The notes below the pieces were generated by a model. That model saw nothing but the letters and a program-made list of their open reading frames with translations, was not told where the DNA came from and did not search any database. DNA of 64,000 bases. Source: Fodinibius saliphilus. GTDB taxonomy: Bacteria > Bacteroidota > Rhodothermia > Balneolales > Balneolaceae. The translations under genes and the position numbers were made by a program. Every line of letters starts with the position of its first letter. Within the stretch, counting starts at the first letter, position 1. The DNA lies in the NCBI RefSeq assembly GCF_005869845.1, contig NZ_VAWF01000001.1, positions 1,178,001-1,242,000 on the forward strand, read 5' to 3'. Positions 1 to 64,000 of this stretch are shown piece after piece.

Positions 1-1
1 T

Positions 2-1417
2 CACAACAATGCCTCGGTAGGTCAATTTTATACCGTAGCTGTTGATATGGAAAAACCATATAACGTATATGGTGGTTTACAAGATAATGGCGTTTTTACT
101 GGTTCTTCGCAGGGGGCTCCCAATGACGGCAATCATTGGGAACGTATATTTGGTGGAGATGGTATGCATGTTGCCGTACATCCCGAAAATAGTGAGCTTG
201 TATATACGGGTTTTCAGTTCGGCAATTATTTTCGCATTAACCGATCTGAAAATAACTACAACAAGATTACTCCCCGCCACGAAATTGGTGAAGCGCCCTA
301 TCGCTTTAACTGGAATACCCCAGTAGAAATGAGTAATCACAATCCTGATATTCTCTACTTTGGTTCGCAAAAAATAAACCGAACGATGGACGGGGGTAAA
401 AGCTGGACAACGATCAGTCCTGACTTGACCAAGGATCTTCCTAGCGGAAACGTCCCCTATTCTACCCTTACCACCATTTCTGAATCACCACAAGACTTTA
501 GTGTTATCTGGGCCGGTACCGATGATGGCAATATCCAAGTTACAAAAGATGGGGGGCAAAGCTGGGAGCTTGTCTCTGAAGACTTGCCCGAACAACGCTG
601 GGTTAGTGAAGTACAGGCTTCTCCCCACGACCCTGCTACTGCTTATGCTTCACTCAATGGGTATCGTTTTGATGAATTCAAAACCTATGTTTATAAAACT
701 ACTGATTATGGCCAAAGCTGGCAATCGATCAAAGGGAATCTGCCCGAAGACGTTACAAATGTAATTGTTCAGGACCAAGAAAACCCCGAACTGTTATTTG
801 CCGGCCTCGACCATGGTACGTATACAAGTTTTGATGATGGAAATAACTGGCATCTCATCAATGGTGTTCCTAACGTGGCTTCCTACGATATGGTGGTGCA
901 TCCTAGAGATAATGAGTTAGTGGTTGGTACCCATGGCCGCAGCGTTTATGTAATGGATCTGGAACCGGTTCGTACCGTTGCCAAACAATCCGACAAATCA
1001 GTCTTGGCACTAGAAACAGATAACGTTCGTTATTCCAACAGTTGGGGAAGCCGCAGCGTGGCTTATCGGCCTATAAACGAACCGGACGTAGAATGGTTAT
1101 ACTGGATTGGTGACGAAGATGCTAATAATAAAACAATCACCATTACGATTGAAAAAGAAGATGGTGACATGAAGAAAGAACTTACTGATAAAGCCAGCTA
1201 CGGATTTAACACTTTCAATTGGAACCTACTAGTAAAAGAAGCGGAAAAAGACGACGAATTGAACACATACCTTAAGCCAGGTACCTATACAATTACTTAT
1301 GAATTTAATGGATCTACTGATGAAACCACATTTAAGATTACTAGCCGTAATAACGGCAGTAATGCTTCTCAGCGCATGTTCTCAAGCCCAGAAGAAATCG
1401 AATTCGAAGAACACTAA
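2..1417 (+). CDS. BNR/sialidase-type beta-propeller protein, C-terminal part (left-truncated)
   Basis: The reading frame is open from base 2, so the gene starts outside the window and only about the last 471 codons are here. Asp-box motifs of the S/T-x-D-x-G-x-x-W kind recur (DGGKSW, DGGQSW, DYGQSW, DDGNNW), which is the mark of BNR/VPS10-like seven-bladed propellers. After the last blade (HGRSVYVMD) comes a beta-rich domain ending in a KPGTYT strand motif. Family members are large exported proteins annotated as glycosyl hydrolase or sortilin-like, but no catalytic residues can be assigned here. The export signal would be in the missing part. No T9SS tail is seen. The last 98 bp overlap the next gene in another frame, and the final 30 or so residues are low-complexity and may be an extension past the folded domain. 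Confidence 0.85.
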   Translation, partial: HNNASVGQFYTVAVDMEKPYNVYGGLQDNGVFTGSSQGAPNDGNHWERIFGGDGMHVAVHPENSELVYTGFQFGNYFRINRSENNYNKITPRHEIGEAPYRFNWNTPVEMSNHNPDILYFGSQKINRTMDGGKSWTTISPDLTKDLPSGNVPYSTLTTISESPQDFSVIWAGTDDGNIQVTKDGGQSWELVSEDLPEQRWVSEVQASPHDPATAYASLNGYRFDEFKTYVYKTTDYGQSWQSIKGNLPEDVTNVIVQDQENPELLFAGLDHGTYTSFDDGNNWHLINGVPNVASYDMVVHPRDNELVVGTHGRSVYVMDLEPVRTVAKQSDKSVLALETDNVRYSNSWGSRSVAYRPINEPDVEWLYWIGDEDANNKTITITIEKEDGDMKKELTDKASYGFNTFNWNLLVKEAEKDDELNTYLKPGTYTITYEFNGSTDETTFKITSRNNGSNASQRMFSSPEEIEFEEH

Positions 1418-1808
1418 AAAAGAAGGCCGAACGATTACTTTCGAGCGTTCGGTCTCTTTTCTGTCAACCCAGGGCGATACGCTCTCTACTGTAGAGGTTG
1501 CTATAGCGGATGAAGATATCGAACGCAATCAAGGGCTAATGGATGTACGAGACCTGCCTAAGTCAAAGGGAATGTTGTTTATATTTGAAAACAACGAGCC
1601 CCGAAGCTTCTGGATGGCCAACACCCCTCTTCCCCTAGATATTATTTTCGTAAACAACAATTATGAAATTGTTCGTATCCATCACAACACCCAACCCTTT
1701 TCAGAAAAGAGTTTTGCCTCAGAGAAACCGGCTAAATATGTAATCGAGACCAATGCCGGCTATTGTATAGCCCATGATATTCAAGAAGGCATGAAAGTCC
1801 ATTTATAA
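1320..1808 (+). CDS. DUF192 lipoprotein
   Basis: A DUF192-family protein of 162 residues. The chosen ATG at 1320 begins a textbook lipoprotein signal (MKPHLRLL, hydrophobic stretch, lipobox LLSAC); the in-frame ATG at 1299 would only add seven residues in front. The DUF192 domain follows: GLMDVRDLPKSKGMLFIF, FWMANTPLPLDIIFV and a C-terminal AGYCIAHDIQEG segment. The family is widespread, small and beta-barrel-like, with no settled biochemical role. The signal peptide is encoded entirely inside the 3' end of the preceding propeller gene in a different frame, so the two are translationally entangled and probably co-transcribed. It converges on fbp 30 bp downstream. Confidence 0.85.
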   Translation: MKPHLRLLAVITAVMLLSACSQAQKKSNSKNTKKEGRTITFERSVSFLSTQGDTLSTVEVAIADEDIERNQGLMDVRDLPKSKGMLFIFENNEPRSFWMANTPLPLDIIFVNNNYEIVRIHHNTQPFSEKSFASEKPAKYVIETNAGYCIAHDIQEGMKVHL

Positions 1809-1826
1809 GTTATAAATGGGACCCAC

Positions 1827-1856
1827 AAGGGAGTAAGGTTATACCTCTACTCCCTT
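1827..1856. terminator. Inverted repeat between converging genes
   Basis: AAGGGAGTA and TACTCCCTT form a 9-bp perfect stem with a 12-nt loop. It sits between the DUF192 gene and fbp and includes the last fbp codons. A bidirectional terminator is the likely role, but the T tract is poor. Confidence 0.4.
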
Positions 1857-2870
1857 ATCTTTATACTTATCTAAAAATTCTTTCACTTTTAGTACATTTT
1901 CCTTTGAGCCAATAAAAATCGGTGTGCGTTGGTGAATAGCTTCAGGCTTAATCTCCAGAATACGTCCATTACAATCAATAGCCATACCGCCGGCCTGTTC
2001 AATAACAAAACTAAGCGGATTACACTCATACATCAGTCGTAATTTACCATTGGGGTACTGACTACTGTTGGGATAGATAAAGATTCCCCCTGTTATCAAC
2101 GTTCGGTGTACATCTGCCACCATGGACCCAATATACCGTGCTTTATATGGGCGGTCGGTTTCCGGATCTTCCACCTGGCAATATTTCACATACTTTTTAA
2201 GCCCTTCTTCCCACGAATGGTAGCTCCCTTCATTAACGCTGTATATCGTTCCGTGATCTGGAATTTTAACATCATCGTCGGAAAGGATAAACTCTCCAAT
2301 ACTGGGGTCCAATGTAAAGACCGAAACACCTAACCCTGTTGTATATGCCATCAAAGTGCTAGAGCCATACAGAACATAACCGGCAGCAACCTGCTTTATT
2401 CCCGGTTGTAAAGCATCATCCTCGGTTAGCACATTCGTACTGGTATCTTCGCGCATATAAATTGAAAAAATACTACCAATAGACACATTAACATCGATGT
2501 TGGATGAACCATCAAGAGGATCCAAATACACAATATATTTGCCCCCTTCATTGTCGAGCTCGACAATACCGTCATTCTCCTCCGATATCACCATACAGGT
2601 AATTTCTGAGCGATTCAGGGCAGAAATAAGTTGCTTATCAGCAAAGAGGTCCAGTTTTTTAACCGACTCACCGTGTACATTTGTTGATCCCTCTTCGCCC
2701 AGGATATTAGTTATGCCTGCTTTATTAACCTCTCTCGATATAATTTTTGCAGCTAACCCTATATCTCTGACGAGCTGCGATAGCTCTCCTGTGGCCCCGG
2801 GGAATTTATTTTGGGACTGAATAATATACTCTTCTAGCGTTATAACCCGGTTAAATTTGCGATCTACCAT
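1839..2870 (-). CDS. fbp: Fructose-1,6-bisphosphatase, class I
   Basis: This cytosolic gluconeogenic enzyme hydrolyses fructose 1,6-bisphosphate to fructose 6-phosphate. Its 343 residues match the class I length. The metal and phosphate site DPLDGSSNID lies at residues 117-126, the acidic pair SEEND at 96-100, and the late sequence motif YPNGKLRLMYECNP contains the substrate-binding lysine/tyrosine region. The start codon ATG at 2870 gives the usual N-terminus with TLEEYI, which in this family precedes the GATGELSQL helix. It lies 41 bp downstream of coaE and is the last gene of the prfB-coaE-fbp run, so it is probably expressed with housekeeping genes. I see no unusual residue. Confidence 0.97.
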   Translation of the reverse strand: MVDRKFNRVITLEEYIIQSQNKFPGATGELSQLVRDIGLAAKIISREVNKAGITNILGEEGSTNVHGESVKKLDLFADKQLISALNRSEITCMVISEENDGIVELDNEGGKYIVYLDPLDGSSNIDVNVSIGSIFSIYMREDTSTNVLTEDDALQPGIKQVAAGYVLYGSSTLMAYTTGLGVSVFTLDPSIGEFILSDDDVKIPDHGTIYSVNEGSYHSWEEGLKKYVKYCQVEDPETDRPYKARYIGSMVADVHRTLITGGIFIYPNSSQYPNGKLRLMYECNPLSFVIEQAGGMAIDCNGRILEIKPEAIHQRTPIFIGSKENVLKVKEFLDKYKDKGVEV

Positions 2871-2911
2871 GCCTACTCTTTGATTAAAAGACTAATCTAT
2901 TTTAATAATTT

Positions 2912-3538
2912 TCATTCATCTTGGGATTTTTTTCCATTTTTCCCACCCAAAGGTAAAAATTTTTCATACACAATTTCAGCTTTCTTTTTGAGTTCTTTCA
3001 GCGTCCCATTGTTCCGAATTATAATATCGGCTACATCTGTAGAATCTTCAAAATTTCGCTGTTTATTCATTCTCTGCCTAATATCTTCTGCCGAACTCTG
3101 ATCTCTGATCTGTACCCGTTGCAGTCGTTGCTCTTTATTGGCCAAAACCAATACGATATAATCGAGCGCACCCGGTTCCAGGTTTTCTAATAAGAGGGCG
3201 GCTTCATACACAAAAATTGCGTATCCTTTTTTTTGGGCCTCTGCCATTTTCTGGCGCGCCGCTGCAGGTATTTTGGGATGAACAATAGCATTAAGTTCCT
3301 CCACCCTTCCTTTTTCAAAAGCCTCATTAGCAAGATATTGGCGATTCAAGCTGCCATCGGCTATATATGCCTCTTCCCCGAATGTTTCCAGTAGATCCTC
3401 TTTGATCTCGGGATCACTCACCATCAACTCCTTAGCTAAATCATCGGCATTCACAATATATGCTCCTTTCTCTGCCCATATTTCACACACCGTCGATTTG
3501 CCACTACCGATGCCCCCGGTAATACCTACAGTAACCAT
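2912..3538 (-). CDS. coaE: Dephospho-CoA kinase
   Basis: This enzyme performs the last step of coenzyme A synthesis, phosphorylating the ribose 3'-hydroxyl of dephospho-CoA with ATP. The P-loop GGIGSGKS is at residues 8-15, followed by the family motifs NADDLAKEL and VHPKIPAA, and an LVLANKEQRLQRVQIRD stretch in the lid region. At 208 residues it is standard length. The ATG shares its A with the prfB stop (TAATG), which indicates translational coupling with release factor 2. The C-terminus is lysine-rich. Confidence 0.96.
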   Translation of the reverse strand: MVTVGITGGIGSGKSTVCEIWAEKGAYIVNADDLAKELMVSDPEIKEDLLETFGEEAYIADGSLNRQYLANEAFEKGRVEELNAIVHPKIPAAARQKMAEAQKKGYAIFVYEAALLLENLEPGALDYIVLVLANKEQRLQRVQIRDQSSAEDIRQRMNKQRNFEDSTDVADIIIRNNGTLKELKKKAEIVYEKFLPLGGKNGKKSQDE

Positions 3539-4672
3539 TATTCTGTTTTTGAAGATGATGATATAGAAAGCAAGTAGGCGTTGATAAACTCATCCAGTTC
3601 TCCATCCATTACCGCTTCTACATTTGAGGTTTCATGATCCGTACGATGGTCTTTTACCATATTATAGGGATGGAATACATAGGAACGAATTTGTGAACCC
3701 CATTCAATTTTACTTTTGGAATCCTCAAGCTTCTGCTTTTCACGCTCTTTTATCTGTTTTTCGAGCTCATATACCTTGGAACGCAGCAAAACCCACGCCT
3801 TATCACGATTTTGTTTCTGCGAACGCTCTTGCTGGCATTCGGCCACTACTTGCTCTTTGGTACCGTCAGAAAGTTCTCCTTCCCAAACCAAGCGCACAGC
3901 CGTTTCGGTCTTGTTGACATGCTGCCCCCCTGCACCACTGGCACGGAAACGCTGAAGCTCTACATTGCTCGGATCGATATCTATTTCGATAGTATCATCT
4001 ACAATAGGAGACACAAAAACCGAACAGAAAGAGGTGTGCCGACGAGAGTTGCTGTCGAAGGGAGAAATTCGAACCAATCGGTGCACGCCACTTTCGGCTT
4101 TTAGAAATCCATATGCGAACTCTCCTTCAACCTGAATTGTAGCACTCTTGAGACCTGCAACATCTCCCTGCTGGTATTCAATTACAGAAACTTCATAACC
4201 CTGATCTTTAGCCCAACGCGTATACATGCGATATAGCATTTCGGCCCAATCCTGGCTTTCGGTTCCACCAGCTCCCGGGTTGAAGGTCAGCAAAGCATCG
4301 CGATGATCATCTTCGCCGCGCAACATATTCTGAAGCTCCAAGGCATCCAACTCTTTTTCAAGCTGTTTTACTTCTTTCTCAAGGTCTTCCTGTACATCTT
4401 CGCCCTCTTCTAAAAATTCTCGGTATACCCGAATACTGTCACGAAGCTCATCCAGGTAATCCCATCGAGCAACCATCTCTTTTTCATGGTCGATCTTCTT
4501 CATGATTTTACGTGCTTCATCTGGATCATCCCAAAAGTTGGGATCCTGCGTCTGCTCTTGAAGCTCAATAATTTTTACTCTGCGTTGCTCATAGTCAAAG
4601 ATACCCCCTGAGCGCATCAACACGCTCGAATAACTCATTAAGATGGTCTGTATTGATTGTTGTAGTACTCAC
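3538..4672 (-). CDS. prfB: Peptide chain release factor 2, expressed by programmed +1 frameshift
   Basis: RF2 recognises UGA and UAA stops and triggers peptide release. The body has the catalytic GGQ loop (SGAGGQHVNKTE) and the RF2-type N-terminal coils. The gene is split: a first frame starts at GTG 4672-4670 and runs exactly 25 codons, ending ...DALRGYL before TGA at 4597-4595. A +1 slip at CTTTGAC (4600-4594) then enters the long frame (DYEQRRV...). The 25-codon leader is the same length as that of E. coli, and its end aligns with E. coli ERSDVLRGYLDYD. A caller that ignores the slip would give a false start at 4638. The stop codon overlaps coaE by one base. GTG is the only start candidate I see in the leader after an upstream in-frame TAG. 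Confidence 0.95.
4594..4609 (-). other. Programmed +1 frameshift site of prfB
   Basis: The minus strand reads AGGGGGTATCTTTGAC: an internal Shine-Dalgarno-like AGGGGG, three bases of spacing, the slippery CTT, and the poorly terminated TGA-C. This is the same arrangement and sequence as the E. coli prfB autoregulatory site, where low RF2 favours the slip. Confidence 0.96.
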
Positions 4673-4728
4673 GGTATCAAATGCTTTGTAATTAAAGTTC
4701 TTCTAAAAATATTCTGCAAAAACAGTTT

Positions 4729-4971
4729 TTACCTTTTGCCGATCTTCCCCAGAAGGTATCCAATAGCAATACCTCCTAAAAGAGAAAGTAGTACCCCCTC
4801 TTCGGGGTGCGAACGAACATATCGGCGGGCCTCCCGATAATCTCTATCAAGCTCATCCTTAAGTTCTTCTCGCTCACTCTTCAGCTTATGTATAAGCTTT
4901 TCATAACGTTTGAGTGCTTCTTTTTTCTTCTCTTCAATCTGTTCTTGTGTACTGTTTTGTTCTTCAGCCAT
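4729..4971 (-). CDS. Small coiled-coil protein with C-terminal membrane anchor
   Basis: An 80-residue protein. Residues 1-55 are a highly charged Glu/Lys/Arg helix predicted to be a coiled coil. Residues about 58-76 form a short glycine-rich hydrophobic segment (LLSLLGGIAIGYLLGKIG) like the glycine-zipper tail of YtxH, DUF883 or ElaB/YqjD proteins. It is therefore likely an inner-membrane-tethered, possibly ribosome- or envelope-associated stress protein, but the family match is by architecture only. It is 56 bp upstream of prfB on the same strand and may be the first gene of that operon. Confidence 0.7.
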   Translation of the reverse strand: MAEEQNSTQEQIEEKKKEALKRYEKLIHKLKSEREELKDELDRDYREARRYVRSHPEEGVLLSLLGGIAIGYLLGKIGKR

Positions 4972-5171
4972 AGCTTTAATAGTTCATTGCAGTTTCTTGA
5001 AAGATACAAATTTCAAAAGGAATCACAGCTTAAATTTATAACTAATTTATCAATTCTCAGGAGTCTTTTCTACAGTCATGCATCTGACTAAAGTGCGTTG
5101 TAGCGAGAATGTAACTCCCCCGAAACTTATGCTTGGGAGCTGTAGCCAGTAAGCTTTTTCAAAAACAATTC

Positions 5172-5188
5172 TTAACAAAAACTTTACG
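5172..5188 (+). promoter_or_regulatory. PHO-box-like direct repeat upstream of btaA
   Basis: TTAACA and TTTACG lie 11 bp apart start to start (TTAACA-N5-TTTACG), 33 bp before the btaA start. This resembles the TT(A/C/T)A(C/T)A direct-repeat pattern bound by PhoP/PhoB-type regulators. Only one repeat is exact, so this is a suggestion supported mainly by the known phosphate control of betaine-lipid genes. Confidence 0.3.
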
Positions 5189-5220
5189 ATAGATTCACAC
5201 ACAATACATACTCATATCTT

Positions 5221-6402
5221 ATGTTAAAATCCGTGATGCAAAAACTATCAAACATAGTAACCAAGTTGCAAAATCGACTTTTCGAGTCGGTCATCTCCAG
5301 CAATCTCATATATAACACATGCTGGGAAGATCCGCGCATTGATCGCAAACTGCTGGATATTACCCCCGACAGCCGCATTGTAATGCTTACCAGTGCGGGC
5401 TGCAATGCTTTAGACTACCTGCTTGATGCTCCTGAAGAGATTCACTGCGTGGATATTAATCCTGCTCAAAATGCTTTACTAGAACTTAAAAAAGCTCTTT
5501 TCAATTATAACAGCCATCCATTACTCTGGGAGTTTTTTGGTAACGGTGCAAAAAAGGGAGCCGAACTAAAATACCACCAACATCTTCGGCAACTATTACC
5601 ACAAGTTGCCCGGGAGTATTGGGATAGAAATATCAATTACTTTATTCCAACCTCTGCCCTTCCCAGCTTTTACTTCAGGGGTACTTCTGGCAATGTAGCC
5701 CGCTTGATACACAATCGTATTCAACGCAAGGGCTTGTACCCAAAAGTACTAGAGATGCTCAATGCTGAAAGCCTGGAAGAACAAGCTTACTATTTTGAAG
5801 ATATTGAACCTCAACTTTGGTCGGCTTTTTCCAAATGGTTGGTCCGCCGTAACGCTACAATGACGATGCTGGGGGTACCAACGACCCAGCGAGATATGAT
5901 TGAACGAGAATACCAAGGCGGTATACTCGACTTTATTCGCCAGTCTCTTCACAATATTTTTACTGGCCTGCCCCTGCACGATAACTATTTTTGGCGAGTT
6001 TATCTTACTGGTTCTTATAGTACGGACTGTTGTCCGAACTACCTACACGAGTACAATTTTAGTGACTTGCGAAATCGCATAAATAATATTGAGACACACA
6101 CTACTTCCTTTTCTCATTTTTTAGATACCCAACCCGGTTCTTTTTCTCACTTTATCCTTCTTGACCATCAAGACTGGATGGGGGAAGCTAAACCTGAGCT
6201 CTTGGCTAAAGAATGGAAAAGCATTCTCAGAAAAGCCCAAAGTGGTGCAAAAATACTGTTTCGCTCAGCAGCTCCTTCATTAGATTTTATACCTGATTTT
6301 GTTACGGACCGCATACAGTTCCATCCGGAACAGACCACCCCTTTGCATGCCAAAGACAGGGTGGGCACTTATGAATCTACACATTTGGGGATTGTAAAAT
6401 AA
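5221..6402 (+). CDS. btaA: BtaA-like S-adenosylmethionine:diacylglycerol 3-amino-3-carboxypropyltransferase (DUF3419)
   Basis: Predicted to transfer the 3-amino-3-carboxypropyl group of SAM to diacylglycerol, the first step to the betaine lipid DGTS. DUF3419 hallmarks are all visible: CWEDPRID at residues 34-41, TSAGCNALDYL at 57-67 and VDINPAQNALLELK at about 77-90 (SAM-binding Rossmann core), and late LLDHQDWM and AKILFRSAA. Length (393) is close to the 416 residues of Rhodobacter sphaeroides BtaA. The N-terminal amphipathic helix suits membrane association. Its TAA shares bases with the ATG of btaB, so the two steps are translationally coupled, as expected for the pathway. The closest alternative is another DUF3419 transferase, but the btaB neighbour makes BtaA much more likely. 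Confidence 0.88.
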   Translation: MLKSVMQKLSNIVTKLQNRLFESVISSNLIYNTCWEDPRIDRKLLDITPDSRIVMLTSAGCNALDYLLDAPEEIHCVDINPAQNALLELKKALFNYNSHPLLWEFFGNGAKKGAELKYHQHLRQLLPQVAREYWDRNINYFIPTSALPSFYFRGTSGNVARLIHNRIQRKGLYPKVLEMLNAESLEEQAYYFEDIEPQLWSAFSKWLVRRNATMTMLGVPTTQRDMIEREYQGGILDFIRQSLHNIFTGLPLHDNYFWRVYLTGSYSTDCCPNYLHEYNFSDLRNRINNIETHTTSFSHFLDTQPGSFSHFILLDHQDWMGEAKPELLAKEWKSILRKAQSGAKILFRSAAPSLDFIPDFVTDRIQFHPEQTTPLHAKDRVGTYESTHLGIVK

Positions 6403-7037
6403 TGGAAATACAACGTACCTATACCGATCATTCTCATGATAGCAATGTTGAAAATTACTATCGCTTTCATTCATATATCTACGATGTTACGCGCTGGAGT
6501 TTTCTGTTTGGTCGCGACCAGCTACTTGATATGATCCCAACACTACCTTCGCAGCCTCGTATCCTGGAAGTAGGCTGCGGTACCGGCAAAAACCTGGATC
6601 GATTGCAATACCATTTCCCCGATGCACAGCTCGTAGGCATCGACCTTTCCCCTTCAATGCTTAAAATAGCTAGAGATAAACTAGGTGACAACCAACAAGT
6701 AGAATTACTACAAGCAAAATACGGCTCAGACGCCCTGGCCCTAGAACCTTTTGACCTCATACTCTTTTCTTATTCTCTTAGCATGTTTGGTAGTGGTATT
6801 GAATATGTTATGACACAGATGTCGGCAGATCTCAATAAACGAGGATATATTGCCGTTGTTGACTTTGACACCTCACCTTATAGGTGGTTTCGAAAATGGA
6901 TGGGAGTGAATCACGTTGACCTAGACGGTCATATCCTACCCCTTCTCAATAATTATTATCGCCCTATCAAAACACAAAGAAACGACGCCTACCTGGGCCT
7001 ATGGTCCTATTTTAAATTTATAGGTCAATATATTTGA
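6402..7037 (+). CDS. btaB: BtaB-like SAM-dependent N-methyltransferase
   Basis: Predicted to methylate diacylglyceryl-homoserine three times to give DGTS. The class I methyltransferase motif I is LEVGCGTG at residues 55-62; motif II contains VGIDLSPSMLKIAR; a later strand reads FDLILFSYSLSMF. The 211-residue length is almost that of R. sphaeroides BtaB (210). The N-terminal YYRFHSYIYDVTRW segment resembles that of lipid methyltransferases. The start overlaps the btaA stop by one base. Methyltransferase identity is certain; the substrate rests on context with btaA. Confidence 0.85.
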   Translation: MEIQRTYTDHSHDSNVENYYRFHSYIYDVTRWSFLFGRDQLLDMIPTLPSQPRILEVGCGTGKNLDRLQYHFPDAQLVGIDLSPSMLKIARDKLGDNQQVELLQAKYGSDALALEPFDLILFSYSLSMFGSGIEYVMTQMSADLNKRGYIAVVDFDTSPYRWFRKWMGVNHVDLDGHILPLLNNYYRPIKTQRNDAYLGLWSYFKFIGQYI

Positions 7038-7077
7038 TTCAAAAGATTAGCATGAACCATATTTTATCTATTTTTAT

Positions 7078-7100
7078 GATGAGTTACCCCTCATCTTTTC
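7078..7100 (+). terminator. Weak hairpin after btaB
   Basis: GATGAG and CTCATC form a 6-bp stem with a 6-nt loop followed by TTTTC. It lies between btaB and the TPR gene and could be an attenuator-like terminator. The stem is short. Confidence 0.35.
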
Positions 7101-7115
7101 TTATTTTAAGGATCT

Positions 7116-7742
7116 ATGGAACAGATCAAACAAAAGATTTCAGAGATAAAAAATGAACTGCAAGAATCCCCGCAAGATGCCCAGCTTTTAAATGAACTGG
7201 GAGTAGGACACCATATGCTGGGTCAATATCAGGAAGCCGCTGAAGCTTATCAGCAATCCCTGGCTCAAGATCCCGACAATTTCAAGGTTCATTTCAATCT
7301 TGCCAACACCTTTTTTGAGCAACAGAACATTGAAAAGGCGGTTAATCATTATCTTAATGCATTAGACATCCAACCCGACTATGTACCCGCCCTAAATAAC
7401 CTGGCAGATGTATATGAGCTGGCCGAAGATAAAGAACGGGCGCTGGAGCTTTTTGAATATATTACTAAGATTAAACCCAAAGATCCTATGGGGTACTTTA
7501 ATCTCGGTAATTTCCATCTCCGGTGTAATAATACGGCCGAAGCAGGACGCTGTTATAAGTTGGCTATTGAGCAAGACCCGGAGTTTTACGAAGCCTATAA
7601 TAATATCGGGTTTATCCTGAAGCATCTACAGGAGTATGAGGAAGCGATCTCATACTTTGAACAATGCCTTGAAATAGAACCCAACTATGAACCGGCCCAA
7701 CGAGATTTAACTGCCTGTAAAGAGGCACTAGCTGATGCTTAG
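7116..7742 (+). CDS. Tetratricopeptide-repeat protein
   Basis: A 208-residue protein made almost wholly of about five TPR units (for example AEAYQQSLAQDPDNF, AVNHYLNALDIQPDY, ALELFEYITKIKPKD, AGRCYKLAIEQDPEF, AISYFEQCLEIEPNY). There is no signal peptide or membrane segment, so it is a cytoplasmic protein-interaction scaffold. The partner is unknown. It follows btaAB on the same strand 78 bp later and may be read with them, but a function in lipid synthesis is not implied by the sequence. Confidence 0.85.
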   Translation: MEQIKQKISEIKNELQESPQDAQLLNELGVGHHMLGQYQEAAEAYQQSLAQDPDNFKVHFNLANTFFEQQNIEKAVNHYLNALDIQPDYVPALNNLADVYELAEDKERALELFEYITKIKPKDPMGYFNLGNFHLRCNNTAEAGRCYKLAIEQDPEFYEAYNNIGFILKHLQEYEEAISYFEQCLEIEPNYEPAQRDLTACKEALADA

Positions 7743-8108
7743 CTCAAATTATATGATCGTGCTTGACGCATATTGACTAACTGATGGATTTGATGTATTG
7801 CAATAGTATTTAATGGATTTTGCCTTTGCCGCAAAAAGGGATTTCATACTCTTATCCTGCTAATCCACATAAGGCGTTTTAAGAGAGTATAAGTTGTGCC
7901 TACCAGAGAGTTTACTTGTAATCGTCTTTCGATGGGAATTTCCGTAATGCCCACTTATTATCTCTAAACAGCTAATTGGGATCAAAGCAGCTTTTGCCAT
8001 TAGGAGCGGTTTTGTTATACAACTACTTTTTTTGTAGAAATTTACTACTTTTAAAACTGATCCTCCTTTACCTAAAAGGGTATAAATCATAATTAAAAGT
8101 TAATTACT
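7743..8108. other. Intergenic stretch without a recognisable gene
   Basis: No open frame with protein-like composition is seen on either strand. A small CCTTTACCTAAAAGG hairpin lies near 8066. The promoter of the VOC gene is presumably here but I cannot place it. Confidence 0.5.
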
Positions 8109-8495
8109 ATGAGAAGAGTAATCGGAATAGGAGGTATCTTTTTTAAAGCAGAAAACCCGGCCGCACTCGCCAGCTGGTACGAGGAACATCTGGGTGTTCC
8201 CATTGACAAAAGTTTTGGTGGATACTCCTTCAATTGGAATAATCAAAACCAACGCCCAATGAATGGCTACACCCTCTGGAGTCCCTTTAAAGAAGATACT
8301 GAGTACATGAAACCGAGTTCTAAAAACTTCATGTTCAACTTTATTGTTGATGATCTCGAAGAACTACTCCAGGTATTGGAAGAAGAAGGCATTAACCAAC
8401 TAAATAGTATGCAGGATACCGAATTCGGAAAATTTGCCTGGATTATGGATCCCGAGAATAATAAAATTGAACTTTGGGAACCGGCAGAAGAATAA
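8109..8495 (+). CDS. VOC-superfamily (glyoxalase-like) protein
   Basis: A 128-residue protein with the paired beta-alpha-beta-beta-beta modules of the vicinal oxygen chelate fold. The start IGGIFFKAENPAALASWYEEHLGV and the end WIMDPENNKIELWEP are typical of glyoxalase/bleomycin-resistance-like proteins. The terminal Glu in IELWEP is a usual metal ligand position. The usual first-strand His is not present (IGGIFF), so metal-dependent catalysis is doubtful. Substrate unknown. It overlaps the start of the following hydrolase gene, suggesting co-expression. Confidence 0.85.
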   Translation: MRRVIGIGGIFFKAENPAALASWYEEHLGVPIDKSFGGYSFNWNNQNQRPMNGYTLWSPFKEDTEYMKPSSKNFMFNFIVDDLEELLQVLEEEGINQLNSMQDTEFGKFAWIMDPENNKIELWEPAEE

Positions 8496-9372
8496 CAGAT
8501 TCAAAAAAGTTATCGTAACTAAAAAAGATATAACCATACAGGCAGAAGACGGTTTCCCGCTGGCAGCAACCCTGTTTGTACCACAAGATGATACTATTAC
8601 ACAGGTTGTGGTTATCGGATCGGCCCTCGGCGTTCCCCGATATATCTATTTTAAACTGGCCCGTTTCTTTGCTCAAAACGGATGTACTGCCCTTACTTTC
8701 GATTACCGGGGCATTCATCAATCACAAAACGAAAACGTCTCAGGTTCATCTATTAAAATGGCCGACTGGGGCGCCCTAGATATTGATGCTGTACTAGCTT
8801 GGGCCAACAATGAATGGCAGCCACAAAAAATAACCTATTTCGGGCACAGTTGTGGCGGACAAGTGCTAGGGCTTGCACAAAATGCTCACAACATTGACAA
8901 AGCAATTTTTGTAGCCAGTCAATCCGGTTATTGGAAACTGTGGGAATTCCCTTACCGTTGGGGCGTATGCTTCATATGGTACAGCTTACCCTTACTCACT
9001 CCTTGGTTCGATAAATTTCCAGCCCGAGCTTTGGGTATCTCCTCTGTTAACATACCAAGCGGAGTTGCCCGACAATGGGCTGAATGGGGAAGATCAACAA
9101 ATTACCTCTGGGATAACATAAACCAGGAAGCCCTCGACCGCTACAACAAACTTTCTTTTCCACTGCTCTCAGTGGGCTTTACCGATGATCACTTCTTTGG
9201 TCCCCCAGAATCAGTACAAAAGTTGCTGAACTACTATCCCCAAACAGAATCAAAAGTTCAAATCATCGCTCCCTCCGAAATCAACAAAAAAAAGGTTGGG
9301 CATTTCGGCTTTTTAAAAGATGACTTTGCCCATCCACTTTGGAATAACTGGGCCCAATGGCTACTTACATAG
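8434..9372 (+). CDS. Alpha/beta-hydrolase (COG4757-like)
   Basis: A predicted serine hydrolase, with nucleophile elbow GHSCGG at residues 137-142 (Ser139), a likely acid in the FTDDHFF segment and a C-terminal His in VGHFGF. The oxyanion-side sequence IGSALGVPRYIYFKLARFF and FDYRGIHQS fit the family of predicted hydrolases related to COG4757. The start is unclear: conserved sequence begins near ITIQAEDGFPLAATLF, yet no ATG, GTG or TTG lies between the VOC stop and that point, so translation must begin inside the VOC gene, at ATG 8434 or TTG 8467. Substrate not known. Confidence 0.85.
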   Translation: MPGLWIPRIIKLNFGNRQKNNRFKKVIVTKKDITIQAEDGFPLAATLFVPQDDTITQVVVIGSALGVPRYIYFKLARFFAQNGCTALTFDYRGIHQSQNENVSGSSIKMADWGALDIDAVLAWANNEWQPQKITYFGHSCGGQVLGLAQNAHNIDKAIFVASQSGYWKLWEFPYRWGVCFIWYSLPLLTPWFDKFPARALGISSVNIPSGVARQWAEWGRSTNYLWDNINQEALDRYNKLSFPLLSVGFTDDHFFGPPESVQKLLNYYPQTESKVQIIAPSEINKKKVGHFGFLKDDFAHPLWNNWAQWLLT

Positions 9373-9480
9373 TGCTTTTATTTATTGAAGAACGTATGCA
9401 GTTTGTTATTCAATAACAGGCTCTTAAATTAGGTACAGATTAATTAGTAAAAACCAATTTTCGGGTACAACTGGCTCACT

Positions 9481-12400
9481 ATGAAAAAACCTATCTCCGT
9501 CTGCCTGCTCATCATTATTGCTATATTATTAACTGTCCCAGTAGCTGAATTGTATGCCCAAGGAACACGCTTGCTGCGCGAACCAACGGTGAGCGAAGAT
9601 CATATTGTTTTCGCCTATGCCGATGACCTCTGGATAACCGATAACAGCGGAGGTACAGCCCGACGCCTCACTAGCGGCAAAGGTGAAGAATCTGAACCAC
9701 ACTTTTCACCCGATGGATCACAAATCGCCTTTACCGCCGAATATGACGGTAATACCGATGTGTATATCGTCTCAGCCGAAGGCGGACAACCCAAACGACT
9801 GACTTGGCACGGCGACAATGATGAAGTCTCCGGATGGAGCCCCGACGGAGAAAAGGTGCTTTTCGTATCCGAACGCAAAGGAGTACCCACAAAAGGAAAC
9901 ACTTTTTATACTGTACGTACCGAAGGCGGGCTACCGCAAAAGCATAAAGTGCCACGAGCAGCCACTGGTGAATTCTCTTCCGACGGACAGTATATTGCTT
10001 ACCAGCCTGTAGACTTTTGGGATCCTGAATGGAGAAACTATCGTGGCGGGCAAGCTAAACCGATATGGATTTTAAACCTGGAAACCGATGAACTTAAGAC
10101 ATCACCACGCGCCAATCGCGAACGACATATTGATCCGGTATGGCTCAATGGTACCGTTTATTTTCTCTCCGAGCGTGATTACACGATGAATATTTGGTCA
10201 TACAATCCGGAGACCGAGAAGAGCAAACAATACACTTTTCACTCACAATTTGATGTCAAAAGCCTAGATGCCGGCAACAAGATCATTGTCTATGAGCAAG
10301 GAGGCTACCTCTACAAACTGAATCCAACTACAGGGGAACACAGCCAAATAGAAATTAATGTGCGTGGTGATATGACCAGGGCACGTCCACGCTGGGTTGA
10401 TGCCCCAGCTACAACCCTAAGTAATGCAACCCTCTCTCCTACCGGGCAAAGGGCTCTCTTTCAATTTCGCGGTGAGATTCTTTCTGTACCCAAAGAAGCC
10501 GGCGACTGGCGCAACCTGACCAAGAGCTCGGGCATTGCCAACCGTTATCCCATCTGGTCACCTAACGGACAAAATATTGCCTGGTTTTCAGATGAAAGCG
10601 GTGAATACCAGCTGTATATATCCGATCAGAAAGGATTGGAAGAACCACGTCGGATAACATTGCCAGAACCCACTTTCTTCTTTACTCCGACCTGGTCACC
10701 CGACGGCCAATATATCTCCTATACTGATACCCACTATCGCCTCTGGTATGTAAATATTGAAACGGGCGAAGCCAATCATATTGATACCGACGGCTATGCC
10801 CATCCAAACAGGACCTTAAACCCCCAATGGTCGCCCGACAGTAAATGGATAGCTTATGCCAAGCGTCTTCCCAGTCATTACCATGTGATAAAAGTACATA
10901 ATATTGAAACCGATGACACCTACCAGATCACCGACGGCATGGCAGACTCCATCGATCCCGTTTGGGATGAGAACGGTGAATATATTTATTTTCTATCGAG
11001 CACCAATTTTGGGCTTAATACCGGCTGGCTTGATATGAGTTCATACGACATGTCACAGACATGGGGACTCTATATAGCAATACTTGATAAGGATACCTCC
11101 TCTCCCTTCCTTCCCGAAAGTGATGAAGAACCAAAAACTAATAGCGAAAATAAAAATGGGAATGAAAAGAAAGATTCAAATAACACAACCATTGATATAG
11201 AAGGCATTACCGATCGCATTGTACCTGTGGATATCCCCGAAAAAGAGTACAGTGAACTGATGGGCGGTCCGGAAAATCACATCTTCTTTAAAGAAGGGAG
11301 TGATCTCTACCGCTTTAACATACAAGAAAACAAGAAAGAGAAATTCATTGGACCTATACAGGATGTTACCATCTCACAAGATCGAAAGAATCTACTGTAC
11401 CGCAGCGGTAAACAGTGGGGCATCATATCTACAACCGGTGGAGCACAAGAACCGGGAAATGGAAAAATCGACGTTAGTGATATACAAGTACGCGTTGATC
11501 CTCCAAAAGAATGGGCTCAAATTTTCCGGGAAGGATGGCGTTTCCAGCGTGACTTTCTATATGTAGATAACGAACATGGTGCACCTTGGCAGAAAATTTA
11601 CAAATGGTATAAACCATGGGTTAAGCATATTCGTCACCGTTCAGATATGAGCTATCTTATCGATATCTTGGGGGGCGAAGTATCGGTTGGGCATTCCTAT
11701 ACCTATGGGGGCGACTTTCCCGAGGCCGAAGAAGTAGAAATAGGACTGCTGGGGGCCGACCTTGAAGAAGTCAACGGATACTATCAGATAAAAAAAATAT
11801 ATACATCAGAAAACTGGAATTCCGACCTTCGTGCACCACTGGCTCAGCCCGGTATCAATATATCAGAAGGTGATTATATCCTGGCCGTAAACGGTGATCC
11901 ACTGCGTGCTCCCGATAACCCATTCAGTCTCTTCGAGGGTACAGCAGATCGCCACACCATTCTCACAGTCAATGACAAAGCCCAAAGTGAAGGAGCCCGG
12001 CAAGTTGCCGTAAAGCCAATAGAAGATGAAAGCGCCTTGCGACTACGAAACTGGGTTGAAAGCAACAGACGTAAAGTGGAAGAGCTTTCAAACGGACGAC
12101 TTGGTTATGTATGGTTACCTAATACCGGTAATGGCGGCTATAACGCCTTCAACCGCTACTATTTTGCTCAACAGCACAAAGATGGTATCGTTATCGATGA
12201 ACGTAATAACGGCGGAGGGTCGGCAGCAGACTACATGATTGATGTAATGGACCGCGAACTGCTGGGCTATTTCAATAGTAAAGCCGGCGACAAATTCCCG
12301 CCATTCACCACCCCCATGGCCGGTGTTTGGGGACCCAAAGTAATGATTATCAATGAACGAGCCGGCTCTGGCGGAGACCTACTGCCCTATATGTTCCGTA

Positions 12401-12735
12401 AAAAAGAGATCGGTCCCCTCATTGGTACACGAACCTGGGGTGGATTGGTAGGCACCTGGGATACCCCCGCATTTATTGACGGAGGGGGTATGATTGCTCC
12501 CCGCGGCGGTTTCTATAATACGAAAGGCCAATGGGAAGTAGAGGGCAAAGGAATTGCACCCGACATCCCTGTCAGGCAACTTCCGGCTAAAGTAATAAAA
12601 GGGAAGGATCCCCAGCTGATCCGTGCCGTAAAAGAAGCCCAAGAATTGTTAAAAATAGAAGGTATCGAACTGAAGAAAGAACCTGAGCCACCGGTGAAAT
12701 GGAAACGTGCCGATAAAACTGAGGGTTGGAATTAA
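9481..12735 (+). CDS. Secreted tricorn-like S41-family peptidase
   Basis: A 1084-residue tricorn protease homologue, the same size class as the archaeal enzyme. Residues 1-27 are a signal peptide ending VAELYAQG, so it acts in the periplasm or outside. Two beta-propellers follow (TolB-like repeats such as EPHFSPDGSQIAF and PTWSPDGQYISYT), with a charged low-complexity linker near 545-570, then a helical part, a PDZ domain (about 770-860) and the S41 core. The likely catalytic residues line up with tricorn S965, H746 and E1023: Ser963 in RAGSGGD, His738 in VGHSY, and Glu1021 in EVEGKGIAPD. It should degrade peptides released by other proteases. No operon partner is evident; intergenic DNA lies on both sides. 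Confidence 0.93.
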   Translation: MKKPISVCLLIIIAILLTVPVAELYAQGTRLLREPTVSEDHIVFAYADDLWITDNSGGTARRLTSGKGEESEPHFSPDGSQIAFTAEYDGNTDVYIVSAEGGQPKRLTWHGDNDEVSGWSPDGEKVLFVSERKGVPTKGNTFYTVRTEGGLPQKHKVPRAATGEFSSDGQYIAYQPVDFWDPEWRNYRGGQAKPIWILNLETDELKTSPRANRERHIDPVWLNGTVYFLSERDYTMNIWSYNPETEKSKQYTFHSQFDVKSLDAGNKIIVYEQGGYLYKLNPTTGEHSQIEINVRGDMTRARPRWVDAPATTLSNATLSPTGQRALFQFRGEILSVPKEAGDWRNLTKSSGIANRYPIWSPNGQNIAWFSDESGEYQLYISDQKGLEEPRRITLPEPTFFFTPTWSPDGQYISYTDTHYRLWYVNIETGEANHIDTDGYAHPNRTLNPQWSPDSKWIAYAKRLPSHYHVIKVHNIETDDTYQITDGMADSIDPVWDENGEYIYFLSSTNFGLNTGWLDMSSYDMSQTWGLYIAILDKDTSSPFLPESDEEPKTNSENKNGNEKKDSNNTTIDIEGITDRIVPVDIPEKEYSELMGGPENHIFFKEGSDLYRFNIQENKKEKFIGPIQDVTISQDRKNLLYRSGKQWGIISTTGGAQEPGNGKIDVSDIQVRVDPPKEWAQIFREGWRFQRDFLYVDNEHGAPWQKIYKWYKPWVKHIRHRSDMSYLIDILGGEVSVGHSYTYGGDFPEAEEVEIGLLGADLEEVNGYYQIKKIYTSENWNSDLRAPLAQPGINISEGDYILAVNGDPLRAPDNPFSLFEGTADRHTILTVNDKAQSEGARQVAVKPIEDESALRLRNWVESNRRKVEELSNGRLGYVWLPNTGNGGYNAFNRYYFAQQHKDGIVIDERNNGGGSAADYMIDVMDRELLGYFNSKAGDKFPPFTTPMAGVWGPKVMIINERAGSGGDLLPYMFRKKEIGPLIGTRTWGGLVGTWDTPAFIDGGGMIAPRGGFYNTKGQWEVEGKGIAPDIPVRQLPAKVIKGKDPQLIRAVKEAQELLKIEGIELKKEPEPPVKWKRADKTEGWN

Positions 12736-12887
12736 TATTGAAATGGTTTTGCAAAGCCATCTGTACCTCTAAAACAACGTGTGGCATGCATAGATACCTG
12801 TTATATAAAAGATTTAAAATCTCAATAAGCAACCACACAAATAAATGCCTACCTTTGGGTGCACTATACTAATAATTACACAATATT

Positions 12888-13259
12888 ATGAGATTTTTTA
12901 GTCGGAAACTTATCAAACCTGAAGACTTAAACGCCCATGGCACCCTTTTTGGGGGTTCTGTACTCAGCTGGATTGATGAAGAGTCTGCAATCTATGTAAC
13001 CTGCCAGCTCAACAAAGGCAATATCGTTACAAAGTTTATGTCCGAAATTAACTTTGTAAGTTCGGCCGGACTGGGTGATATTATTGAAATTGGCATGGAG
13101 ACCGTCAAGTTCGGCAAAACTTCCATTACTGTACGCTGTGAAGTTCGTAATAAATTTTCAAAAGATAGCATTATCAAAATTGATGAGATCGTCTTTGTAC
13201 ATGTAGATGAAAATGGCAAACCTCTTCCTCACGGCATTACTGAACCTCAAAACGACTAG
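12888..13259 (+). CDS. Hotdog-fold acyl-CoA thioesterase (YciA-like)
   Basis: A cytosolic 123-residue hotdog protein that should hydrolyse acyl-CoA. The family motif HGTLFGGSVLSWIDEESAI contains the catalytic Asp region, and the second strand set FGKTSITVRCEV matches YciA/BACH thioesterases. TACCTTTG at 12850-12857 fits the Bacteroidota-type -7 element (TAnnTTTG) at a sensible distance, though I could not find a good -33 box. Chain-length preference cannot be read from sequence. Confidence 0.88.
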   Translation: MRFFSRKLIKPEDLNAHGTLFGGSVLSWIDEESAIYVTCQLNKGNIVTKFMSEINFVSSAGLGDIIEIGMETVKFGKTSITVRCEVRNKFSKDSIIKIDEIVFVHVDENGKPLPHGITEPQND

Positions 13260-13365
13260 CTAATTCGCTACCATACCTTTACCTAGTCCACCAAAAGTGA
13301 TATCTTGAGCCAGAAATTAACTGTTTAACGGGCTCTGCTATTTATTTTTAAATAACCCCATTATC

Positions 13366-13728
13366 ATGGATTACCAGTTTATAGAACCACAGAAAATAAA
13401 AGATATGCTCTTTGATGATGCTGAATACGTCATTGAATTTTGTGAGGCCGGGCTCTCATCCTTTGGTGAATTTGAGGAAGGCTTTGGTACTCATCTGCGT
13501 GATAGAAATATGGAAGAACTTCGTAAAGCTGGACACAAAATAAAGCCGGGAGCCCAAATGATGGGAGCAGATGAAGTGATAGAAGAATATGAACGTGCCA
13601 AAGAACTTCTGGAAAATGATGCTTCAGATCAAGAGCTGGATGATTCAATTGATACGATGGAGGGCTACTGTAATTCTATTAAAGATGAACTTAAAACACT
13701 GGCCAAAGCTGAAAAGGCAAATAGCTAG
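13366..13728 (+). CDS. Orphan histidine phosphotransfer (HPt) protein
   Basis: A 120-residue all-alpha, acidic protein. LRKAGHKIKPGAQMMGA matches the HPt signature in which a His (here His57) is followed by K-x-x-(A/G)-x-x-x-G, as in AHxLKGxAxxLG. It would relay phosphate from a hybrid kinase to a response regulator in the cytoplasm. No kinase or receiver gene is adjacent, so its partners are elsewhere; the lone receiver at 34814 in this window is one candidate. There is no N- or C-terminal extra domain. Confidence 0.75.
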   Translation: MDYQFIEPQKIKDMLFDDAEYVIEFCEAGLSSFGEFEEGFGTHLRDRNMEELRKAGHKIKPGAQMMGADEVIEEYERAKELLENDASDQELDDSIDTMEGYCNSIKDELKTLAKAEKANS

Positions 13729-13803
13729 TTATTAGCCGATTCTTTTTTTCTTCGGGCAGACTTTTTAGCACATTTTCTATCTAAATCTAAATATAATTAG
13801 TGA

Positions 13804-14811
13804 ATGAATATATTAGTCACAGGCGGCGCAGGGTATATTGGCAGCCACACTGTTGTTGAACTGCTGGAACGAGGCGATGACGTTGTTGTTGTTGATAACC
13901 TAAGTAATAGTAAAAAAGAGGCCCTGGACCGCGTTGAAGAAATCACCGGTAAATCGCTCACCTTTTACCAGGCCGACCTCTTGGATAAACAGGAGATTGA
14001 TACAGTTTTTAGCAAACACGACATCGATTCCGTTATCCATTTTGCCGGATATAAAGCGGTAGGTGAATCGGTAGCAAAGCCGCTTTCTTACTACCATAAC
14101 AATATTACCGGTACCCTATACCTGTGTGAGGTTATGCGCAAACATAATGTTTATAATCTCGTTTTCAGTTCTTCGGCCACCGTTTATGGTGATCCCCATA
14201 AAGTACCCATCACCGAAGACTTTCCTACGTCGGCTACCAATCCTTACGGCAGAACCAAGCTTTTTATCGAAAAGATACTACGAGATCTCCATGTCTCAAG
14301 TGAACAATGGAATATTGGGCTACTTCGCTACTTTAACCCCGTGGGGGCTCATCCCAGTGGCCGAATCGGTGAAGATCCCAATGATATTCCCAACAACCTG
14401 ATGCCCTATATCACACAGGTTGCAGTAGGCAAACTGGATGAACTTTCGGTCTTTGGAGATGACTACCCCACTCATGATGGTACGGGCGTTCGTGATTACA
14501 TCCATGTTGTAGATTTAGCCGAAGGTCATCTGAAAGCTTTAGAAAAGCTGGAAGAAGATCCCGGGGTGGTAACATACAACCTGGGTACCGGCGAAGGCTA
14601 CAGTGTACTTGATGTAGTCAAAGCTTTTGAAGAAGCTTCTGGCCAGAATGTGCCCTATAATATTACAGAACGGCGTCCAGGTGATATTGCCAGTTGCTAT
14701 GCTGATCCCGCTAAAGCAGAAAAAGAACTAGGCTGGGCTGCCAAATATGAACTGGTTGATATGTGCAAACACTCTTGGAACTGGCAGTCAAACAATCCTA
14801 CTGGTTATTAG
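13804..14811 (+). CDS. galE: UDP-glucose 4-epimerase
   Basis: Interconverts UDP-glucose and UDP-galactose for surface glycan synthesis. An extended short-chain dehydrogenase: NAD-binding GGAGYIGSH at residues 7-15, the catalytic Ser-Thr/Tyr-Lys set in SSSATVYG and [11 protein letters not shown], and the GalE-specific [18 protein letters not shown] and [13 protein letters not shown]. 335 residues is the normal length. It converges on the minus-strand lipoprotein gene with a 7-bp gap. Confidence 0.96.
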
Positions 14812-14818
14812 ATACCGT

Positions 14819-15535
14819 TTATCGCTCACCAATTATATAAAGAGTTGTCTTGGTAGCCCCGCTAATGATGTATGAGCGCTCCGTTTTCATATCCACAATA
14901 AAGGAGGGCTCATTGGGACTATCGGTTAATTGAATTGTATTGAAATAGGTTTTATCGGAATAGTTCCACTTCAGCGTCACATCATTAGCCTGTTCCGATT
15001 GAATATCGAGCGTCCAGCTAAGAGTGTCTTTATCAAAAGAACGGTAATCTTCAGCCAATCCATAGTTGGGAATTGAAAACCGGGCATCAAATCCATTATC
15101 GGGCGGGGGCGGCGGTAAATCTCGATCAATACCTTCATCAAAACCATCGGTAGCTCCTTCTTCCATACCCAGAACCAAGTCCATTTCGGGATTAACCCCA
15201 TCGGTTACTAGCAATCTGAATATATAGTCCGGCACCCCAAAATTGGCCGTTAGATTCATATCGCGGGTTATCTCAAAAGTGAGCGGGTTATCGGTTGCCG
15301 TCGTATCACCGGTCCAATTTAGAAAATGCAGCGTATCCGACGGCTGAAGATCTACTGCCTCAACAGTTATCGACCTACCCTCTGCATACGTTCCAAAAGG
15401 TGGATTTACCTCTCCCGCGCCCGGGGGAGTAACAGAACTTTTCATATCAAACAAGGGATCATTATAGCCGAGTCCCCCATCCGTACAGGAGATAGACAGA
15501 AGACTGAAAATTACAAGCAGAGCAAAAAGTCTCAT
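14819..15535 (-). CDS. Lipoprotein with bacterial-repeat (InlB_B/Flg_new type) domain
   Basis: A 238-residue lipoprotein (signal LLVIFSLLSISC, acylated Cys17). Residues about 33-95 form a domain of the kind found in surface proteins, marked by GAGEVNPPFGTYAEG, a FLNWTGD strand and NLTANF. A proline run (LPPPPPDNG) follows, then a beta-rich C-terminal domain ending TTLYIIGER that I do not recognise. It starts 36 bp after the stop of the FG-GAP gene, so the two are likely co-expressed and both act at the cell surface. Function not known. Confidence 0.75.
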   Translation of the reverse strand: MRLFALLVIFSLLSISCTDGGLGYNDPLFDMKSSVTPPGAGEVNPPFGTYAEGRSITVEAVDLQPSDTLHFLNWTGDTTATDNPLTFEITRDMNLTANFGVPDYIFRLLVTDGVNPEMDLVLGMEEGATDGFDEGIDRDLPPPPPDNGFDARFSIPNYGLAEDYRSFDKDTLSWTLDIQSEQANDVTLKWNYSDKTYFNTIQLTDSPNEPSFIVDMKTERSYIISGATKTTLYIIGER

Positions 15536-15571
15536 AATAACATCCTTTGGAATTACACCTTATAAAGGCAC

Positions 15572-18500
15572 TTATTTAGCCAGAATCAACTTTCGGGTTG
15601 CTACATAACTGCCTGCTTTTAAACGGTATAGGTAAAGACCGCTGGCTAGATTAGAGCCATTAAAGGTTACTTTATACGTACCAGGTTGTTTTTGCTCATC
15701 AATAAGCGTTGCCACCCGTTTACCCAGAATATTAAAGACCTCAAGGGTAACTTCCGCTGTTTGGGGTACGGAATAACTTATTTGTGTTGTTGGATTAAAT
15801 GGATTCGGATAATTTTGTTCAAGCTTAAAGCTATCCGGTATTTTTGAATCTGAAAGTGAAGCCCCCCTTGCCGGAGCCATCTGTACCAAATCTGTTTCAC
15901 TACCTGCAAGTGTTACCTCTTTATTAGCAGCTACCGTGTATTCTTTGAGCAATTGTCCATCGCCGAATTCTTTCACTACAAAAGAATCATAGTTAGCCAA
16001 AGATTCTACTTTGGTTTCAAGTTTAACGGTTGTTCCCGGCAGCTTATTGATTTCGATATATAACCTATCATCTTCTATAAGCGTTGACCCATTTTTAAAA
16101 CGCGCATCAAAAACCTTGCCTGGTGGCAACGGGGGTAATAAGTAACTGGCCCTAATTGCTGTTTCAGCTAACGAACCGCCAAAATAGAGTGTACGCTGGT
16201 GTTTTCCCGCCGATATGATCACTTTGTCAAAGGTATCTTCAACCTCTTTTGAGGTCTTGGCAAAGGAGGATTTCTCTTTGGCCACCGTGCTACTTGTTAA
16301 TAGCTCAGGATGTGTAAGTGTTATACTAGCTGCATCCGAAGCCCGGAGCCAATAGCCAACACCGGGACGAATAGTATCAGTTTGGGCATAACTTTGATCA
16401 AAAGAATAGATAGTACCGGGCACAATAACATTGTTTTGATCTTTAATATCGGTCACATCAAGCGCTCCCCCAACTCCGCTTACCAAGTTCCAGCCCTTTT
16501 TCAGATTAAGCGTAAGCTCTGTCTCCGGTAATCCTGTAAGCTCTCGCAGATCCTGTGCTGAAATTTTCATCCAGTAACCCTGCCCTGCTTTAATACTTTC
16601 CACTTGCTGATAAGTGCCGTTATACTCATATACAGCCCCATTGCTAACAACAGACATCAGGGAATCGATATCTGTTTGTGCTGCATCAACCGGCAAGCCT
16701 ATAAGGTTCCAACCTTCTGTGAGATTATAACTTTGTGTTTGGGAGAAGATGCCCGCAACTGGTACCGATGCTGCTCCAATATTATTATTTACATCACGAG
16801 CTTTAACCCCAAAATTATGAACCCCTTCAAAACTACTTTGCAATAAATAATTATTGCTGGTACTTCGTCCGAGGACCTTTTTTACCGCACTGCCGGCAGC
16901 ATCAGTTTCATACACCAAATACTCCCCAATATCCTGGTAACCTTCGGGTTGCCAGCTTATTACTTTTTCTCCATTCTCTTCGTTCAAACTAACGGAAGAT
17001 ACCGATGCAGGTGCCAGATTATCATAGGCCCGTCCGATTGCAGTGTCACTTCGTGCAATCACACCTACTCCCGATTCAAATATCTCTAACCGGAATACAT
17101 AGCTGTTGTCTACACTATCTACATTGGTAGGTTGATTTTTATTCACTGTTACATCAACAAATTGTGCCCCTTCACTAGATGGTGAAACAGTTTTAAGATT
17201 AGTCCAATCACCATTTTCGGTCATTCGCCATACGCTCCAGCTATCAAATCCGTAAATATCCTGGCTCAATGCATCCATAAAAAAGCCACCTGCATGAACA
17301 CGAATTCTATTCCCCTGGTCATCAGGTACGTCTTCGACCTTGGTAATAGCCAAGGGTTTGGGCAGAGTATACCTGTAAACCCTGCTGGATTGAAAAGCAT
17401 CATTATTGTCGTTTGGCTGTGCTAACACTAAGTCTATCTCCCCATCATCATTAAAATCGCCCACAGCCATTCCATGTTCTCCGCCCAGCCCTGATCCTTT
17501 ATTTGGGGCCTTAATGGCAATTTCAGGCAGTGAATTAGCACTATTAAATGTAAATAAAGCAGCATGAGAATTCCCGCTACCGGTACCAACCACAAGTTCA
17601 TCTCTACCATCATTAGTAAAATCGGCCACGGTCTCAATCTGTCCCCGATTTTGAGCTAATACGCCATTATCATCAGCACCATTGGTAAAGGTAAAGTCAG
17701 GAATCGCCAAACTTCGATCATACTGTGTATCAAATGCAGTACCTCCGTTATATATATAAACAAGCGGAGGAGTATTCGTCATTTCGGAATACGCACTCAA
17801 CGCACTCACCGCAATATCATTATGGCCATCTCCCGTAAAGTCACCGGCTGCAATTCCCAAACCAAATCCGGAGGTGCTTTGCGGAGCAGTGAGGGTAACA
17901 TCCGGAGAAGAAAAAGAGGGACTCCCAGTTCCATGATAAATATATGCCTCGCCCACACTGCTGTTTGTTTGAGTGCCAGCAAATGGAGCTCCCACTGCAA
18001 AATCATCAATTCCATCAGCATTTATATCCCCGAGTCCGGCCCCACTTTCACCCGCCGACATATATTGGGTGCTGGGCGGTGCAACAGAAATAGTAATATC
18101 AGGTGCGGTCTGGGAACCGATGGTACTGTTACCAAAAAAGAGGTAGACATCATTAATATATTCACGATCATATAATGAATCAGGAGGTAATGCATTTGCC
18201 GCCGAACCAGACCCTATCAAAAAGTCCTCAATCCCATCGTTATTAACATCCCCTATATTCTCTGCATTAACCAACGCCGGATAATCAACAGACTGAAAAT
18301 TAGAGGCACTAAAAGTATTATCTGCCGTTACATCCATTGAAGAACCTCCAAAGAAAATCGAAATAGTAGCAGATGTTTGATCCTCATTCACTCCTGGTAT
18401 CACAAGATCTGCAACACCATCATCATTAAAATCACCGCCAGCTATGCCTCTGGGGTTATAATTTAAGTTTATAGTCTTGTCTGGAGTAGACGAAAGTGTG

Positions 18501-20128
18501 GCCCCGCCAAAAAATATTTCCACTTTGTTGAGGTTGTAAAAAGCAATAACAAAATCATCAATACCGTCATTATTGAGATCGCCTACTTCTTCTGTTGCTG
18601 CCACCCTGCTATAGAAATTTTCCAGGGGATATTGATGGAAGGTTGAGCTGTGACTTTCACTGCCACTTTGAATACCTGCCAGAATGCGTCGGCCAATTGT
18701 TGGAGTAGAAATGTCAAACTCACCATGCCCAATCACTGCATCATCCACTCCATCACCGGTAAGATCGCCAAATCCTCCATGGGGATTAAATTCTGCCCTC
18801 CACTCCCAATTCGAGCTATTATTACCGCTTAAGGTTACATCCAAGCTGAGCTTGGTATTCATATCGCCCGGGCCATAAGCGATATAGGCCTTTTCATTGG
18901 GATCGGTGGTATCGGCTATCACAAAGTCATCGATACCATCATTATTCATATCTCCCATGGGATACAGCGGACCATTAAACAAAGAAATAGGCGTATTCTG
19001 ATACTGTGAGTTGGTAGCATCATATGGCACCAAGTATTTGGGCTCTTCCCAATTGTGACCTACAAATATCTCCAGATAACTATCACCATTGTAATCAAGA
19101 AGATTTAGCGTGCTCGATTCAGCCGACTGTAAAAAAGCGTTGTATGAAAAGCTTTGTTCTGTTGTCACAGCATCAGAAGGAAACATGGATTGGGCAGTAG
19201 TATCTATCTCAAAAATCTTGATCTGGCCATCAGAATCGGGGTATCCGCTGAGCTCAACAATCTCTGAAATGGAATCTCCATCTATGTCATCAACAGCAAC
19301 ACTTTTATTGTTATTCGTTAATAGTCCGCTAAACATTTGTGGACTAAAATCGGTGCTTTGCAAAGTGCGTCCCCATGTAATAGAAAAGTCGCCATTATAG
19401 GTCGAATACATGAAAACATCATCAAAACCATCATTATTTATATCATTAAATGCGAGCATATTTTCTTGTATGCCCTGGAGCACAACGGATGTTTTTTGGT
19501 AACCTGAAGGGGAACCCGTATAAATATAGGGAGTGTCATCATTGTTTGATGGATACTGTAGAAAGCCCGGCTCAAAAGCTACTGCATCCGCATAACCATC
19601 ACCGTTAATATCTCCTATCGGTACCAACCTCCGATAGATAATCTGATCGGGGGTACCAATGGTATTACCACCATAAAAAACAGCAGTTTTCCATACCTGA
19701 TCTTCCAGTGCAGCAGTACGCTCATCACGTGCTGGACTGCTTACGACATAATCATTTATACTGTTACCGGTTCCGCTGCTGTCACCGTTAATATTACCGG
19801 CGGGTTTACCCTGATCAAAGAGCACAAAGTTATTAGCAGGGTCAGTATTGGGATTCCTATTCCAACTTTGATCATTAATAAAAGCCGTATACTTTTCATT
19901 AAGCGTCGGCAGATCTACCCCGTTTTCAACAGGAGTCAATTCCCCATCATCGGATTCCAGATGGCGTTGTATCTGCTCCAGCTTCTTCTGATAGAAGGGC
20001 GGATTTATTTTCTCACTCCACGTCTTTTGTTGAGCCATAAGTTCGACAGGAATACTTAAAACAATCCCCAATACAATAAAATATACAGCGCAAAGGAGAG
20101 CTGAACGTTTACTGCAAATAGATTCCAT
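15572..20128 (-). CDS. FG-GAP/VCBS propeller surface protein with T9SS type A sorting domain
   Basis: A 1518-residue exported protein. Residues 1-33 are a signal peptide ending ELMAQ. Thirteen FG-GAP-type calcium-loop repeats (GDINGDGYADAV, NDINNDGFDDVF, GDMNNDGIDDFV and so on) span roughly residues 170-910, enough for about two integrin-alpha-like propellers. A fibronectin-like stretch follows, then two copies of a GWNL(I/V) module (EGWNLIGLPV and KGWNLVSGVG) each with a GYW motif. The C-terminus carries LEQNYPNPFNPTTQISY, ILGKRVATL and ASGLYLYRLKAG, the T9SS type A tail, so the protein should be exported by the type IX system and cleaved or anchored at the surface. Likely adhesion or polymer binding; no catalytic motif was seen. 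Confidence 0.9.
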   Translation of the reverse strand: MESICSKRSALLCAVYFIVLGIVLSIPVELMAQQKTWSEKINPPFYQKKLEQIQRHLESDDGELTPVENGVDLPTLNEKYTAFINDQSWNRNPNTDPANNFVLFDQGKPAGNINGDSSGTGNSINDYVVSSPARDERTAALEDQVWKTAVFYGGNTIGTPDQIIYRRLVPIGDINGDGYADAVAFEPGFLQYPSNNDDTPYIYTGSPSGYQKTSVVLQGIQENMLAFNDINNDGFDDVFMYSTYNGDFSITWGRTLQSTDFSPQMFSGLLTNNNKSVAVDDIDGDSISEIVELSGYPDSDGQIKIFEIDTTAQSMFPSDAVTTEQSFSYNAFLQSAESSTLNLLDYNGDSYLEIFVGHNWEEPKYLVPYDATNSQYQNTPISLFNGPLYPMGDMNNDGIDDFVIADTTDPNEKAYIAYGPGDMNTKLSLDVTLSGNNSSNWEWRAEFNPHGGFGDLTGDGVDDAVIGHGEFDISTPTIGRRILAGIQSGSESHSSTFHQYPLENFYSRVAATEEVGDLNNDGIDDFVIAFYNLNKVEIFFGGATLSSTPDKTINLNYNPRGIAGGDFNDDGVADLVIPGVNEDQTSATISIFFGGSSMDVTADNTFSASNFQSVDYPALVNAENIGDVNNDGIEDFLIGSGSAANALPPDSLYDREYINDVYLFFGNSTIGSQTAPDITISVAPPSTQYMSAGESGAGLGDINADGIDDFAVGAPFAGTQTNSSVGEAYIYHGTGSPSFSSPDVTLTAPQSTSGFGLGIAAGDFTGDGHNDIAVSALSAYSEMTNTPPLVYIYNGGTAFDTQYDRSLAIPDFTFTNGADDNGVLAQNRGQIETVADFTNDGRDELVVGTGSGNSHAALFTFNSANSLPEIAIKAPNKGSGLGGEHGMAVGDFNDDGEIDLVLAQPNDNNDAFQSSRVYRYTLPKPLAITKVEDVPDDQGNRIRVHAGGFFMDALSQDIYGFDSWSVWRMTENGDWTNLKTVSPSSEGAQFVDVTVNKNQPTNVDSVDNSYVFRLEIFESGVGVIARSDTAIGRAYDNLAPASVSSVSLNEENGEKVISWQPEGYQDIGEYLVYETDAAGSAVKKVLGRSTSNNYLLQSSFEGVHNFGVKARDVNNNIGAASVPVAGIFSQTQSYNLTEGWNLIGLPVDAAQTDIDSLMSVVSNGAVYEYNGTYQQVESIKAGQGYWMKISAQDLRELTGLPETELTLNLKKGWNLVSGVGGALDVTDIKDQNNVIVPGTIYSFDQSYAQTDTIRPGVGYWLRASDAASITLTHPELLTSSTVAKEKSSFAKTSKEVEDTFDKVIISAGKHQRTLYFGGSLAETAIRASYLLPPLPPGKVFDARFKNGSTLIEDDRLYIEINKLPGTTVKLETKVESLANYDSFVVKEFGDGQLLKEYTVAANKEVTLAGSETDLVQMAPARGASLSDSKIPDSFKLEQNYPNPFNPTTQISYSVPQTAEVTLEVFNILGKRVATLIDEQKQPGTYKVTFNGSNLASGLYLYRLKAGSYVATRKLILAK

Positions 20129-20568
20129 AACTGATACCCGGTCATTATGTTAGTTTTAAAACAATGCAGCCGTACATATTAGCTTTTACTTAATACCCAA
20201 TATCGTTGTAATAGCCGGCCTTTACTGTAAAATGTTTTGGTAGTAAATGGATCTTTACTTAAACCCAATTATCGGCGGTAAAGAACAAAATATTAAGGAG
20301 TCAACAGGAAGGCTTGGCCCATATACTTAACCTACCTTTTACTAAACTGTACCCCTTTTCAATATGGCCCCGTTACCTAAATTTGCCACAACTACATAAT
20401 CTTCATAACATCTCTAAAAGTCAAAAATATGAGCGCTTTCCCTTACAAAGGTTCTATTCTTTCAAAATCTCTCAAAGCGATGCTATAAAAAACTTTGGAA
20501 GAAAGAGAACAAACACTCATATATAAAAAAATTGGGCTCTTATTCGGTCGTTGTTCCACCGCAGCAGA
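20129..20568. other. Intergenic stretch upstream of the FG-GAP gene
   Basis: AT-rich and without a protein-like frame. It must hold the minus-strand promoter of the FG-GAP gene. I see no clear operator, hairpin or repeat. Confidence 0.5.
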
Positions 20569-21183
20569 CTACGATTTTTTATTCTCCTGACCTACATCCA
20601 ACAGTTTCTGAAGGCGAGGTTCCAGCTCTTTCTTGGTAAGAGCGCCCACCGCAAAATACTGAAGGTTCCCTTTGGGACCAATGATATATGTAGTAGGTAC
20701 CCCCATAGTAGGTCCGTATTTATCCATAATTGTGCCATCATCTATCACCATAGGATAATTAACATCATACTTATCCATAAATGGCTTCACCACCGACTCG
20801 CCCTGCTCATCAATCGAAACCCCCAGCACGAGCAGCCCCTTCTCTTTGTATTTATTATAAAGATCTACAAAATCTGGCGTCTCTTCCTCACAGGGCGCGC
20901 ACCAAGTAGCCCATATATTAAGCATAATAACCTTACCCCTGTGGTTTGACAGCTGAAAGGAGTCGCCGTTGATAAGGGTAACCTTAAAATCGTTGGCCTC
21001 TGCTTCTGCCTGTGCCGGATAGAGCGTTGCCGAATAGGGATCTAGCTGCTCAAGCGGTTCTTTAGGAGTTGATTTCTTTTTTTCTTTGCCGTTGTTACAA
21101 CCGACCAGTAATAAACCGACAGCCAAAATAACCATCGTAGAAAAAGAAATTCGTGAAGTCTTAAACATATGTATCAGTTCCAT
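20569..21183 (-). CDS. TlpA/ResA-like thioredoxin-fold lipoprotein
   Basis: A membrane-anchored thiol-disulfide oxidoreductase of 204 residues. The lipobox LLVGC is at residues 25-29; the redox motif WCAPC places the active cysteines at 95 and 98; the cis-proline region is VPTTYIIGP. The fold is that of TlpA/ResA proteins, which reduce disulfides in periplasmic proteins such as apocytochromes. Met6 (start at 21168) would give a more natural signal peptide than Met1. It follows the DUF411 gene by 9 bp; the pair may handle copper or thiol chemistry in the periplasm. Confidence 0.9.
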   Translation of the reverse strand: MELIHMFKTSRISFSTMVILAVGLLLVGCNNGKEKKKSTPKEPLEQLDPYSATLYPAQAEAEANDFKVTLINGDSFQLSNHRGKVIMLNIWATWCAPCEEETPDFVDLYNKYKEKGLLVLGVSIDEQGESVVKPFMDKYDVNYPMVIDDGTIMDKYGPTMGVPTTYIIGPKGNLQYFAVGALTKKELEPRLQKLLDVGQENKKS

Positions 21184-21192
21184 CTTTTAACC

Positions 21193-21669
21193 TTAATGCT
21201 GGGCAAAAACTTCGGTACTGCCGTCATTCTTAAGCAATAGCACGTCATAGGGTTCATTAAGTGCCGTATTCATACCCGGCGAACTTGCCGGCATTCCCGG
21301 CACTACTAATCCCCTGGCATCGGGTTGTTCGCGAAGCAAGCGCATAATATCTTCGGCGGGCACATGTCCTTCAACCACATAATCACCGACAATTGCAGTA
21401 TGACAAGCACCCATATTCCGGGGAATACCCTGCTCTGCTTTTACGGCATTAAGGTTCTGGGCATTGATACTTTTTACAGTATATCCACTGCCCTGCATAT
21501 AATCTGCCCACTTCTCACAACACATACAGCCTTCATTTTTATACATCACTACATCAGCCTGCTGCTGGTTGGGCTGGTTGGCGTAATAATCGTTGATAAT
21601 ATACCAGATGGCACCACCGGCTACGAGGATAACGGCACCGGCATAGGCTAAGAATCGAGAAGGTTTCAT
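21193..21669 (-). CDS. DUF411 metal-binding protein
   Basis: A 158-residue protein with an N-terminal membrane segment (residues about 6-27) that anchors it in the inner membrane or is cleaved. The DUF411 core has a CMCCEKW cluster after VVMYKNEGC, then GACHTAIVGDYVVEGHVP and VPGMPASSPGM. Members of this family occur next to copper-handling genes and are thought to bind metal through the cysteines and methionines. It is the first gene of a two-gene unit with the TlpA-like protein. A copper role is inferred from the family. Confidence 0.88.
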   Translation of the reverse strand: MKPSRFLAYAGAVILVAGGAIWYIINDYYANQPNQQQADVVMYKNEGCMCCEKWADYMQGSGYTVKSINAQNLNAVKAEQGIPRNMGACHTAIVGDYVVEGHVPAEDIMRLLREQPDARGLVVPGMPASSPGMNTALNEPYDVLLLKNDGSTEVFAQH

Positions 21670-21838
21670 GAAAATAATGGGTTTAACTTTGAATCAATAT
21701 TTAAAAAATATGGCTCGTAACTTACCACTAATTTATAGAGATGGCTAACGCCAATTCTACTTGTATATTATTTAAATAAACGCAAAAAAATGTAATAGAA
21801 GTTGTTACCATAATGGCTCAAAAAAATAGAACTCCCCG

Positions 21839-21870
21839 TTGTAGAAGTGCTGGAATATATGTTATATTTG
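21839..21870 (+). promoter_or_regulatory. Predicted Bacteroidota-type promoter of tRNA-Leu
   Basis: TATATTTG at 21863-21870 matches the -7 consensus TAnnTTTG, and a TTG at 21839-21841 lies 21 bp upstream in the -33 position. Transcription would begin a little before the tRNA at 21894. Confidence 0.55.
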
Positions 21871-21893
21871 GGACCGTTATAAAATGACATACT

Positions 21894-21978
21894 GCCCGAG
21901 TGGCGGAATTGGTAGACGCGCCGGATTCAAAATCCGGTGGCCATTGCGGTCGTGTCGGTTCGAGTCCGACCTCGGGTA
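21894..21978 (+). tRNA. tRNA-Leu (anticodon CAA)
   Basis: The acceptor arms GCCCGAG (21894-21900) and CTCGGGT (21971-21977) pair with one G-T wobble, followed by discriminator A. The D arm contains GGAATTGGTAGAC. The anticodon arm CCGGA-TTCAAAA-TCCGG gives CAA, reading UUG. There is a class II long variable arm and a GGTTCGAGTCC T arm. The CCA end is not encoded. Confidence 0.95.
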
Positions 21979-22224
21979 CTCAAAGCTAGGTTCTTATATA
22001 AAAGAGCTTAGCTTTTTTTTGTTAGAAGATCACCCTTTAAAAAAGGTAAAACAGGTTTCATATAACTGGACACTCTCTTCTTCCTACCCTTAGCTTCATA
22101 TTCATCCAATAATCTTCTTATACAAACCTTTTCCTCACTCTGCAATGCAAGATGAGCAGCCACAACTGGTTTTTGTGATCGTGGACAGTTTACCACTCCT
22201 GCATTAGAACTTTGGCAACTCAAA
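21979..22224. other. Stretch after tRNA-Leu with no supported gene
   Basis: Contains the tRNA terminator. A 71-codon minus-strand frame (22008-22223) needs a TTG start and has no known match, so it is not called. The whole area to 22764 looks like old, decayed accessory DNA next to a tRNA gene, a common integration site; I see no att repeat of the tRNA end. Confidence 0.4.
21982..22020 (+). terminator. Terminator of tRNA-Leu
   Basis: AAAGCTAGG and CTTAGCTTT form an imperfect 9-bp stem immediately followed by a run of eight or more T. Confidence 0.6.
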
Positions 22225-22593
22225 ATGCTACCATTACTGATTTATTATCTAATAACATCATATTTCATTCATCCTGAAAATATAAACTCATTATCAAGCT
22301 TCTACACCGCCCTGATACTTAGTCTCGGGATCTTTGGCTGTTCTTCTCCATCGGAGGCAAAACGAGCTTAAAATGGAAAAGTTAAAAACCAAATCCACTG
22401 GGCTATGGAGATGTTTCTCTATCCAAAAAACGACTCTCCTAATGTTCTATCGATTGTTAGTTCTCCAGTAGTTAGCTGATACATGCCCTAAAAGACTACG
22501 TCGTTAACTATCCTTGATGAAGCTAAGATAACAATTGAAGAACGAACACTTGAAGGGGTTACTGGTACCATACTAGTTAAAGTATACAATTAA
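22225..22593 (+). pseudogene. Decayed small lipoprotein gene with in-frame stops
   Basis: One frame reads through the whole segment. It has a lipoprotein-like signal (FYTALILSLGIFGC), then SSPSEAKRA, then TAA (22369-22371), then a protein-like stretch containing VKNQIHWAMEMFLYPKNDS, then TGA and TAA close together, and finally a strand-rich end DEAKITIEERTLEGVTG...VKVYN with a terminal TAA at 22591. No frameshift is needed, only three stop codons. The family is not recognised. It lies just downstream of a tRNA in otherwise gene-poor DNA, as expected for old accessory sequence. The true original start is unclear; ATG 22225 opens the frame. Confidence 0.55.
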
Positions 22594-22764
22594 TAAAACT
22601 GAGCAGATCAAAATTACAGGCAGATTCAAGATTCTGAAATATAAATAATAACTGCTTTATCCAGTCCAATAAACTAGATCCCCCCCCGTTTGGGTTCTAA
22701 ATTTCTCCATTCCTTATCCATTTATGATTGAGTATCAGAAAAATAAATACGATATAAATATAAA

Positions 22765-22796
22765 AAGCCCTGACGTGATACATGATGTCAGGGCTT
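22765..22796 (-). terminator. Strong terminator of the lipoprotein gene at 22870
   Basis: AAGCCCTGAC and GTCAGGGCTT form a perfect 10-bp stem with a 12-nt loop. Read on the minus strand it is followed by TTTTTA, placing it 73 bp after the stop of the minus-strand lipoprotein gene. Confidence 0.8.
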
Positions 22797-22869
22797 AAAT
22801 TATTGAGCTATACTCAAGTCCAAGACTAGTCATTACAGTGAGTGTGATTAAACTCAATACTCATTTATT

Positions 22870-23970
22870 TCACTTGCCAGCTGTATTGCCGAAAGGTACA
22901 GTGAATGTTTTCAGCATTCCTTTTGCATCGGGATCAGGCACTTCCGCTATCCATGCATAATCACCGGGTTTCAACTTAATTTTAAAATACGCCTTATTAC
23001 CACCTAACATTTCCATTGCTCCTCCCAGGAAAGTAGCTCCGTCGGGGGCACGGTTTACGAGACCGTCCATTTCAGTCCAGTCCATCCAGGTTCCCAGTTC
23101 GTCAAGCAACTGCGAATTATACCCATTTTCAAAATATACCAGCTGAACATTATGGCCTAAAAGGTGTTCATAACCAAAAGGCGGTTGTTCCCCGAAATGA
23201 ATGGCAACGGTATGCGCCCCGGGACGTACAAGGTCTGGGTTTTCTATTCCTGATTGTGAAACCATAACGTCCATAGTAGCTCGTGGTTCCCGTTCACCAG
23301 AAGACTGCCCCGTTACGGTAATCATTTCAAGCATCCCGTTATAGGAATGGAATTCACCATTTTCATCCCTTACATAACATTCGGCAATATAAACCCCTTC
23401 CGTGAGATGCACTGTCGTCTCTGATATCTGTCCCGGTGATGTGATTCCGGGCCCACCAACCGTCACAGCATTAGGGAACCAGGGGGCGGAAGACAGCACC
23501 GCACTAAATAAATTATTCACAAAGACTCCAAAACTGATATCACCGTTTATATAAGGATTCCATTCTGCTTGAAAAGGAGCAGTTACCGTTTGATACCAGT
23601 GTTCCAGAAGTGTTTGGTTAGCAGACTCGGCGGCATCAATCGCTGCCTGCGGTACTTTATATAGTAAAAAGAAGTGATCAGCATGAGTGGCATTATTTAA
23701 ACGAAAGTGTATCCATCCTTCCGGCACTTCATTTATATTCAGGTTAAATAGGTGTTCATTGGAATCGTGGTTGTGCTCGGTGGTTATTTCTACCACATTT
23801 GGCCCGCCTTTTACAACAAATTTTGACTCCTGTTTACTTATCTCATTACTCTCACCGTTTTCTTCGTCAAAAGAAACACTTTGAAAGTCAGAGCAACCTG
23901 ATAACAGCATTAAGAATACTACCAAAAAAGCTGTAAGTCGCTGATGAAAGAACCATGTTAGATATTTCAT
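22870..23970 (-). CDS. Lipoprotein of unknown function, two-domain beta-rich
   Basis: The ATG at 23970 starts a clear lipoprotein signal (FLVVFLMLLSGC) and gives 366 residues; an upstream in-frame start at 24024 only adds a non-signal extension. The mature part opens with a short acidic and His-containing stretch (TEHNHDSNEH) and two halves that each look like a beta-sandwich: one with PEGWIHFRLNNATHADH, one with GAHTVAIHFGEQPPFGYEH and a final PGDYAWIAEVPDP. I do not recognise the family. It is transcribed away from the SARP-like regulator gene, with 116 bp between the two starts, which suggests regulation by that protein. Confidence 0.75.
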   Translation of the reverse strand: MKYLTWFFHQRLTAFLVVFLMLLSGCSDFQSVSFDEENGESNEISKQESKFVVKGGPNVVEITTEHNHDSNEHLFNLNINEVPEGWIHFRLNNATHADHFFLLYKVPQAAIDAAESANQTLLEHWYQTVTAPFQAEWNPYINGDISFGVFVNNLFSAVLSSAPWFPNAVTVGGPGITSPGQISETTVHLTEGVYIAECYVRDENGEFHSYNGMLEMITVTGQSSGEREPRATMDVMVSQSGIENPDLVRPGAHTVAIHFGEQPPFGYEHLLGHNVQLVYFENGYNSQLLDELGTWMDWTEMDGLVNRAPDGATFLGGAMEMLGGNKAYFKIKLKPGDYAWIAEVPDPDAKGMLKTFTVPFGNTAGK

Positions 23971-24086
23971 AAAACCTCGTTTTAAGTGAATAGATTTTAG
24001 TTCAGCAACATAATAAGGAAGCACTCTTTGTTTAATCCGTTTTTCCTCTTAGATTGCAACTAAGAGAGAACTTATTCTATTGTGTT

Positions 24087-26495
24087 ATGGTTAACTTTCG
24101 CATTCTTGGCTCCATATCCCTCCAGAAAGACAACGAAGAGTATGGTCACACTTTTTTAAATGGTCCAAAGAAACTAGCTCTTTTCACCTATTTGGTGCTG
24201 GCACGCCCACGCGGGTATCACAGAAGAGATAGGTTAATAGCTATTTTTTGGCCCGAGATAGGGCAAAAAAATGCCAGAAATGCGCTCAGTAACCTTCTTT
24301 ATAATATTCGGGATGCCCTGGGAAAGGAAACTATAATTAATAGAGGCACGGAAGAAATAGCCATAAATAGCGATCTGGTACAGTGTGATGCCATAGAATT
24401 TGAGAAGGCATTGGATAAAGGGCAATTCAGGAAATCAGTTAACCTTTATAAGGGGGATCTACTCCAAGGCTTTCATGTAAAAAATACTTCAAATCATTTT
24501 CAGGACTGGCTTGATATAGAAAGGAACAGACTCCGAAAACGGGCAGCTGATGGATACATTTCATTTTCTAATGAATTAGAAGAGAATGGTAACATCAGCC
24601 ATGCAGTTGAGATGGCTGCAAAAGCGATAGAATTACAACCTTTGTCCCCGAAACACCAAAGCAGTTATTTGGAACTGTTGCTTAGCAATGATCTAAAGAT
24701 TAGTGCTATAAGAGCCTATGAGAAATATAAATTGCATTTGGAAAAAGAGTTAGGGGTACAACCTCCTGATGACCTGCAGGTACTTGCCAGAAAACTAAAA
24801 AGTCAATATTCATCTCCCAAAACACAAGAAGTAGAATTACCACGGGCCGTAGAAAATCCCCAACTTCCCTTCCCTGTTGAAAAATCGAAGGCCAACACTG
24901 CCGATAAGAATACAAGAAAAATCAACGGGGGATCGGGGCCCACTCCCTTCACATCCCAGTATGAAAAACGGAATTACTGGCTGCTAGGTATAATTACTGC
25001 TGGAATCCTGGTTCTGATAGCAGGAATTTATACTTGGAGCTGGCAGCCAAACCAACAACATGCCGGCGTAATTGGCCAAGATCATACGGTAGCCGTTTTG
25101 CCATTCACATACATCAATGCACCGGACAGCATTGATTATTTTAGCATCGGAATGACAGAAGAGATCCTTACTAAGTTAGCACGTATTCCCGACCTCTCGG
25201 TGATCTCTCGAACTTCGGTAATGCAATACCAGGGACAAAAAAAAGATATTCGTCAAATTGCCCGTGAACTTGGTGTTAACGCGGTTGTTGAGGGGAGCGT
25301 GCAAAAGGCCGGGAACGATATCAGGATTACCGCTAAATTAATAAATGCCCGAACAGGGCATAACATATGGACGAAAAGCTACGATAGAAGAATGAAAAAC
25401 ATTCTTTTAGTACAGAGTGAGGTTGCAACTCATATAGCAAATAGGCTCCAGGCTGAATTGCTGCCAACAAAACTTCAGAATAGTTCCAACCAGAGAGATG
25501 TCAATAATACGGCTTATCACCTTTATCTGAGAGGTAAGTATTTGATGGATATGAATGAACCCAGCAATATTTTTAATGCCGTTGATTACTTTGAACAATC
25601 TATTGAAATAGACACTACATTTGCTCCGGCCTATTCTGAATTAGCATTGGCATTTCAACGTCTGGGCCGAATTTCCAGATTCGATAAAGATGTGATAGGA
25701 GTTGATGGAATATCTATTGAAAACGCATCAAGCCTAGCAATGAAAACTTCTGAAAAAGCTCTTTCTCTTGATTCAACAATGGTGAATGCTTACTTGGTAC
25801 AGGCCATTGTCTCCGGGTATTGGTATAGAGATTGGATAAAGAGTAGAAGTTCATTCGAACGGGCATTGGAATTGAATCCCAGCCATAGTGAATCATTGGT
25901 TGAATATGGATGGTATCATCTTAGAATGGGCAATATAAATGAAGCCTTGATTCAAATGAAGAAAGCAGTAAACCTTGATCCGGTCTCATGGGCTAGCCAT
26001 CACGGCTTAGGTTATGCCTATTACTGTGCACGTAATTATGAAAATGCCATTATAGAGCTGGAGACTTCTCTAAAACTTGGCAGCTTATATCCCAATACAA
26101 AAAAGTATTTGAGTACGGCCCGTTTAAAACGGAGCCAACAACTGTTTAATAAGGGCAGAGAAGCAGAAGCCATTGCATTGATTGAAAATGCGAATACGAT
26201 GCTTAATGAAATATGGGGACATAATACCGGCTGGGAAAAAACCATTATCTCTGCAGCTATGGGTAAAAGAACTGAAACGCTCAAAAGCTTTGACAATGAA
26301 TCTTTGCCAATAGCTCCACGCCTCTATTCTTCACTATTAATTGGTGAGACCGAAATTGCATTACGACTTATTGATCAGAATTTAAGATTTAATCATCGCG
26401 TATTTAAGGATCCCATTTTCGATTCAATTCGTAACGATATAAGATTTAAGAACTTAGTTGAAAAGAAACTTGAACGAAAAGTTGATGTCCTTTAA
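24087..26495 (+). CDS. Membrane-bound SARP-like regulator: BTAD, TM, TolB/FlgO-like domain and TPRs
   Basis: About 802 residues from ATG 24087 (VNFRILGSI), a better start than 24054. The N-terminus is a winged-helix of the OmpR/SARP type (FLNGPKKLALFTYLVLARP) followed by a BTAD repeat domain with RAYEKYKLHLEKELGVQPP, so it should bind DNA. A single membrane segment (YWLLGIITAGILVLIAGIY) lies near residue 300. Outside it is a TolB/FlgO-like domain (VAVLPFTYIN... IARELGVNAVVEGSVQ) and then TPR repeats. This layout is typical of one-component regulators that sense envelope state and act on DNA at the membrane. Likely targets are the divergent lipoprotein and perhaps the zinc genes downstream. 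Confidence 0.88.
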   Translation: MVNFRILGSISLQKDNEEYGHTFLNGPKKLALFTYLVLARPRGYHRRDRLIAIFWPEIGQKNARNALSNLLYNIRDALGKETIINRGTEEIAINSDLVQCDAIEFEKALDKGQFRKSVNLYKGDLLQGFHVKNTSNHFQDWLDIERNRLRKRAADGYISFSNELEENGNISHAVEMAAKAIELQPLSPKHQSSYLELLLSNDLKISAIRAYEKYKLHLEKELGVQPPDDLQVLARKLKSQYSSPKTQEVELPRAVENPQLPFPVEKSKANTADKNTRKINGGSGPTPFTSQYEKRNYWLLGIITAGILVLIAGIYTWSWQPNQQHAGVIGQDHTVAVLPFTYINAPDSIDYFSIGMTEEILTKLARIPDLSVISRTSVMQYQGQKKDIRQIARELGVNAVVEGSVQKAGNDIRITAKLINARTGHNIWTKSYDRRMKNILLVQSEVATHIANRLQAELLPTKLQNSSNQRDVNNTAYHLYLRGKYLMDMNEPSNIFNAVDYFEQSIEIDTTFAPAYSELALAFQRLGRISRFDKDVIGVDGISIENASSLAMKTSEKALSLDSTMVNAYLVQAIVSGYWYRDWIKSRSSFERALELNPSHSESLVEYGWYHLRMGNINEALIQMKKAVNLDPVSWASHHGLGYAYYCARNYENAIIELETSLKLGSLYPNTKKYLSTARLKRSQQLFNKGREAEAIALIENANTMLNEIWGHNTGWEKTIISAAMGKRTETLKSFDNESLPIAPRLYSSLLIGETEIALRLIDQNLRFNHRVFKDPIFDSIRNDIRFKNLVEKKLERKVDVL

Positions 26496-26568
26496 ATACT
26501 AAACAAATGTTTCCTACCTGATTTTTAAAAAACTTATGCATACGTGGTTTATGAAAATCGTTGCGTAC

Positions 26569-26841
26569 TTATGGGCCTGCTATCGTCGGTTCCCAGCACC
26601 CGAAGGTGCTGTTGCCCACCAGGTTGATGTGGAAAAGACTCCCGTCTTTGATCACCACCAGTGACTGTCGTCCATCACGTAGAACTGCCAAGACCCCCTT
26701 TCAGTTTTTTGAGGATGCATTAACCGTCGCCGTTGTAGTTGACAATGACCGTGTTCCCGCTGGCCAGGGCAAATTGGGAACGAGTAGTTGCGTTAACGGT
26801 TTGATATAAAAACAGTAAAAGAAAACTATTTTAAATTTCAT
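26569..26841 (-). pseudogene. Frameshifted remnant of a small secreted protein gene
   Basis: On the minus strand an ATG at 26841 begins a signal-like MKFKIVFFYCFY. After a frame change there is TVNATTRSQFALASGNTV and IVNYNGDG then a stop, and after a further shift VLAVLRDGRQSLVVIKDG followed by SLFHINLVGNSTFGCW and EPTIAGP with its own stop at 26571-26569. The three pieces read as one small exported beta-rich protein broken by at least two frameshifts. Base composition is richer in G+C than the flanks, consistent with acquired DNA. Family unknown. Confidence 0.5.
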
Positions 26842-26978
26842 AAATCGTACGTAATATAAACGCTTATAAATTTACGTCAATTGTGACACACAACGATGTA
26901 GCATTTAATAAAAATTAAAAGTACTTCAATTGTAGATCGAACGTTAATTCGTAAATTGATTCTTCATAAATAAAAGAA

Positions 26979-27308
26979 ATGTTTAAGCGTAGTATAAAAT
27001 TAGGTATTGCTTGGTCTCTCGTTGCCTTTGTGGCTTTGGGACTGACTATTTCTACGCTTCACTCCCACCATGAATTACAATGGGATCATCACCATCCGGA
27101 AGATACAACTGACACCGGAAACTGTATCTCTCAAGATGAAAGCCATTGCCCCATTTGTGGAATCTTTCTGAAAAGTAATTTGCCCAATCCCAGCTCTGGT
27201 GATTTGGCCTTTTTCTTTTCAAGGGAATTTAAAATTACCGTTGATCTTATTTCCCATTCTGTTTTTGAAATTGTCAATAAAGGACGCTCCCCTCCCCTCA
27301 CGGGCTAA
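26979..27308 (+). CDS. Small His-rich membrane/exported protein with CPIC motif
   Basis: 109 residues with an N-terminal hydrophobic helix (LGIAWSLVAFVALGLTI) followed directly by a His cluster (HSHHELQWDHHHPED) and a CPICG motif. This fits small DUF2946-like proteins that lie beside metal-uptake TonB receptors. It is probably exported or inner-membrane anchored and binds zinc or copper. It is followed by the His-rich lipoprotein and the ZnuD-like receptor on the same strand. The metal is inferred. Confidence 0.7.
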   Translation: MFKRSIKLGIAWSLVAFVALGLTISTLHSHHELQWDHHHPEDTTDTGNCISQDESHCPICGIFLKSNLPNPSSGDLAFFFSREFKITVDLISHSVFEIVNKGRSPPLTG

Positions 27309-27426
27309 TTATTTTTCTTCAAAAGTATAATCAATGATTGAACAGGGATAGCTCGCTGAAGTGGGTCTGGTGTACTATACCGTCAATCAATCTCAATATC
27401 CTTTATTACAACTAATTAATAGATCA

Positions 27427-27927
27427 ATGGAAAAGACATCTTTTATTACCAAAACTATATTTTCTCTTACCTTGGCCGTAGCAATTTTGACAACCGGATG
27501 TGGTAATCCTGCTAGTTCTGATGACGACCATAATGAACACACCGAGCCATTTGGACTCGTGCTTGTCATGAACGGTGAAACAGTCATGGAATACTTCGAT
27601 GGAAAAGTCACGGGCCACCTGCATGTTGAGGAAGGTGGAGCAACACCCCTTGTAACCGTTGAATTCCTAAATAAAGAACGTGAGCATATCCACGACGAAG
27701 ATCTCGGTGACGAATATAACCTTGGTTGGAATATTGAAGACGAGAGCATCCTTGGAATCGAGCAGCATGCAGAAGATGGCCGCTGGAGCTTCCATTTTCA
27801 GGGAAAGAGTGTTGGAGAATCCAGAGTACAGTTCCAGCTGATGCATGGCGATCACTCTGATTTCGAAACTCCTGCCTCTAACCAAGAAAATGCCATTGAA
27901 ATCCATGTTGAAACCCAGAGTTCATAA
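27427..27927 (+). CDS. His/Asp-rich lipoprotein of the metal-uptake cluster
   Basis: A lipoprotein of 166 residues from ATG 27427 (signal ending LAVAILTTGC); the longer frame from 27361 has no signal character. The mature start is rich in metal ligands (DDDHNEHTE), and further HVEE, HIHDED, EQHAEDG and HGDHSDFE clusters recur. It sits between the CPIC protein and the TonB receptor, so it likely passes metal, probably zinc, at the outer or inner membrane. Not assigned to a named family. Confidence 0.72.
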   Translation: MEKTSFITKTIFSLTLAVAILTTGCGNPASSDDDHNEHTEPFGLVLVMNGETVMEYFDGKVTGHLHVEEGGATPLVTVEFLNKEREHIHDEDLGDEYNLGWNIEDESILGIEQHAEDGRWSFHFQGKSVGESRVQFQLMHGDHSDFETPASNQENAIEIHVETQSS

Positions 27928-28035
27928 AGGATTATGCGGATTCGCCAACTGATATAATCAGGTAATTATTAAAAATTAAACAGGTGGGCAAGATGGTTTG
28001 GGTATTGCTTGCCTGCCTGTTTTATAAATTTTGTT

Positions 28036-30264
28036 ATGAACTACTATACCTTAACTTTCCTAATACTATTTATCGGGGTTTTCCCAAATTTTGCGCTAGC
28101 AGATGATTCTGGAGTGTTATCCGGCCGTGTGGTTGATCGGGAAACCTCAGAGCCTGTAGCTTATGCTTACCTTCATATTGAAGAACTTAATCGTACAATT
28201 ACGGCTCACAGCGACGGTACTTTTCAATTTAGCAACCTGCCGGCGGACACCTATACCCTTTCTGTATATCGGATAGGGTACCAAACACTTTCGCAAAGAT
28301 TAACCATTACTGACGACAAGACCACTGAGATAACTATCTCACTAAAACCAACCGTGCTTAATTCTGATGCACTTGAAGTGATAGGCTCTGCGGTACACAG
28401 TGAATCCAATTTGGAACATGCATCCAAAACAATATCGGGAACAGAACTTCGCAAGGATCTCGGTACCACCCTTGCCAGTACACTGGATGAGATTCCTGGG
28501 TTTGGTTCACGATCAATGGGATCAGCCCCCAGTAGACCGGTAATACGTGGATTAGGCGGTAAGCGACTATTGATTTTGCAAGATGGAGAAAAAACGGGAG
28601 ACGTTTCTTCCCAGTCGGCAGACCATGCGGTAACGGTTGACCCAATGGCGGCTGAAAAGATCGAAATTGCCCGCGGACCTGCGGCACTTCAATATGGTGC
28701 TAATGCTATTGGAGGCGTAATTAATATTGTACGCAATCAGATTGCTACCGTTCAGCCCCAACACCTACACGGCACAGCCAGTTTGCAAGGAGAATCAGTC
28801 AATATGGGGGCAGTCGCCGGACTCGAAACCAGTCTTCCGCTGGGCAAACATATTGCTTTAAAACTGGATGGGAACATGCGTAGCGCCCAAAATATCAATA
28901 CTCCTGAGGGTGAACTTAAGAACTCGGGAATTCTGTCAACCAATAATGCCATGGGGCTCAGTTACATTCAGCCATGGGGTCATGTCGGACTTGCCTCCAG
29001 CATGTATCTTAATACCTACGGTATTCCCCCTGATCCTAATGCCGGACATCCCAATGGGGCTAATATTGAGATGCAGAAATACCAGGCAGAAGTCGGGTCA
29101 GAAATAGTCTTGGAAAATTCGGTATTCAAATCTATAAAAGCAGATATCTCGTATAAAAATTATTATCACCGAGAAATAGAATCGAGTGGTAACATTGGAA
29201 CTGAATTTGGCATGCTGACCGGAAATGCCTCAATATTTACCCGTCATGATGAACTCGCATTTTTTGATAAAGGGAAGATTGGACTCTGGGCAGAAGCCAA
29301 AAACTATGCTGTTCAAGGTGCACGCACACCCAATTCCGATTCGTATAGCCTATCAGGTTATTTCATAGAAGCTAAGGATATCGGTTCGCTTCACCTTGAG
29401 CTCGGTGCTCGATTTGACTATGTCAATACCATCCCTGCCCAAAAAGATCCTATTTCACAAATCGGCACCATTCGTGAGCGTTCCTTTAATGCCCTTTCCA
29501 GCTCTGTTTCCATTATTTATAATCTCGGAAAAGGGTTTCACACAGGGACTGCACTGATGCACTCTTTCCGGGCTCCTTCACAGGAAGAGTTGTATTCAGA
29601 AGGGCCCCACCTTGCTTCCTATTCCTATGAAGTGGGCAACCCTGACCTGGAACCAGAACGCGGGCTAGGTAAAGAATTATTTTTACGATATAAAACAACT
29701 ACTGTCAGAGCTGAACTAAACCTTTACCACAATTCCTTTGACAGTTATATCTACCCTCGTAATACCGGGAGTCCGAGTCCCCGTTTACCTTCATTGAATA
29801 TCTACCAGTTTATCGGTGTCGATGCGGTGTTCCAAGGGTTTGAAGTCTCCTCACAGCTGCAAGTGTTAAACAGTTGGGCTCTAACAGGATCGGTAAGTTA
29901 TACCCACGCTCATAGTAAAATAAATAATACTAATGATTCAGGATGGCAGCCATTGCCAATGATTCCTCCGCTGCAAGGAACGGGGAGCATTACCTATGCT
30001 GAGGGAGATCTGCGGCTGGGAACCAAGGTTCACTTTGCAGCTAAACAAAGCCGAACCGGTGAGTTTGAAACACTAACAAATGAATACATAGTATTTGATC
30101 TGTTCACACAGTACCGCTTCCAGTCGGGAAACCTGCTACACACTTTTTCTCTTAATATTGAGAATCTATTCAACACCACTTACCGTAACCATTTGTCTCG
30201 AATAAAGGAAATTACACCTGAACCGGGTATTGGAGCATCACTACTCTATAGAGTGTACTTCTAG
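28036..30264 (+). CDS. ZnuD-like TonB-dependent receptor
   Basis: An outer-membrane active transporter of about 742 residues. The start ATG 28036 gives a signal peptide (LTFLILFIGVFPNFALA). Residues about 25-115 are a carboxypeptidase-regulatory-like domain (SGRVVDRETSEPVAYAY), then the plug (TLDEIPGFGSRSMG, PVIRGLGGKRLLIL, IARGPAALQYGANAIGG) and the 22-strand barrel ending in LLYRVYF. The barrel motif EELYSEGPHLASYSYEVGN resembles the zinc receptor ZnuD of Neisseria and similar proteins. With the two His-rich proteins upstream this points to zinc, though copper is possible. I found no Zur operator. Confidence 0.88.
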   Translation: MNYYTLTFLILFIGVFPNFALADDSGVLSGRVVDRETSEPVAYAYLHIEELNRTITAHSDGTFQFSNLPADTYTLSVYRIGYQTLSQRLTITDDKTTEITISLKPTVLNSDALEVIGSAVHSESNLEHASKTISGTELRKDLGTTLASTLDEIPGFGSRSMGSAPSRPVIRGLGGKRLLILQDGEKTGDVSSQSADHAVTVDPMAAEKIEIARGPAALQYGANAIGGVINIVRNQIATVQPQHLHGTASLQGESVNMGAVAGLETSLPLGKHIALKLDGNMRSAQNINTPEGELKNSGILSTNNAMGLSYIQPWGHVGLASSMYLNTYGIPPDPNAGHPNGANIEMQKYQAEVGSEIVLENSVFKSIKADISYKNYYHREIESSGNIGTEFGMLTGNASIFTRHDELAFFDKGKIGLWAEAKNYAVQGARTPNSDSYSLSGYFIEAKDIGSLHLELGARFDYVNTIPAQKDPISQIGTIRERSFNALSSSVSIIYNLGKGFHTGTALMHSFRAPSQEELYSEGPHLASYSYEVGNPDLEPERGLGKELFLRYKTTTVRAELNLYHNSFDSYIYPRNTGSPSPRLPSLNIYQFIGVDAVFQGFEVSSQLQVLNSWALTGSVSYTHAHSKINNTNDSGWQPLPMIPPLQGTGSITYAEGDLRLGTKVHFAAKQSRTGEFETLTNEYIVFDLFTQYRFQSGNLLHTFSLNIENLFNTTYRNHLSRIKEITPEPGIGASLLYRVYF

Positions 30265-30949
30265 TGAAGTTTAAAAAAATAACTGCTTATATCTCATATC
30301 CTCGGATAAGCTTAAAATAATGTTTTTGCAGCTGCAGCAGATAAAACAGTTACTCACTATAAGGAAGAGCAGAAACTTCGCGATGGCCCCAATGACTGGG
30401 CATTCTGCAAACGGGCTTATTTACCCAAATTTCAACTTATGCATATCGGAATGATACTGTACAAGTTAACAGACCTGATTGCTTAAAACGGGGACTACTA
30501 AATCACTGCAATACTTCAACGAAAGTTTAAATTTTAATATGACTAAAAAAGATTCAAGATGATATCACTATTACAGCTGTTCATCCATAAATTTATATTA
30601 ATTTCCAGAGAAATACAGTAGATATAAACTTTTCTTTACCAATATTATCCCGATTATTTCAATCTGTTTTCAAGGAACGGTGCTGTTTCAAACACCAAAG
30701 TCCTTACTCTTAACCATTTAGATAAATTTTTAAATTTCCTTGAATCCCAAAATAAGATAAGTTATTTCTGTTATTACTTGTCTCCAAGCTGGAATTCAAT
30801 AGTCTCACCAAACATCTATACAATTGAGGAAATAAAGGTATTTTAATTTTGATATTAGATCTAAACTTTTCATCCTTTCAAGATCTATTTTAAGAATTAC
30901 AAATTAAACCTGGCATAAAGAGCTGGAAGAACACACTCAAAATCAAGAG
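30265..30949. other. 685-bp gene-free stretch
   Basis: Mostly AT-rich and non-coding. One open piece at about 30328-30486 on the plus strand has protein-like composition (HYKEEQKLRDGPNDWAFCKR) but no start and no recognised family; it may be a gene remnant. The promoter of the DUF2867 gene should lie near the end. Confidence 0.45.
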
Positions 30950-31495
30950 ATGGAAATTACTAAAACCACACCACCCGATAGCTCTGTACTCAGAGCTACC
31001 GAAAATAATTATCACTATGTAGACAGCTTTCAAGGCACTCTTAAAGCCAAACACCATGACACTACCCCTAAAGAAATAGCCAAAGCATTTTTTTCCAGCG
31101 AACCGAAATGGATTACCAATTTATTTTCTCTGCGGAATACTATTGTTTCCGTTTTTGGCCTTAAGACGCCGGTAAAGGTAAATAACAGGGAAAGAATATT
31201 GAATAATTTCACCTGTGACCCTGGTGAACAAATCGGTCTTTTTAAGGTCATAAACAAAACAGATAGTGAAATTATTTTGGGAGAAGATGACAAACACCTC
31301 AACTTCAGGGTTTCCATGCTGATTGAGCCTTACAAAAAGAAATCCCAGAAAAGAAAATTGATTATTACCACAACCGTTTCCTTCCATAACTGGCTTGGAC
31401 GAATCTACTTTTTACCTGTAAAACCTTTTCACAGGCTGATTGTCCCTACTATGTTACAAAGCACTATCCAGAATCTTGCCAAGCAAGATAATTAG
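30950..31495 (+). CDS. DUF2867-family protein
   Basis: A 181-residue cytosolic protein of the DUF2867 type. It has the family layout with YHYVDSFQGTL at the front, the FGLKTP region, a GLFKVINKTDSEIILGEDDKHLNFR core and an LGRIYFLPVKPFHRLIVPTML end. Biochemical role is not known. It is 38 bp before tetR on the same strand and may share control with the tetR-fabF pair, although no TetR palindrome is seen before it. Confidence 0.75.
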   Translation: MEITKTTPPDSSVLRATENNYHYVDSFQGTLKAKHHDTTPKEIAKAFFSSEPKWITNLFSLRNTIVSVFGLKTPVKVNNRERILNNFTCDPGEQIGLFKVINKTDSEIILGEDDKHLNFRVSMLIEPYKKKSQKRKLIITTTVSFHNWLGRIYFLPVKPFHRLIVPTMLQSTIQNLAKQDN

Positions 31496-31507
31496 TTTTT
31501 GAGATTC

Positions 31508-31525
31508 ATATACCGATCAGTATAT
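31508..31525 (+). promoter_or_regulatory. TetR operator 1 (before tetR)
   Basis: ATATACCGATCAGTATAT is an 18-bp palindrome with one mismatched pair, 7 bp before the tetR start. Its core TATACCG is shared with operator 2, implying autoregulation. Confidence 0.75.
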
Positions 31526-31532
31526 TTCAAAC

Positions 31533-32120
31533 ATGATACGATCAGAAAAAACCCGGAAGTTAATCATAAAGAAGACAGCTCCCATTTTTAATAAAAAGGG
31601 ATATACCGGTACACATTTATCAGATTTGACAAAAGCGACCGGCTTAACCAAAGGAAGCATCTACGGTAATTTTGAAAACAAAAATGAAGTCGCCTTAGAA
31701 GCCTTTAGGTTTAACTATAGTCAACTGCTAAATAAAATCAATCAACGCATTCAGTCGGTTAATAAGGCAGATGAAAAATTACTGGCCTTTCTCCAATACT
31801 ACAAAGATGAATATCAGACTATCTTCAATCGCGGGGGATGTGCCATACTTAACACAGCCATTGACGCCGATGACGGTAACAAATTGTTGCGATCGGAAGT
31901 TGTAAAAGCTCTCTCAAATTGGAAACAAAGACTCAATAATATTATTGAAGAGGGGATTGCCAACAATCAAATTCAAAAAGTTGACAGCCATAAATTAGTC
32001 AATCAGATCATTGCCCTCATTGAGGGAAGTATTATGATGGCAAAGACCATGAATGAACCCAAAATTTTGATTGATAACATCCGACTGCTCGAAAATAAAA
32101 TTAAACAATTGAAACCATAA
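31533..32120 (+). CDS. TetR/AcrR-family repressor
   Basis: 195 residues. The N-terminal HTH (about residues 7-55) has the standard TetR pattern: FNKKGYTGTHLSDLTKATGL and TKGSIYGNFENKNEVALEAF. The C-terminal part is all-alpha, with CAILNTAIDADDGN in the ligand-binding half resembling TetR proteins with a TetR_C_6 or YcdC-like domain. It lies between two matching palindromes, one before itself and one before fabF, so it probably represses both until a ligand, perhaps an acyl-CoA or fatty acid, binds. Confidence 0.9.
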   Translation: MIRSEKTRKLIIKKTAPIFNKKGYTGTHLSDLTKATGLTKGSIYGNFENKNEVALEAFRFNYSQLLNKINQRIQSVNKADEKLLAFLQYYKDEYQTIFNRGGCAILNTAIDADDGNKLLRSEVVKALSNWKQRLNNIIEEGIANNQIQKVDSHKLVNQIIALIEGSIMMAKTMNEPKILIDNIRLLENKIKQLKP

Positions 32121-32135
32121 AAAATTTTAACCCAC

Positions 32136-32155
32136 TATATACCGAACGGTATATA
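32136..32155 (+). promoter_or_regulatory. TetR operator 2 (before fabF)
   Basis: TATATACCGAACGGTATATA is a perfect palindrome with 9-bp arms and a 2-bp centre, 12 bp before the fabF-like start. It shares TATACCG with operator 1. Confidence 0.82.
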
Positions 32156-32167
32156 AAAAATAAGCTT

Positions 32168-33415
32168 ATGAAAAGAGTAGTAATTACTGGCCTTGGTGCC
32201 CTTACCCCCATTGGTAGCAACACCTCAGAATATTGGAATGGATTGCTTAATGGGCAGTCCGGAGCAAATAAAATCACAAGATTCGATACTACAAAGTTTA
32301 AAACAAACTTTGCCTGTGAGCTAAAAAAGTATGATCCAACCTCCTATTTTGATAAAAAAGAGATTCGAAGGCTCGATCGGTTTAATCAATATGGACTTAT
32401 TGCAGCTGAACAGGCAATAAATGATGCAGGTCTCAATTTCAATAAGCTTAACACCGATCGCACTGGTGTAATATTTTCAAGTGGCATTGGTGGATTTGAA
32501 ACATTCGAAAAAGAAACGTTGAGCTATGCTGAAAATGACTATACCCCACAATTTAACCCCTTCTTTATCCCAAAAATCATTGCAAACGGTATTGCCGGAC
32601 AACTATCTATAAAATATAAACTTCGTGGCGTTAACTATACCCCGGTAACGGCTTGTGCATCATCAACAAATGGTCTTATTCAGGCATTTAACTATATAAA
32701 ATGGGATAAAGCGGACCTTATAATCACAGGTGGAGCTGAAGCCCCAATTACCGAATCTTCAATCGGAGGTTTTAATACCATGAGAGCCTTATCTACAGAC
32801 AACTCAAACTTTAAAACAGCCTCTTGCCCTTTTGACACCGATAGGGACGGATTTGTACTTGGTGAAGGTGCCGGTGCGCTTGTTATTGAAAGTTTGGAAA
32901 ATGCCCTCAAGAGAGACGCAACAATCTATGCTGAAATAGTAGGTGGCGGTGAAAGTTCTGATGCTCATCATATTGTTGCAACTCATCCCGAAGGGGAAGG
33001 TGCCCTTTTAGCAATGAGTAAAGCCATTGAGGAAGCAAAAATCACCCCTTCTCATATTGATTACATCAATGCTCATGCAACATCAACCGGGCTAGGTGAT
33101 TTATCTGAAATAAAAGCGATTGAGCGACTCTTTAAAAAAGATCTTGATCAACTGCAGATCAGTGCCTCAAAATCTATGATCGGACACCTGCTCGGTGCAG
33201 CCGGGGCTGTAGAAGCAATTGCAACATGTCTGAGTCTAAATAATAATCTTATTCCACCTACCATTAATACAAGAACTATTGATGATCAGATACCATCGCC
33301 AATAAACCTGACGCTTAAAACCAAAATACAAAAAAAGATCACCTATGCACTAAGCAACAGTTTCGGTTTTGGCGGTCATTGTTCAGCAGTTGTGATGAAG
33401 AAGTATAACCGCTAA
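32168..33415 (+). CDS. fabF: 3-oxoacyl-ACP synthase II (FabF-like)
   Basis: A 415-residue condensing enzyme that elongates acyl-ACP with malonyl-ACP. The catalytic Cys is in TACASSTNG, the first His in NAHATSTGLGD, a conserved Lys in SASKSMIGH and the second His in GHLLGAAGAVEA. The C-terminal NSFGFGGHCSAVVM is the usual KAS II end. It is preceded by a perfect TetR operator, and no acyl carrier or other fab gene is nearby, so this is likely a regulated extra KAS II rather than the main housekeeping copy. A polyketide-like role is possible but there is no supporting neighbour. Confidence 0.9.
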   Translation: MKRVVITGLGALTPIGSNTSEYWNGLLNGQSGANKITRFDTTKFKTNFACELKKYDPTSYFDKKEIRRLDRFNQYGLIAAEQAINDAGLNFNKLNTDRTGVIFSSGIGGFETFEKETLSYAENDYTPQFNPFFIPKIIANGIAGQLSIKYKLRGVNYTPVTACASSTNGLIQAFNYIKWDKADLIITGGAEAPITESSIGGFNTMRALSTDNSNFKTASCPFDTDRDGFVLGEGAGALVIESLENALKRDATIYAEIVGGGESSDAHHIVATHPEGEGALLAMSKAIEEAKITPSHIDYINAHATSTGLGDLSEIKAIERLFKKDLDQLQISASKSMIGHLLGAAGAVEAIATCLSLNNNLIPPTINTRTIDDQIPSPINLTLKTKIQKKITYALSNSFGFGGHCSAVVMKKYNR

Positions 33416-33614
33416 CTGTTTAAAAAAAATGAAAAAACAACCTGCAATGATTAATTACATTTCTGAAAACAAAACAGCCTATTTATAAAAAGCTTTTAAT
33501 TAAAGAAAATATCTATTCTCAAAATAGATTGGCCACGTTTATGCTGTCATTCAATTCGTACTTATGCTGTTTTCGGTATACAGACAAATAATCTCAACTT
33601 AAATATTGAGGACC

Positions 33615-34079
33615 CTACTTGATTACCCCTTTTCGTTTTTTGTAGTTAATCCACCGAACGCCAAATCGTTTCATATTCACTTTATCCCGAAACTTTTTAG
33701 CTGTTTCCATCACCTCGTCATACTTCTTGGAATAATCCTTCTCATCAGGAACTCCCACCTTAAATGACTTAACTTTTTGTTCATCATTTTCGTCAATATA
33801 ACTAACTCCTAAGTATACAACGCCATTTTTGGTAGTCTTGTGAATACCTAGCTCACCGGTCACGCTATTTTTATACTGAATCTTTTGGTCCGGATTGCGA
33901 GCAGACTCTTCCCACTCTTTGATCCAGTTATCGCGATATTCGATTGCTTTTTCCTTAGCTTCTTCCCAACTGTCGAAATTACGCCGACGAAAGCGCTTAC
34001 TTACCTTCCTATGGTCACGTTGTATACGTACCCAATAGCCGCGAAAATTTTCGTCATCAACCTTAGTGATATTTTTCAT
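33615..34079 (-). CDS. Protein with two AP2-like DNA-binding domains
   Basis: 154 residues, very basic. Two repeats look like AP2/ERF-type beta-beta-beta-alpha modules: residues about 10-55 (RGYWVRIQRDHRKVSKRF, then WEEAKEKAIEYRDNW) and about 75-135 (GVVYLGVSYIDENDEQK then an alpha helix with KYDEVMETAKKF). Bacterial AP2 domains usually occur in mobile-element or homing proteins; this one has no nuclease part and could be a regulator. Two exact 11-bp direct repeats lie just upstream and could be its own operators. The domain assignment is by pattern, so moderate confidence. Confidence 0.65.
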   Translation of the reverse strand: MKNITKVDDENFRGYWVRIQRDHRKVSKRFRRRNFDSWEEAKEKAIEYRDNWIKEWEESARNPDQKIQYKNSVTGELGIHKTTKNGVVYLGVSYIDENDEQKVKSFKVGVPDEKDYSKKYDEVMETAKKFRDKVNMKRFGVRWINYKKRKGVIK

Positions 34080-34093
34080 TATTCAGACCCCTA

Positions 34094-34127
34094 AACTTAA
34101 CCTAAATGCTCTTTTTAACTTAACCTA
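34094..34127 (-). repeat. Pair of 11-bp direct repeats upstream of the AP2-like gene
   Basis: AACTTAACCTA occurs at 34094-34104 and again at 34117-34127, 23 bp apart start to start, 15 and 38 bp from the gene start. The spacing of about two helical turns suits two proteins, or the two domains of one protein, binding the same face. Confidence 0.55.
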
Positions 34128-34813
34128 GTCGTACCCTTAATTTCCCCGAATATATAAATATATATAGAAACTGCCCACAATTTTTAGTGACGCAAGATTT
34201 ATTGGGAAACCTATCTTAGGTTCAATTAATTTATTAATTCAGGATGGAATTATACAAATATTTTTTTTGAACCTGCCAAAATGAAGGCATGCCCTCCACT
34301 GGTTTCCTGAAATGGATTTAGCCTACATTCATTTACTTTTAAATTGTGAGTTTTTTATTAAAAGATGCAACAAAAAAGAAAGAAGTATATTAATATTTCT
34401 TATGGGAATAGATAGAAGATATAGGTTAAACCCATTCATTTCAGATATTTACAGGTTTGAAATACCTAAAATAGAAATCTCTTTATCTAGACTATTATAT
34501 AATTTCGCGCCTTTTATAAACTGTATCTACTCCCCCCCTCGTGATTAAGCGTTTTCCCGGGTACTATAATCCGACTCTGCAAATCATCTGCAATAGAAAC
34601 TTTTGCCATTAGATCTACTTGAGGTCATACATTGAAAAGAAGTTTGTTATAATTAAATTAACGGAGCCTAACTGCATTCTTTACTTATTTTTTTATTTAA
34701 CCCTCTTTTAATGATCAGCTTTATATAATTTCTTTAAAATTTAGGGAAGCAATTGTTTTAATGAATCGATTTTTGCATTATTACGCCACATTAATTTGCA
34801 GTTACCACGCTCC
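34128..34813. other. Gene-free AT-rich stretch
   Basis: No convincing gene. A 78-codon frame at 34312-34548 lacks protein-like character. AATTAAT...ATTAATT dyad symmetry occurs near 34222. Promoter DNA of the receiver gene lies at the right end. Confidence 0.45.
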
Positions 34814-35203
34814 ATGAGTACTGATATATCTACAGACGCAAAAAAAATTCTTATTGTTGAAGATGACAATATTCAGCAGATTATTCTTGAACGTATCATT
34901 GCTCAAATGGGCCATACGGTCATTGGTTCCAGTGCTGAAGGGACCAAAGCTATTGAATCAGCATTGCGAATTGGGGCTGTTGATCTCATTTTAATGGATA
35001 TTAACCTAGCCGATGATATAGATGGTATTGAAGCCGCAAAAGAGATTAGCAAACACCGCAAAGTTAAACTCGTCTACATCACTGCTTCCGAAGATCCGGG
35101 CAAACTGGAACGAGCAAAAGAAACCGACTTTATAGCATATCTGCATAAACCAATTTCACAGGATATTCTCGAAGAGACTTTTGCAAAAGCCTTTCCCAAT
35201 TAA
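34814..35203 (+). CDS. Single-domain response regulator (receiver only)
   Basis: 129 residues from ATG 34814. The receiver has the acidic pair in IVEDDN, the phospho-acceptor Asp in LILMDINL, the switch Thr/Ser in YITASED and the Lys in LHKPI. There is no output domain, so it would act by protein contact or in a phosphorelay. The IVEDD..GS.AEG..A pattern is like the Rec domain of CheY/PAS-linked proteins. The HPt protein at 13366 and the TPR protein at 35329 are possible partners. Confidence 0.9.
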   Translation: MSTDISTDAKKILIVEDDNIQQIILERIIAQMGHTVIGSSAEGTKAIESALRIGAVDLILMDINLADDIDGIEAAKEISKHRKVKLVYITASEDPGKLERAKETDFIAYLHKPISQDILEETFAKAFPN

Positions 35204-35328
35204 ATACCCCCCTTTTGACAGCCTGTAAACCATCATTCCGTTAAATAACTTTCATCCCTTCCGACTTTATCTGCCATTCCAGGATACACATAATGTTAAA
35301 AGTTTCTAATTGGCGCATTTACTTATAA

Positions 35329-36852
35329 ATGCGCAACATGAACTTACAAATGGAACTTACAAATATTAAGGGTATGAAAGTCTCAGAAGCCTTCTTAGTT
35401 AATACAAAGAATTTTGATACTATCATCAATGCACTGGCAACCTATGACGCTGATGACATTGTAATAGATTCTGATCTGCTTGAACGTCTTGGTTATTCTG
35501 ACCCCAATGACCTGTTGGTTATCCGATTACTTAAAGATTTAAATATCATCAATAACGACGGGAAACCAAGTACTCATTTTAAAGAGTTTCAAAATCCAGA
35601 AACTACAAACCTTGCCTTAGCAAAGGGGCTTACAACAGCTTATGAGGATATCTTTAACAATTATCCTAAGCTTTACCAGTCTAAACCCGATGAAATTAAC
35701 AATGCTTTTCTAGAGGTTTTTAAGAATCACAAAACAGAACTTATTATTAAATACATCTCTAATACCTTTTATAAGATGGTTAACTATGTAGGGGTAAGTA
35801 CGATAACAAAAGCTCTAAATGAAGATACTGACGAAGACTCTCAACCTGTTGAATCAGAAGCAGCTGTACTAACCCAAAACGGATCCTATCGTACTAAAAA
35901 CTTACCTTCTGGTGAAACTATCGGTAAATCTGATGTCGAGGATATTATCAACAGGTTAGCCGGTTCACATAATACCATTGAAGCTAATATCCCCAAAGAA
36001 GGTAAAGCAGATTCAATTTCTGAACAAACTGAGACACCAACGCCAGCACAATCTGTTTCGGAGAACCAAGAAGACCCGGAACCATTCGAAGAATCTTCAG
36101 AAAAAAAGGAAAAGGACGACACAAAAGACAGCAACAGTCAAAACATCGACGATAAGAATCCTATCGATCTGAATATACCACTCAACGAAACTGAAAGAAC
36201 AGAGATAAGTACCAAGAATAGTACTTCAAAACAGAAGTTTGTACAAAAGGCATTATTACGGAAGTCTGATCTCCTGTTTAAAATGAAGCGATGGGAACAA
36301 CTGATTCCAACTCTGGAAGAAATTATTAACCGCTACGACACCAAAAAATATCCCACACTAAAAAAAGAAGTTTCCAAAACAATAATGCGAAGAGCAATAT
36401 CTTTGTTAAAGCTCAATCGCAATGAAAAGGCTCTACCTGCCCTAGACCAGGTCATTAATAGATTTAAAGATTCGGATAACCCCGAACTCTATAACCAGGC
36501 TTCTCATGCTATGCTACATAAAGTGCAACTCCTGGAAAAGACCGGTAATTCTAAAGAATTGCTGCCTCTTTATAATACAATCGTAAATCGTCTTAATGAC
36601 AGTTCTGAAATTCAGATGCTTGAAAAGCTTGATGATATTTATTTAAAACGTTTTGATCTTATTCTTGAATCCAATAACGAGGACGAAATTTTAGATGCAA
36701 GTTCTAAGTTAATTGATCGATTCAAAGGCAGTGGTAAGCATACCGACTATATTCAAAAAGCGATGATAAAGCGAGCCGAAATGTTGGACAACATGAACCG
36801 AGATGAAGAAGCACTGAAAGCCTACAATCAGTTTTTGGGTATGTTTGGATAA
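35329..36852 (+). CDS. DUF5343-TPR protein with acidic linker
   Basis: A 507-residue cytosolic protein in three parts. Residues about 12-160 match the DUF5343 pattern (GKPSTHFKEFQNPETTNLALA, AYEDIFNNYPKLYQSKPDEINNAF), a winged-helix-like domain of unknown role. Residues about 170-300 are a disordered linker rich in Glu, Ser, Asp and Lys. Residues about 300-507 are TPR-like repeats of the LEEIINRYD / LDQVINRFKDSDNPEL kind with about four units. Upstream is a lone receiver protein, so it may be an effector in that pathway. Start could also be Met4. No enzyme motif was found. Confidence 0.75.
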   Translation: MRNMNLQMELTNIKGMKVSEAFLVNTKNFDTIINALATYDADDIVIDSDLLERLGYSDPNDLLVIRLLKDLNIINNDGKPSTHFKEFQNPETTNLALAKGLTTAYEDIFNNYPKLYQSKPDEINNAFLEVFKNHKTELIIKYISNTFYKMVNYVGVSTITKALNEDTDEDSQPVESEAAVLTQNGSYRTKNLPSGETIGKSDVEDIINRLAGSHNTIEANIPKEGKADSISEQTETPTPAQSVSENQEDPEPFEESSEKKEKDDTKDSNSQNIDDKNPIDLNIPLNETERTEISTKNSTSKQKFVQKALLRKSDLLFKMKRWEQLIPTLEEIINRYDTKKYPTLKKEVSKTIMRRAISLLKLNRNEKALPALDQVINRFKDSDNPELYNQASHAMLHKVQLLEKTGNSKELLPLYNTIVNRLNDSSEIQMLEKLDDIYLKRFDLILESNNEDEILDASSKLIDRFKGSGKHTDYIQKAMIKRAEMLDNMNRDEEALKAYNQFLGMFG

Positions 36853-37050
36853 TAGTTCTTGTTTTCTCCCATCTCAGCAATAAAACATCCGACTCCTGTC
36901 GCTCCTCATCTGGGATAATACCCCTATCTCGAAAGGTTTCATAAATAAAGACCTTTTATCATAAGAAAAAAATAAGTCTTAAGTTTTTTTCTTTCCCCGA
37001 TAATCCCATAAACAGAAGACGGGTAGGACATAATACCACCTTATTTCGGT

Positions 37051-37740
37051 ATGATGCACAATATGAAGAAAATGATGAATAAATTGCGTGATATCGTGCG
37101 TACTATAAAAACCAATAGTATTAATATTTCCGCAGCAAGTAATGAACTAAACATTTCATCACAGGAATTATCCAGCTGAGCAAGTGAAACCGAGGAGATA
37201 GCAGAAGCGGCTTCAACTGATATTAGCCGTGGAAGTGAGACTATTTTTAAAACAATTGATTCGATGCAAACTATTGCCGGCAAAATCTCAATTATTGGTG
37301 ATATTGCACGATAAACGAACCTGCTAGCTCTAAATGCAGCAGTTGAGGCAGCCCGGGCAGGCAATCATGGAAAAGGGTTCGCTGTAGTTGCCGAAGAAAT
37401 GCGGGGCCTTGCAGAGCAGAGCCAAGAGGCTGCTGTTGAAATTAATGACCTCTCTGAATCAAGTATGTCGGTAGCTCAAGAATCAGGTCATATCTTGAAA
37501 GAGATGGTACCTAATATTGAAGAAACAACTGATCTCGTTAAGGATATTGCCACCTCCAGTGTGGAGCAAAGTACTGGGGCCGATCAAATTAACGCTTCTA
37601 TACAACAAATGAACGAAGTTTTATAAAAGAATGCTACAACGGCCCAAGAACTCTCTTCCAGCTCCGAAGAGCTAAGTAGCCAAGCTAATCAAATGAAGGA
37701 TATGATAGTTTTTTCAAACTTAATGATTACCCCCCATTAA
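37051..37740 (+). pseudogene. Methyl-accepting chemotaxis protein signalling domain, decayed
   Basis: A single frame encodes the MCP cytoplasmic coiled coil, with the hairpin tip [34 protein letters not shown] and a final EELSSQANQMKDMI. Three stops interrupt it: TGA 37177-37179, TAA 37312-37314 (where intact MCPs have the Gln of [10 protein letters not shown]) and TAA 37624-37626 (a usual Gln position). Two of these are explained by CAA-to-TAA changes. The N-terminal sensor, membrane segments and HAMP are absent. No frameshift is present. The downstream terminator is intact. Confidence 0.88.
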
Positions 37741-37754
37741 GCATAGTAACCCTC

Positions 37755-37789
37755 AGGCAGTGGCAATTGAGTTTGCTACTGCCTTTTTT
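37755..37789 (+). terminator. Strong terminator after the chemotaxis pseudogene
   Basis: AGGCAGT and ACTGCCT close a hairpin with further inner pairing (GCAA/TTGC), followed by TTTTTTA. Confidence 0.85.
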
Positions 37790-37858
37790 ATTGTTGACTG
37801 TTAATGGGATTCCTTTTTTAATAAAGAATGAAATTCACAATAATCAGTAATAATTGCA

Positions 37859-39043
37859 ATGAATATAGATAAGCTTCGAAACCAGACCCCCGGCACTTCT
37901 CATGTGATCCATTTTAATAATGCCGGAGCTTCTTTAATGCCCTCTACTGTTTCTGAATCTGTTATATCCTTTCTCAAAAAAGAAACATTACGAGGTGGAT
38001 ATGAAACTGCAAATAACTACCGAGACCAGATTGACCAAGTTTATCCAGTTATCGCAACTTTCATTAATGCAACTCCCCAGGAAATAGCTCTTCAAGAAAA
38101 TGCAACAATGGCCTGGAATATGGCTTTCTGGGCTATCGATTTTCAGCCGGGGGATCGTATTCTTACTTCAGTATCAGAATATGCCAGTAACTATATTGCC
38201 TACCTAAAGCTTCAAAAAATGATGGATATTTCGGTTGAGGTTATTCCCAATACAGATGCTGGAATGACTTCTGTAGAAGCTCTTTCATCCATGTTGGATG
38301 AAAAAGTTAAGCTGGTGAGTATTACTCATATCCCGACCAACAGCGGGCTTGTAAATTCCGTTGAACAGATTGGCGACATCATTAAGCCCTATTCCTGCCT
38401 GTATTTGGTTGATGCCTGTCAGTCTGTAGGACACTATCCCGTAGACGTAAAGAAGATCGGTTGTGATATGCTTTCGGCAACCGGACGCAAATATCTTCGA
38501 GGCCCCCGGGGAACGGGCTTTCTTTATGTCAACAATGAGATTCTTACTCAGCTAACCCCTCCTTTTCTTGATTTGCACTCTGCAGAATGGATCAAAAAGG
38601 AAGAGTACCGTGTGCGAAATGATGCACGGCAATTTGAAAATTGGGAAACCAACTATGCAGGGGTCATGGGCCTTAAAGAGGCCGTTTCATACGCTACAAA
38701 CTTGGGAATTTCTAATATTTGGAAACGCATTACAACTCTCGCCTCAACTCTCCGTAACACACTCTCTCAAATATCGAATGTATCAGTTCATGATATCGGT
38801 ACAACCCAAGGAGGTATTGTTACCTTTACGATTGATAATATATCGGCTGAATTGATACAACAAAAACTCTCCAGTAATGATATCAATGTAAGCGTCTCGA
38901 GGAAAAGCAGTACGCGACTTGATATGGAACAACGAAGTTTGGATCAGTTAATTCGAGCTTCGGTACATTACTACAATACAGAGAAAGAGATTTCAACATT
39001 TAGCGATGCCGTTCGGGCAATATCTACACAGGCTAACCCTTAA
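37859..39043 (+). CDS. Class V aminotransferase (cysteine desulfurase-like)
   Basis: A PLP enzyme of 394 residues. The pyridoxal lysine lies in SATGRKYLRGPRGTGFLYV, the substrate-side VDACQSVGHYPVD carries the conserved Asp and Gln, and the start has FNNAGASLMP. These fit the NifS/CsdA-like group that also includes isopenicillin N epimerase-like proteins; there is no clear desulfurase Cys loop that I can place, so the reaction (desulfurase, epimerase or lyase) remains open. It converges with the ABC operon, overlapping its last gene by 4 bp. Confidence 0.85.
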   Translation: MNIDKLRNQTPGTSHVIHFNNAGASLMPSTVSESVISFLKKETLRGGYETANNYRDQIDQVYPVIATFINATPQEIALQENATMAWNMAFWAIDFQPGDRILTSVSEYASNYIAYLKLQKMMDISVEVIPNTDAGMTSVEALSSMLDEKVKLVSITHIPTNSGLVNSVEQIGDIIKPYSCLYLVDACQSVGHYPVDVKKIGCDMLSATGRKYLRGPRGTGFLYVNNEILTQLTPPFLDLHSAEWIKKEEYRVRNDARQFENWETNYAGVMGLKEAVSYATNLGISNIWKRITTLASTLRNTLSQISNVSVHDIGTTQGGIVTFTIDNISAELIQQKLSSNDINVSVSRKSSTRLDMEQRSLDQLIRASVHYYNTEKEISTFSDAVRAISTQANP

Positions 39044-40830
39044 GCTGATTTTGAAGTGGGCAACAGCTCATCCTTATATTGTAATTCATACAGCTTGCGA
39101 TAGATACCATCTTCTTTTCCGAGCAACTCCTGATGGGTTCCTGTCTCCCGAATTTTGCCTTTATGCATAACTAATATTTTATCAGCACCCTGTATGGTTG
39201 ATAAGCGGTGAGCAATGACTATGGATGTTCTTCCCTCCATCATTTTATCACAGGCCTTATTAACGACTTCTTCGGTCTCAGAGTCAACACTTGACGTAGC
39301 TTCATCGAGAATTAATATATTGGGATCGTACACCATGGCGCGAATAAAACAGATAAGCTGACGCTGCCCCATCGATATTGATTTTCCCCGTTCAGCCAAT
39401 TCATAGTCAAATGTCCCGGGAAGCTTGTTAATAAAACGATCAGCTTCAATTTGATGAGCTATCTTTTTGACTTTCTCTTCTGAGATATCGGGGTTACCCA
39501 GCGTTATGTTTTCCATGATGGTACCTGAAAATAATGCATTATCCTGGAGTACCAGAGCAAAATTTGTTCGTAATTCATCGAGCTTGATTTCACGAATATC
39601 AACACCATCTAATTTTATAGATCCACTATCGATATCATAGAAACGCAATAATAAGTTAATAATGGTCGATTTGCCGGCCCCTGTAGCCCCAACGATTGCA
39701 ATAGTTTCTCCCGAATCTGCTTCAAAAGCGACTTCTTTGAGAACCGTTTCTTCATCGTTATATCCGAACCAAACATCTTCAAATTGAATACGTCCTTCTC
39801 TATTCTCAATCGTTTTGGGATCTTCCGGATCGGTAATTTCATTTTTAGTATCCAGAATATTGAAAATACGTTCTGAGGATGCCAGAGCTGACTGTAAGGT
39901 ATTAAACTTCTCTGAAAGTCCGCGTATGGGCCTAAAGAAGTCTCGAACATACTGTACAAAAGCGACCAGTATACCAAATGTCACTTCCCCTCCCATCATA
40001 GCACGCCCGCCGCCATACCATATGACTAATGCCATGGCAAGACTTGCTATAATCTCAATGGCCGGCCAAAAAATGGCAAAGTAAAAGATCGTCTCTATAT
40101 AAGCATCTTTATGTCCTTTATTGATCTTACGGAATTTTTTACGCTCGCGCTCTTCCTTATTGAAGAGCTGCACAATAGACATTCCATTGATATGCTCTTG
40201 GACAAAAGAATTAAGACGGGATATTTGGTCCCGTACCTTTAAAAAAGATACCCGTACCTTTGCTTTAAAAAGAAATGTGGCATAAAAAAGTAGTGGTAAT
40301 ACAGAAATAGCAACCAGTGAGAGCTCCCAACTCATGCTGAACATAAAGTAAAGGATAAAAAACAGGCGGAACATATCCCCGATTATGCTAACTACTCCAT
40401 CACTTAGTAGATCACTCAGTGCCTCAATATCACTGGTTGTACGTGTTATAAGTCGACCTATGGGAGTTTTATCAAAAAACTGTACGTGTAAAGACTGTAT
40501 TTTTTCAAACACAGCATTACGCATCTTAAATAACGTACCCTGCCCGAACCAGCGTGTTAAATAGGTGTTGGCGACGAGTAGAAAAAACTCTCCGACAAGG
40601 GCACCAACGAGCAGTATAATGATCCATAGTAAGCCCTCGAAATCCCTGTTTCGGATATAATCATCGATAGCAAGCTGAGTCAGCTTGGGACGTATTGTTC
40701 CCAAAAAGGCGGCACTGAGAGTCAATACAATGCCAAGCAGTACATACCACCGATATGGTCGAATAAATTGATAAAGCCGCCTAATCAGATCCGAGTCAAC
40801 GGCTTTATCATCTTCCTTATTTTTGTTCAC
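39040..40830 (-). CDS. ABC exporter half, BmrD-like (catalytic Glu, degenerate signature)
   Basis: A fused membrane and ATPase half-transporter of 596 residues, with six membrane segments and a C-terminal ATPase. Walker A GATGAGKST is at 381-389 and Walker B ends in LILDE with catalytic Glu510. The signature is ISMGQ (485-489) instead of LSGGQ. The second half-transporter at 42191 has the opposite pattern, which is the known asymmetry of heterodimeric exporters such as TM287/288 and BmrCD. So this should pair with it to export a drug, lipid or peptide. GTG start. It lies 12 bp after rnz. Confidence 0.9.
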   Translation of the reverse strand: MNKNKEDDKAVDSDLIRRLYQFIRPYRWYVLLGIVLTLSAAFLGTIRPKLTQLAIDDYIRNRDFEGLLWIIILLVGALVGEFFLLVANTYLTRWFGQGTLFKMRNAVFEKIQSLHVQFFDKTPIGRLITRTTSDIEALSDLLSDGVVSIIGDMFRLFFILYFMFSMSWELSLVAISVLPLLFYATFLFKAKVRVSFLKVRDQISRLNSFVQEHINGMSIVQLFNKEERERKKFRKINKGHKDAYIETIFYFAIFWPAIEIIASLAMALVIWYGGGRAMMGGEVTFGILVAFVQYVRDFFRPIRGLSEKFNTLQSALASSERIFNILDTKNEITDPEDPKTIENREGRIQFEDVWFGYNDEETVLKEVAFEADSGETIAIVGATGAGKSTIINLLLRFYDIDSGSIKLDGVDIREIKLDELRTNFALVLQDNALFSGTIMENITLGNPDISEEKVKKIAHQIEADRFINKLPGTFDYELAERGKSISMGQRQLICFIRAMVYDPNILILDEATSSVDSETEEVVNKACDKMMEGRTSIVIAHRLSTIQGADKILVMHKGKIRETGTHQELLGKEDGIYRKLYELQYKDELLPTSKSA

Positions 40831-40842
40831 GCTATCGAAGTT

Positions 40843-42105
40843 TTAGAATCGATCGAAATCATCAAATGGAGTACGTGGCGTAATTTGTTTTGGTTTACGC
40901 TGCGAATCATGACTGCTACTGCCACTATTGTTATTTTTCTTATCTTTTTTCTTCTTTTTCCTTCGCTTTTTCCGATCGTCGTTATTACTGCTCTTATCGT
41001 ACTTTTTTCGCGACTTCTTACCAGAATAATTCTTCCGTTTACGGAATCGTTTTTTCTTTTTTCCTTTACTTCGACGTTTCCGTTTTCTCTTGTTGGAAGA
41101 TTTGTTCTTACCGCCTTTATTCTTGTTACCGCCCTTATTATCTATTTCTTTCAGATAAACTTTGGGCTCAATAATGCCTTTTTCATGGGCAGGATCAGTA
41201 AAGATGGGTCGTAATTCAGTAGCAACCCATGTTGGGAAGAAATCATCACGAGCTTCTCGCAGTAAAACATATTCGTTGGTATAACGGGCAGAAAAGTGAG
41301 TAATAACCAGAAGCTTAGTTTTAGCTTCATTTGCAACACGCGCCGCATCTTTTGCAGTAGAATGTCCTGTTTCTTCTGCCTTGTCAGAAAGACTATTACT
41401 GAACGTTGCTTCGTGAAACAATACATTCGTATTTTTACCCAGCTTAACAGAGTTTGGGCAATACTTTGTATCAGTGATATAAGCAAAACTATCACCGGGA
41501 CGAGGATGGCCGACAATATCCATTGATTTCACAACAGTACCATCATCCAGCTCCACATCATTTCCGGCCTTCAACTCTTTATACTGCCAATCTTCGCTAA
41601 TACCCTGTTCTTGTGCTTTTTCGGCATCGACCTTTCCGGGCTTATCTTTTTCCTGAAAGCGATATCCGATACAAAATTTGGTATGGTTGAGGGGGCGAGC
41701 CTCAATATAATATTCTTCTTCATCGACGACTCGTTCTTCCTCAAACCCTTCTTCAACCTCTACATATTCAATAGGATAGTTGAGGTCGATATTGGCAAAG
41801 TCAAAATTCCATTCTACAAAATCCTGTATTCCTTCTGGACCAACAAGGGTTAATTTTCGTTCTCTTCGTTGTAATTGCAGAGTTGACAGTAACCCGATTA
41901 ACCCCGAATAATGATCTGTGTCGAAATGAGAAATAAAAATGCAGTCTATTTGTGAGCGCTTAAGCCCCCCTTGAAGCATTCTCATTTGTGTATTTTCGCC
42001 ACAATCAAAAAGAAAAACACTTCCCTCTCTCCATACTGCCACCGACGAAAGGTGACGGGTTGCTGTGGGTGTTGCTGAGGCAACTCCTAGTGGTACAATA
42101 ATCAT
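40843..42105 (-). CDS. rnz: Ribonuclease Z-like protein with very basic tail
   Basis: A metallo-beta-lactamase-fold protein of 420 residues. RNase Z matures tRNA 3' ends. The exosite-linked RPLNHTKFCIGYRF, the ITDTKYCP metal Asp, HEATF and GHSTAKDAARVA, and the final THFSARY motifs identify RNase Z. Motif II reads SHFDTDH (His60, Asp62, Asp64, His65) in place of the usual SHxHxDH, so one metal ligand is Asp. Residues 323-420 are a tail with about 40 Lys or Arg among its first 70 residues, likely RNA-binding and disordered, ending in TPFDDFDRF. It lies between two ABC half-transporter genes. Confidence 0.88.
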   Translation of the reverse strand: MIIVPLGVASATPTATRHLSSVAVWREGSVFLFDCGENTQMRMLQGGLKRSQIDCIFISHFDTDHYSGLIGLLSTLQLQRRERKLTLVGPEGIQDFVEWNFDFANIDLNYPIEYVEVEEGFEEERVVDEEEYYIEARPLNHTKFCIGYRFQEKDKPGKVDAEKAQEQGISEDWQYKELKAGNDVELDDGTVVKSMDIVGHPRPGDSFAYITDTKYCPNSVKLGKNTNVLFHEATFSNSLSDKAEETGHSTAKDAARVANEAKTKLLVITHFSARYTNEYVLLREARDDFFPTWVATELRPIFTDPAHEKGIIEPKVYLKEIDNKGGNKNKGGKNKSSNKRKRKRRSKGKKKKRFRKRKNYSGKKSRKKYDKSSNNDDRKKRRKKKKKDKKNNNSGSSSHDSQRKPKQITPRTPFDDFDRF

Positions 42106-42190
42106 CTTGGTACTCCTATGTAATTTGGGATTGAATTGCGGTCAAACAATCAATCTTGGGTTCGTTAGTTGAATGTTTACTATTTGGGTG

Positions 42191-43993
42191 TTAAATCTCA
42201 GCCAGCTCTTGTTCTATGAGTTGTTTATTATACATAACTGAGTAACGACCTTCATTTTCTAATAATTCGTTGTGAGTTCCTTGTTCTACAATAGTGCCAT
42301 CTTCTAAATAGTATATGATATCAGCATCTTTTATGGTTGATATGCGATGGCTAATCATTAAGGTTGTACGTCCTTCTAACTCATTCCTTAAATGTTGCAG
42401 AATGGCTTCTTCGGTCTTCGTATCGACCGCACTCAACGAATCATCTAATATAATAATTTTTGGATCCCGAATCAGGGCCCTGGCGATAGCAGTTCTTTGT
42501 TTTTGACCGCCCGACAGGGTTATACCTCGTTCACCTAATATAGTCTCAAATTTTTTCTCAAATTCCAAAATATTGTCCCGAACTTTTGCTTTTTCTGCAG
42601 CTACTTCAATTTCATCCTGCGATGCTTCCTGTGTTCCGAACGCAATATTTTCTCCAATAGTATCAGAAAATAAAAAAGTATCTTGTGGGACGAGACCGAT
42701 ATTTTCTCGTAAAAGCCTGACTGGTATAGACTTAATATTGATACCGTCAATTAAAATTTCACCTTCGGTAACGTCAAAAAGTCTCGGAACCATTTCTACA
42801 AGTGTAGTTTTACCACTTCCGGTACGCCCTACAATAGCAGCGTTTTGCCCTGCCTCAACCTTTAAGTTCACACCTTTCAATGCATATTCATCGGCTTCTG
42901 GGTACTTAAACGATACGTTTCGGAATTCTATTGTGCCCTCAATATCATTTATACCTTGATCAGTTTGGGCGTGGTCTTCAATATCTACCCCTTCAGTCAG
43001 AATTTTATCAATTCTCTTCCACGAAGCCATAGACTGTTGGAAACGATTCACAGTATATCCCAGTGAAGCAACAGGCCATGTCAGGTATGCTACATATACA
43101 ATATACTCCAAGATGTTCCCTACCGTAAGTTGCCCCTCTATCACCAACTGCCCGGCCTTCCAAACTACAATAACAACGGAAAGACCGATCAAGAGATTTA
43201 GTGTAGGATGAAAAAGGGATTCTACCAGATCAAGCCTAAGCTTTTTTTTCCGATATGATTCACTCTCATCTTCAAATCGCTGTTGTTCATACTCTTCCCT
43301 ATTATAAGCTTTAATCAGTCGAACACTGGAAAAGGACTCCTTGGCTCGTCCGGCTATCGTGGAATATTGCTCCTGTATTATGCGAGAATAATCATTGATA
43401 TATCCACTTACCCAATATGCAAAAACAGAAAGAAAGGGAAGCGGTAAAAGGGCCCACATCGTCAACTCAGGGCTAACAATAATCATCATCGTTATGATAA
43501 ACCCCATGCGAGTTAATGTATTTATGGTATACATGTAGGCAGGGCCAAAATACTCACGTACTTTAGAGACGTCTTCAGTAGCCCTTACGTATACTTCTCC
43601 GGAACTGTATTTACTGTAAAACCGCTGGGGAAGCTCCAGCAATTTATCAAAAATATCATTTCGTAAATCAAACTCAATTTTGCGAGATGCAACAATCAGA
43701 GTTTGCCGAGTAGCAAAAAGCAGTATTCCAGACAGTAATACTGCTCCTACCAAGAACAGAGCATTTTTAGCCAGGGGCCAACTTGCTGAACTGTAAAAAA
43801 GTACCCCAACAATACTGTCATACGCCTCTGGTGATTTCTCAAGATCTACCTCCGAAATTTGGTCTACCGTACGACGAAGAAATACCGGTATCCACACCAA
43901 GAAAAAGTTTGATGCGGTAAGAAAGAGCGAACCAAATATAATGGTACCCTTATATTTTTTAAAATAGGTATTAAGTTTTCGAAGAGAACCCAC
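42191..43993 (-). CDS. ABC exporter half, BmrC-like (Asp in Walker B, canonical signature)
   Basis: 600 residues, membrane domain then ATPase. Walker A GRTGSGKT is at 389-396, the signature LSGGQKQR at 493-500, and Walker B ends IIILDD with Asp518 where the catalytic Glu should be. It therefore contributes a degenerate ATP site and an intact signature, and complements the 39040 product, which has the Glu but a degenerate signature. Together they should form one heterodimeric exporter with one consensus and one degenerate site. The start is GTG. It follows the flavoprotein gene by 46 bp. Confidence 0.92.
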   Translation of the reverse strand: MGSLRKLNTYFKKYKGTIIFGSLFLTASNFFLVWIPVFLRRTVDQISEVDLEKSPEAYDSIVGVLFYSSASWPLAKNALFLVGAVLLSGILLFATRQTLIVASRKIEFDLRNDIFDKLLELPQRFYSKYSSGEVYVRATEDVSKVREYFGPAYMYTINTLTRMGFIITMMIIVSPELTMWALLPLPFLSVFAYWVSGYINDYSRIIQEQYSTIAGRAKESFSSVRLIKAYNREEYEQQRFEDESESYRKKKLRLDLVESLFHPTLNLLIGLSVVIVVWKAGQLVIEGQLTVGNILEYIVYVAYLTWPVASLGYTVNRFQQSMASWKRIDKILTEGVDIEDHAQTDQGINDIEGTIEFRNVSFKYPEADEYALKGVNLKVEAGQNAAIVGRTGSGKTTLVEMVPRLFDVTEGEILIDGINIKSIPVRLLRENIGLVPQDTFLFSDTIGENIAFGTQEASQDEIEVAAEKAKVRDNILEFEKKFETILGERGITLSGGQKQRTAIARALIRDPKIIILDDSLSAVDTKTEEAILQHLRNELEGRTTLMISHRISTIKDADIIYYLEDGTIVEQGTHNELLENEGRYSVMYNKQLIEQELAEI

Positions 43994-44039
43994 GGATCAC
44001 CAATCTATTTTCGAAGTAATGCTTGAAACTATAATGATT

Positions 44040-45074
44040 TTATGCAGGTACTTCACTGAATTTATTAATCCAATACTCAGCCAGGTTATAACCTGAGACA
44101 AAAGCATTATCCAGTGAACTGCCCCCAAGATAGTCTCCTATTAACGCAAGTGGAGCCTCTTCCATTTCCAACTCCATAAAATATTCATCGATAGGATTTT
44201 GGGCTTCAAAATACTTCCAGCGATGCAGATAAGAAGATTTAGGCTTTTTTAACGGTGCATTAATAATTGCAGACGCCTCTTCAAGGAGTAATTGTTGTAC
44301 TACCTTATCATCTTTTTGTGCGTGAGAACGGTAAAATTCCGGAGATGAATGAATAACAAATCCGGTACCATCGGCAGATTCACGCTTAGATGATTCATTA
44401 GTGATCAGCCGGATATCACTATTTTCTACTTCAATAGCCTCCCAATCAGGTACAGATCGATCAAAAGTACACGCTAGAGAAATACGTCCATCATAGCGTA
44501 CCTCATTGATATTACGTATAATTTTTCGGGTAGCTGTCCGGTTTTGTACTGTTTGTATGATACCATAAGCTTCAACAGCAGGAGTAGCCACAATGATAGC
44601 ATCACATTCAAAAACGGTTATATCCGTTAAGTTAATCATCCAAGAACGTTTTTTGGCAGCATCAGGCCCGATATAGGTTATTCCCCCGGCCTGTTCTTCC
44701 GATTTGATATCTACCCAGCGACTTAAATCTGTGGCAATAGCCTGGTTGCCCGCTGTGCCAATATAATTCATCTGGGGGTCTGCATTAGGATCAACATCAA
44801 GAATTTCTTTACCGTCATACAAACTAAATTCATCTGTCCACTCAGCAACAGCTGCTTTCTCTACTAGCTCATCAACAAATGTCTTAAAAGTTTGTGAATT
44901 GGCCTTAAAATGCGAAAGACCATAATCCAAGGTTATTTCATCAAGTGTAACTGATCCCAAACGTCCACCAACAGAGCGTTCTTTTTCGATAATTGTAACC
45001 TCATGACCAGCATCAGCTAATCGTTTACCTGCAATTAGTCCTGAAATACTGGCACCAATAATTCCTATAACCAT
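44040..45074 (-). CDS. Renalase-like FAD-dependent oxidoreductase
   Basis: A flavoprotein of 344 residues. The Rossmann motif GIIGASISGLIAGKRLADAG at residues 4-23 is followed by TIIEKERSVGGRLGS, and the C-terminal GDYLGGSSLDNAFVSG contains the second FAD-contact motif seen in amine oxidase/renalase proteins (COG3380). The substrate is not known; renalases oxidise dihydro-nicotinamide isomers. It is in the same direction as the AtuA-family gene (90 bp upstream) and the ABC genes. Confidence 0.85.
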   Translation of the reverse strand: MVIGIIGASISGLIAGKRLADAGHEVTIIEKERSVGGRLGSVTLDEITLDYGLSHFKANSQTFKTFVDELVEKAAVAEWTDEFSLYDGKEILDVDPNADPQMNYIGTAGNQAIATDLSRWVDIKSEEQAGGITYIGPDAAKKRSWMINLTDITVFECDAIIVATPAVEAYGIIQTVQNRTATRKIIRNINEVRYDGRISLACTFDRSVPDWEAIEVENSDIRLITNESSKRESADGTGFVIHSSPEFYRSHAQKDDKVVQQLLLEEASAIINAPLKKPKSSYLHRWKYFEAQNPIDEYFMELEMEEAPLALIGDYLGGSSLDNAFVSGYNLAEYWINKFSEVPA

Positions 45075-45164
45075 GTAATCGGAAGTTGTTTTAAGCCGTT
45101 TAAATTAAGACTGCGTAAAATCCAAAATATTACGGCAAATTTCTAAGTTATTTGTAATGTATTT

Positions 45165-46526
45165 TTAAAAGACTCGAACGCGCGGAGATACCGCCTCTTT
45201 ATCTAATAAAGCCGGCCAGTATGCTACAACGCCACTGGCTTTAGGACGTCCACCTGCAAAACCGGTAACCCCACTGGGGCCAGTAAGTATAAGAGGAGCC
45301 ATCTCTTTACCAAATCGGTTCAAATCTTCTTTATTTGACCCTGAAACGGATACCCGAATCTGTACCTCTTCGTGATCCTCATCAAGCAGTTCATCACTGA
45401 TCGGTTTCTCACTACATCCATTAACACCAACATACTCTACACGGAATTCATCAAATTCGAGTCCCAGTGTTTCTGCCCGACCTTCTAAAATTTCACCAGC
45501 TTTTTGAGCTTTCTCGAGCGCATCTGGCCAAGAGTAGACCAACGTCGATGACAGCTTATAGCCGTCATTATAACTTGCCGAAATCTTGTACGTATCTGTT
45601 TCGGGCCTACCAGTAATTCCATGCACATATACCCTGTTTTTGCCATCCGACTCCAGATGAACTGAAGTAAAGTCTGCTATACAGTCAGGTGTAATATATT
45701 CGGCAGGGTTCCCAATCTCGTACATCAACTGTTCTTTAACCGTCATCTCATTTACTAACCCACCAGTACCTTCGTGTTTGGTTACATAGAAGTTGCCATC
45801 GGGCTTAGCTTCAATGATGGGAAATCCAATATCAACAAAATCATCAACCTGTTTCCAGTCTGTAAAATTACCCCCTGACACCTGAGCACCGCATTCTATA
45901 ATATGCCCGGCAATAGTGCCTGCACTCATCTTATCGTAATCATCAAATGACCAGTCGAATTCATGAACCATAGGGGCCAAGGTCAACCCGGTATCAGTTA
46001 CACGACCGGTAACAACAATATCGGCTCCTTTATTAAGGGCCTCTACAATAGGTTGGCATCCAAAATAGACATTGGCACTAAGAAGCTCATCTTTGATTGT
46101 AGTAACCGGTTCGCCTGTCTCCATATTTGCCAGTTCGTGTCCCTCATCAATAAGCGCATCAAGATGATCGAGGATATTATCGCCATCCACTACAGCAACA
46201 GTGATATCTTCATATCCTTGTTCTTCAATAGCCTCCAAAATTTTGTCTTTACAAGCTTCGGGATTCACCCCGCCCGCATTGGAAATCACTTTAATACCTT
46301 TCTCAGCGATATCCGGTAACACTTCTGAAACCACTCCAACAAAGTCGCGAGCATATCCATATTCGGGATTTCGTATTTTCTGTTTTTGCATAATGGACAT
46401 CGTTACCTCAGCAAGATAATCCATTACCAAATAATCAATGGGGCCCTTGCGAACCTGATTAATTGGGGCATTTGGTAAGTCCCCCCAAAACCCTTGTCCT
46501 GAAGCTATTCTAATTGATTCTTTCAC
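45165..46526 (-). CDS. AtuA family (DUF1446) protein
   Basis: From GTG 46526 it begins VKESIRIASGQGFWGDLPNAP, which is where relatives start; the longer TTG start at 46559 adds eleven odd residues. Family features are the ISNAGGVNPEAC segment, TGRVTDTGLTLAPM, AGTIAGHIIECGAQVSGGNFTDW and GVNGCSEKP. AtuA proteins are linked to acyclic terpene (citronellol/geraniol) use, but here no acyl-CoA carboxylase or lyase accompanies the gene, so the reaction cannot be stated. It is the first gene of the minus-strand run ending at 39040. Confidence 0.87.
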   Translation of the reverse strand: MKESIRIASGQGFWGDLPNAPINQVRKGPIDYLVMDYLAEVTMSIMQKQKIRNPEYGYARDFVGVVSEVLPDIAEKGIKVISNAGGVNPEACKDKILEAIEEQGYEDITVAVVDGDNILDHLDALIDEGHELANMETGEPVTTIKDELLSANVYFGCQPIVEALNKGADIVVTGRVTDTGLTLAPMVHEFDWSFDDYDKMSAGTIAGHIIECGAQVSGGNFTDWKQVDDFVDIGFPIIEAKPDGNFYVTKHEGTGGLVNEMTVKEQLMYEIGNPAEYITPDCIADFTSVHLESDGKNRVYVHGITGRPETDTYKISASYNDGYKLSSTLVYSWPDALEKAQKAGEILEGRAETLGLEFDEFRVEYVGVNGCSEKPISDELLDEDHEEVQIRVSVSGSNKEDLNRFGKEMAPLILTGPSGVTGFAGGRPKASGVVAYWPALLDKEAVSPRVRVF

Positions 46527-46715
46527 GAGAATAATTTCTTGTATTACAATTCTCTGCAAAGATAAGATTTCATGCTACACTAACAAAAATAAACGAAAAA
46601 TCAAGACTATAAATTGCAAAACAGTTCCAGCCTGCAGCAGGCCTCTACTCAAAATCCTAATATCGTTTTTTAGGAGTTCCTATTTGACAATATTGGTATA
46701 TAAGTCGAGTTTGGA

Positions 46716-46835
46716 ATGAATCGCGGGAAAATCTGGCGATTGCAACTAACAAAAGATGAACATGCTACTGATACAGTCAGAAAATTTAAGAGCAAGAAAA
46801 CAAGGCTTTTAATTTCTTCTCCTTATATAAAATAG
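46716..46835 (+). CDS. Possible 39-codon small ORF before a terminator
   Basis: ATG at 46716 opens 39 codons with a basic, hydrophilic product (MNRGKIWRLQLTKDEHATDT...) whose stop codon adjoins a strong hairpin terminator. No family is recognised and no clear ribosome-binding site is seen. It may be a small protein, a short RNA, or chance. Confidence 0.25.
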   Translation: MNRGKIWRLQLTKDEHATDTVRKFKSKKTRLLISSPYIK

Positions 46836-46868
46836 AAAACCCCGACCTCTCGCCAGGCCGGGGTTTTC
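46835..46868. terminator. Bidirectional hairpin terminator
   Basis: GAAAACCCCG and CGGGGTTTTC form a 10-bp stem, extended inside by CCT/AGG, with A and T tracts on either side. It ends the small plus-strand unit and can also serve the minus-strand response regulator gene 180 bp away. Confidence 0.75.
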
Positions 46869-47049
46869 GTGGTTCTCTCTCTTACTCGTTTACGCTCTAA
46901 ATGGGATCTCTCATATATTATATTCCGTTTTATGTATGGATTACCAATGTAATGGTTGAACAAGTCCGTATCACTACATAAACATGTGGAATTAATAATA
47001 CGACAATAGGAGATATGAACACCTCAATAGCTAAAAGCCTTCGGTGTAA

Positions 47050-47718
47050 CTAGTCAGAGAGATCGGGATTTATTAAACGACGAGCGATACCTTTGGAAAC
47101 TGCTTCAGACCTTGAATTCACTTGGAGTTTTCGGTAAATATTTCGGATATGGTACCGAACCCCATCAACAGAAAGATAGATCTCTTCTCCAATGGCAGCA
47201 TAAGACTTGCCCTTAGCAAGTTCAGCTAAAATTTCTAACTCTCTCTCTTTAAGCTGTTCTCCCTCATCATTGGATGAAGGCTGATGAAACGTTTTAATAA
47301 CTTTTCGAGCGATATTGGGCGTCATCGGAGACCCCCCTTCATAGGCATCTCTGATGGCTTTTTTTAACTCTTCGGGTGATACTTTTTTCATTAAATATCC
47401 TACTGCCCCGGCACAAAGTGCATCAAATACATTTTTATCATCATCAAATACTGACGCCATTATAATAATCAGCTCAGGATATTCTTTCTGAAGATACTTT
47501 ACACCCTCAATACCCGACATGCCCGGTAACTCTATATCCATAAGTACTATATTGGCCTTTGAGATCTCATCGGAATCAAAGGCTTCTTCGCAAGACTCAA
47601 ATGCTTTCAACACCAGAAGATCCGGGGCAAAATCCAAGATGGTAGTCCACCCCTCTCGCATGTACTTATTATCTTCAACAATAACAATTTTGATAAGCTC
47701 CTGCACTGAATTTTCCAT
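47050..47718 (-). CDS. NarL/LuxR-family response regulator
   Basis: 222 residues. Receiver: IVIVEDNKYMREGW, phospho-Asp in NIVLMDIELPGMSG, and a KKVSPEEL Lys. The C-terminal LuxR helix-turn-helix is LKERELEILAELAKGKSYAAIGEEIYL...VRYHIRNIYRKLQVNSR, so it binds DNA. Its kinase is the propeller sensor encoded directly upstream on the same strand (254 bp between the kinase stop and this start). Target genes are not evident. Confidence 0.93.
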   Translation of the reverse strand: MENSVQELIKIVIVEDNKYMREGWTTILDFAPDLLVLKAFESCEEAFDSDEISKANIVLMDIELPGMSGIEGVKYLQKEYPELIIIMASVFDDDKNVFDALCAGAVGYLMKKVSPEELKKAIRDAYEGGSPMTPNIARKVIKTFHQPSSNDEGEQLKERELEILAELAKGKSYAAIGEEIYLSVDGVRYHIRNIYRKLQVNSRSEAVSKGIARRLINPDLSD

Positions 47719-47972
47719 AAATTAAATATAAAAAAAGAATACCCCCTTAGCACTACATAAATATGTAGACTTTAAAAAGATCCAATAATCAAGCTTGATA
47801 TTGGAATGGTAAATAGCAAGCTATGCTAGCTGGCACTTTAACCATCTTAACCTCAAATGCTATATTCCTGCCGCTTTGTAACCTTCACTTCAAGAGAAAA
47901 TAGTCTTATCCTTAATCACTAATGATACTTACGTTGCAACTCAAACACTATTCATCAAATACTGCTAACCGC

Positions 47973-50900
47973 TCACATATCCAAAGTCATGAGCCAAAAT
48001 GTTCCCTTATCACTGTTATGCAATTCTAAATCTGCCCCTATTTTCTCTACACGATCTCTGATACTCTTCAAGCCCTTACCGTTGTATTGATCCAACGGCT
48101 TTTCCAGGCCTATACCATTATCACGAACACGCAGCTCCAACGTGTTTTGTTGCATACCCAATTGGACCTCTACCCTATCCGCCTCGGAGTGACGGGCAGC
48201 ATTTACAACAAGCTCTTTAAAAATAAGCCACAAATGCTGACGCAACTCAATATCGAGTGGTTTATTAATGTCACTTTCAATATTTAATTCATATTCCATC
48301 CCCTTACTTTCGAACAAATCGGAAGCAAAACGGCGGCATTTTGAAAGTAAGTCAACCCATGAGTCTTTTTCAGGATCGATCGACCAGATGATATCAGTAA
48401 TCTTTTCTTTAGCATCTCCCGCACTTTCAGAAATAAGGTCCACAAACCGTTCTGATTGTTTTTCATCGGACACTTGACGAATGGCTTGGGCAAAATAGGA
48501 AATAGAACTCAGAGTCGCACTTACCTCGTCATGCAGGTCACTGGCAATGCGATTACGAATGCGATGCTCACGCATCAGGCGGTTAATGCGAATTTTGTGA
48601 AGGCCGTACAGCAGCCCGCCAATGAGCACCACATATAAGCTGTAGGCCCACCAAGAGCGATACCACGGCGGCAGTACCGTAAAGGAGAAGGTATCAATTT
48701 CACTAATGCTGTCGTATACATTTTTTGCACGCACCTTAAAGGTATAACTGCCTTCCGGGATGTTGGTATAATCTTTCTGCACTTCGGGTGTCCAGCTGCT
48801 CCAGTTCTCCTCAAATCCTTCCAACTTGACTTGGTAACGAATTTTCGATGATTCTTTATAGTAAGTGGCAGAATACTGGAACCGCAACTCATTATCTTTA
48901 TATTCTAGCTCATACCCCCTGTTATTTAGGTCGGCATTGATCAGCGAATCGCCCCGCACTCGTACCTCCCGCACATGAGCATTATAGGATTCTTCGTATT
49001 CCGGATCCAGAAACGGGTCCATGGAGGAATCGTACTGAATGATACCCTCATTTGAAGCCATCCACACCAGCCCACTTTCATGCGTATAGATGCGGTTTAC
49101 CTGGTTGGCATCAATACGCTTGAGCCCCGCCTCGGTATAGCGATAGCCATCCTCTTCTTTTAGCAGTATTTGGTGCTCGCGATTTGACCGCACATATATA
49201 TTGCCGTTGGCATCTTCTTCCATCAGGAATACCTGGCGCTCAGTATCGGCCATTTCTTCTCCAAAACGATGATCTGGGACCAACGAATCACTTTCCACAT
49301 CATAGTGATATAACCCTGCTGAACTACCGATCACCGCCTCCCCGGAAATATTGAACACTCGCAAAGCCTGATCATCTTGGTTATGTGGGACTTCATAATG
49401 GTGTAAATGAGAGTCAAAGTTGTCAAAAGATTCAAAAAAATCTGACTCAATACGAAATACACCATTACTTACCGTTGCAATCCATAAATCACCATCTTCT
49501 TCCTCAACTGATGAGATTACTTCATAACCAAATTCATTATTTACAAATACAGGTTTATGATTGGAATTGAAAATCTGGAAGCTATTTCTGCTCAATACAT
49601 AATAATTATTTCTTTGTGTGAACCTGGATATAATCCGGATATTTTTTTCTTCAAACAATTCAATTTCGGTCCCTTCGAAAACACGATATATCCTATTCCC
49701 GCAATCAACAAGTAATTGATTATTATAGCTGCTAATTTTTTCACACCGAATAGATTTATCTAATAGCGTTTCAAACTTGGACCTTACTCCTGCCTTGTAA
49801 TCATAAATATGAAGTCGAAAAAGTCCTTCAGTAGTAGAAGCATATAAATAATCACCTTGCACCTCTATATCTATCACAGTACCCGCTATACCATTTCTTT
49901 CATCGAGATACGAAATAGGACTCAACACTTCGATCAGGCTCAACCCATTTCCCAATGCCGCCCAAATGTTGTTTGCTTCATCCAAAAACAGAGAATGTAC
50001 TTGGTTGCTCTGCAACTTGGTATTATTGTCAATCTTTCGTAACAATCTGCCCTCTTTGTCTACCTGCACAATACCGCCGTTTAGTGTACCGAAAAGATAA
50101 CTCCCATCAGGTAATTCAATACCAGCATAAACTTTATTTTCAATCAAAAATTCATCGACCTCTGATTCTAACTTCCTAACATTATCTCCATCAAATAATG
50201 ATAGGCCTTCCGTAAGATCTGCCACTAACCAAGTATCTTCCTTATATGGCAGCATTACCATTACCTTTCGACCAGCGAGTTTATCACTGTTGGGCCAAAA
50301 TGACATCTCATCACCTACCGTATAGTGCCCTTCAGAAACATCAGAAATTAACACCTTATCATTAACTTTGTAACTCTTGAAAAACTGTTTTTGGGGTTTA
50401 AAAATATTAATCTGACCTTCTTTTAAATGGAAAAGGGCATTTTTTTGCTGAAAAAAGACTGATTCGCCATGAGGTAAAACATTCCAAACATTTGATATAC
50501 TAACATTAGAATCTGGCAAAAGGGGTATCAAAGAATGATATTCAGGAGTGATAGCTGTGTCCCTATCCGATTTGTCTAAATATCCGAAAGAGCCAACCCC
50601 TCCTATATATAATTTACCACCTTTCCCCTCAGTAATAGAAAGTGCCCGATTATTATCAACCTGAGTACCTTTCCAATATGTCCCATCATATTGTAGAATC
50701 TTCCCCAGATTGGCAATATATATAAATCCGCTACTGTCTTGAGCAATATCCCAATTTTGTATGTATCCATCGTATTCTTTGTCAGAAAAATTGTGAACTA
50801 TGGGATTCGAAAATATTCTAATCCCATCCTCCTGAGCAAAGACAGTGCTAGTAAAGAGAAACAAGAAAAAAAAACCTAATACAAAGGTTTGTATTTTTTC

Positions 50901-50981
50901 AAGTATCCTCCCACTTGCACTAGGTCGCCTTAATCTAATGCCATTGTATAAATCTACTTCTTTTCCTACCCTATCACACAT
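47973..50981 (-). CDS. Propeller-sensor histidine kinase (HisKA_3)
   Basis: About 1002 residues from ATG 50981, where it overlaps the small gene upstream by 8 bp. N-terminal membrane/signal segment (TFVLGFFFLFLFTSTVFA), a periplasmic sensor made of two-component propeller repeats (for example FGTLNGGIVQVDKEGRLL), a Y_Y_Y domain with NIPEGSYTFKVRAKN, a membrane segment (WWAYSLYVVLIGGLLYGL) and then a HisKA_3 kinase. The phosphorylated His is in SDLHDEVSATLSSI; the ATPase has ELVVNAARHS and VRDNGIGL. It resembles polysaccharide-sensing kinases of Bacteroidota, but its ligand is unknown. Partner: the NarL regulator next to it. Confidence 0.93.
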   Translation of the reverse strand: MCDRVGKEVDLYNGIRLRRPSASGRILEKIQTFVLGFFFLFLFTSTVFAQEDGIRIFSNPIVHNFSDKEYDGYIQNWDIAQDSSGFIYIANLGKILQYDGTYWKGTQVDNNRALSITEGKGGKLYIGGVGSFGYLDKSDRDTAITPEYHSLIPLLPDSNVSISNVWNVLPHGESVFFQQKNALFHLKEGQINIFKPQKQFFKSYKVNDKVLISDVSEGHYTVGDEMSFWPNSDKLAGRKVMVMLPYKEDTWLVADLTEGLSLFDGDNVRKLESEVDEFLIENKVYAGIELPDGSYLFGTLNGGIVQVDKEGRLLRKIDNNTKLQSNQVHSLFLDEANNIWAALGNGLSLIEVLSPISYLDERNGIAGTVIDIEVQGDYLYASTTEGLFRLHIYDYKAGVRSKFETLLDKSIRCEKISSYNNQLLVDCGNRIYRVFEGTEIELFEEKNIRIISRFTQRNNYYVLSRNSFQIFNSNHKPVFVNNEFGYEVISSVEEEDGDLWIATVSNGVFRIESDFFESFDNFDSHLHHYEVPHNQDDQALRVFNISGEAVIGSSAGLYHYDVESDSLVPDHRFGEEMADTERQVFLMEEDANGNIYVRSNREHQILLKEEDGYRYTEAGLKRIDANQVNRIYTHESGLVWMASNEGIIQYDSSMDPFLDPEYEESYNAHVREVRVRGDSLINADLNNRGYELEYKDNELRFQYSATYYKESSKIRYQVKLEGFEENWSSWTPEVQKDYTNIPEGSYTFKVRAKNVYDSISEIDTFSFTVLPPWYRSWWAYSLYVVLIGGLLYGLHKIRINRLMREHRIRNRIASDLHDEVSATLSSISYFAQAIRQVSDEKQSERFVDLISESAGDAKEKITDIIWSIDPEKDSWVDLLSKCRRFASDLFESKGMEYELNIESDINKPLDIELRQHLWLIFKELVVNAARHSEADRVEVQLGMQQNTLELRVRDNGIGLEKPLDQYNGKGLKSIRDRVEKIGADLELHNSDKGTFWLMTLDM

Positions 50982-51312
50982 TAGGTTCAATAAGCTCAAC
51001 ATCTTCATCATCATCTCCAACCCAGTCATCATTAAGCTCACAAATAATTATGTGGTAACTGTAGATATCATAGTCAGGTTTGCTTTGAATAGTACTCGCT
51101 GTATGTACTTGTATATAATTACTGAATACAGTTTCAATATCTTTGTTCTTGGGTGTCTTAAAGTCCAGTCGTACGTGCCCCAAATCTTCTTTGGGAATAA
51201 GAGCTCCATCATGTGACCCTAACTCTTTGAATGGCTTATTACTCCCCGATTCTTTGACTAATCGAAATTCTACTGCAAAATCCAAGTCGTTTTTAATTGT
51301 TCTATCTGACAT
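50974..51312 (-). CDS. Small hypothetical protein overlapping the kinase gene
   Basis: 112 residues, acidic at the C-terminus (DDWVGDDDEDVELIEPNV). No signal peptide, membrane segment or known motif; the middle looks beta-rich (GHVRLDFKTPKNKDIETVF, YSYHIIICELND). Its stop overlaps the kinase start within ATGTGTGA, so translation of the two is coupled and it may assist the sensor kinase. Function unknown. Confidence 0.65.
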   Translation of the reverse strand: MSDRTIKNDLDFAVEFRLVKESGSNKPFKELGSHDGALIPKEDLGHVRLDFKTPKNKDIETVFSNYIQVHTASTIQSKPDYDIYSYHIIICELNDDWVGDDDEDVELIEPNV

Positions 51313-51535
51313 ATTGATCCCGTAATTATTTTGAAATTGTGACTAATAATAATTTTCAAGGTCAGTAATATTTTTTTATCTCTTTCTTTTTGTGACCCCA
51401 AATCCAACAATCACATTTAACCATTTTTTTTGCAAAGAATCCAGTTCTATCGAATGTTAACTACTTTACATAGTTTTAGAAGACTTTTGTATCATGTAAA
51501 TAGACTTTTAACAGCAATAAAAGCGCTACGATTTT

Positions 51536-52960
51536 ATGGCTGATGCAATTATCATAGGATCAGGCCCCAATGGACTGGCCTGCGGTATTCGCCTAGTCCA
51601 GGAAGGGCACACGGTCATCATTTATGAACAGGCCAATACAGTAGGCGGCGGTACCCGCACCATGGAGTTGACACGGCCCGGTTTTCATCATGATATCTGC
51701 TCGGCCATCCACCCACTGGCCAAGGCCTCTCCCTTCTTGCAGTCATTGCCATTGGAAGAACACGGGCTCGAATGGATTCAGCCAGAAGTGCCGGTAGCGC
51801 ATCCTCTAGATAACGGACCCGCCGGGGCCCTCTTTCGCTCGCTTGACCGGACCATTGATTACCTCGGCAGTGACGGTAGCAGCTACCGAAAACTGGTGAA
51901 ACCTTTTGTTAGACACTGGAATGAGCTCCTTCCCGATATCCTTGCCCCTTTTTCTATATTTCCCAATCATCCTCTGCTGTTGGCCCGAATGGGATTCTGG
52001 GGATTACAACCTGCCCAAACCCTTGCCAAACGCTTTGATACCGAAAAGGCCAGTGCCATCTTTGCTGGTTTAGCCGGACATGGCATTCTCTCTTTTGACC
52101 AAATAGCTACTTCGGCCATTGGACTGGTGCTTGGCACTGCTGCTCACACTGTGGGCTGGCCCTACCCCAAAGGCGGTTCTCATGCTATCACCAAAGCTAT
52201 GGCTAGCTATTTTACTTCGCTCGGCGGTACGATTAAAACCGGCATTAAGGTTCATTCGCTGGAACAACTGCCTATTTCAGAACAGATCTTTTTTAATACC
52301 ACACCACAACAAATCCTGAATATTGCCGGCAAACGACTTCATCGGAATTATGCTAAAAAACTAAAAAAATTCAGTTATGGTAATGGCGTATTTAAGACTG
52401 ATTTTGCTCTCAGTGAACCTATTCCCTGGAAAGATGAAATCTGTCGTAAAGCAGGAACGGTACACTTAGGTGGAACATTTGAAGAGATCGCTGCATCAGA
52501 AAAGCAGGTTGAAGAAGGTCAGTGTCCTAAAAACCCCTACGTACTCGTAGCTCAACAAAGTCTCGGTGATACCAGCCGTGCACCGGAAGGCTACCATACC
52601 GGCTGGGCATACTGCCACGTACCAAACGGAGCTACTCAGGATATGACGGACCCTGTTATCGATCAAATAGAACGCTTTGCCCCTGGCTTCCGTGATTGTA
52701 TTATCGATCAACATACCATGAACACTACCGCTATGCACAACTATAATCCCAATTACATTGGCGGTGATATCAACGGCGGACGACAGGACATCTCGCAGCT
52801 TTTTACACGCCCTACCGGTTTGTTCGACCCCTATCATATTCCCAACAGCAATATGTATATCTGCTCTTCTTCAACTCCGCCGGGCGGTGGTGTACATGGT
52901 ATGTGTGGGTTCCATGCAGCAGAATCGGCACTGCAAAAATATAATAAGGTTTATTTCTAA
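51536..52960 (+). CDS. FAD-dependent oxidoreductase, phytoene-desaturase superfamily (COG1233)
   Basis: 474 residues. FAD site AIIIGSGPNGLACGIRL at residues 4-20, then VIIYEQANTVGGGTRT. The C-terminal SSTPPGGGVHGMCGFHAAESAL is the second FAD motif of carotenoid desaturases and related COG1233 proteins. The inner sequence (HPLAKASPFLQSLPLEEHGL) is closer to the NAD(P)/FAD oxidoreductases than to known CrtI desaturases, so carotenoid desaturation is only possible. The nearest carotenoid-type genes are 9 kb away. Confidence 0.85.
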   Translation: MADAIIIGSGPNGLACGIRLVQEGHTVIIYEQANTVGGGTRTMELTRPGFHHDICSAIHPLAKASPFLQSLPLEEHGLEWIQPEVPVAHPLDNGPAGALFRSLDRTIDYLGSDGSSYRKLVKPFVRHWNELLPDILAPFSIFPNHPLLLARMGFWGLQPAQTLAKRFDTEKASAIFAGLAGHGILSFDQIATSAIGLVLGTAAHTVGWPYPKGGSHAITKAMASYFTSLGGTIKTGIKVHSLEQLPISEQIFFNTTPQQILNIAGKRLHRNYAKKLKKFSYGNGVFKTDFALSEPIPWKDEICRKAGTVHLGGTFEEIAASEKQVEEGQCPKNPYVLVAQQSLGDTSRAPEGYHTGWAYCHVPNGATQDMTDPVIDQIERFAPGFRDCIIDQHTMNTTAMHNYNPNYIGGDINGGRQDISQLFTRPTGLFDPYHIPNSNMYICSSSTPPGGGVHGMCGFHAAESALQKYNKVYF

Positions 52961-53087
52961 TCTCATTTTGAGAGCTATACAACGTTTTCCTTTCATCTTA
53001 CTACTTTTGTATTGATACGTAATAGCAAACAATGCCCTAGCCTACCCCACCTCATCTCTCGCCCCCCTTCTAAAAAGCCATCCTTTA

Positions 53088-53798
53088 CTACTTTTCAATC
53101 TTTATATAGCCCTGCTCAGCCTCTCCCTTTCGTAATTTATTGGCCCAGCAATGCGCCTGGCGGGTTGTCTCTGGTAGCTTATATTTCGTTAACACACTCA
53201 TTATAATTTCATATGTATCTTCAAAAGATACCTTATGACCCGGTGAGATATAAATAGGATTCATCCCAGTTCTACTGCGTAGTACCATTCCAACGCTTTC
53301 ACCCTCTTTTTTCAAATTGCACCACTTCCCTTTTTCAGTTCCGACTTCACTGTGTTCACCAATTAGAATATTTTTGGCGCATCCGATTGTCGGTTGATCA
53401 ATCTCTATACCCAAATGGGTAGCAATACCCATACGTCGCGGATGCGCAACCCCATGCCCGTCAAGAATGAGCACATCCGGTGTTTGCTGCAGCTGTTCCC
53501 AGGCTTTTAATAAAACCGGTATCTCACGAAAAGCCAACAAACCGGGGATATATGGAAAAGACGTTTCATCAGAGACCAGCGAACACACCACAGGCTGCAG
53601 ACTTGGTAATTCCAACACTACAATGGCCGCATGCAACATATCCGAGCCGCGATCAAAAGAGATATCAGCTCCGGCGACTAATGTCGGAGTCTCTATAAGT
53701 GGCTCTATGACAATCTGTTTTTTTAATTTCTGCTGTAGCTGCTTTGCTTCTGAGGTGGAGATCGTTTTATAATATTCCAAATGGTTTGTTAAGGTCAT
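53088..53798 (-). CDS. nfi: Endonuclease V
   Basis: A 236-residue DNA-repair nuclease that nicks near deoxyinosine. The three acidic catalytic residues correspond to Asp in VAGADISFDRG, Glu in LLAFREIPVLL and Asp in VLILDGHGVAHPRRMG. The PYIPGLLAFRE wedge motif (PYIP) is present. It stands alone, facing the COG1233 gene and back to back with the decarboxylase gene. Confidence 0.95.
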   Translation of the reverse strand: MTLTNHLEYYKTISTSEAKQLQQKLKKQIVIEPLIETPTLVAGADISFDRGSDMLHAAIVVLELPSLQPVVCSLVSDETSFPYIPGLLAFREIPVLLKAWEQLQQTPDVLILDGHGVAHPRRMGIATHLGIEIDQPTIGCAKNILIGEHSEVGTEKGKWCNLKKEGESVGMVLRSRTGMNPIYISPGHKVSFEDTYEIIMSVLTKYKLPETTRQAHCWANKLRKGEAEQGYIKIEK

Positions 53799-53870
53799 CA
53801 GATAGAAAAAAAGTTCTTTTAAAATTCGTTTATTTAAAGTCAGCAGAAAAAGAATAATAAAAGATTACCT

Positions 53871-55292
53871 ATGGATAATAATGAATTTCGTAAGAACGCT
53901 CATGAACTTGTTGACTGGATGGCTGACTACTTTGAAGAAGTAGAAGAATATCCGGTAAAGCCCGACGTAGAGCCCGGTGATATTCTAGCACAACTCCCGA
54001 ATTCGGCACCACAAGCAGGCGAATCCTTCGAAGCGATGTTTGCTGACTTTAAAAATATTATCATGCCCGGGATGACCCACTGGGAAAGCCCCAACTTTAT
54101 GGGCTATTTTCCTGCTAATAAAAGTTATCCATCTGTATTGGCCGAAATGCTGACGGCTACCCTTGGTGCACAGTGCATGAGCTGGCTCACCTCTCCCGCT
54201 GCTACGGAGCTTGAAGAGAAAGTAATGGAGTGGCTACGAGAACTTATCGGCTTGCCTGACTTTTTCACCGGTGTTATTGAAGGTACGGCCTCCACATCAA
54301 CCCTTTGCGCGCTACTGATGGCCCGAGAACAGATTACCGATTTCGGCGTCAATCAATCGGGTTTTAGTGGCAATCAAGATTATACGATATACTGCTCATC
54401 AGAAACCCATTCATCCATTGAAAAAGACGTAAAAATTGCGGGCTTTGGTCGAAAAAATCTCCGAAAAATACCGGTAGACAAAGACTATGCTATGAAACCG
54501 GAAGCACTGGAAGAAACAATCCGCAATGACCTCGAAAACGGAAAAAAACCAACCGCAGTTGTAGCCACGATTGGTACAACAGGCTCTACCGCTATCGATC
54601 CATTAAAAAAGATTGGAAAACTCTGCTCCAAATACGAAATCTTTCTGCATGTTGATGCTGCCTACGCCGGAACAGCCCTTTTACTGCCCGAAAAACGCTG
54701 GATGAATGAGGGTATCGAATATGCAGATTCCTTTGTATTTAATCCCCATAAGTGGATGTTTACCAATTTTGACTGCTCAGCCTTTTATGTAGAGGATGAA
54801 GCCCTACTGGTACGAACATTCGAAATTATGCCTGAATACCTGAAGACGCCTGAAGATGAGCGCGTCAAAAACTATCGCGACTGGGGCATCACCTTGGGAA
54901 GACGATTTCGTGCCTTGAAACTATGGTTTGTTATGCGCAGCTTTGGAATTGACGGATTACAGAAAAAAATACGCGGGCATATCTCCCTGGCCAAAGATTT
55001 AACAGAAACAATCGAAGAGCATAAAGATTTTGAGCTGTTGGCCCCGGTGCCCTTGAATACGATCTGTTTTCGTTTTCATCCGAATCATATTGATGATGCA
55101 AAGAAACTTGATGAACTTAACAGTAAACTGCTTAACAATATTCAAAGAGACGGATCCCTCTTTTTAACACATACTAAGCTAGACGGAAAGTATACTATTC
55201 GTATTGTACTAGGGAATACTAACCTTGAAAAGAAACATGTTGAGCAGGCATGGAAAATTATCAAAGAAAAAGCTTTTGAACTAATTCACTAG
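53871..55292 (+). CDS. Aromatic-L-amino-acid decarboxylase (group II PLP decarboxylase)
   Basis: 473 residues. PLP lysine in FNPHKWMF, the HVDAAYAGTALL Asp-Ala that contacts the pyridine, and FMGYFPANKSYPSVL near the active site all match group II decarboxylases for Trp, Tyr, Phe or DOPA; Glu decarboxylases are less alike. It would make tryptamine- or tyramine-type amines in the cytosol. An SDR gene and a Rieske oxygenase gene follow on the same strand, so an amine-derived product is possible but not shown. Confidence 0.9.
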   Translation: MDNNEFRKNAHELVDWMADYFEEVEEYPVKPDVEPGDILAQLPNSAPQAGESFEAMFADFKNIIMPGMTHWESPNFMGYFPANKSYPSVLAEMLTATLGAQCMSWLTSPAATELEEKVMEWLRELIGLPDFFTGVIEGTASTSTLCALLMAREQITDFGVNQSGFSGNQDYTIYCSSETHSSIEKDVKIAGFGRKNLRKIPVDKDYAMKPEALEETIRNDLENGKKPTAVVATIGTTGSTAIDPLKKIGKLCSKYEIFLHVDAAYAGTALLLPEKRWMNEGIEYADSFVFNPHKWMFTNFDCSAFYVEDEALLVRTFEIMPEYLKTPEDERVKNYRDWGITLGRRFRALKLWFVMRSFGIDGLQKKIRGHISLAKDLTETIEEHKDFELLAPVPLNTICFRFHPNHIDDAKKLDELNSKLLNNIQRDGSLFLTHTKLDGKYTIRIVLGNTNLEKKHVEQAWKIIKEKAFELIH

Positions 55293-55369
55293 TGATCTGT
55301 GTTCCGATCACCTATAGGAAGTATGAAAATAGCAATAGGCTCAAATTAAAAACTATTAAGGAGTGAAAT

Positions 55370-56074
55370 ATGGATTTATCAAACATTCAAGCATTAGTCA
55401 CAGGTGGAAGCTCTGGCATCGGAAAAGCAACAGCAGAAGCCATTACTGAAGCTGGTGGCAATGTTGTTATAGCTGCTCGAAGTAAAGGGCGTTTAGAAGA
55501 AGCAGCCGAAGAGGTTGGGGCCACACCCCTGCAATGCGATGTAGGCGATGAACAGGGAGTGGTCAAGCTTGTTGAAAAGACCATCAAGGCGTTGGATGGC
55601 TACAATGTGCTTATCAACAATGCGGGCTACGGTACCTTTTCGAGGCTTGTTGATCTGTCAGCATCTGATTTTGCCGAACAGCTAAGAACCAACACCATTG
55701 GCGCAATGGTAGTAGCACGCGAATCTGCAAAATATTTTATTGAGCAGGATTATGGCAACATCATCAACGTATCATCAACCGCAGGCAAGAAAGGGTTTGA
55801 AGGGGGCACGGCCTATGTTGCCAGCAAATTTGCCTTGGGCGGTATGACAGAATGCTGGCGATCAGAGCTGCGTCCACATAACATTCGAGTGATGCAGATC
55901 AATCCCAGCGAAGTACAAACTGCTTTTCCCGAAAATGCCGGGCTGGAAGAACGAGACTTTAATGAAAGCAAACTCATTGCGGACGATATTGCTCAGACAA
56001 TCTGCAGTATGCTGTCGCTACCCGATCGCGGCTTTATCCCCGAAACCAGTGTATGGGCAACGAATCCACAGTAA
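55370..56074 (+). CDS. Short-chain dehydrogenase/reductase
   Basis: A classical SDR of 234 residues. Cofactor site VTGGSSGIGKATAEAI at about residues 10-25, NNAGYG, catalytic Ser in INVSSTAG and Tyr-Lys in YVASK. An acidic or basic residue rule for NADH versus NADPH (AARSKGR) favours NADPH. Substrate unknown. It lies 77 bp after the decarboxylase gene and 3 bp before the Rieske gene. Confidence 0.92.
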   Translation: MDLSNIQALVTGGSSGIGKATAEAITEAGGNVVIAARSKGRLEEAAEEVGATPLQCDVGDEQGVVKLVEKTIKALDGYNVLINNAGYGTFSRLVDLSASDFAEQLRTNTIGAMVVARESAKYFIEQDYGNIINVSSTAGKKGFEGGTAYVASKFALGGMTECWRSELRPHNIRVMQINPSEVQTAFPENAGLEERDFNESKLIADDIAQTICSMLSLPDRGFIPETSVWATNPQ

Positions 56075-56077
56075 ATT

Positions 56078-57169
56078 ATGAATACACAAGATCTGCCGGA
56101 TGTTACATCCGAAAACCTCCAGCAAAAGCCTATAGAATCAGCTGAAACAATCCCTTCGAGCTGGTATCATTCTGAAGCAATATTTGAATTCGAAAATGAG
56201 CATATCTTTTCAAACTACTGGCAACTCGGGATTCACCAGTCAGAGCTACCCAAAACCGGTGACATGCACACGCTGGAGGTGGCAGATAATCCCCTGCTGT
56301 TAGTTCGCGACAAAAAAGAGCAGATAAACGCCTTTTATAACGTATGCAAACATCGGGGTGGCCCCGTTGCAGTCAAAAAAGGAACTACCTCGGTATTACA
56401 GTGCCAATATCACGGCTGGACCTATCTTCTTGACGGCTCACTCCGGGGTGTTCCCCATTTTCGAAAAGTAGAGCTCTTCGACAAAAAAGATTTTGGGCTT
56501 GAACCGGTTACACTCGATCAGTGGCAAGGCTTGGTCTTTGTATCGCTAAATGATAAAATTAAGCCGATCTCACATTTTGTAGCCGGAATCGACAAACAGA
56601 TCGCGCCCGTTAACCTTTCCGACTTCCAATTTGTAGAAACCCAATCATATACCATTGACTGCAACTGGAAAGTCTACGTCGATAACTTCTTGGAAGGATA
56701 TCACATCCCCATTGTCCATCCCGAGCTAGCCCAACTACTCGACTATGGGAAATATAAAACAGATACCGAAGAGTGGTATTCTCTGCAACACAGTCCTTTC
56801 AAGGACAAAGATGATGACAATCTCTACCAAGCATCAGATGGACAAGCCTACTACTATTTCATCTTTCCCAATATTATGCTCAATATTCTTCCGGGGCGGC
56901 TACAGACAAATGTTATACAGCCCGTTAGCCCCACAAAAACAGAAGTCATATTCAATTTCTATTACCTCGAAAAGGATAACAAAAAAGTAATCAAAGACGA
57001 TATCGAATACAGTCACAAAATACAGCTTGAAGACATCGAAATATGTGAACTCGTCCAAAAAGGCCTAAAATCCAAAGCTTATGATAAAGGACGGTTTTCC
57101 GTTCAACGAGAGAAGGGCGTTTACCATTTTCAATCATTAATTAAACAAGAGTTTGCATCTGTATTTTAA
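56078..57169 (+). CDS. Rieske non-heme iron oxygenase, alpha subunit
   Basis: 363 residues. The Rieske cluster is bound by CKHRGG and CQYHGW (C-x-H ... C-x2-H). The catalytic iron site is in VDNFLEGYHIPIVHPEL, with Asp and two His. Its length and sequence fit the carnitine/choline-type or aromatic-acid oxygenases in which the reductase is a separate protein; no reductase gene is adjacent. Translation is nearly coupled to the SDR stop, so the two likely act on one compound. Confidence 0.92.
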   Translation: MNTQDLPDVTSENLQQKPIESAETIPSSWYHSEAIFEFENEHIFSNYWQLGIHQSELPKTGDMHTLEVADNPLLLVRDKKEQINAFYNVCKHRGGPVAVKKGTTSVLQCQYHGWTYLLDGSLRGVPHFRKVELFDKKDFGLEPVTLDQWQGLVFVSLNDKIKPISHFVAGIDKQIAPVNLSDFQFVETQSYTIDCNWKVYVDNFLEGYHIPIVHPELAQLLDYGKYKTDTEEWYSLQHSPFKDKDDDNLYQASDGQAYYYFIFPNIMLNILPGRLQTNVIQPVSPTKTEVIFNFYYLEKDNKKVIKDDIEYSHKIQLEDIEICELVQKGLKSKAYDKGRFSVQREKGVYHFQSLIKQEFASVF

Positions 57170-57217
57170 AAACCAATAATGCTCACCAAACAACATTAAA
57201 TATTTTTTATATAGAGA

Positions 57218-57559
57218 TTAACCCTGCTCAGGATAACACTTTTCACACGGGCACATCTCACGTAACGTTTCCCACTGGTACATACCATTATCGTGGCCGT
57301 CACTCCAAAATATCTTGATAGCATGGTTGCCAATCTGCTTAATATCTTTGATCTCAAAATACTGGGTAGGCTCAACAAAAAACAACTCCATCTCAAAAGT
57401 GTTCATATTTCCATGCCCACCCCTGCACATAACACACGGGCAATTTTTTCGCAGCCCAAATAATGCATACTCCGAATGGTGGCCGTCAGACCAGTCTATT
57501 TCTAAAATCTGCTCACTATTAGAAACTTCAATTCCTGTAGGTGTAATATCGCTATCCAT
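57218..57559 (-). CDS. DUF971 protein
   Basis: 113 residues with two short cysteine motifs, CPCVMC and CPCEKC, and the family strand pattern WSDGHHSEYALFGLR and WSDGHDNGMYQWETLR. DUF971 domains are found alone and in proteins that handle iron-sulfur clusters or Mrp, which suits the nearby Rieske gene, but no specific role is known. It is transcribed against the Rieske gene. Confidence 0.85.
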   Translation of the reverse strand: MDSDITPTGIEVSNSEQILEIDWSDGHHSEYALFGLRKNCPCVMCRGGHGNMNTFEMELFFVEPTQYFEIKDIKQIGNHAIKIFWSDGHDNGMYQWETLREMCPCEKCYPEQG

Positions 57560-57604
57560 AATCTTCTTTTATTATATTAAGTGCAAAGGTAAAGCGATAC
57601 CACC

Positions 57605-58345
57605 ATGGAATCCAATGATATTATCAATTTAATGAACGAACTTATACATCTGTTGGCTGTTTTAGGCTTGGGTTTTGTACTTTCTTTTGGGATGGGGTAT
57701 CGTCGTATCTTAAAGTTTCGCCACCTCACTCAGCAACGAGTGGTTGCCGGGCTTGTAACTGCCCTGGCTGTTTTTATCCTCCTTTCTTCCGCACAGTGGC
57801 TACAGATCATCACAGAACAGAGTGTTACCCAAATCACGATGCTCTTCTACTGCCTCATTGGAGGGTTTTTTCTGGGATTTGCCACCAAAATGCTACAGTT
57901 GCGCAAGCAGGCCCAGACTCAACTATATATAAACCGGTCAATTTGGACTCAAACAGCTCCCGCCCTTATAGCCCTTGCCATTATACTATTTGGACTCTCT
58001 CGCTCCGGTATATTATGGTTTAGCCCTTTTACAGGAATCAACCTTACTTCCGGCTTGTCTCTTATTGGCTTTGGGTGCTGCGGGTTAACCGTTCAAATAG
58101 TGCCCGAATTTCGGAAAAAAGGAATTATTATTATAGATCAGTTTGTACCCTGGCCAAAAGTAGTGTCGTACAGCTGGCAATCAGAACAATTACTACAGAT
58201 AGATTATTACATCAAGGGGGATATCTTAACAGATTTTACAACCTATGTACCATTTGAAGATCGCCGAATCATTGAAAAGCTGCTGAAAAAAAAGCTTGAA
58301 GAAAATGAAGAAGAACATAAAAAGACGATAACAAACAAAGCATAA
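57605..58345 (+). CDS. Multi-pass membrane protein of unknown function
   Basis: 246 residues with about five predicted membrane helices (for example LLAVLGLGFVLSFGMGY, VVAGLVTALAVFILLS, ITMLFYCLIGGFFLGFAT) and a basic/acidic C-terminal part after residue 170 that may be a small cytoplasmic PH-like domain (FRKKGIIIIDQFVPWPKVVSY). It resembles DUF5673-type proteins in outline. It converges on the CoA-binding gene with a 5-bp gap. No function can be given. Confidence 0.65.
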   Translation: MESNDIINLMNELIHLLAVLGLGFVLSFGMGYRRILKFRHLTQQRVVAGLVTALAVFILLSSAQWLQIITEQSVTQITMLFYCLIGGFFLGFATKMLQLRKQAQTQLYINRSIWTQTAPALIALAIILFGLSRSGILWFSPFTGINLTSGLSLIGFGCCGLTVQIVPEFRKKGIIIIDQFVPWPKVVSYSWQSEQLLQIDYYIKGDILTDFTTYVPFEDRRIIEKLLKKKLEENEEEHKKTITNKA

Positions 58346-58350
58346 GATGA

Positions 58351-58767
58351 TCAAGCTACTTTTCCATGCTGTACCATTAAGCACTTATTTTCCACATAGT
58401 CTAATCCAGCTTCTTCTGCCAGCGCTTTAGCCTCCGGAGAAGATACTGAAAGCTGCGTCCATATCAGTGGATTTTGTCCCGACTTTTTCGACCAATCAAC
58501 AACTTCTTGAACCATCTGTGCGGTATATTCAGAATCTCGGAATATATCTACCACATCAACTTCCACATCAGCAGCTATCTCTTTAATAGAAGCGTAGCAC
58601 TTTTCCCCCAACACCTCATCATATTTTGGATTTACCGGTATTATGTTAATTCCATTTTCCTTCAGGTAATTGGCAATATGATAACTCGTCCGATATTTAT
58701 TAGCCGAACAGCCAACAACCACTACGGTATCAATATTTTCAAGCTTTTTTTTAAAATCAGGATCCAT
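58351..58767 (-). CDS. CoA-binding-domain protein (YccU-like)
   Basis: 138 residues of a CoA-binding Rossmann fold. The N-terminal VVVVGCSANKYRTSYHIA and VNPKYDEVLGEKCYASI, and the C-terminal VENKCLMVQHGK, are typical of the YccU/DUF CoA_binding_2 proteins. The product is cytosolic and likely binds CoA or an acyl-CoA; its reaction is not known. Confidence 0.88.
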   Translation of the reverse strand: MDPDFKKKLENIDTVVVVGCSANKYRTSYHIANYLKENGINIIPVNPKYDEVLGEKCYASIKEIAADVEVDVVDIFRDSEYTAQMVQEVVDWSKKSGQNPLIWTQLSVSSPEAKALAEEAGLDYVENKCLMVQHGKVA

Positions 58768-58874
58768 AGAAATATTTATTGAATTTTTAATTACTCAAAA
58801 ATAATTAAAATTACGGGATTTGATTGATTTCAATTATCATTGGCATTTAACCCAATAGCATAGAAATAGTGTAA

Positions 58875-59969
58875 ATGGTTTCTACAGCTAAACAGTTCAT
58901 TCGGAGACACAAAAAATATGCTCCTGTGGTATTCTTTATCGGGGGATTTATCTGGGACAGCCTTACCCTCGGACGCATCGATGGCTGGTATAGCAACACC
59001 ATTCTAACAACCTATCTTGTCTGTCTTACCGCCTGTCTGTACATTTTTAACCTGGCCGATGATAATCACTGGCAGGACACATTTATAGAACCCTACCAAG
59101 AATATTCACCATTGGCAATACAGTTCTTCCTCGGAGGTTTAAGCAGTGCCTATGTTATTTTCTTCTTCCAGAGTGTCTCCTTTTCAAAAGCAATGGTATT
59201 TTTTTTAATCTTGGTTGCTCTTTTGCTTTCCAATGAACTGCTCAAACATCGAATCTCAAATAAATACCTGCAGTTTGGAGCTTACTTCTTTGTAAACTTT
59301 ACCTTCTTCACTTTCTTCACACCTGTTTTATTCGGAGTGATGAATACCTTTCTTTTCATCGTTTCCGGTTTTATAAGCCTTATCTCTACGTTATTTTTAA
59401 TTATCTATATTTATAGAATAAGTCCCTCAACCAGAGAAGAAGTATCACGGTGGAAAGTTACTCTTCTCATTTTTTGTATCTATGGTACTATAAACGGTTG
59501 TTATTATTTTAACCTTATCCCCCCTGTTCCCCTCTCTCTTCAAAACGGAATGGTTGCTTACAAAGTAGAGAAAGAAAACAACACATTTCTCGTTTCCTAC
59601 GAACAAACTGCTTTTTATGATATCTTTGAAACCTACGACCGAACCTTTAATTACACTTCCGGCGATTCCGTTTTTGTCTTCACTTCTATCTTTGCTCCGA
59701 CAAATTTAAAGAAGACGGTCCAACACGAATGGCGATTTTATGATCCTAAAAGCAAACAATGGCAAACTACAGACAATATCCGATATAACCTAATAGGAGG
59801 TCGTAAAGCCGGTTTTAGGGGACATACTTATAAAAGTAATATCTGGCCCGGGCGATGGCGCGTAAATGTTACCACCGAAGGGGGAATGGTTCTGGGCCGA
59901 ATTGACTTTAGGATAATAGCAGATTCAACATTTGACAAGAACAAACTGACCAAACGTAAATTCAACTGA
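58875..59969 (+). CDS. DUF2914 membrane protein
   Basis: 364 residues: about six to seven membrane helices (residues 15-225) then an exported DUF2914 domain with VQHEWRFYD, GRKAGFRGHTYKSN and IWPGRWRVNVTTEGG. The domain is beta-rich and possibly binds an envelope ligand. No function known. It precedes the FKBP gene, which is a periplasmic or cytosolic folding factor. Confidence 0.82.
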   Translation: MVSTAKQFIRRHKKYAPVVFFIGGFIWDSLTLGRIDGWYSNTILTTYLVCLTACLYIFNLADDNHWQDTFIEPYQEYSPLAIQFFLGGLSSAYVIFFFQSVSFSKAMVFFLILVALLLSNELLKHRISNKYLQFGAYFFVNFTFFTFFTPVLFGVMNTFLFIVSGFISLISTLFLIIYIYRISPSTREEVSRWKVTLLIFCIYGTINGCYYFNLIPPVPLSLQNGMVAYKVEKENNTFLVSYEQTAFYDIFETYDRTFNYTSGDSVFVFTSIFAPTNLKKTVQHEWRFYDPKSKQWQTTDNIRYNLIGGRKAGFRGHTYKSNIWPGRWRVNVTTEGGMVLGRIDFRIIADSTFDKNKLTKRKFN

Positions 59970-60046
59970 CAATTAGGGTCTAAATTCTCCAGAAAAACCC
60001 TTATATTGACAGAAATTCACGACAATCAGAAACAAACCAAAGTATT

Positions 60047-60484
60047 TTGTCTAAAGTAAAAGACGGTGACACCGTAAAAGTGCACTACACAGGAACATTA
60101 ACGGAAGAAGGAACAGTATTTGATAGTTCCGAAGATCGAGAGCCCTTAGAATTCACGCTGGGAGAAGGTCAATTAATTCCCGGTTTTGAACAGGCTGTCA
60201 TCGGCATGGAAGTTGGCGACGATACAACTGTAGAAATTGAATCAGAAGATGCCTACGGCCAGCGCCGTGAAGATCTGGAACTGGAAGTTGCAAAGTCTGA
60301 TCTTCCTGACAACATCGAACCACAAGTCGGTATGCAGCTACAAATGCAGCAGCAAGAAAACGGCCAAGCTATTCCAGTTCAAATTACTGCCGTTGAAGAT
60401 GAATTTGTTAAGCTTGATGCTAACCACCCGTTAGCTGGTAAAGACTTAACATTTGAAATTGAGCTTGTTGAAAAAGTGGACTAA
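60047..60484 (+). CDS. FKBP-type peptidyl-prolyl isomerase (SlyD-like)
   Basis: 145 residues starting with a TTG codon (SKVKDGDTVKVHYTGTL); no ATG is in a suitable place. The FKBP core has TVFDSSEDREPLEFTLGEG, QLIPGFEQAVIGM, then an insert-in-flap (IF) domain with DAYGQRREDLELEVAKSDLP and LDANHPLAGKDLTFEIEL. It catalyses prolyl isomerisation and acts as a chaperone. The His-rich metal tail of E. coli SlyD is absent. Confidence 0.93.
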   Translation: MSKVKDGDTVKVHYTGTLTEEGTVFDSSEDREPLEFTLGEGQLIPGFEQAVIGMEVGDDTTVEIESEDAYGQRREDLELEVAKSDLPDNIEPQVGMQLQMQQQENGQAIPVQITAVEDEFVKLDANHPLAGKDLTFEIELVEKVD

Positions 60485-60513
60485 TCCCACCCAAGCTTAG
60501 TTATTGATTCTTT

Positions 60514-60548
60514 AAAGCCTGAATTCGATTTATTCGAGTTCAGGCTTT
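60514..60548. terminator. Bidirectional terminator between FKBP and O-methyltransferase genes
   Basis: A 15-bp near-perfect stem, AAAGCCTGAATTCGA with TCGAGTTCAGGCTTT (one T-G pair), and a 5-nt loop. T-rich flanks exist on both strands. Confidence 0.8.
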
Positions 60549-61175
60549 TACTTTTTTCCGTACCACCGTTATCCCATCACGTACGGTTAACATGACCTGC
60601 TCCACCGATTTATCACGGTGTATTTGTTTACTGAGCCTATCAATTGCTTTTGCTTTATCCGTACTTGGCTCCAACACTTCCCCGCCCCATAACACATTAT
60701 CGATAACCATGATCCCACCAAGAGTTAAGCGTGGCTGTATCATTTCATAATAGCTCGGGTAATTAATTTTATCAGCATCCAAAAAAACAAAATCAAACTC
60801 ACCGTCAATGGTAGGAATGGTTTCAAGTGCTTTTCCCATACAAAGCGTAATTTTTGAACCATGCTCACTCTTCTCGAAAAAGGTTCGTGCTATATTTTCA
60901 TACCGCTTGTTATATTCACACGTGAAGAGTTCTCCATCCCGGGGCAGTGCCTCGGCCATGGTTAGAGCAGAGTAACCGGTAAAGGTTCCTAATTCTAATA
61001 CTCGGTGTGCTCCTGAAAGCTTAATCAAAATTGCTAGCAAGCGCCCTACCTGCCTGCCGCTTAACATATCGGTAAACTCTAAGTCCTCCTCCGAAACAGC
61101 AATCAATTCCTTAATAATATCAGAATCTTCTGTGGTATGTGCGAGAGCATATTCTTCTGCAACACGTAAATCCAT
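60540..61175 (-). CDS. Class I O-methyltransferase (catechol/caffeoyl-CoA type)
   Basis: 211 residues. SAM site VLELGTFTGYSALTMAEALP, the metal and substrate segment VFLDADKINYPSYYE and IDNVLWGGEVL define the cation-dependent COMT/CCoAOMT family. It methylates a catechol-like hydroxyl; natural substrate unknown. Its last codons overlap the terminator hairpin. No pathway neighbours on its strand. Confidence 0.92.
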   Translation of the reverse strand: MDLRVAEEYALAHTTEDSDIIKELIAVSEEDLEFTDMLSGRQVGRLLAILIKLSGAHRVLELGTFTGYSALTMAEALPRDGELFTCEYNKRYENIARTFFEKSEHGSKITLCMGKALETIPTIDGEFDFVFLDADKINYPSYYEMIQPRLTLGGIMVIDNVLWGGEVLEPSTDKAKAIDRLSKQIHRDKSVEQVMLTVRDGITVVRKKVKA

Positions 61176-61199
61176 ATAATAAATGCGTTAATTTTATTG

Positions 61200-61433
61200 A
61201 ACTCGGATTATTGCGTAAGGAATTCTGTTGTGATCAAGTCACGGCAGGCAAAGTCGTAAGGCGATTCAACAAAGCCTGGCATATATGAGCCATTTGTATT
61301 TGAACGCCGTGCACAGTTAAATTTCACACCCTTTTGTCAAACACTCAAATTTGAGCTATGAAAAATATTCCATATCTGAAGTAACATCGACTACTTACCG
61401 TATTTTTTATACTTTTTTTGAATAATCCGAGTT
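61200..61433. mobile_element. MITE-like element with 13-bp terminal inverted repeats
   Basis: AACTCGGATTATT at 61200-61212 is repeated in perfect inverted form at 61421-61433 (AATAATCCGAGTT), enclosing a 234-bp segment with no gene. Its base make-up differs from the flanks near the left end (GTGATCAAGTCAC dyad). This suits a non-autonomous element or the shell of a deleted insertion sequence. No clear target-site duplication was found, which keeps confidence moderate. Confidence 0.6.
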
Positions 61434-61499
61434 AAAACTGGCAACTCTAATTAAGCCTAAAGATATTCAGGTCAGAAATGCTCAACAAATATTTTATCT

Positions 61500-62162
61500 G
61501 TGGATTTTATCCCCGCACAAGAGTCTTCGCTTTTTATTAAAGGATTCCGTCTGTATACCTGGCTACTTTTTAAACGACGATTTAAGAAGGTCTGGCTCAA
61601 GCAGGAGTATTCTCCCTGTTCTGAGTGTAAAACGGTCTATTACCTTAATCATCATTCTTGGTGGGATGGTCTGATTCCATTTCTATTAAATGAATTCCGT
61701 TTTCATCAGCAAGCTCGGGCGCTCATGGAAGATAAGCAGATGAGAGAATATCCCTTTTTCCAAAAAATAGGGGCCTTTTCAATCAATAGGGATAATCCCC
61801 GAAACGCCCTCCCTTCTCTTAGGTATGCCGTACAATCTTTTGAACGTGATCAAGCTAGCCTCTTTATATATCCCGAGGGTACCATAACGCCTGCAGGCAG
61901 CTCAATGAACTTTGAGAAAGGCTTAACTTGGTTACACAAACGGCTCAATGAAGTAGACTTTGTTCCCGTAGGCATCTATATGCATACCATACGACATGAT
62001 AAACCAGAGCTTCATTTACAAGTAGGACGACCCGCAAAAATAAATGATAAGACTACCGGAGATGAAAGAACACGCCACTTTGAAAACACATTGGATAGCA
62101 TCTTAGATGAGTTACATACAACTGCCGGATTTGACGATTCGGAATTCGAACGTTTTGTGTAA
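61500..62162 (+). CDS. PlsC/CruD-like acyltransferase
   Basis: 220 residues from a GTG start. The acyltransferase motif is NHHSWWD (H-x4-D) and the second motif is IYPEGT. This is the fold of 1-acyl-glycerol-3-phosphate acyltransferase, but the protein is short and lies beside carotenoid-type genes. In green sulfur bacteria CruD is an acyltransferase that acylates carotenoid glucosides; Salinibacter makes such an acylated glycoside (salinixanthin). So a carotenoid glycoside acyltransferase is likely. It converges on the CrtC-like gene with a 2-bp gap. Confidence 0.8.
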   Translation: MDFIPAQESSLFIKGFRLYTWLLFKRRFKKVWLKQEYSPCSECKTVYYLNHHSWWDGLIPFLLNEFRFHQQARALMEDKQMREYPFFQKIGAFSINRDNPRNALPSLRYAVQSFERDQASLFIYPEGTITPAGSSMNFEKGLTWLHKRLNEVDFVPVGIYMHTIRHDKPELHLQVGRPAKINDKTTGDERTRHFENTLDSILDELHTTAGFDDSEFERFV

Positions 62163-62164
62163 AA

Positions 62165-63247
62165 TTACCAAGTCCATTGATATAATCGCTTAGATTGCTG
62201 TACCCAGTGGGGTTTCTCAGCTTTATATCGTATCCGCATATCGACAAATGGCCAAAAAAAACGGTTAAAAATACGATCGGGATGAATATACTCACATATT
62301 CCCTGCTTCTTTTCCACAATTTCATCTTTAAAACGTAGAAAAGCATCGCTTTGGTACCGTTGGTAAAAGGGGCCATTATCAAGCAATCTGCTATGTTGGA
62401 TATGAATTTCTCCTTGATCCGACCGCAACCCAATTTTCCGGGCAGGCTTTAGTCCAAACAAGGTCCACCCCTTGTCAGTTAATAATACTTCATCAAATGT
62501 TTCTAGCACCATACCGTTATCCCTGCTAATAAGCCAGGCCCGGTGCTGCTCTTCTTCTTGACGATTCATCACATAGTATACCAAAGTAGCATAATCAAAA
62601 TGAATTCGTCCCCAGTACCAATCCACAAACTCATTTCGCATCGGTTCATGCCCAATATTATGATCGTGGTAGCCTCTGCCCTCAAAAGAAATTGGTCGGA
62701 GCTCTTCGCCACTGGGTGTTATCTGCATGTTAGCTTTTATGTGAGCTCGTGGTTGAACTAAATTCCAAAGATGTCCTTTTCCAGTATTAGATGTATTCTG
62801 GAACAGTTGAGACTTCAAACTGGGGCTCTCAAAATGTATAGTTGCATTAAGCTGATCGCCGCAAGCTAATATTTCAGCAAGCCTTAACTCATATACGAGG
62901 GTACTCTCGTGCTCTACCAACTTCATTTGGTGCGAACCTAGCTTCAGGTAAGGTAGATCTTCACTAAAATTACACTCAGCTTCTTCAAACTCTGTGAAAC
63001 TATAATATATTGGCGTACCATTCTCATAGATAGAAATACTGATGGCCGGATGGGCCGAAGGATCTGGCTCTTTACCCTCTTCAATAGCCCGATTATAACG
63101 AGTTGAAAAGGGATTTCCCTCATAAAAAATAATTACAAAACTATATTTCTCATCTTTTGAAAGACCATCAAAATACCACCACTCATAGCCACCCGAAATA
63201 TGAGGAAGGTGCCGTATATCTTCATTGGGATTGGATAATAATCTCAT
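62165..63247 (-). CDS. CrtC-like carotenoid 1,2-hydratase
   Basis: 360 residues. The sequences HISGGYEWWYFDGLSKDEKYSFVIIFYEG and RGYHDHNIGHEPMRNEFVDWYWGR, with many aromatic and His residues, mark the CrtC / hydroxyneurosporene synthase-like family, which adds water across a terminal carotenoid double bond to give a tertiary alcohol. That hydroxyl is the point where a glycosyltransferase could act. It is on the opposite strand to its two neighbours, which suit the same pathway. Confidence 0.8.
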   Translation of the reverse strand: MRLLSNPNEDIRHLPHISGGYEWWYFDGLSKDEKYSFVIIFYEGNPFSTRYNRAIEEGKEPDPSAHPAISISIYENGTPIYYSFTEFEEAECNFSEDLPYLKLGSHQMKLVEHESTLVYELRLAEILACGDQLNATIHFESPSLKSQLFQNTSNTGKGHLWNLVQPRAHIKANMQITPSGEELRPISFEGRGYHDHNIGHEPMRNEFVDWYWGRIHFDYATLVYYVMNRQEEEQHRAWLISRDNGMVLETFDEVLLTDKGWTLFGLKPARKIGLRSDQGEIHIQHSRLLDNGPFYQRYQSDAFLRFKDEIVEKKQGICEYIHPDRIFNRFFWPFVDMRIRYKAEKPHWVQQSKRLYQWTW

Positions 63248-63346
63248 AAGTCGGCAATTAAATCAATTGAAACGATAGCTGCAACTCTTTGAGTTATAGC
63301 CTACTACAAAGTTTGATCTTTTTCTCTACAATCCTACATTTAAGTA

Positions 63347-64000
63347 ATGATCATAATATTTTACATAGCCTTGGTATATCTGCTTATTACAAGCGGTATA
63401 CTATTTTTGAATCGGATCGATTTTACCCCGCTGCCTCCTGTGCCCCATCATTACTTTGACCGCCAAGCTCCCAAAGTGAGTATTTGTATTCCAGCTCGTA
63501 ATGAAGCCAACTCTATTGAGCGTTGCGTCCGTTCCGCTGTTGACCAGCAATATCCAAATGTTGAAGTTGTTGTCCTGGATGATAACTCCACCGATCAAAC
63601 TCCCGAAATCCTTGCAAAGCTTGTTGATATATTTCCTGATACACTTACCGTCATATCAGGCCAACCCAAGCCAAAAGGATGGTTGGGTAAGTCTTGGGCC
63701 TGCCACCAACTCGCAGAACAGACGACCAGCGAAATAATTACCTTCATTGATGCAGACACCTGGATAGAACCGGAGGCTACAACCAAAATTGTACGAGCAA
63801 TGGGACGAGATATCGTCGACTTTATTACCCTCTGGCCAAAACAACAACTAGGTACCTTTTGGGAGAAAACGGTGATTCCTCTTGTATATTGGGGACTTTT
63901 AACCCTCCTTCCTACCCGCTATGTATACCGTCACCCAAAGTGGCTGCCTGTTTTTCTAAAAGATAAAATAGGGGCCAAATTTGCTGCTGCCTGTGGACAA
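63347..64000 (+). CDS. Family 2 glycosyltransferase, N-terminal part (right-truncated)
   Basis: The frame from ATG 63347 is open to the window edge (218 codons). An N-terminal membrane helix (IFYIALVYLLITSGILFL) is followed by the GT2 nucleotide-sugar site VSICIPARNEANSIERC, VVVLDDNSTDQTPEIL and FIDADTW (D-x-D). The layout is like CruC/CrtQ-type carotenoid glycosyltransferases, and the neighbours (acyltransferase, CrtC) fit. The C-terminal half is outside the window. Confidence 0.85.
   Translation, partial: MIIIFYIALVYLLITSGILFLNRIDFTPLPPVPHHYFDRQAPKVSICIPARNEANSIERCVRSAVDQQYPNVEVVVLDDNSTDQTPEILAKLVDIFPDTLTVISGQPKPKGWLGKSWACHQLAEQTTSEIITFIDADTWIEPEATTKIVRAMGRDIVDFITLWPKQQLGTFWEKTVIPLVYWGLLTLLPTRYVYRHPKWLPVFLKDKIGAKFAAACGQ

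Follow-up and report, generated by a model that had tools for sequence, protein, structure and literature searches.

The only recognisable RNase Z of the salt-loving bacterium Fodinibius saliphilus carries aspartate (Asp62) at the position of the second metal-binding histidine of motif II, and ends in a basic, putatively disordered tail closed by a nearly fixed peptide. Together, Asp62 and the tail make this protein a natural variant of the textbook active site that appears to define the order Balneolales. We favour, with a probability of about 0.62, the reading that this is a working housekeeping RNase Z in which aspartate ligates the metal, with a tail made up of a disordered linker that binds RNA and a peptide at the C terminus that serves for docking.

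HxHxDH is regarded as the hallmark of RNase Z and its superfamily, and the enzyme is routinely crippled by mutating the second histidine of motif II. An entire order apparently living with aspartate in its only RNase Z would amount to a natural experiment on the ligands needed by the two-metal mechanism.

The sole RNase Z of the genome

The rnz gene occupies positions 40843..42105 on the reverse strand of the window, by which we mean the whole stretch of 64,000 nucleotides that was analysed. Its open reading frame starts with ATG and encodes 420 residues. The product exceeds the cut-offs of two family models, with 318.9 bits against 292.95 for the RNase Z equivalog TIGR02651 of NCBIfam and 303.9 against 252 for NF000801, and Pfam recognises beta-lactamase-fold domains and no others. 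By both sequence and structure its closest solved relatives are RNase Z from Bacillus subtilis (1y44, 2fk6 and 4gcw) and ElaC/RNase BN from Escherichia coli (2cbn), to which it is 34-36% identical. Residues 1-305 of an AlphaFold2 model of moderate quality (core pLDDT about 75) match 2fk6 with a Z score of 31.8 and chain A of 1y44 with a Z score of 31.2, the latter with an rmsd of 2.6 over 261 residues. The nearest named relative, Fodinibius halophilus, also belongs to Balneolales, and its RNase Z is 91% identical. An equivalog score above the cut-off and best matches that are solved RNase Zs thus uphold the identification made in a first-pass annotation of this DNA.

That annotation had also named a second canonical rnz as an observation that would overturn its view of the gene. 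No second full-length RNase Z was found when the whole genome (3.6 Mb, 98.7% complete) was searched, and a further rnz is ruled out by the remaining metallo-beta-lactamase proteins, which score 27-72 bits against the cut-off of 293 and belong to other families. Score, fold, sole copy and conserved gene order identify the protein, at the level of sequence comparison, as an RNase Z by descent. It is filed as a variant rather than an ordinary member because its motif II departs from HxHxDH and because it has neither PxKxRN nor the GP motif.

Two genes predicted to encode ABC exporter subunits (PF00664 and PF00005) enclose rnz on the same strand (window 39040-43993). Domain matches and locus comparison identify the upstream neighbour at 42191..43993 and the other gene, 12 bases downstream of rnz, at 39040..40830. 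This arrangement is present in all Balneolales loci checked, and the same order recurs at two loci each of a sister family (f7) and a distant family (f17). The gene order is deeply conserved, with no obvious functional reason.

Aspartate at a metal-binding position

Motif II of the protein reads HFDTDH (residues 60-65; 41911..41928, reverse strand). It aligns without gaps to HLHGDH of the E. coli enzyme (2cbn) and HMHGDH of the B. subtilis enzyme (1y44), and alignment to 2fk6 and a survey of relatives place it in the same way. The codon of Asp62 (41920..41922, reverse strand), assigned from alignments and codon counts, corresponds to His66 in E. coli and to His65 in B. subtilis, a residue that is alanine in the RNase Z/tRNA complex 2fk6. 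The remaining metal ligands, His60, Asp64, His65, His141, Asp212 and His270, are kept. Asp34 of motif I, His141 of motif III, Asp212 of motif IV and His270 of motif V are each at least 97% conserved in 102 aligned relatives. The protein also has HEAT at residues 231-234 and HST at residues 248-250; across Balneolales, HEAT or HEST is found in 74/74 sequences and HST or HSS in 72/74.

The first-pass annotation had proposed that aspartate replaces a metal-binding histidine, and had asked whether the residue truly falls at the metal site. Alignment of HFDTDH to solved HxHxDH enzymes agrees with the proposal, and sequence and fold together place Asp62 at the ligand position. From this alignment, direct contact between Asp62 and a metal ion would be expected.

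The position is evidently sensitive, because the B. subtilis mutant H65A keeps only residual RNase activity, as cited in PMC12663964, though alanine is unable to bind metal and aspartate can do so. The natural enzyme offers a clean single-residue contrast with B. subtilis His65. Searches of the open-licence literature found no paper combining RNase Z or ComEC with HxDxDH, and none of the literature searched described the biochemistry of an RNase Z from Balneolales.

Distribution of Asp62 in Balneolales

In an alignment of 102 core sequences from Bacteroidota, which the first-pass annotation had suggested making, the residue is aspartate in 54 Balneolales and histidine in all 48 others. A DNA pattern spanning motifs I and II was also run on 129 Balneolales genomes. 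When either histidine or aspartate was allowed, 115 genomes matched, and the same 115 matched when aspartate alone was allowed. The 14 genomes lacking a match are mostly incomplete and include 2 of 84 good genomes; the pattern would miss any divergent motif I among them. Among 395 Bacteroidota genomes the aspartate pattern occurs in 53, every one from Balneolales. The suspicion that aspartate is unusual for RNase Z therefore holds (115/115 motif-matching Balneolales genomes versus 0/342 other Bacteroidota genomes).

The codons used for Asp62 in Balneolales are mixed (GAT 45, GAC 26), as expected for a residue that is maintained. Judged from these sequences, Asp62 is an order-wide Balneolales trait and not the oddity of one gene. 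All of 12 plasmid-borne RNase Zs (from Bacillota, Actinomycetota, Pseudomonadota, Chlamydiota and haloarchaea) and 13 viral-contig proteins have HxHxDH. Scans of plasmids and viruses yielded no further HxDxDH RNase Z; outside Bacteroidota, the comparison covers those proteins and the solved structures.

One genome of family f51, 88% complete, encodes a pair of similar RNase Zs with HxDxDH. Both end in DIDRL rather than DFDRF, and either a duplication or an assembly that mixes strains may account for the pair. Separately, many genomes of family f23 and several families of Rhodothermia (among f23, f6, f9 and f14) gave no full-length RNase Z match. In one f23 genome, the five tRNA genes that were read likewise lack an encoded CCA, so another pathway to the tRNA 3′ end or a divergent enzyme is to be expected in that family.

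A second substitution accompanies Asp62. Motif I reads DCGENTQ, with the codon of Asn38 at 41992..41994 on the reverse strand, where most relatives have DCGEGTQ. The residue is asparagine in 52/52 distinct Balneolales proteins and glycine in 46/48 others; a single sequence fetched later has serine. In a tree of 100 cores, built by a quick method with columns 38 and 62 masked and with SH-aLRT values as its only support, the changes from His62 to Asp62 and from Gly38 to Asn38 and the presence of the tail each map once, all to the Balneolales stem. Both loci of sister family f7 have HLHGDH and a short C-terminal end. That Asp62, Asn38 and the tail share a branch is neither replicated evidence nor proof that they depend on one another. 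Because motif I helps to choose the cleavage site in tRNase Z of Thermotoga maritima (PMC3161902), we hypothesize that the change to Asn38 could either be compensatory or affect specificity.

Asp62 might also be a neutral lineage marker, a ligand equivalent to histidine that drift fixed in the Balneolales ancestor, in an ordinary zinc RNase Z whose tail has little specific role. This requires one change on one branch, reachable by a single base (CAY to GAY), in an enzyme whose other catalytic residues are all unchanged, and Asp is reported to occur commonly at zinc sites (PMC5031224). However, the position does not otherwise vary (48/48 other Bacteroidota and 12/12 plasmid-borne RNase Zs of other phyla), Asn38 was fixed on the same branch, and the C-terminal tip described below is held at the protein level despite synonymous drift, unlike a dispensable extension. 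On balance we consider fixation by drift unlikely.

A basic tail with a conserved C-terminal peptide

The tail spans residues 323-420 (40846..41139, reverse strand) and is predicted to be disordered on the basis of AlphaFold2 pLDDT values of about 30-38 and its composition. Its 98 residues include 45 Lys/Arg (31 lysines and 14 arginines) and 8 aspartates but no glutamate, giving a computed pI of 11.6 versus 4.9 for the core. The most basic 98-residue stretch among open frames of at least 250 residues in the window overlaps the tail, with a net charge of +39 against +12 for the runner-up. An earlier remark that the tail ranks with the most basic segments of the window is borne out by this comparison. 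The same remark stressed a Lys/Arg-rich tail of 98 residues; its length and charge are real, but the part that is conserved is the last 13 residues and not the charge.

Across Balneolales, in the first set of sequences, the linker preceding this tip is 76 to 226 residues long and contains 21 to 46% Lys/Arg, with a median of 29%. Its type drifts as well, ranging between RGG repeats and poly-Lys; the Fodinibius linker has runs of Lys/Arg and no RGG repeats. A basic patch, K-R-F-R-K-R (residues 352-357; 41035..41052, reverse strand), is common to the aligned Balneolaceae. At six loci from other families of Balneolales the RNase Z tail abounds in RGG-like repeats, for instance GGGRSYDNRGGGG, which is unusual for a bacterial tRNA-processing enzyme.

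The tip, ITPRTPFDDFDRF-COOH (residues 408-420; 40846..40884, reverse strand), stands out as the constrained part of the tail from its conservation across the order and from its DNA spellings. All 54 distinct proteins of the first set have arginine at position -10 and DRF as the last three residues. Another 20 loci, selected to cover the order, retain the tip with small variation: four end in NRF or DRL, and one is truncated where its contig stops. The tip is thus found in all five Balneolales families. Since 25 identical copies of ITPRTPFDDFDRF are encoded by 24 different DNA spellings, selection appears to act on the protein. The conserved property of the tail, as far as these alignments reveal it, is thus its C-terminal peptide, and basicity and length drift.

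Docking motifs are typically built in this way, with a conserved peptide at the C terminus carried by a disordered linker that varies, and the tip accordingly predicts a new partner of RNase Z. The search for a binding partner found none. Viewed for docking on the core, the tip in a full-length AlphaFold2 model has a pLDDT of about 38, which is low confidence. The possibility of a motif common to several proteins is ruled out, because rnz is the one match in the genome both for a DFDRF-stop pattern and for the final 20 residues.

The lack of a partner would be accounted for if the tail were a nonspecific polycation that promotes association with RNA or ribosomes, and the tip a stability signal at the C terminus that is read by proteases rather than a site of docking. 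Linkers that are Lys/Arg-rich or RGG-repeat-like throughout agree with such a polycation, and the fixation of the extreme C terminus is consistent with a signal for degradation or protection. Nevertheless, the constrained stretch covers about 13 residues, including the invariant arginine at -10, whereas typical C-terminal degradation tags are shorter, and the peptide is absent from every other protein of the genome. We regard this account of the tail as rather doubtful, and continue to favour a linker that ends in a docking peptide.

tRNA 3′ ends

The 31 tRNA genes examined from this genome, of which one lies in the window (21894-21978, forward strand), all lack an encoded CCA, and a nucleotidyltransferase of the CCA-adding type is present. 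It follows that 3′ trailers have to come off before CCA can be completed. As the genome has one RNase Z, this enzyme, with aspartate at metal site 1, is most simply read as the one responsible for tRNA 3′ processing.

That Asp62 instead cripples the two-zinc RNase activity, leaving exonucleases to trim most 3′ trailers and the protein to carry out another reaction such as deAMPylation, is quite improbable: the residual activity of H65A, the removal of AMP from proteins by E. coli RNase Z (PMC12663964) and the Bacteroidota genomes without a full-length match, where the enzyme may be dispensable, speak for it, but aspartate can ligate metal where alanine cannot, the other ligands, HEAT and HST are kept order-wide, the genome has this one RNase Z and no examined tRNA gene that encodes CCA, and deAMPylation relies on the same active site and would suffer too.

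The tRNA genes share a further feature. A cytosine (C74) directly follows the discriminator in 31/31 tRNA genes of this genome, including the one in the window, and in 30/30 from six other Bacteroidota genomes (61/61), genes that in general lack CCA; pattern counts over 296 Bacteroidota genomes agree. A survey of CCA encoding describes Bacteroidetes tRNA genes as mostly without CCA, in passages that are silent on C74 alone (PMC5143459). C74 as a partner of Asp62 is ruled out, because it is equally present in those 296 genomes and in the 30/30 tRNA genes of the six others.

C74 is normally the strongest inhibitor of RNase Z (PMC3161902). The PxKxRN motif, located at about residues 13-18 and linked to rejection of CCA ends, is missing from most Bacteroidota RNase Zs read, an absence that fits pre-tRNAs carrying C74. 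Given this inhibition and the missing motif, cleavage after C74 becomes a testable idea: RNase Z may cut downstream of a C74 that is retained, or C74 may itself be a cleavage determinant. Where RNase Z cuts in Bacteroidota is a question that the phylum-wide C74 raises separately from the finding of Asp62.

A model for the Balneolales enzyme

In the housekeeping reading, the window enzyme would be the tRNA 3′-end endonuclease of the cell, in the variant form that sets Balneolales apart as an order. The carboxylate of Asp62 would still bind the first metal ion, as has been proposed for ComEC, and the two-metal hydrolytic mechanism would be kept. The metal-1 site would probably be harder and more negative; it may accept Mn, Fe or Co, or even favour them over Zn, and Asn38 perhaps compensates for Asp62. 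The tail, disordered and positively charged, would serve as a linker that increases affinity for RNA, and the fixed C-terminal peptide may dock on a partner protein and so tether RNase Z to it. The altered metal use and tight RNA binding suggested in the first-pass annotation are plausible.

A bolder version of the model, which we offer tentatively and think improbable, holds that the Balneolales enzyme is a natural non-zinc tRNase Z that uses Mn or Fe. The exchange of imidazole for carboxylate would be balanced by Asn38, and the disordered tail and docking peptide would hold the enzyme in an assembly for tRNA maturation or RNA decay.

Comparison with known systems

The protein most resembles bacterial-type RNase Z, or tRNase Z(S). 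It shares the fold over residues 1-305 (Z about 30-32), motifs I, III, IV and V, HEAT, HST, the flexible-arm region and presence in a single copy. Bacterial-type enzymes have HxHxDH, whereas the window protein has HxDxDH together with Asn38 in motif I. The CCA anti-determinant PxKxRN is replaced by PTATRH; PTAxRH occurs in nearly all Balneolales, and canonical PxKxRN is missing in most other Bacteroidota read. The arm aligns but reads GISEDW in place of the GP motif (GxPxGP), which a crude pattern detects in just 4/48 other Bacteroidota read. Bacterial-type enzymes also lack the disordered tail of 98 residues and its fixed C-terminal peptide.

Enzymes of the T. maritima and plant type (TM-type tRNase Z(S)) similarly lack PxKxRN and the GP motif, and tRNA genes of their lineages encode part or all of CCA (PMC3161902), much as C74 is encoded here. 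However, TM-type enzymes lack HEAT and HST, whereas the window protein has both and scores as bacterial-type, and C74 encoding is phylum-wide here and does not track the aspartate. A TM-type identity is ruled out by the presence of HEAT and HST, and TIGR02650, the T. maritima-type model, is not among the matches.

The metallo-beta-lactamase domain of ComEC likewise has aspartate for the second histidine of motif II (HxDxDH). A conserved aspartate (Asp573 in B. subtilis ComEC) replaces His87 of Pce and has been judged compatible with a binuclear site (PMC5031224), and the parallel with ComEC drawn in the first-pass annotation is therefore sound. ComEC identity is ruled out, since Pfam finds beta-lactamase-fold domains only, with neither the membrane nor the OB domain, and sequence and fold are those of RNase Z. 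The resemblance is best described, from these comparisons, as a parallel substitution.

The repeats seen in other families of Balneolales, GGGRSYDNRGGGG among them, resemble RGG-box and other basic disordered RNA-binding tails. In F. saliphilus, in contrast, the linker is Lys/Arg-rich without RGG, and the conserved element is the C-terminal peptide.
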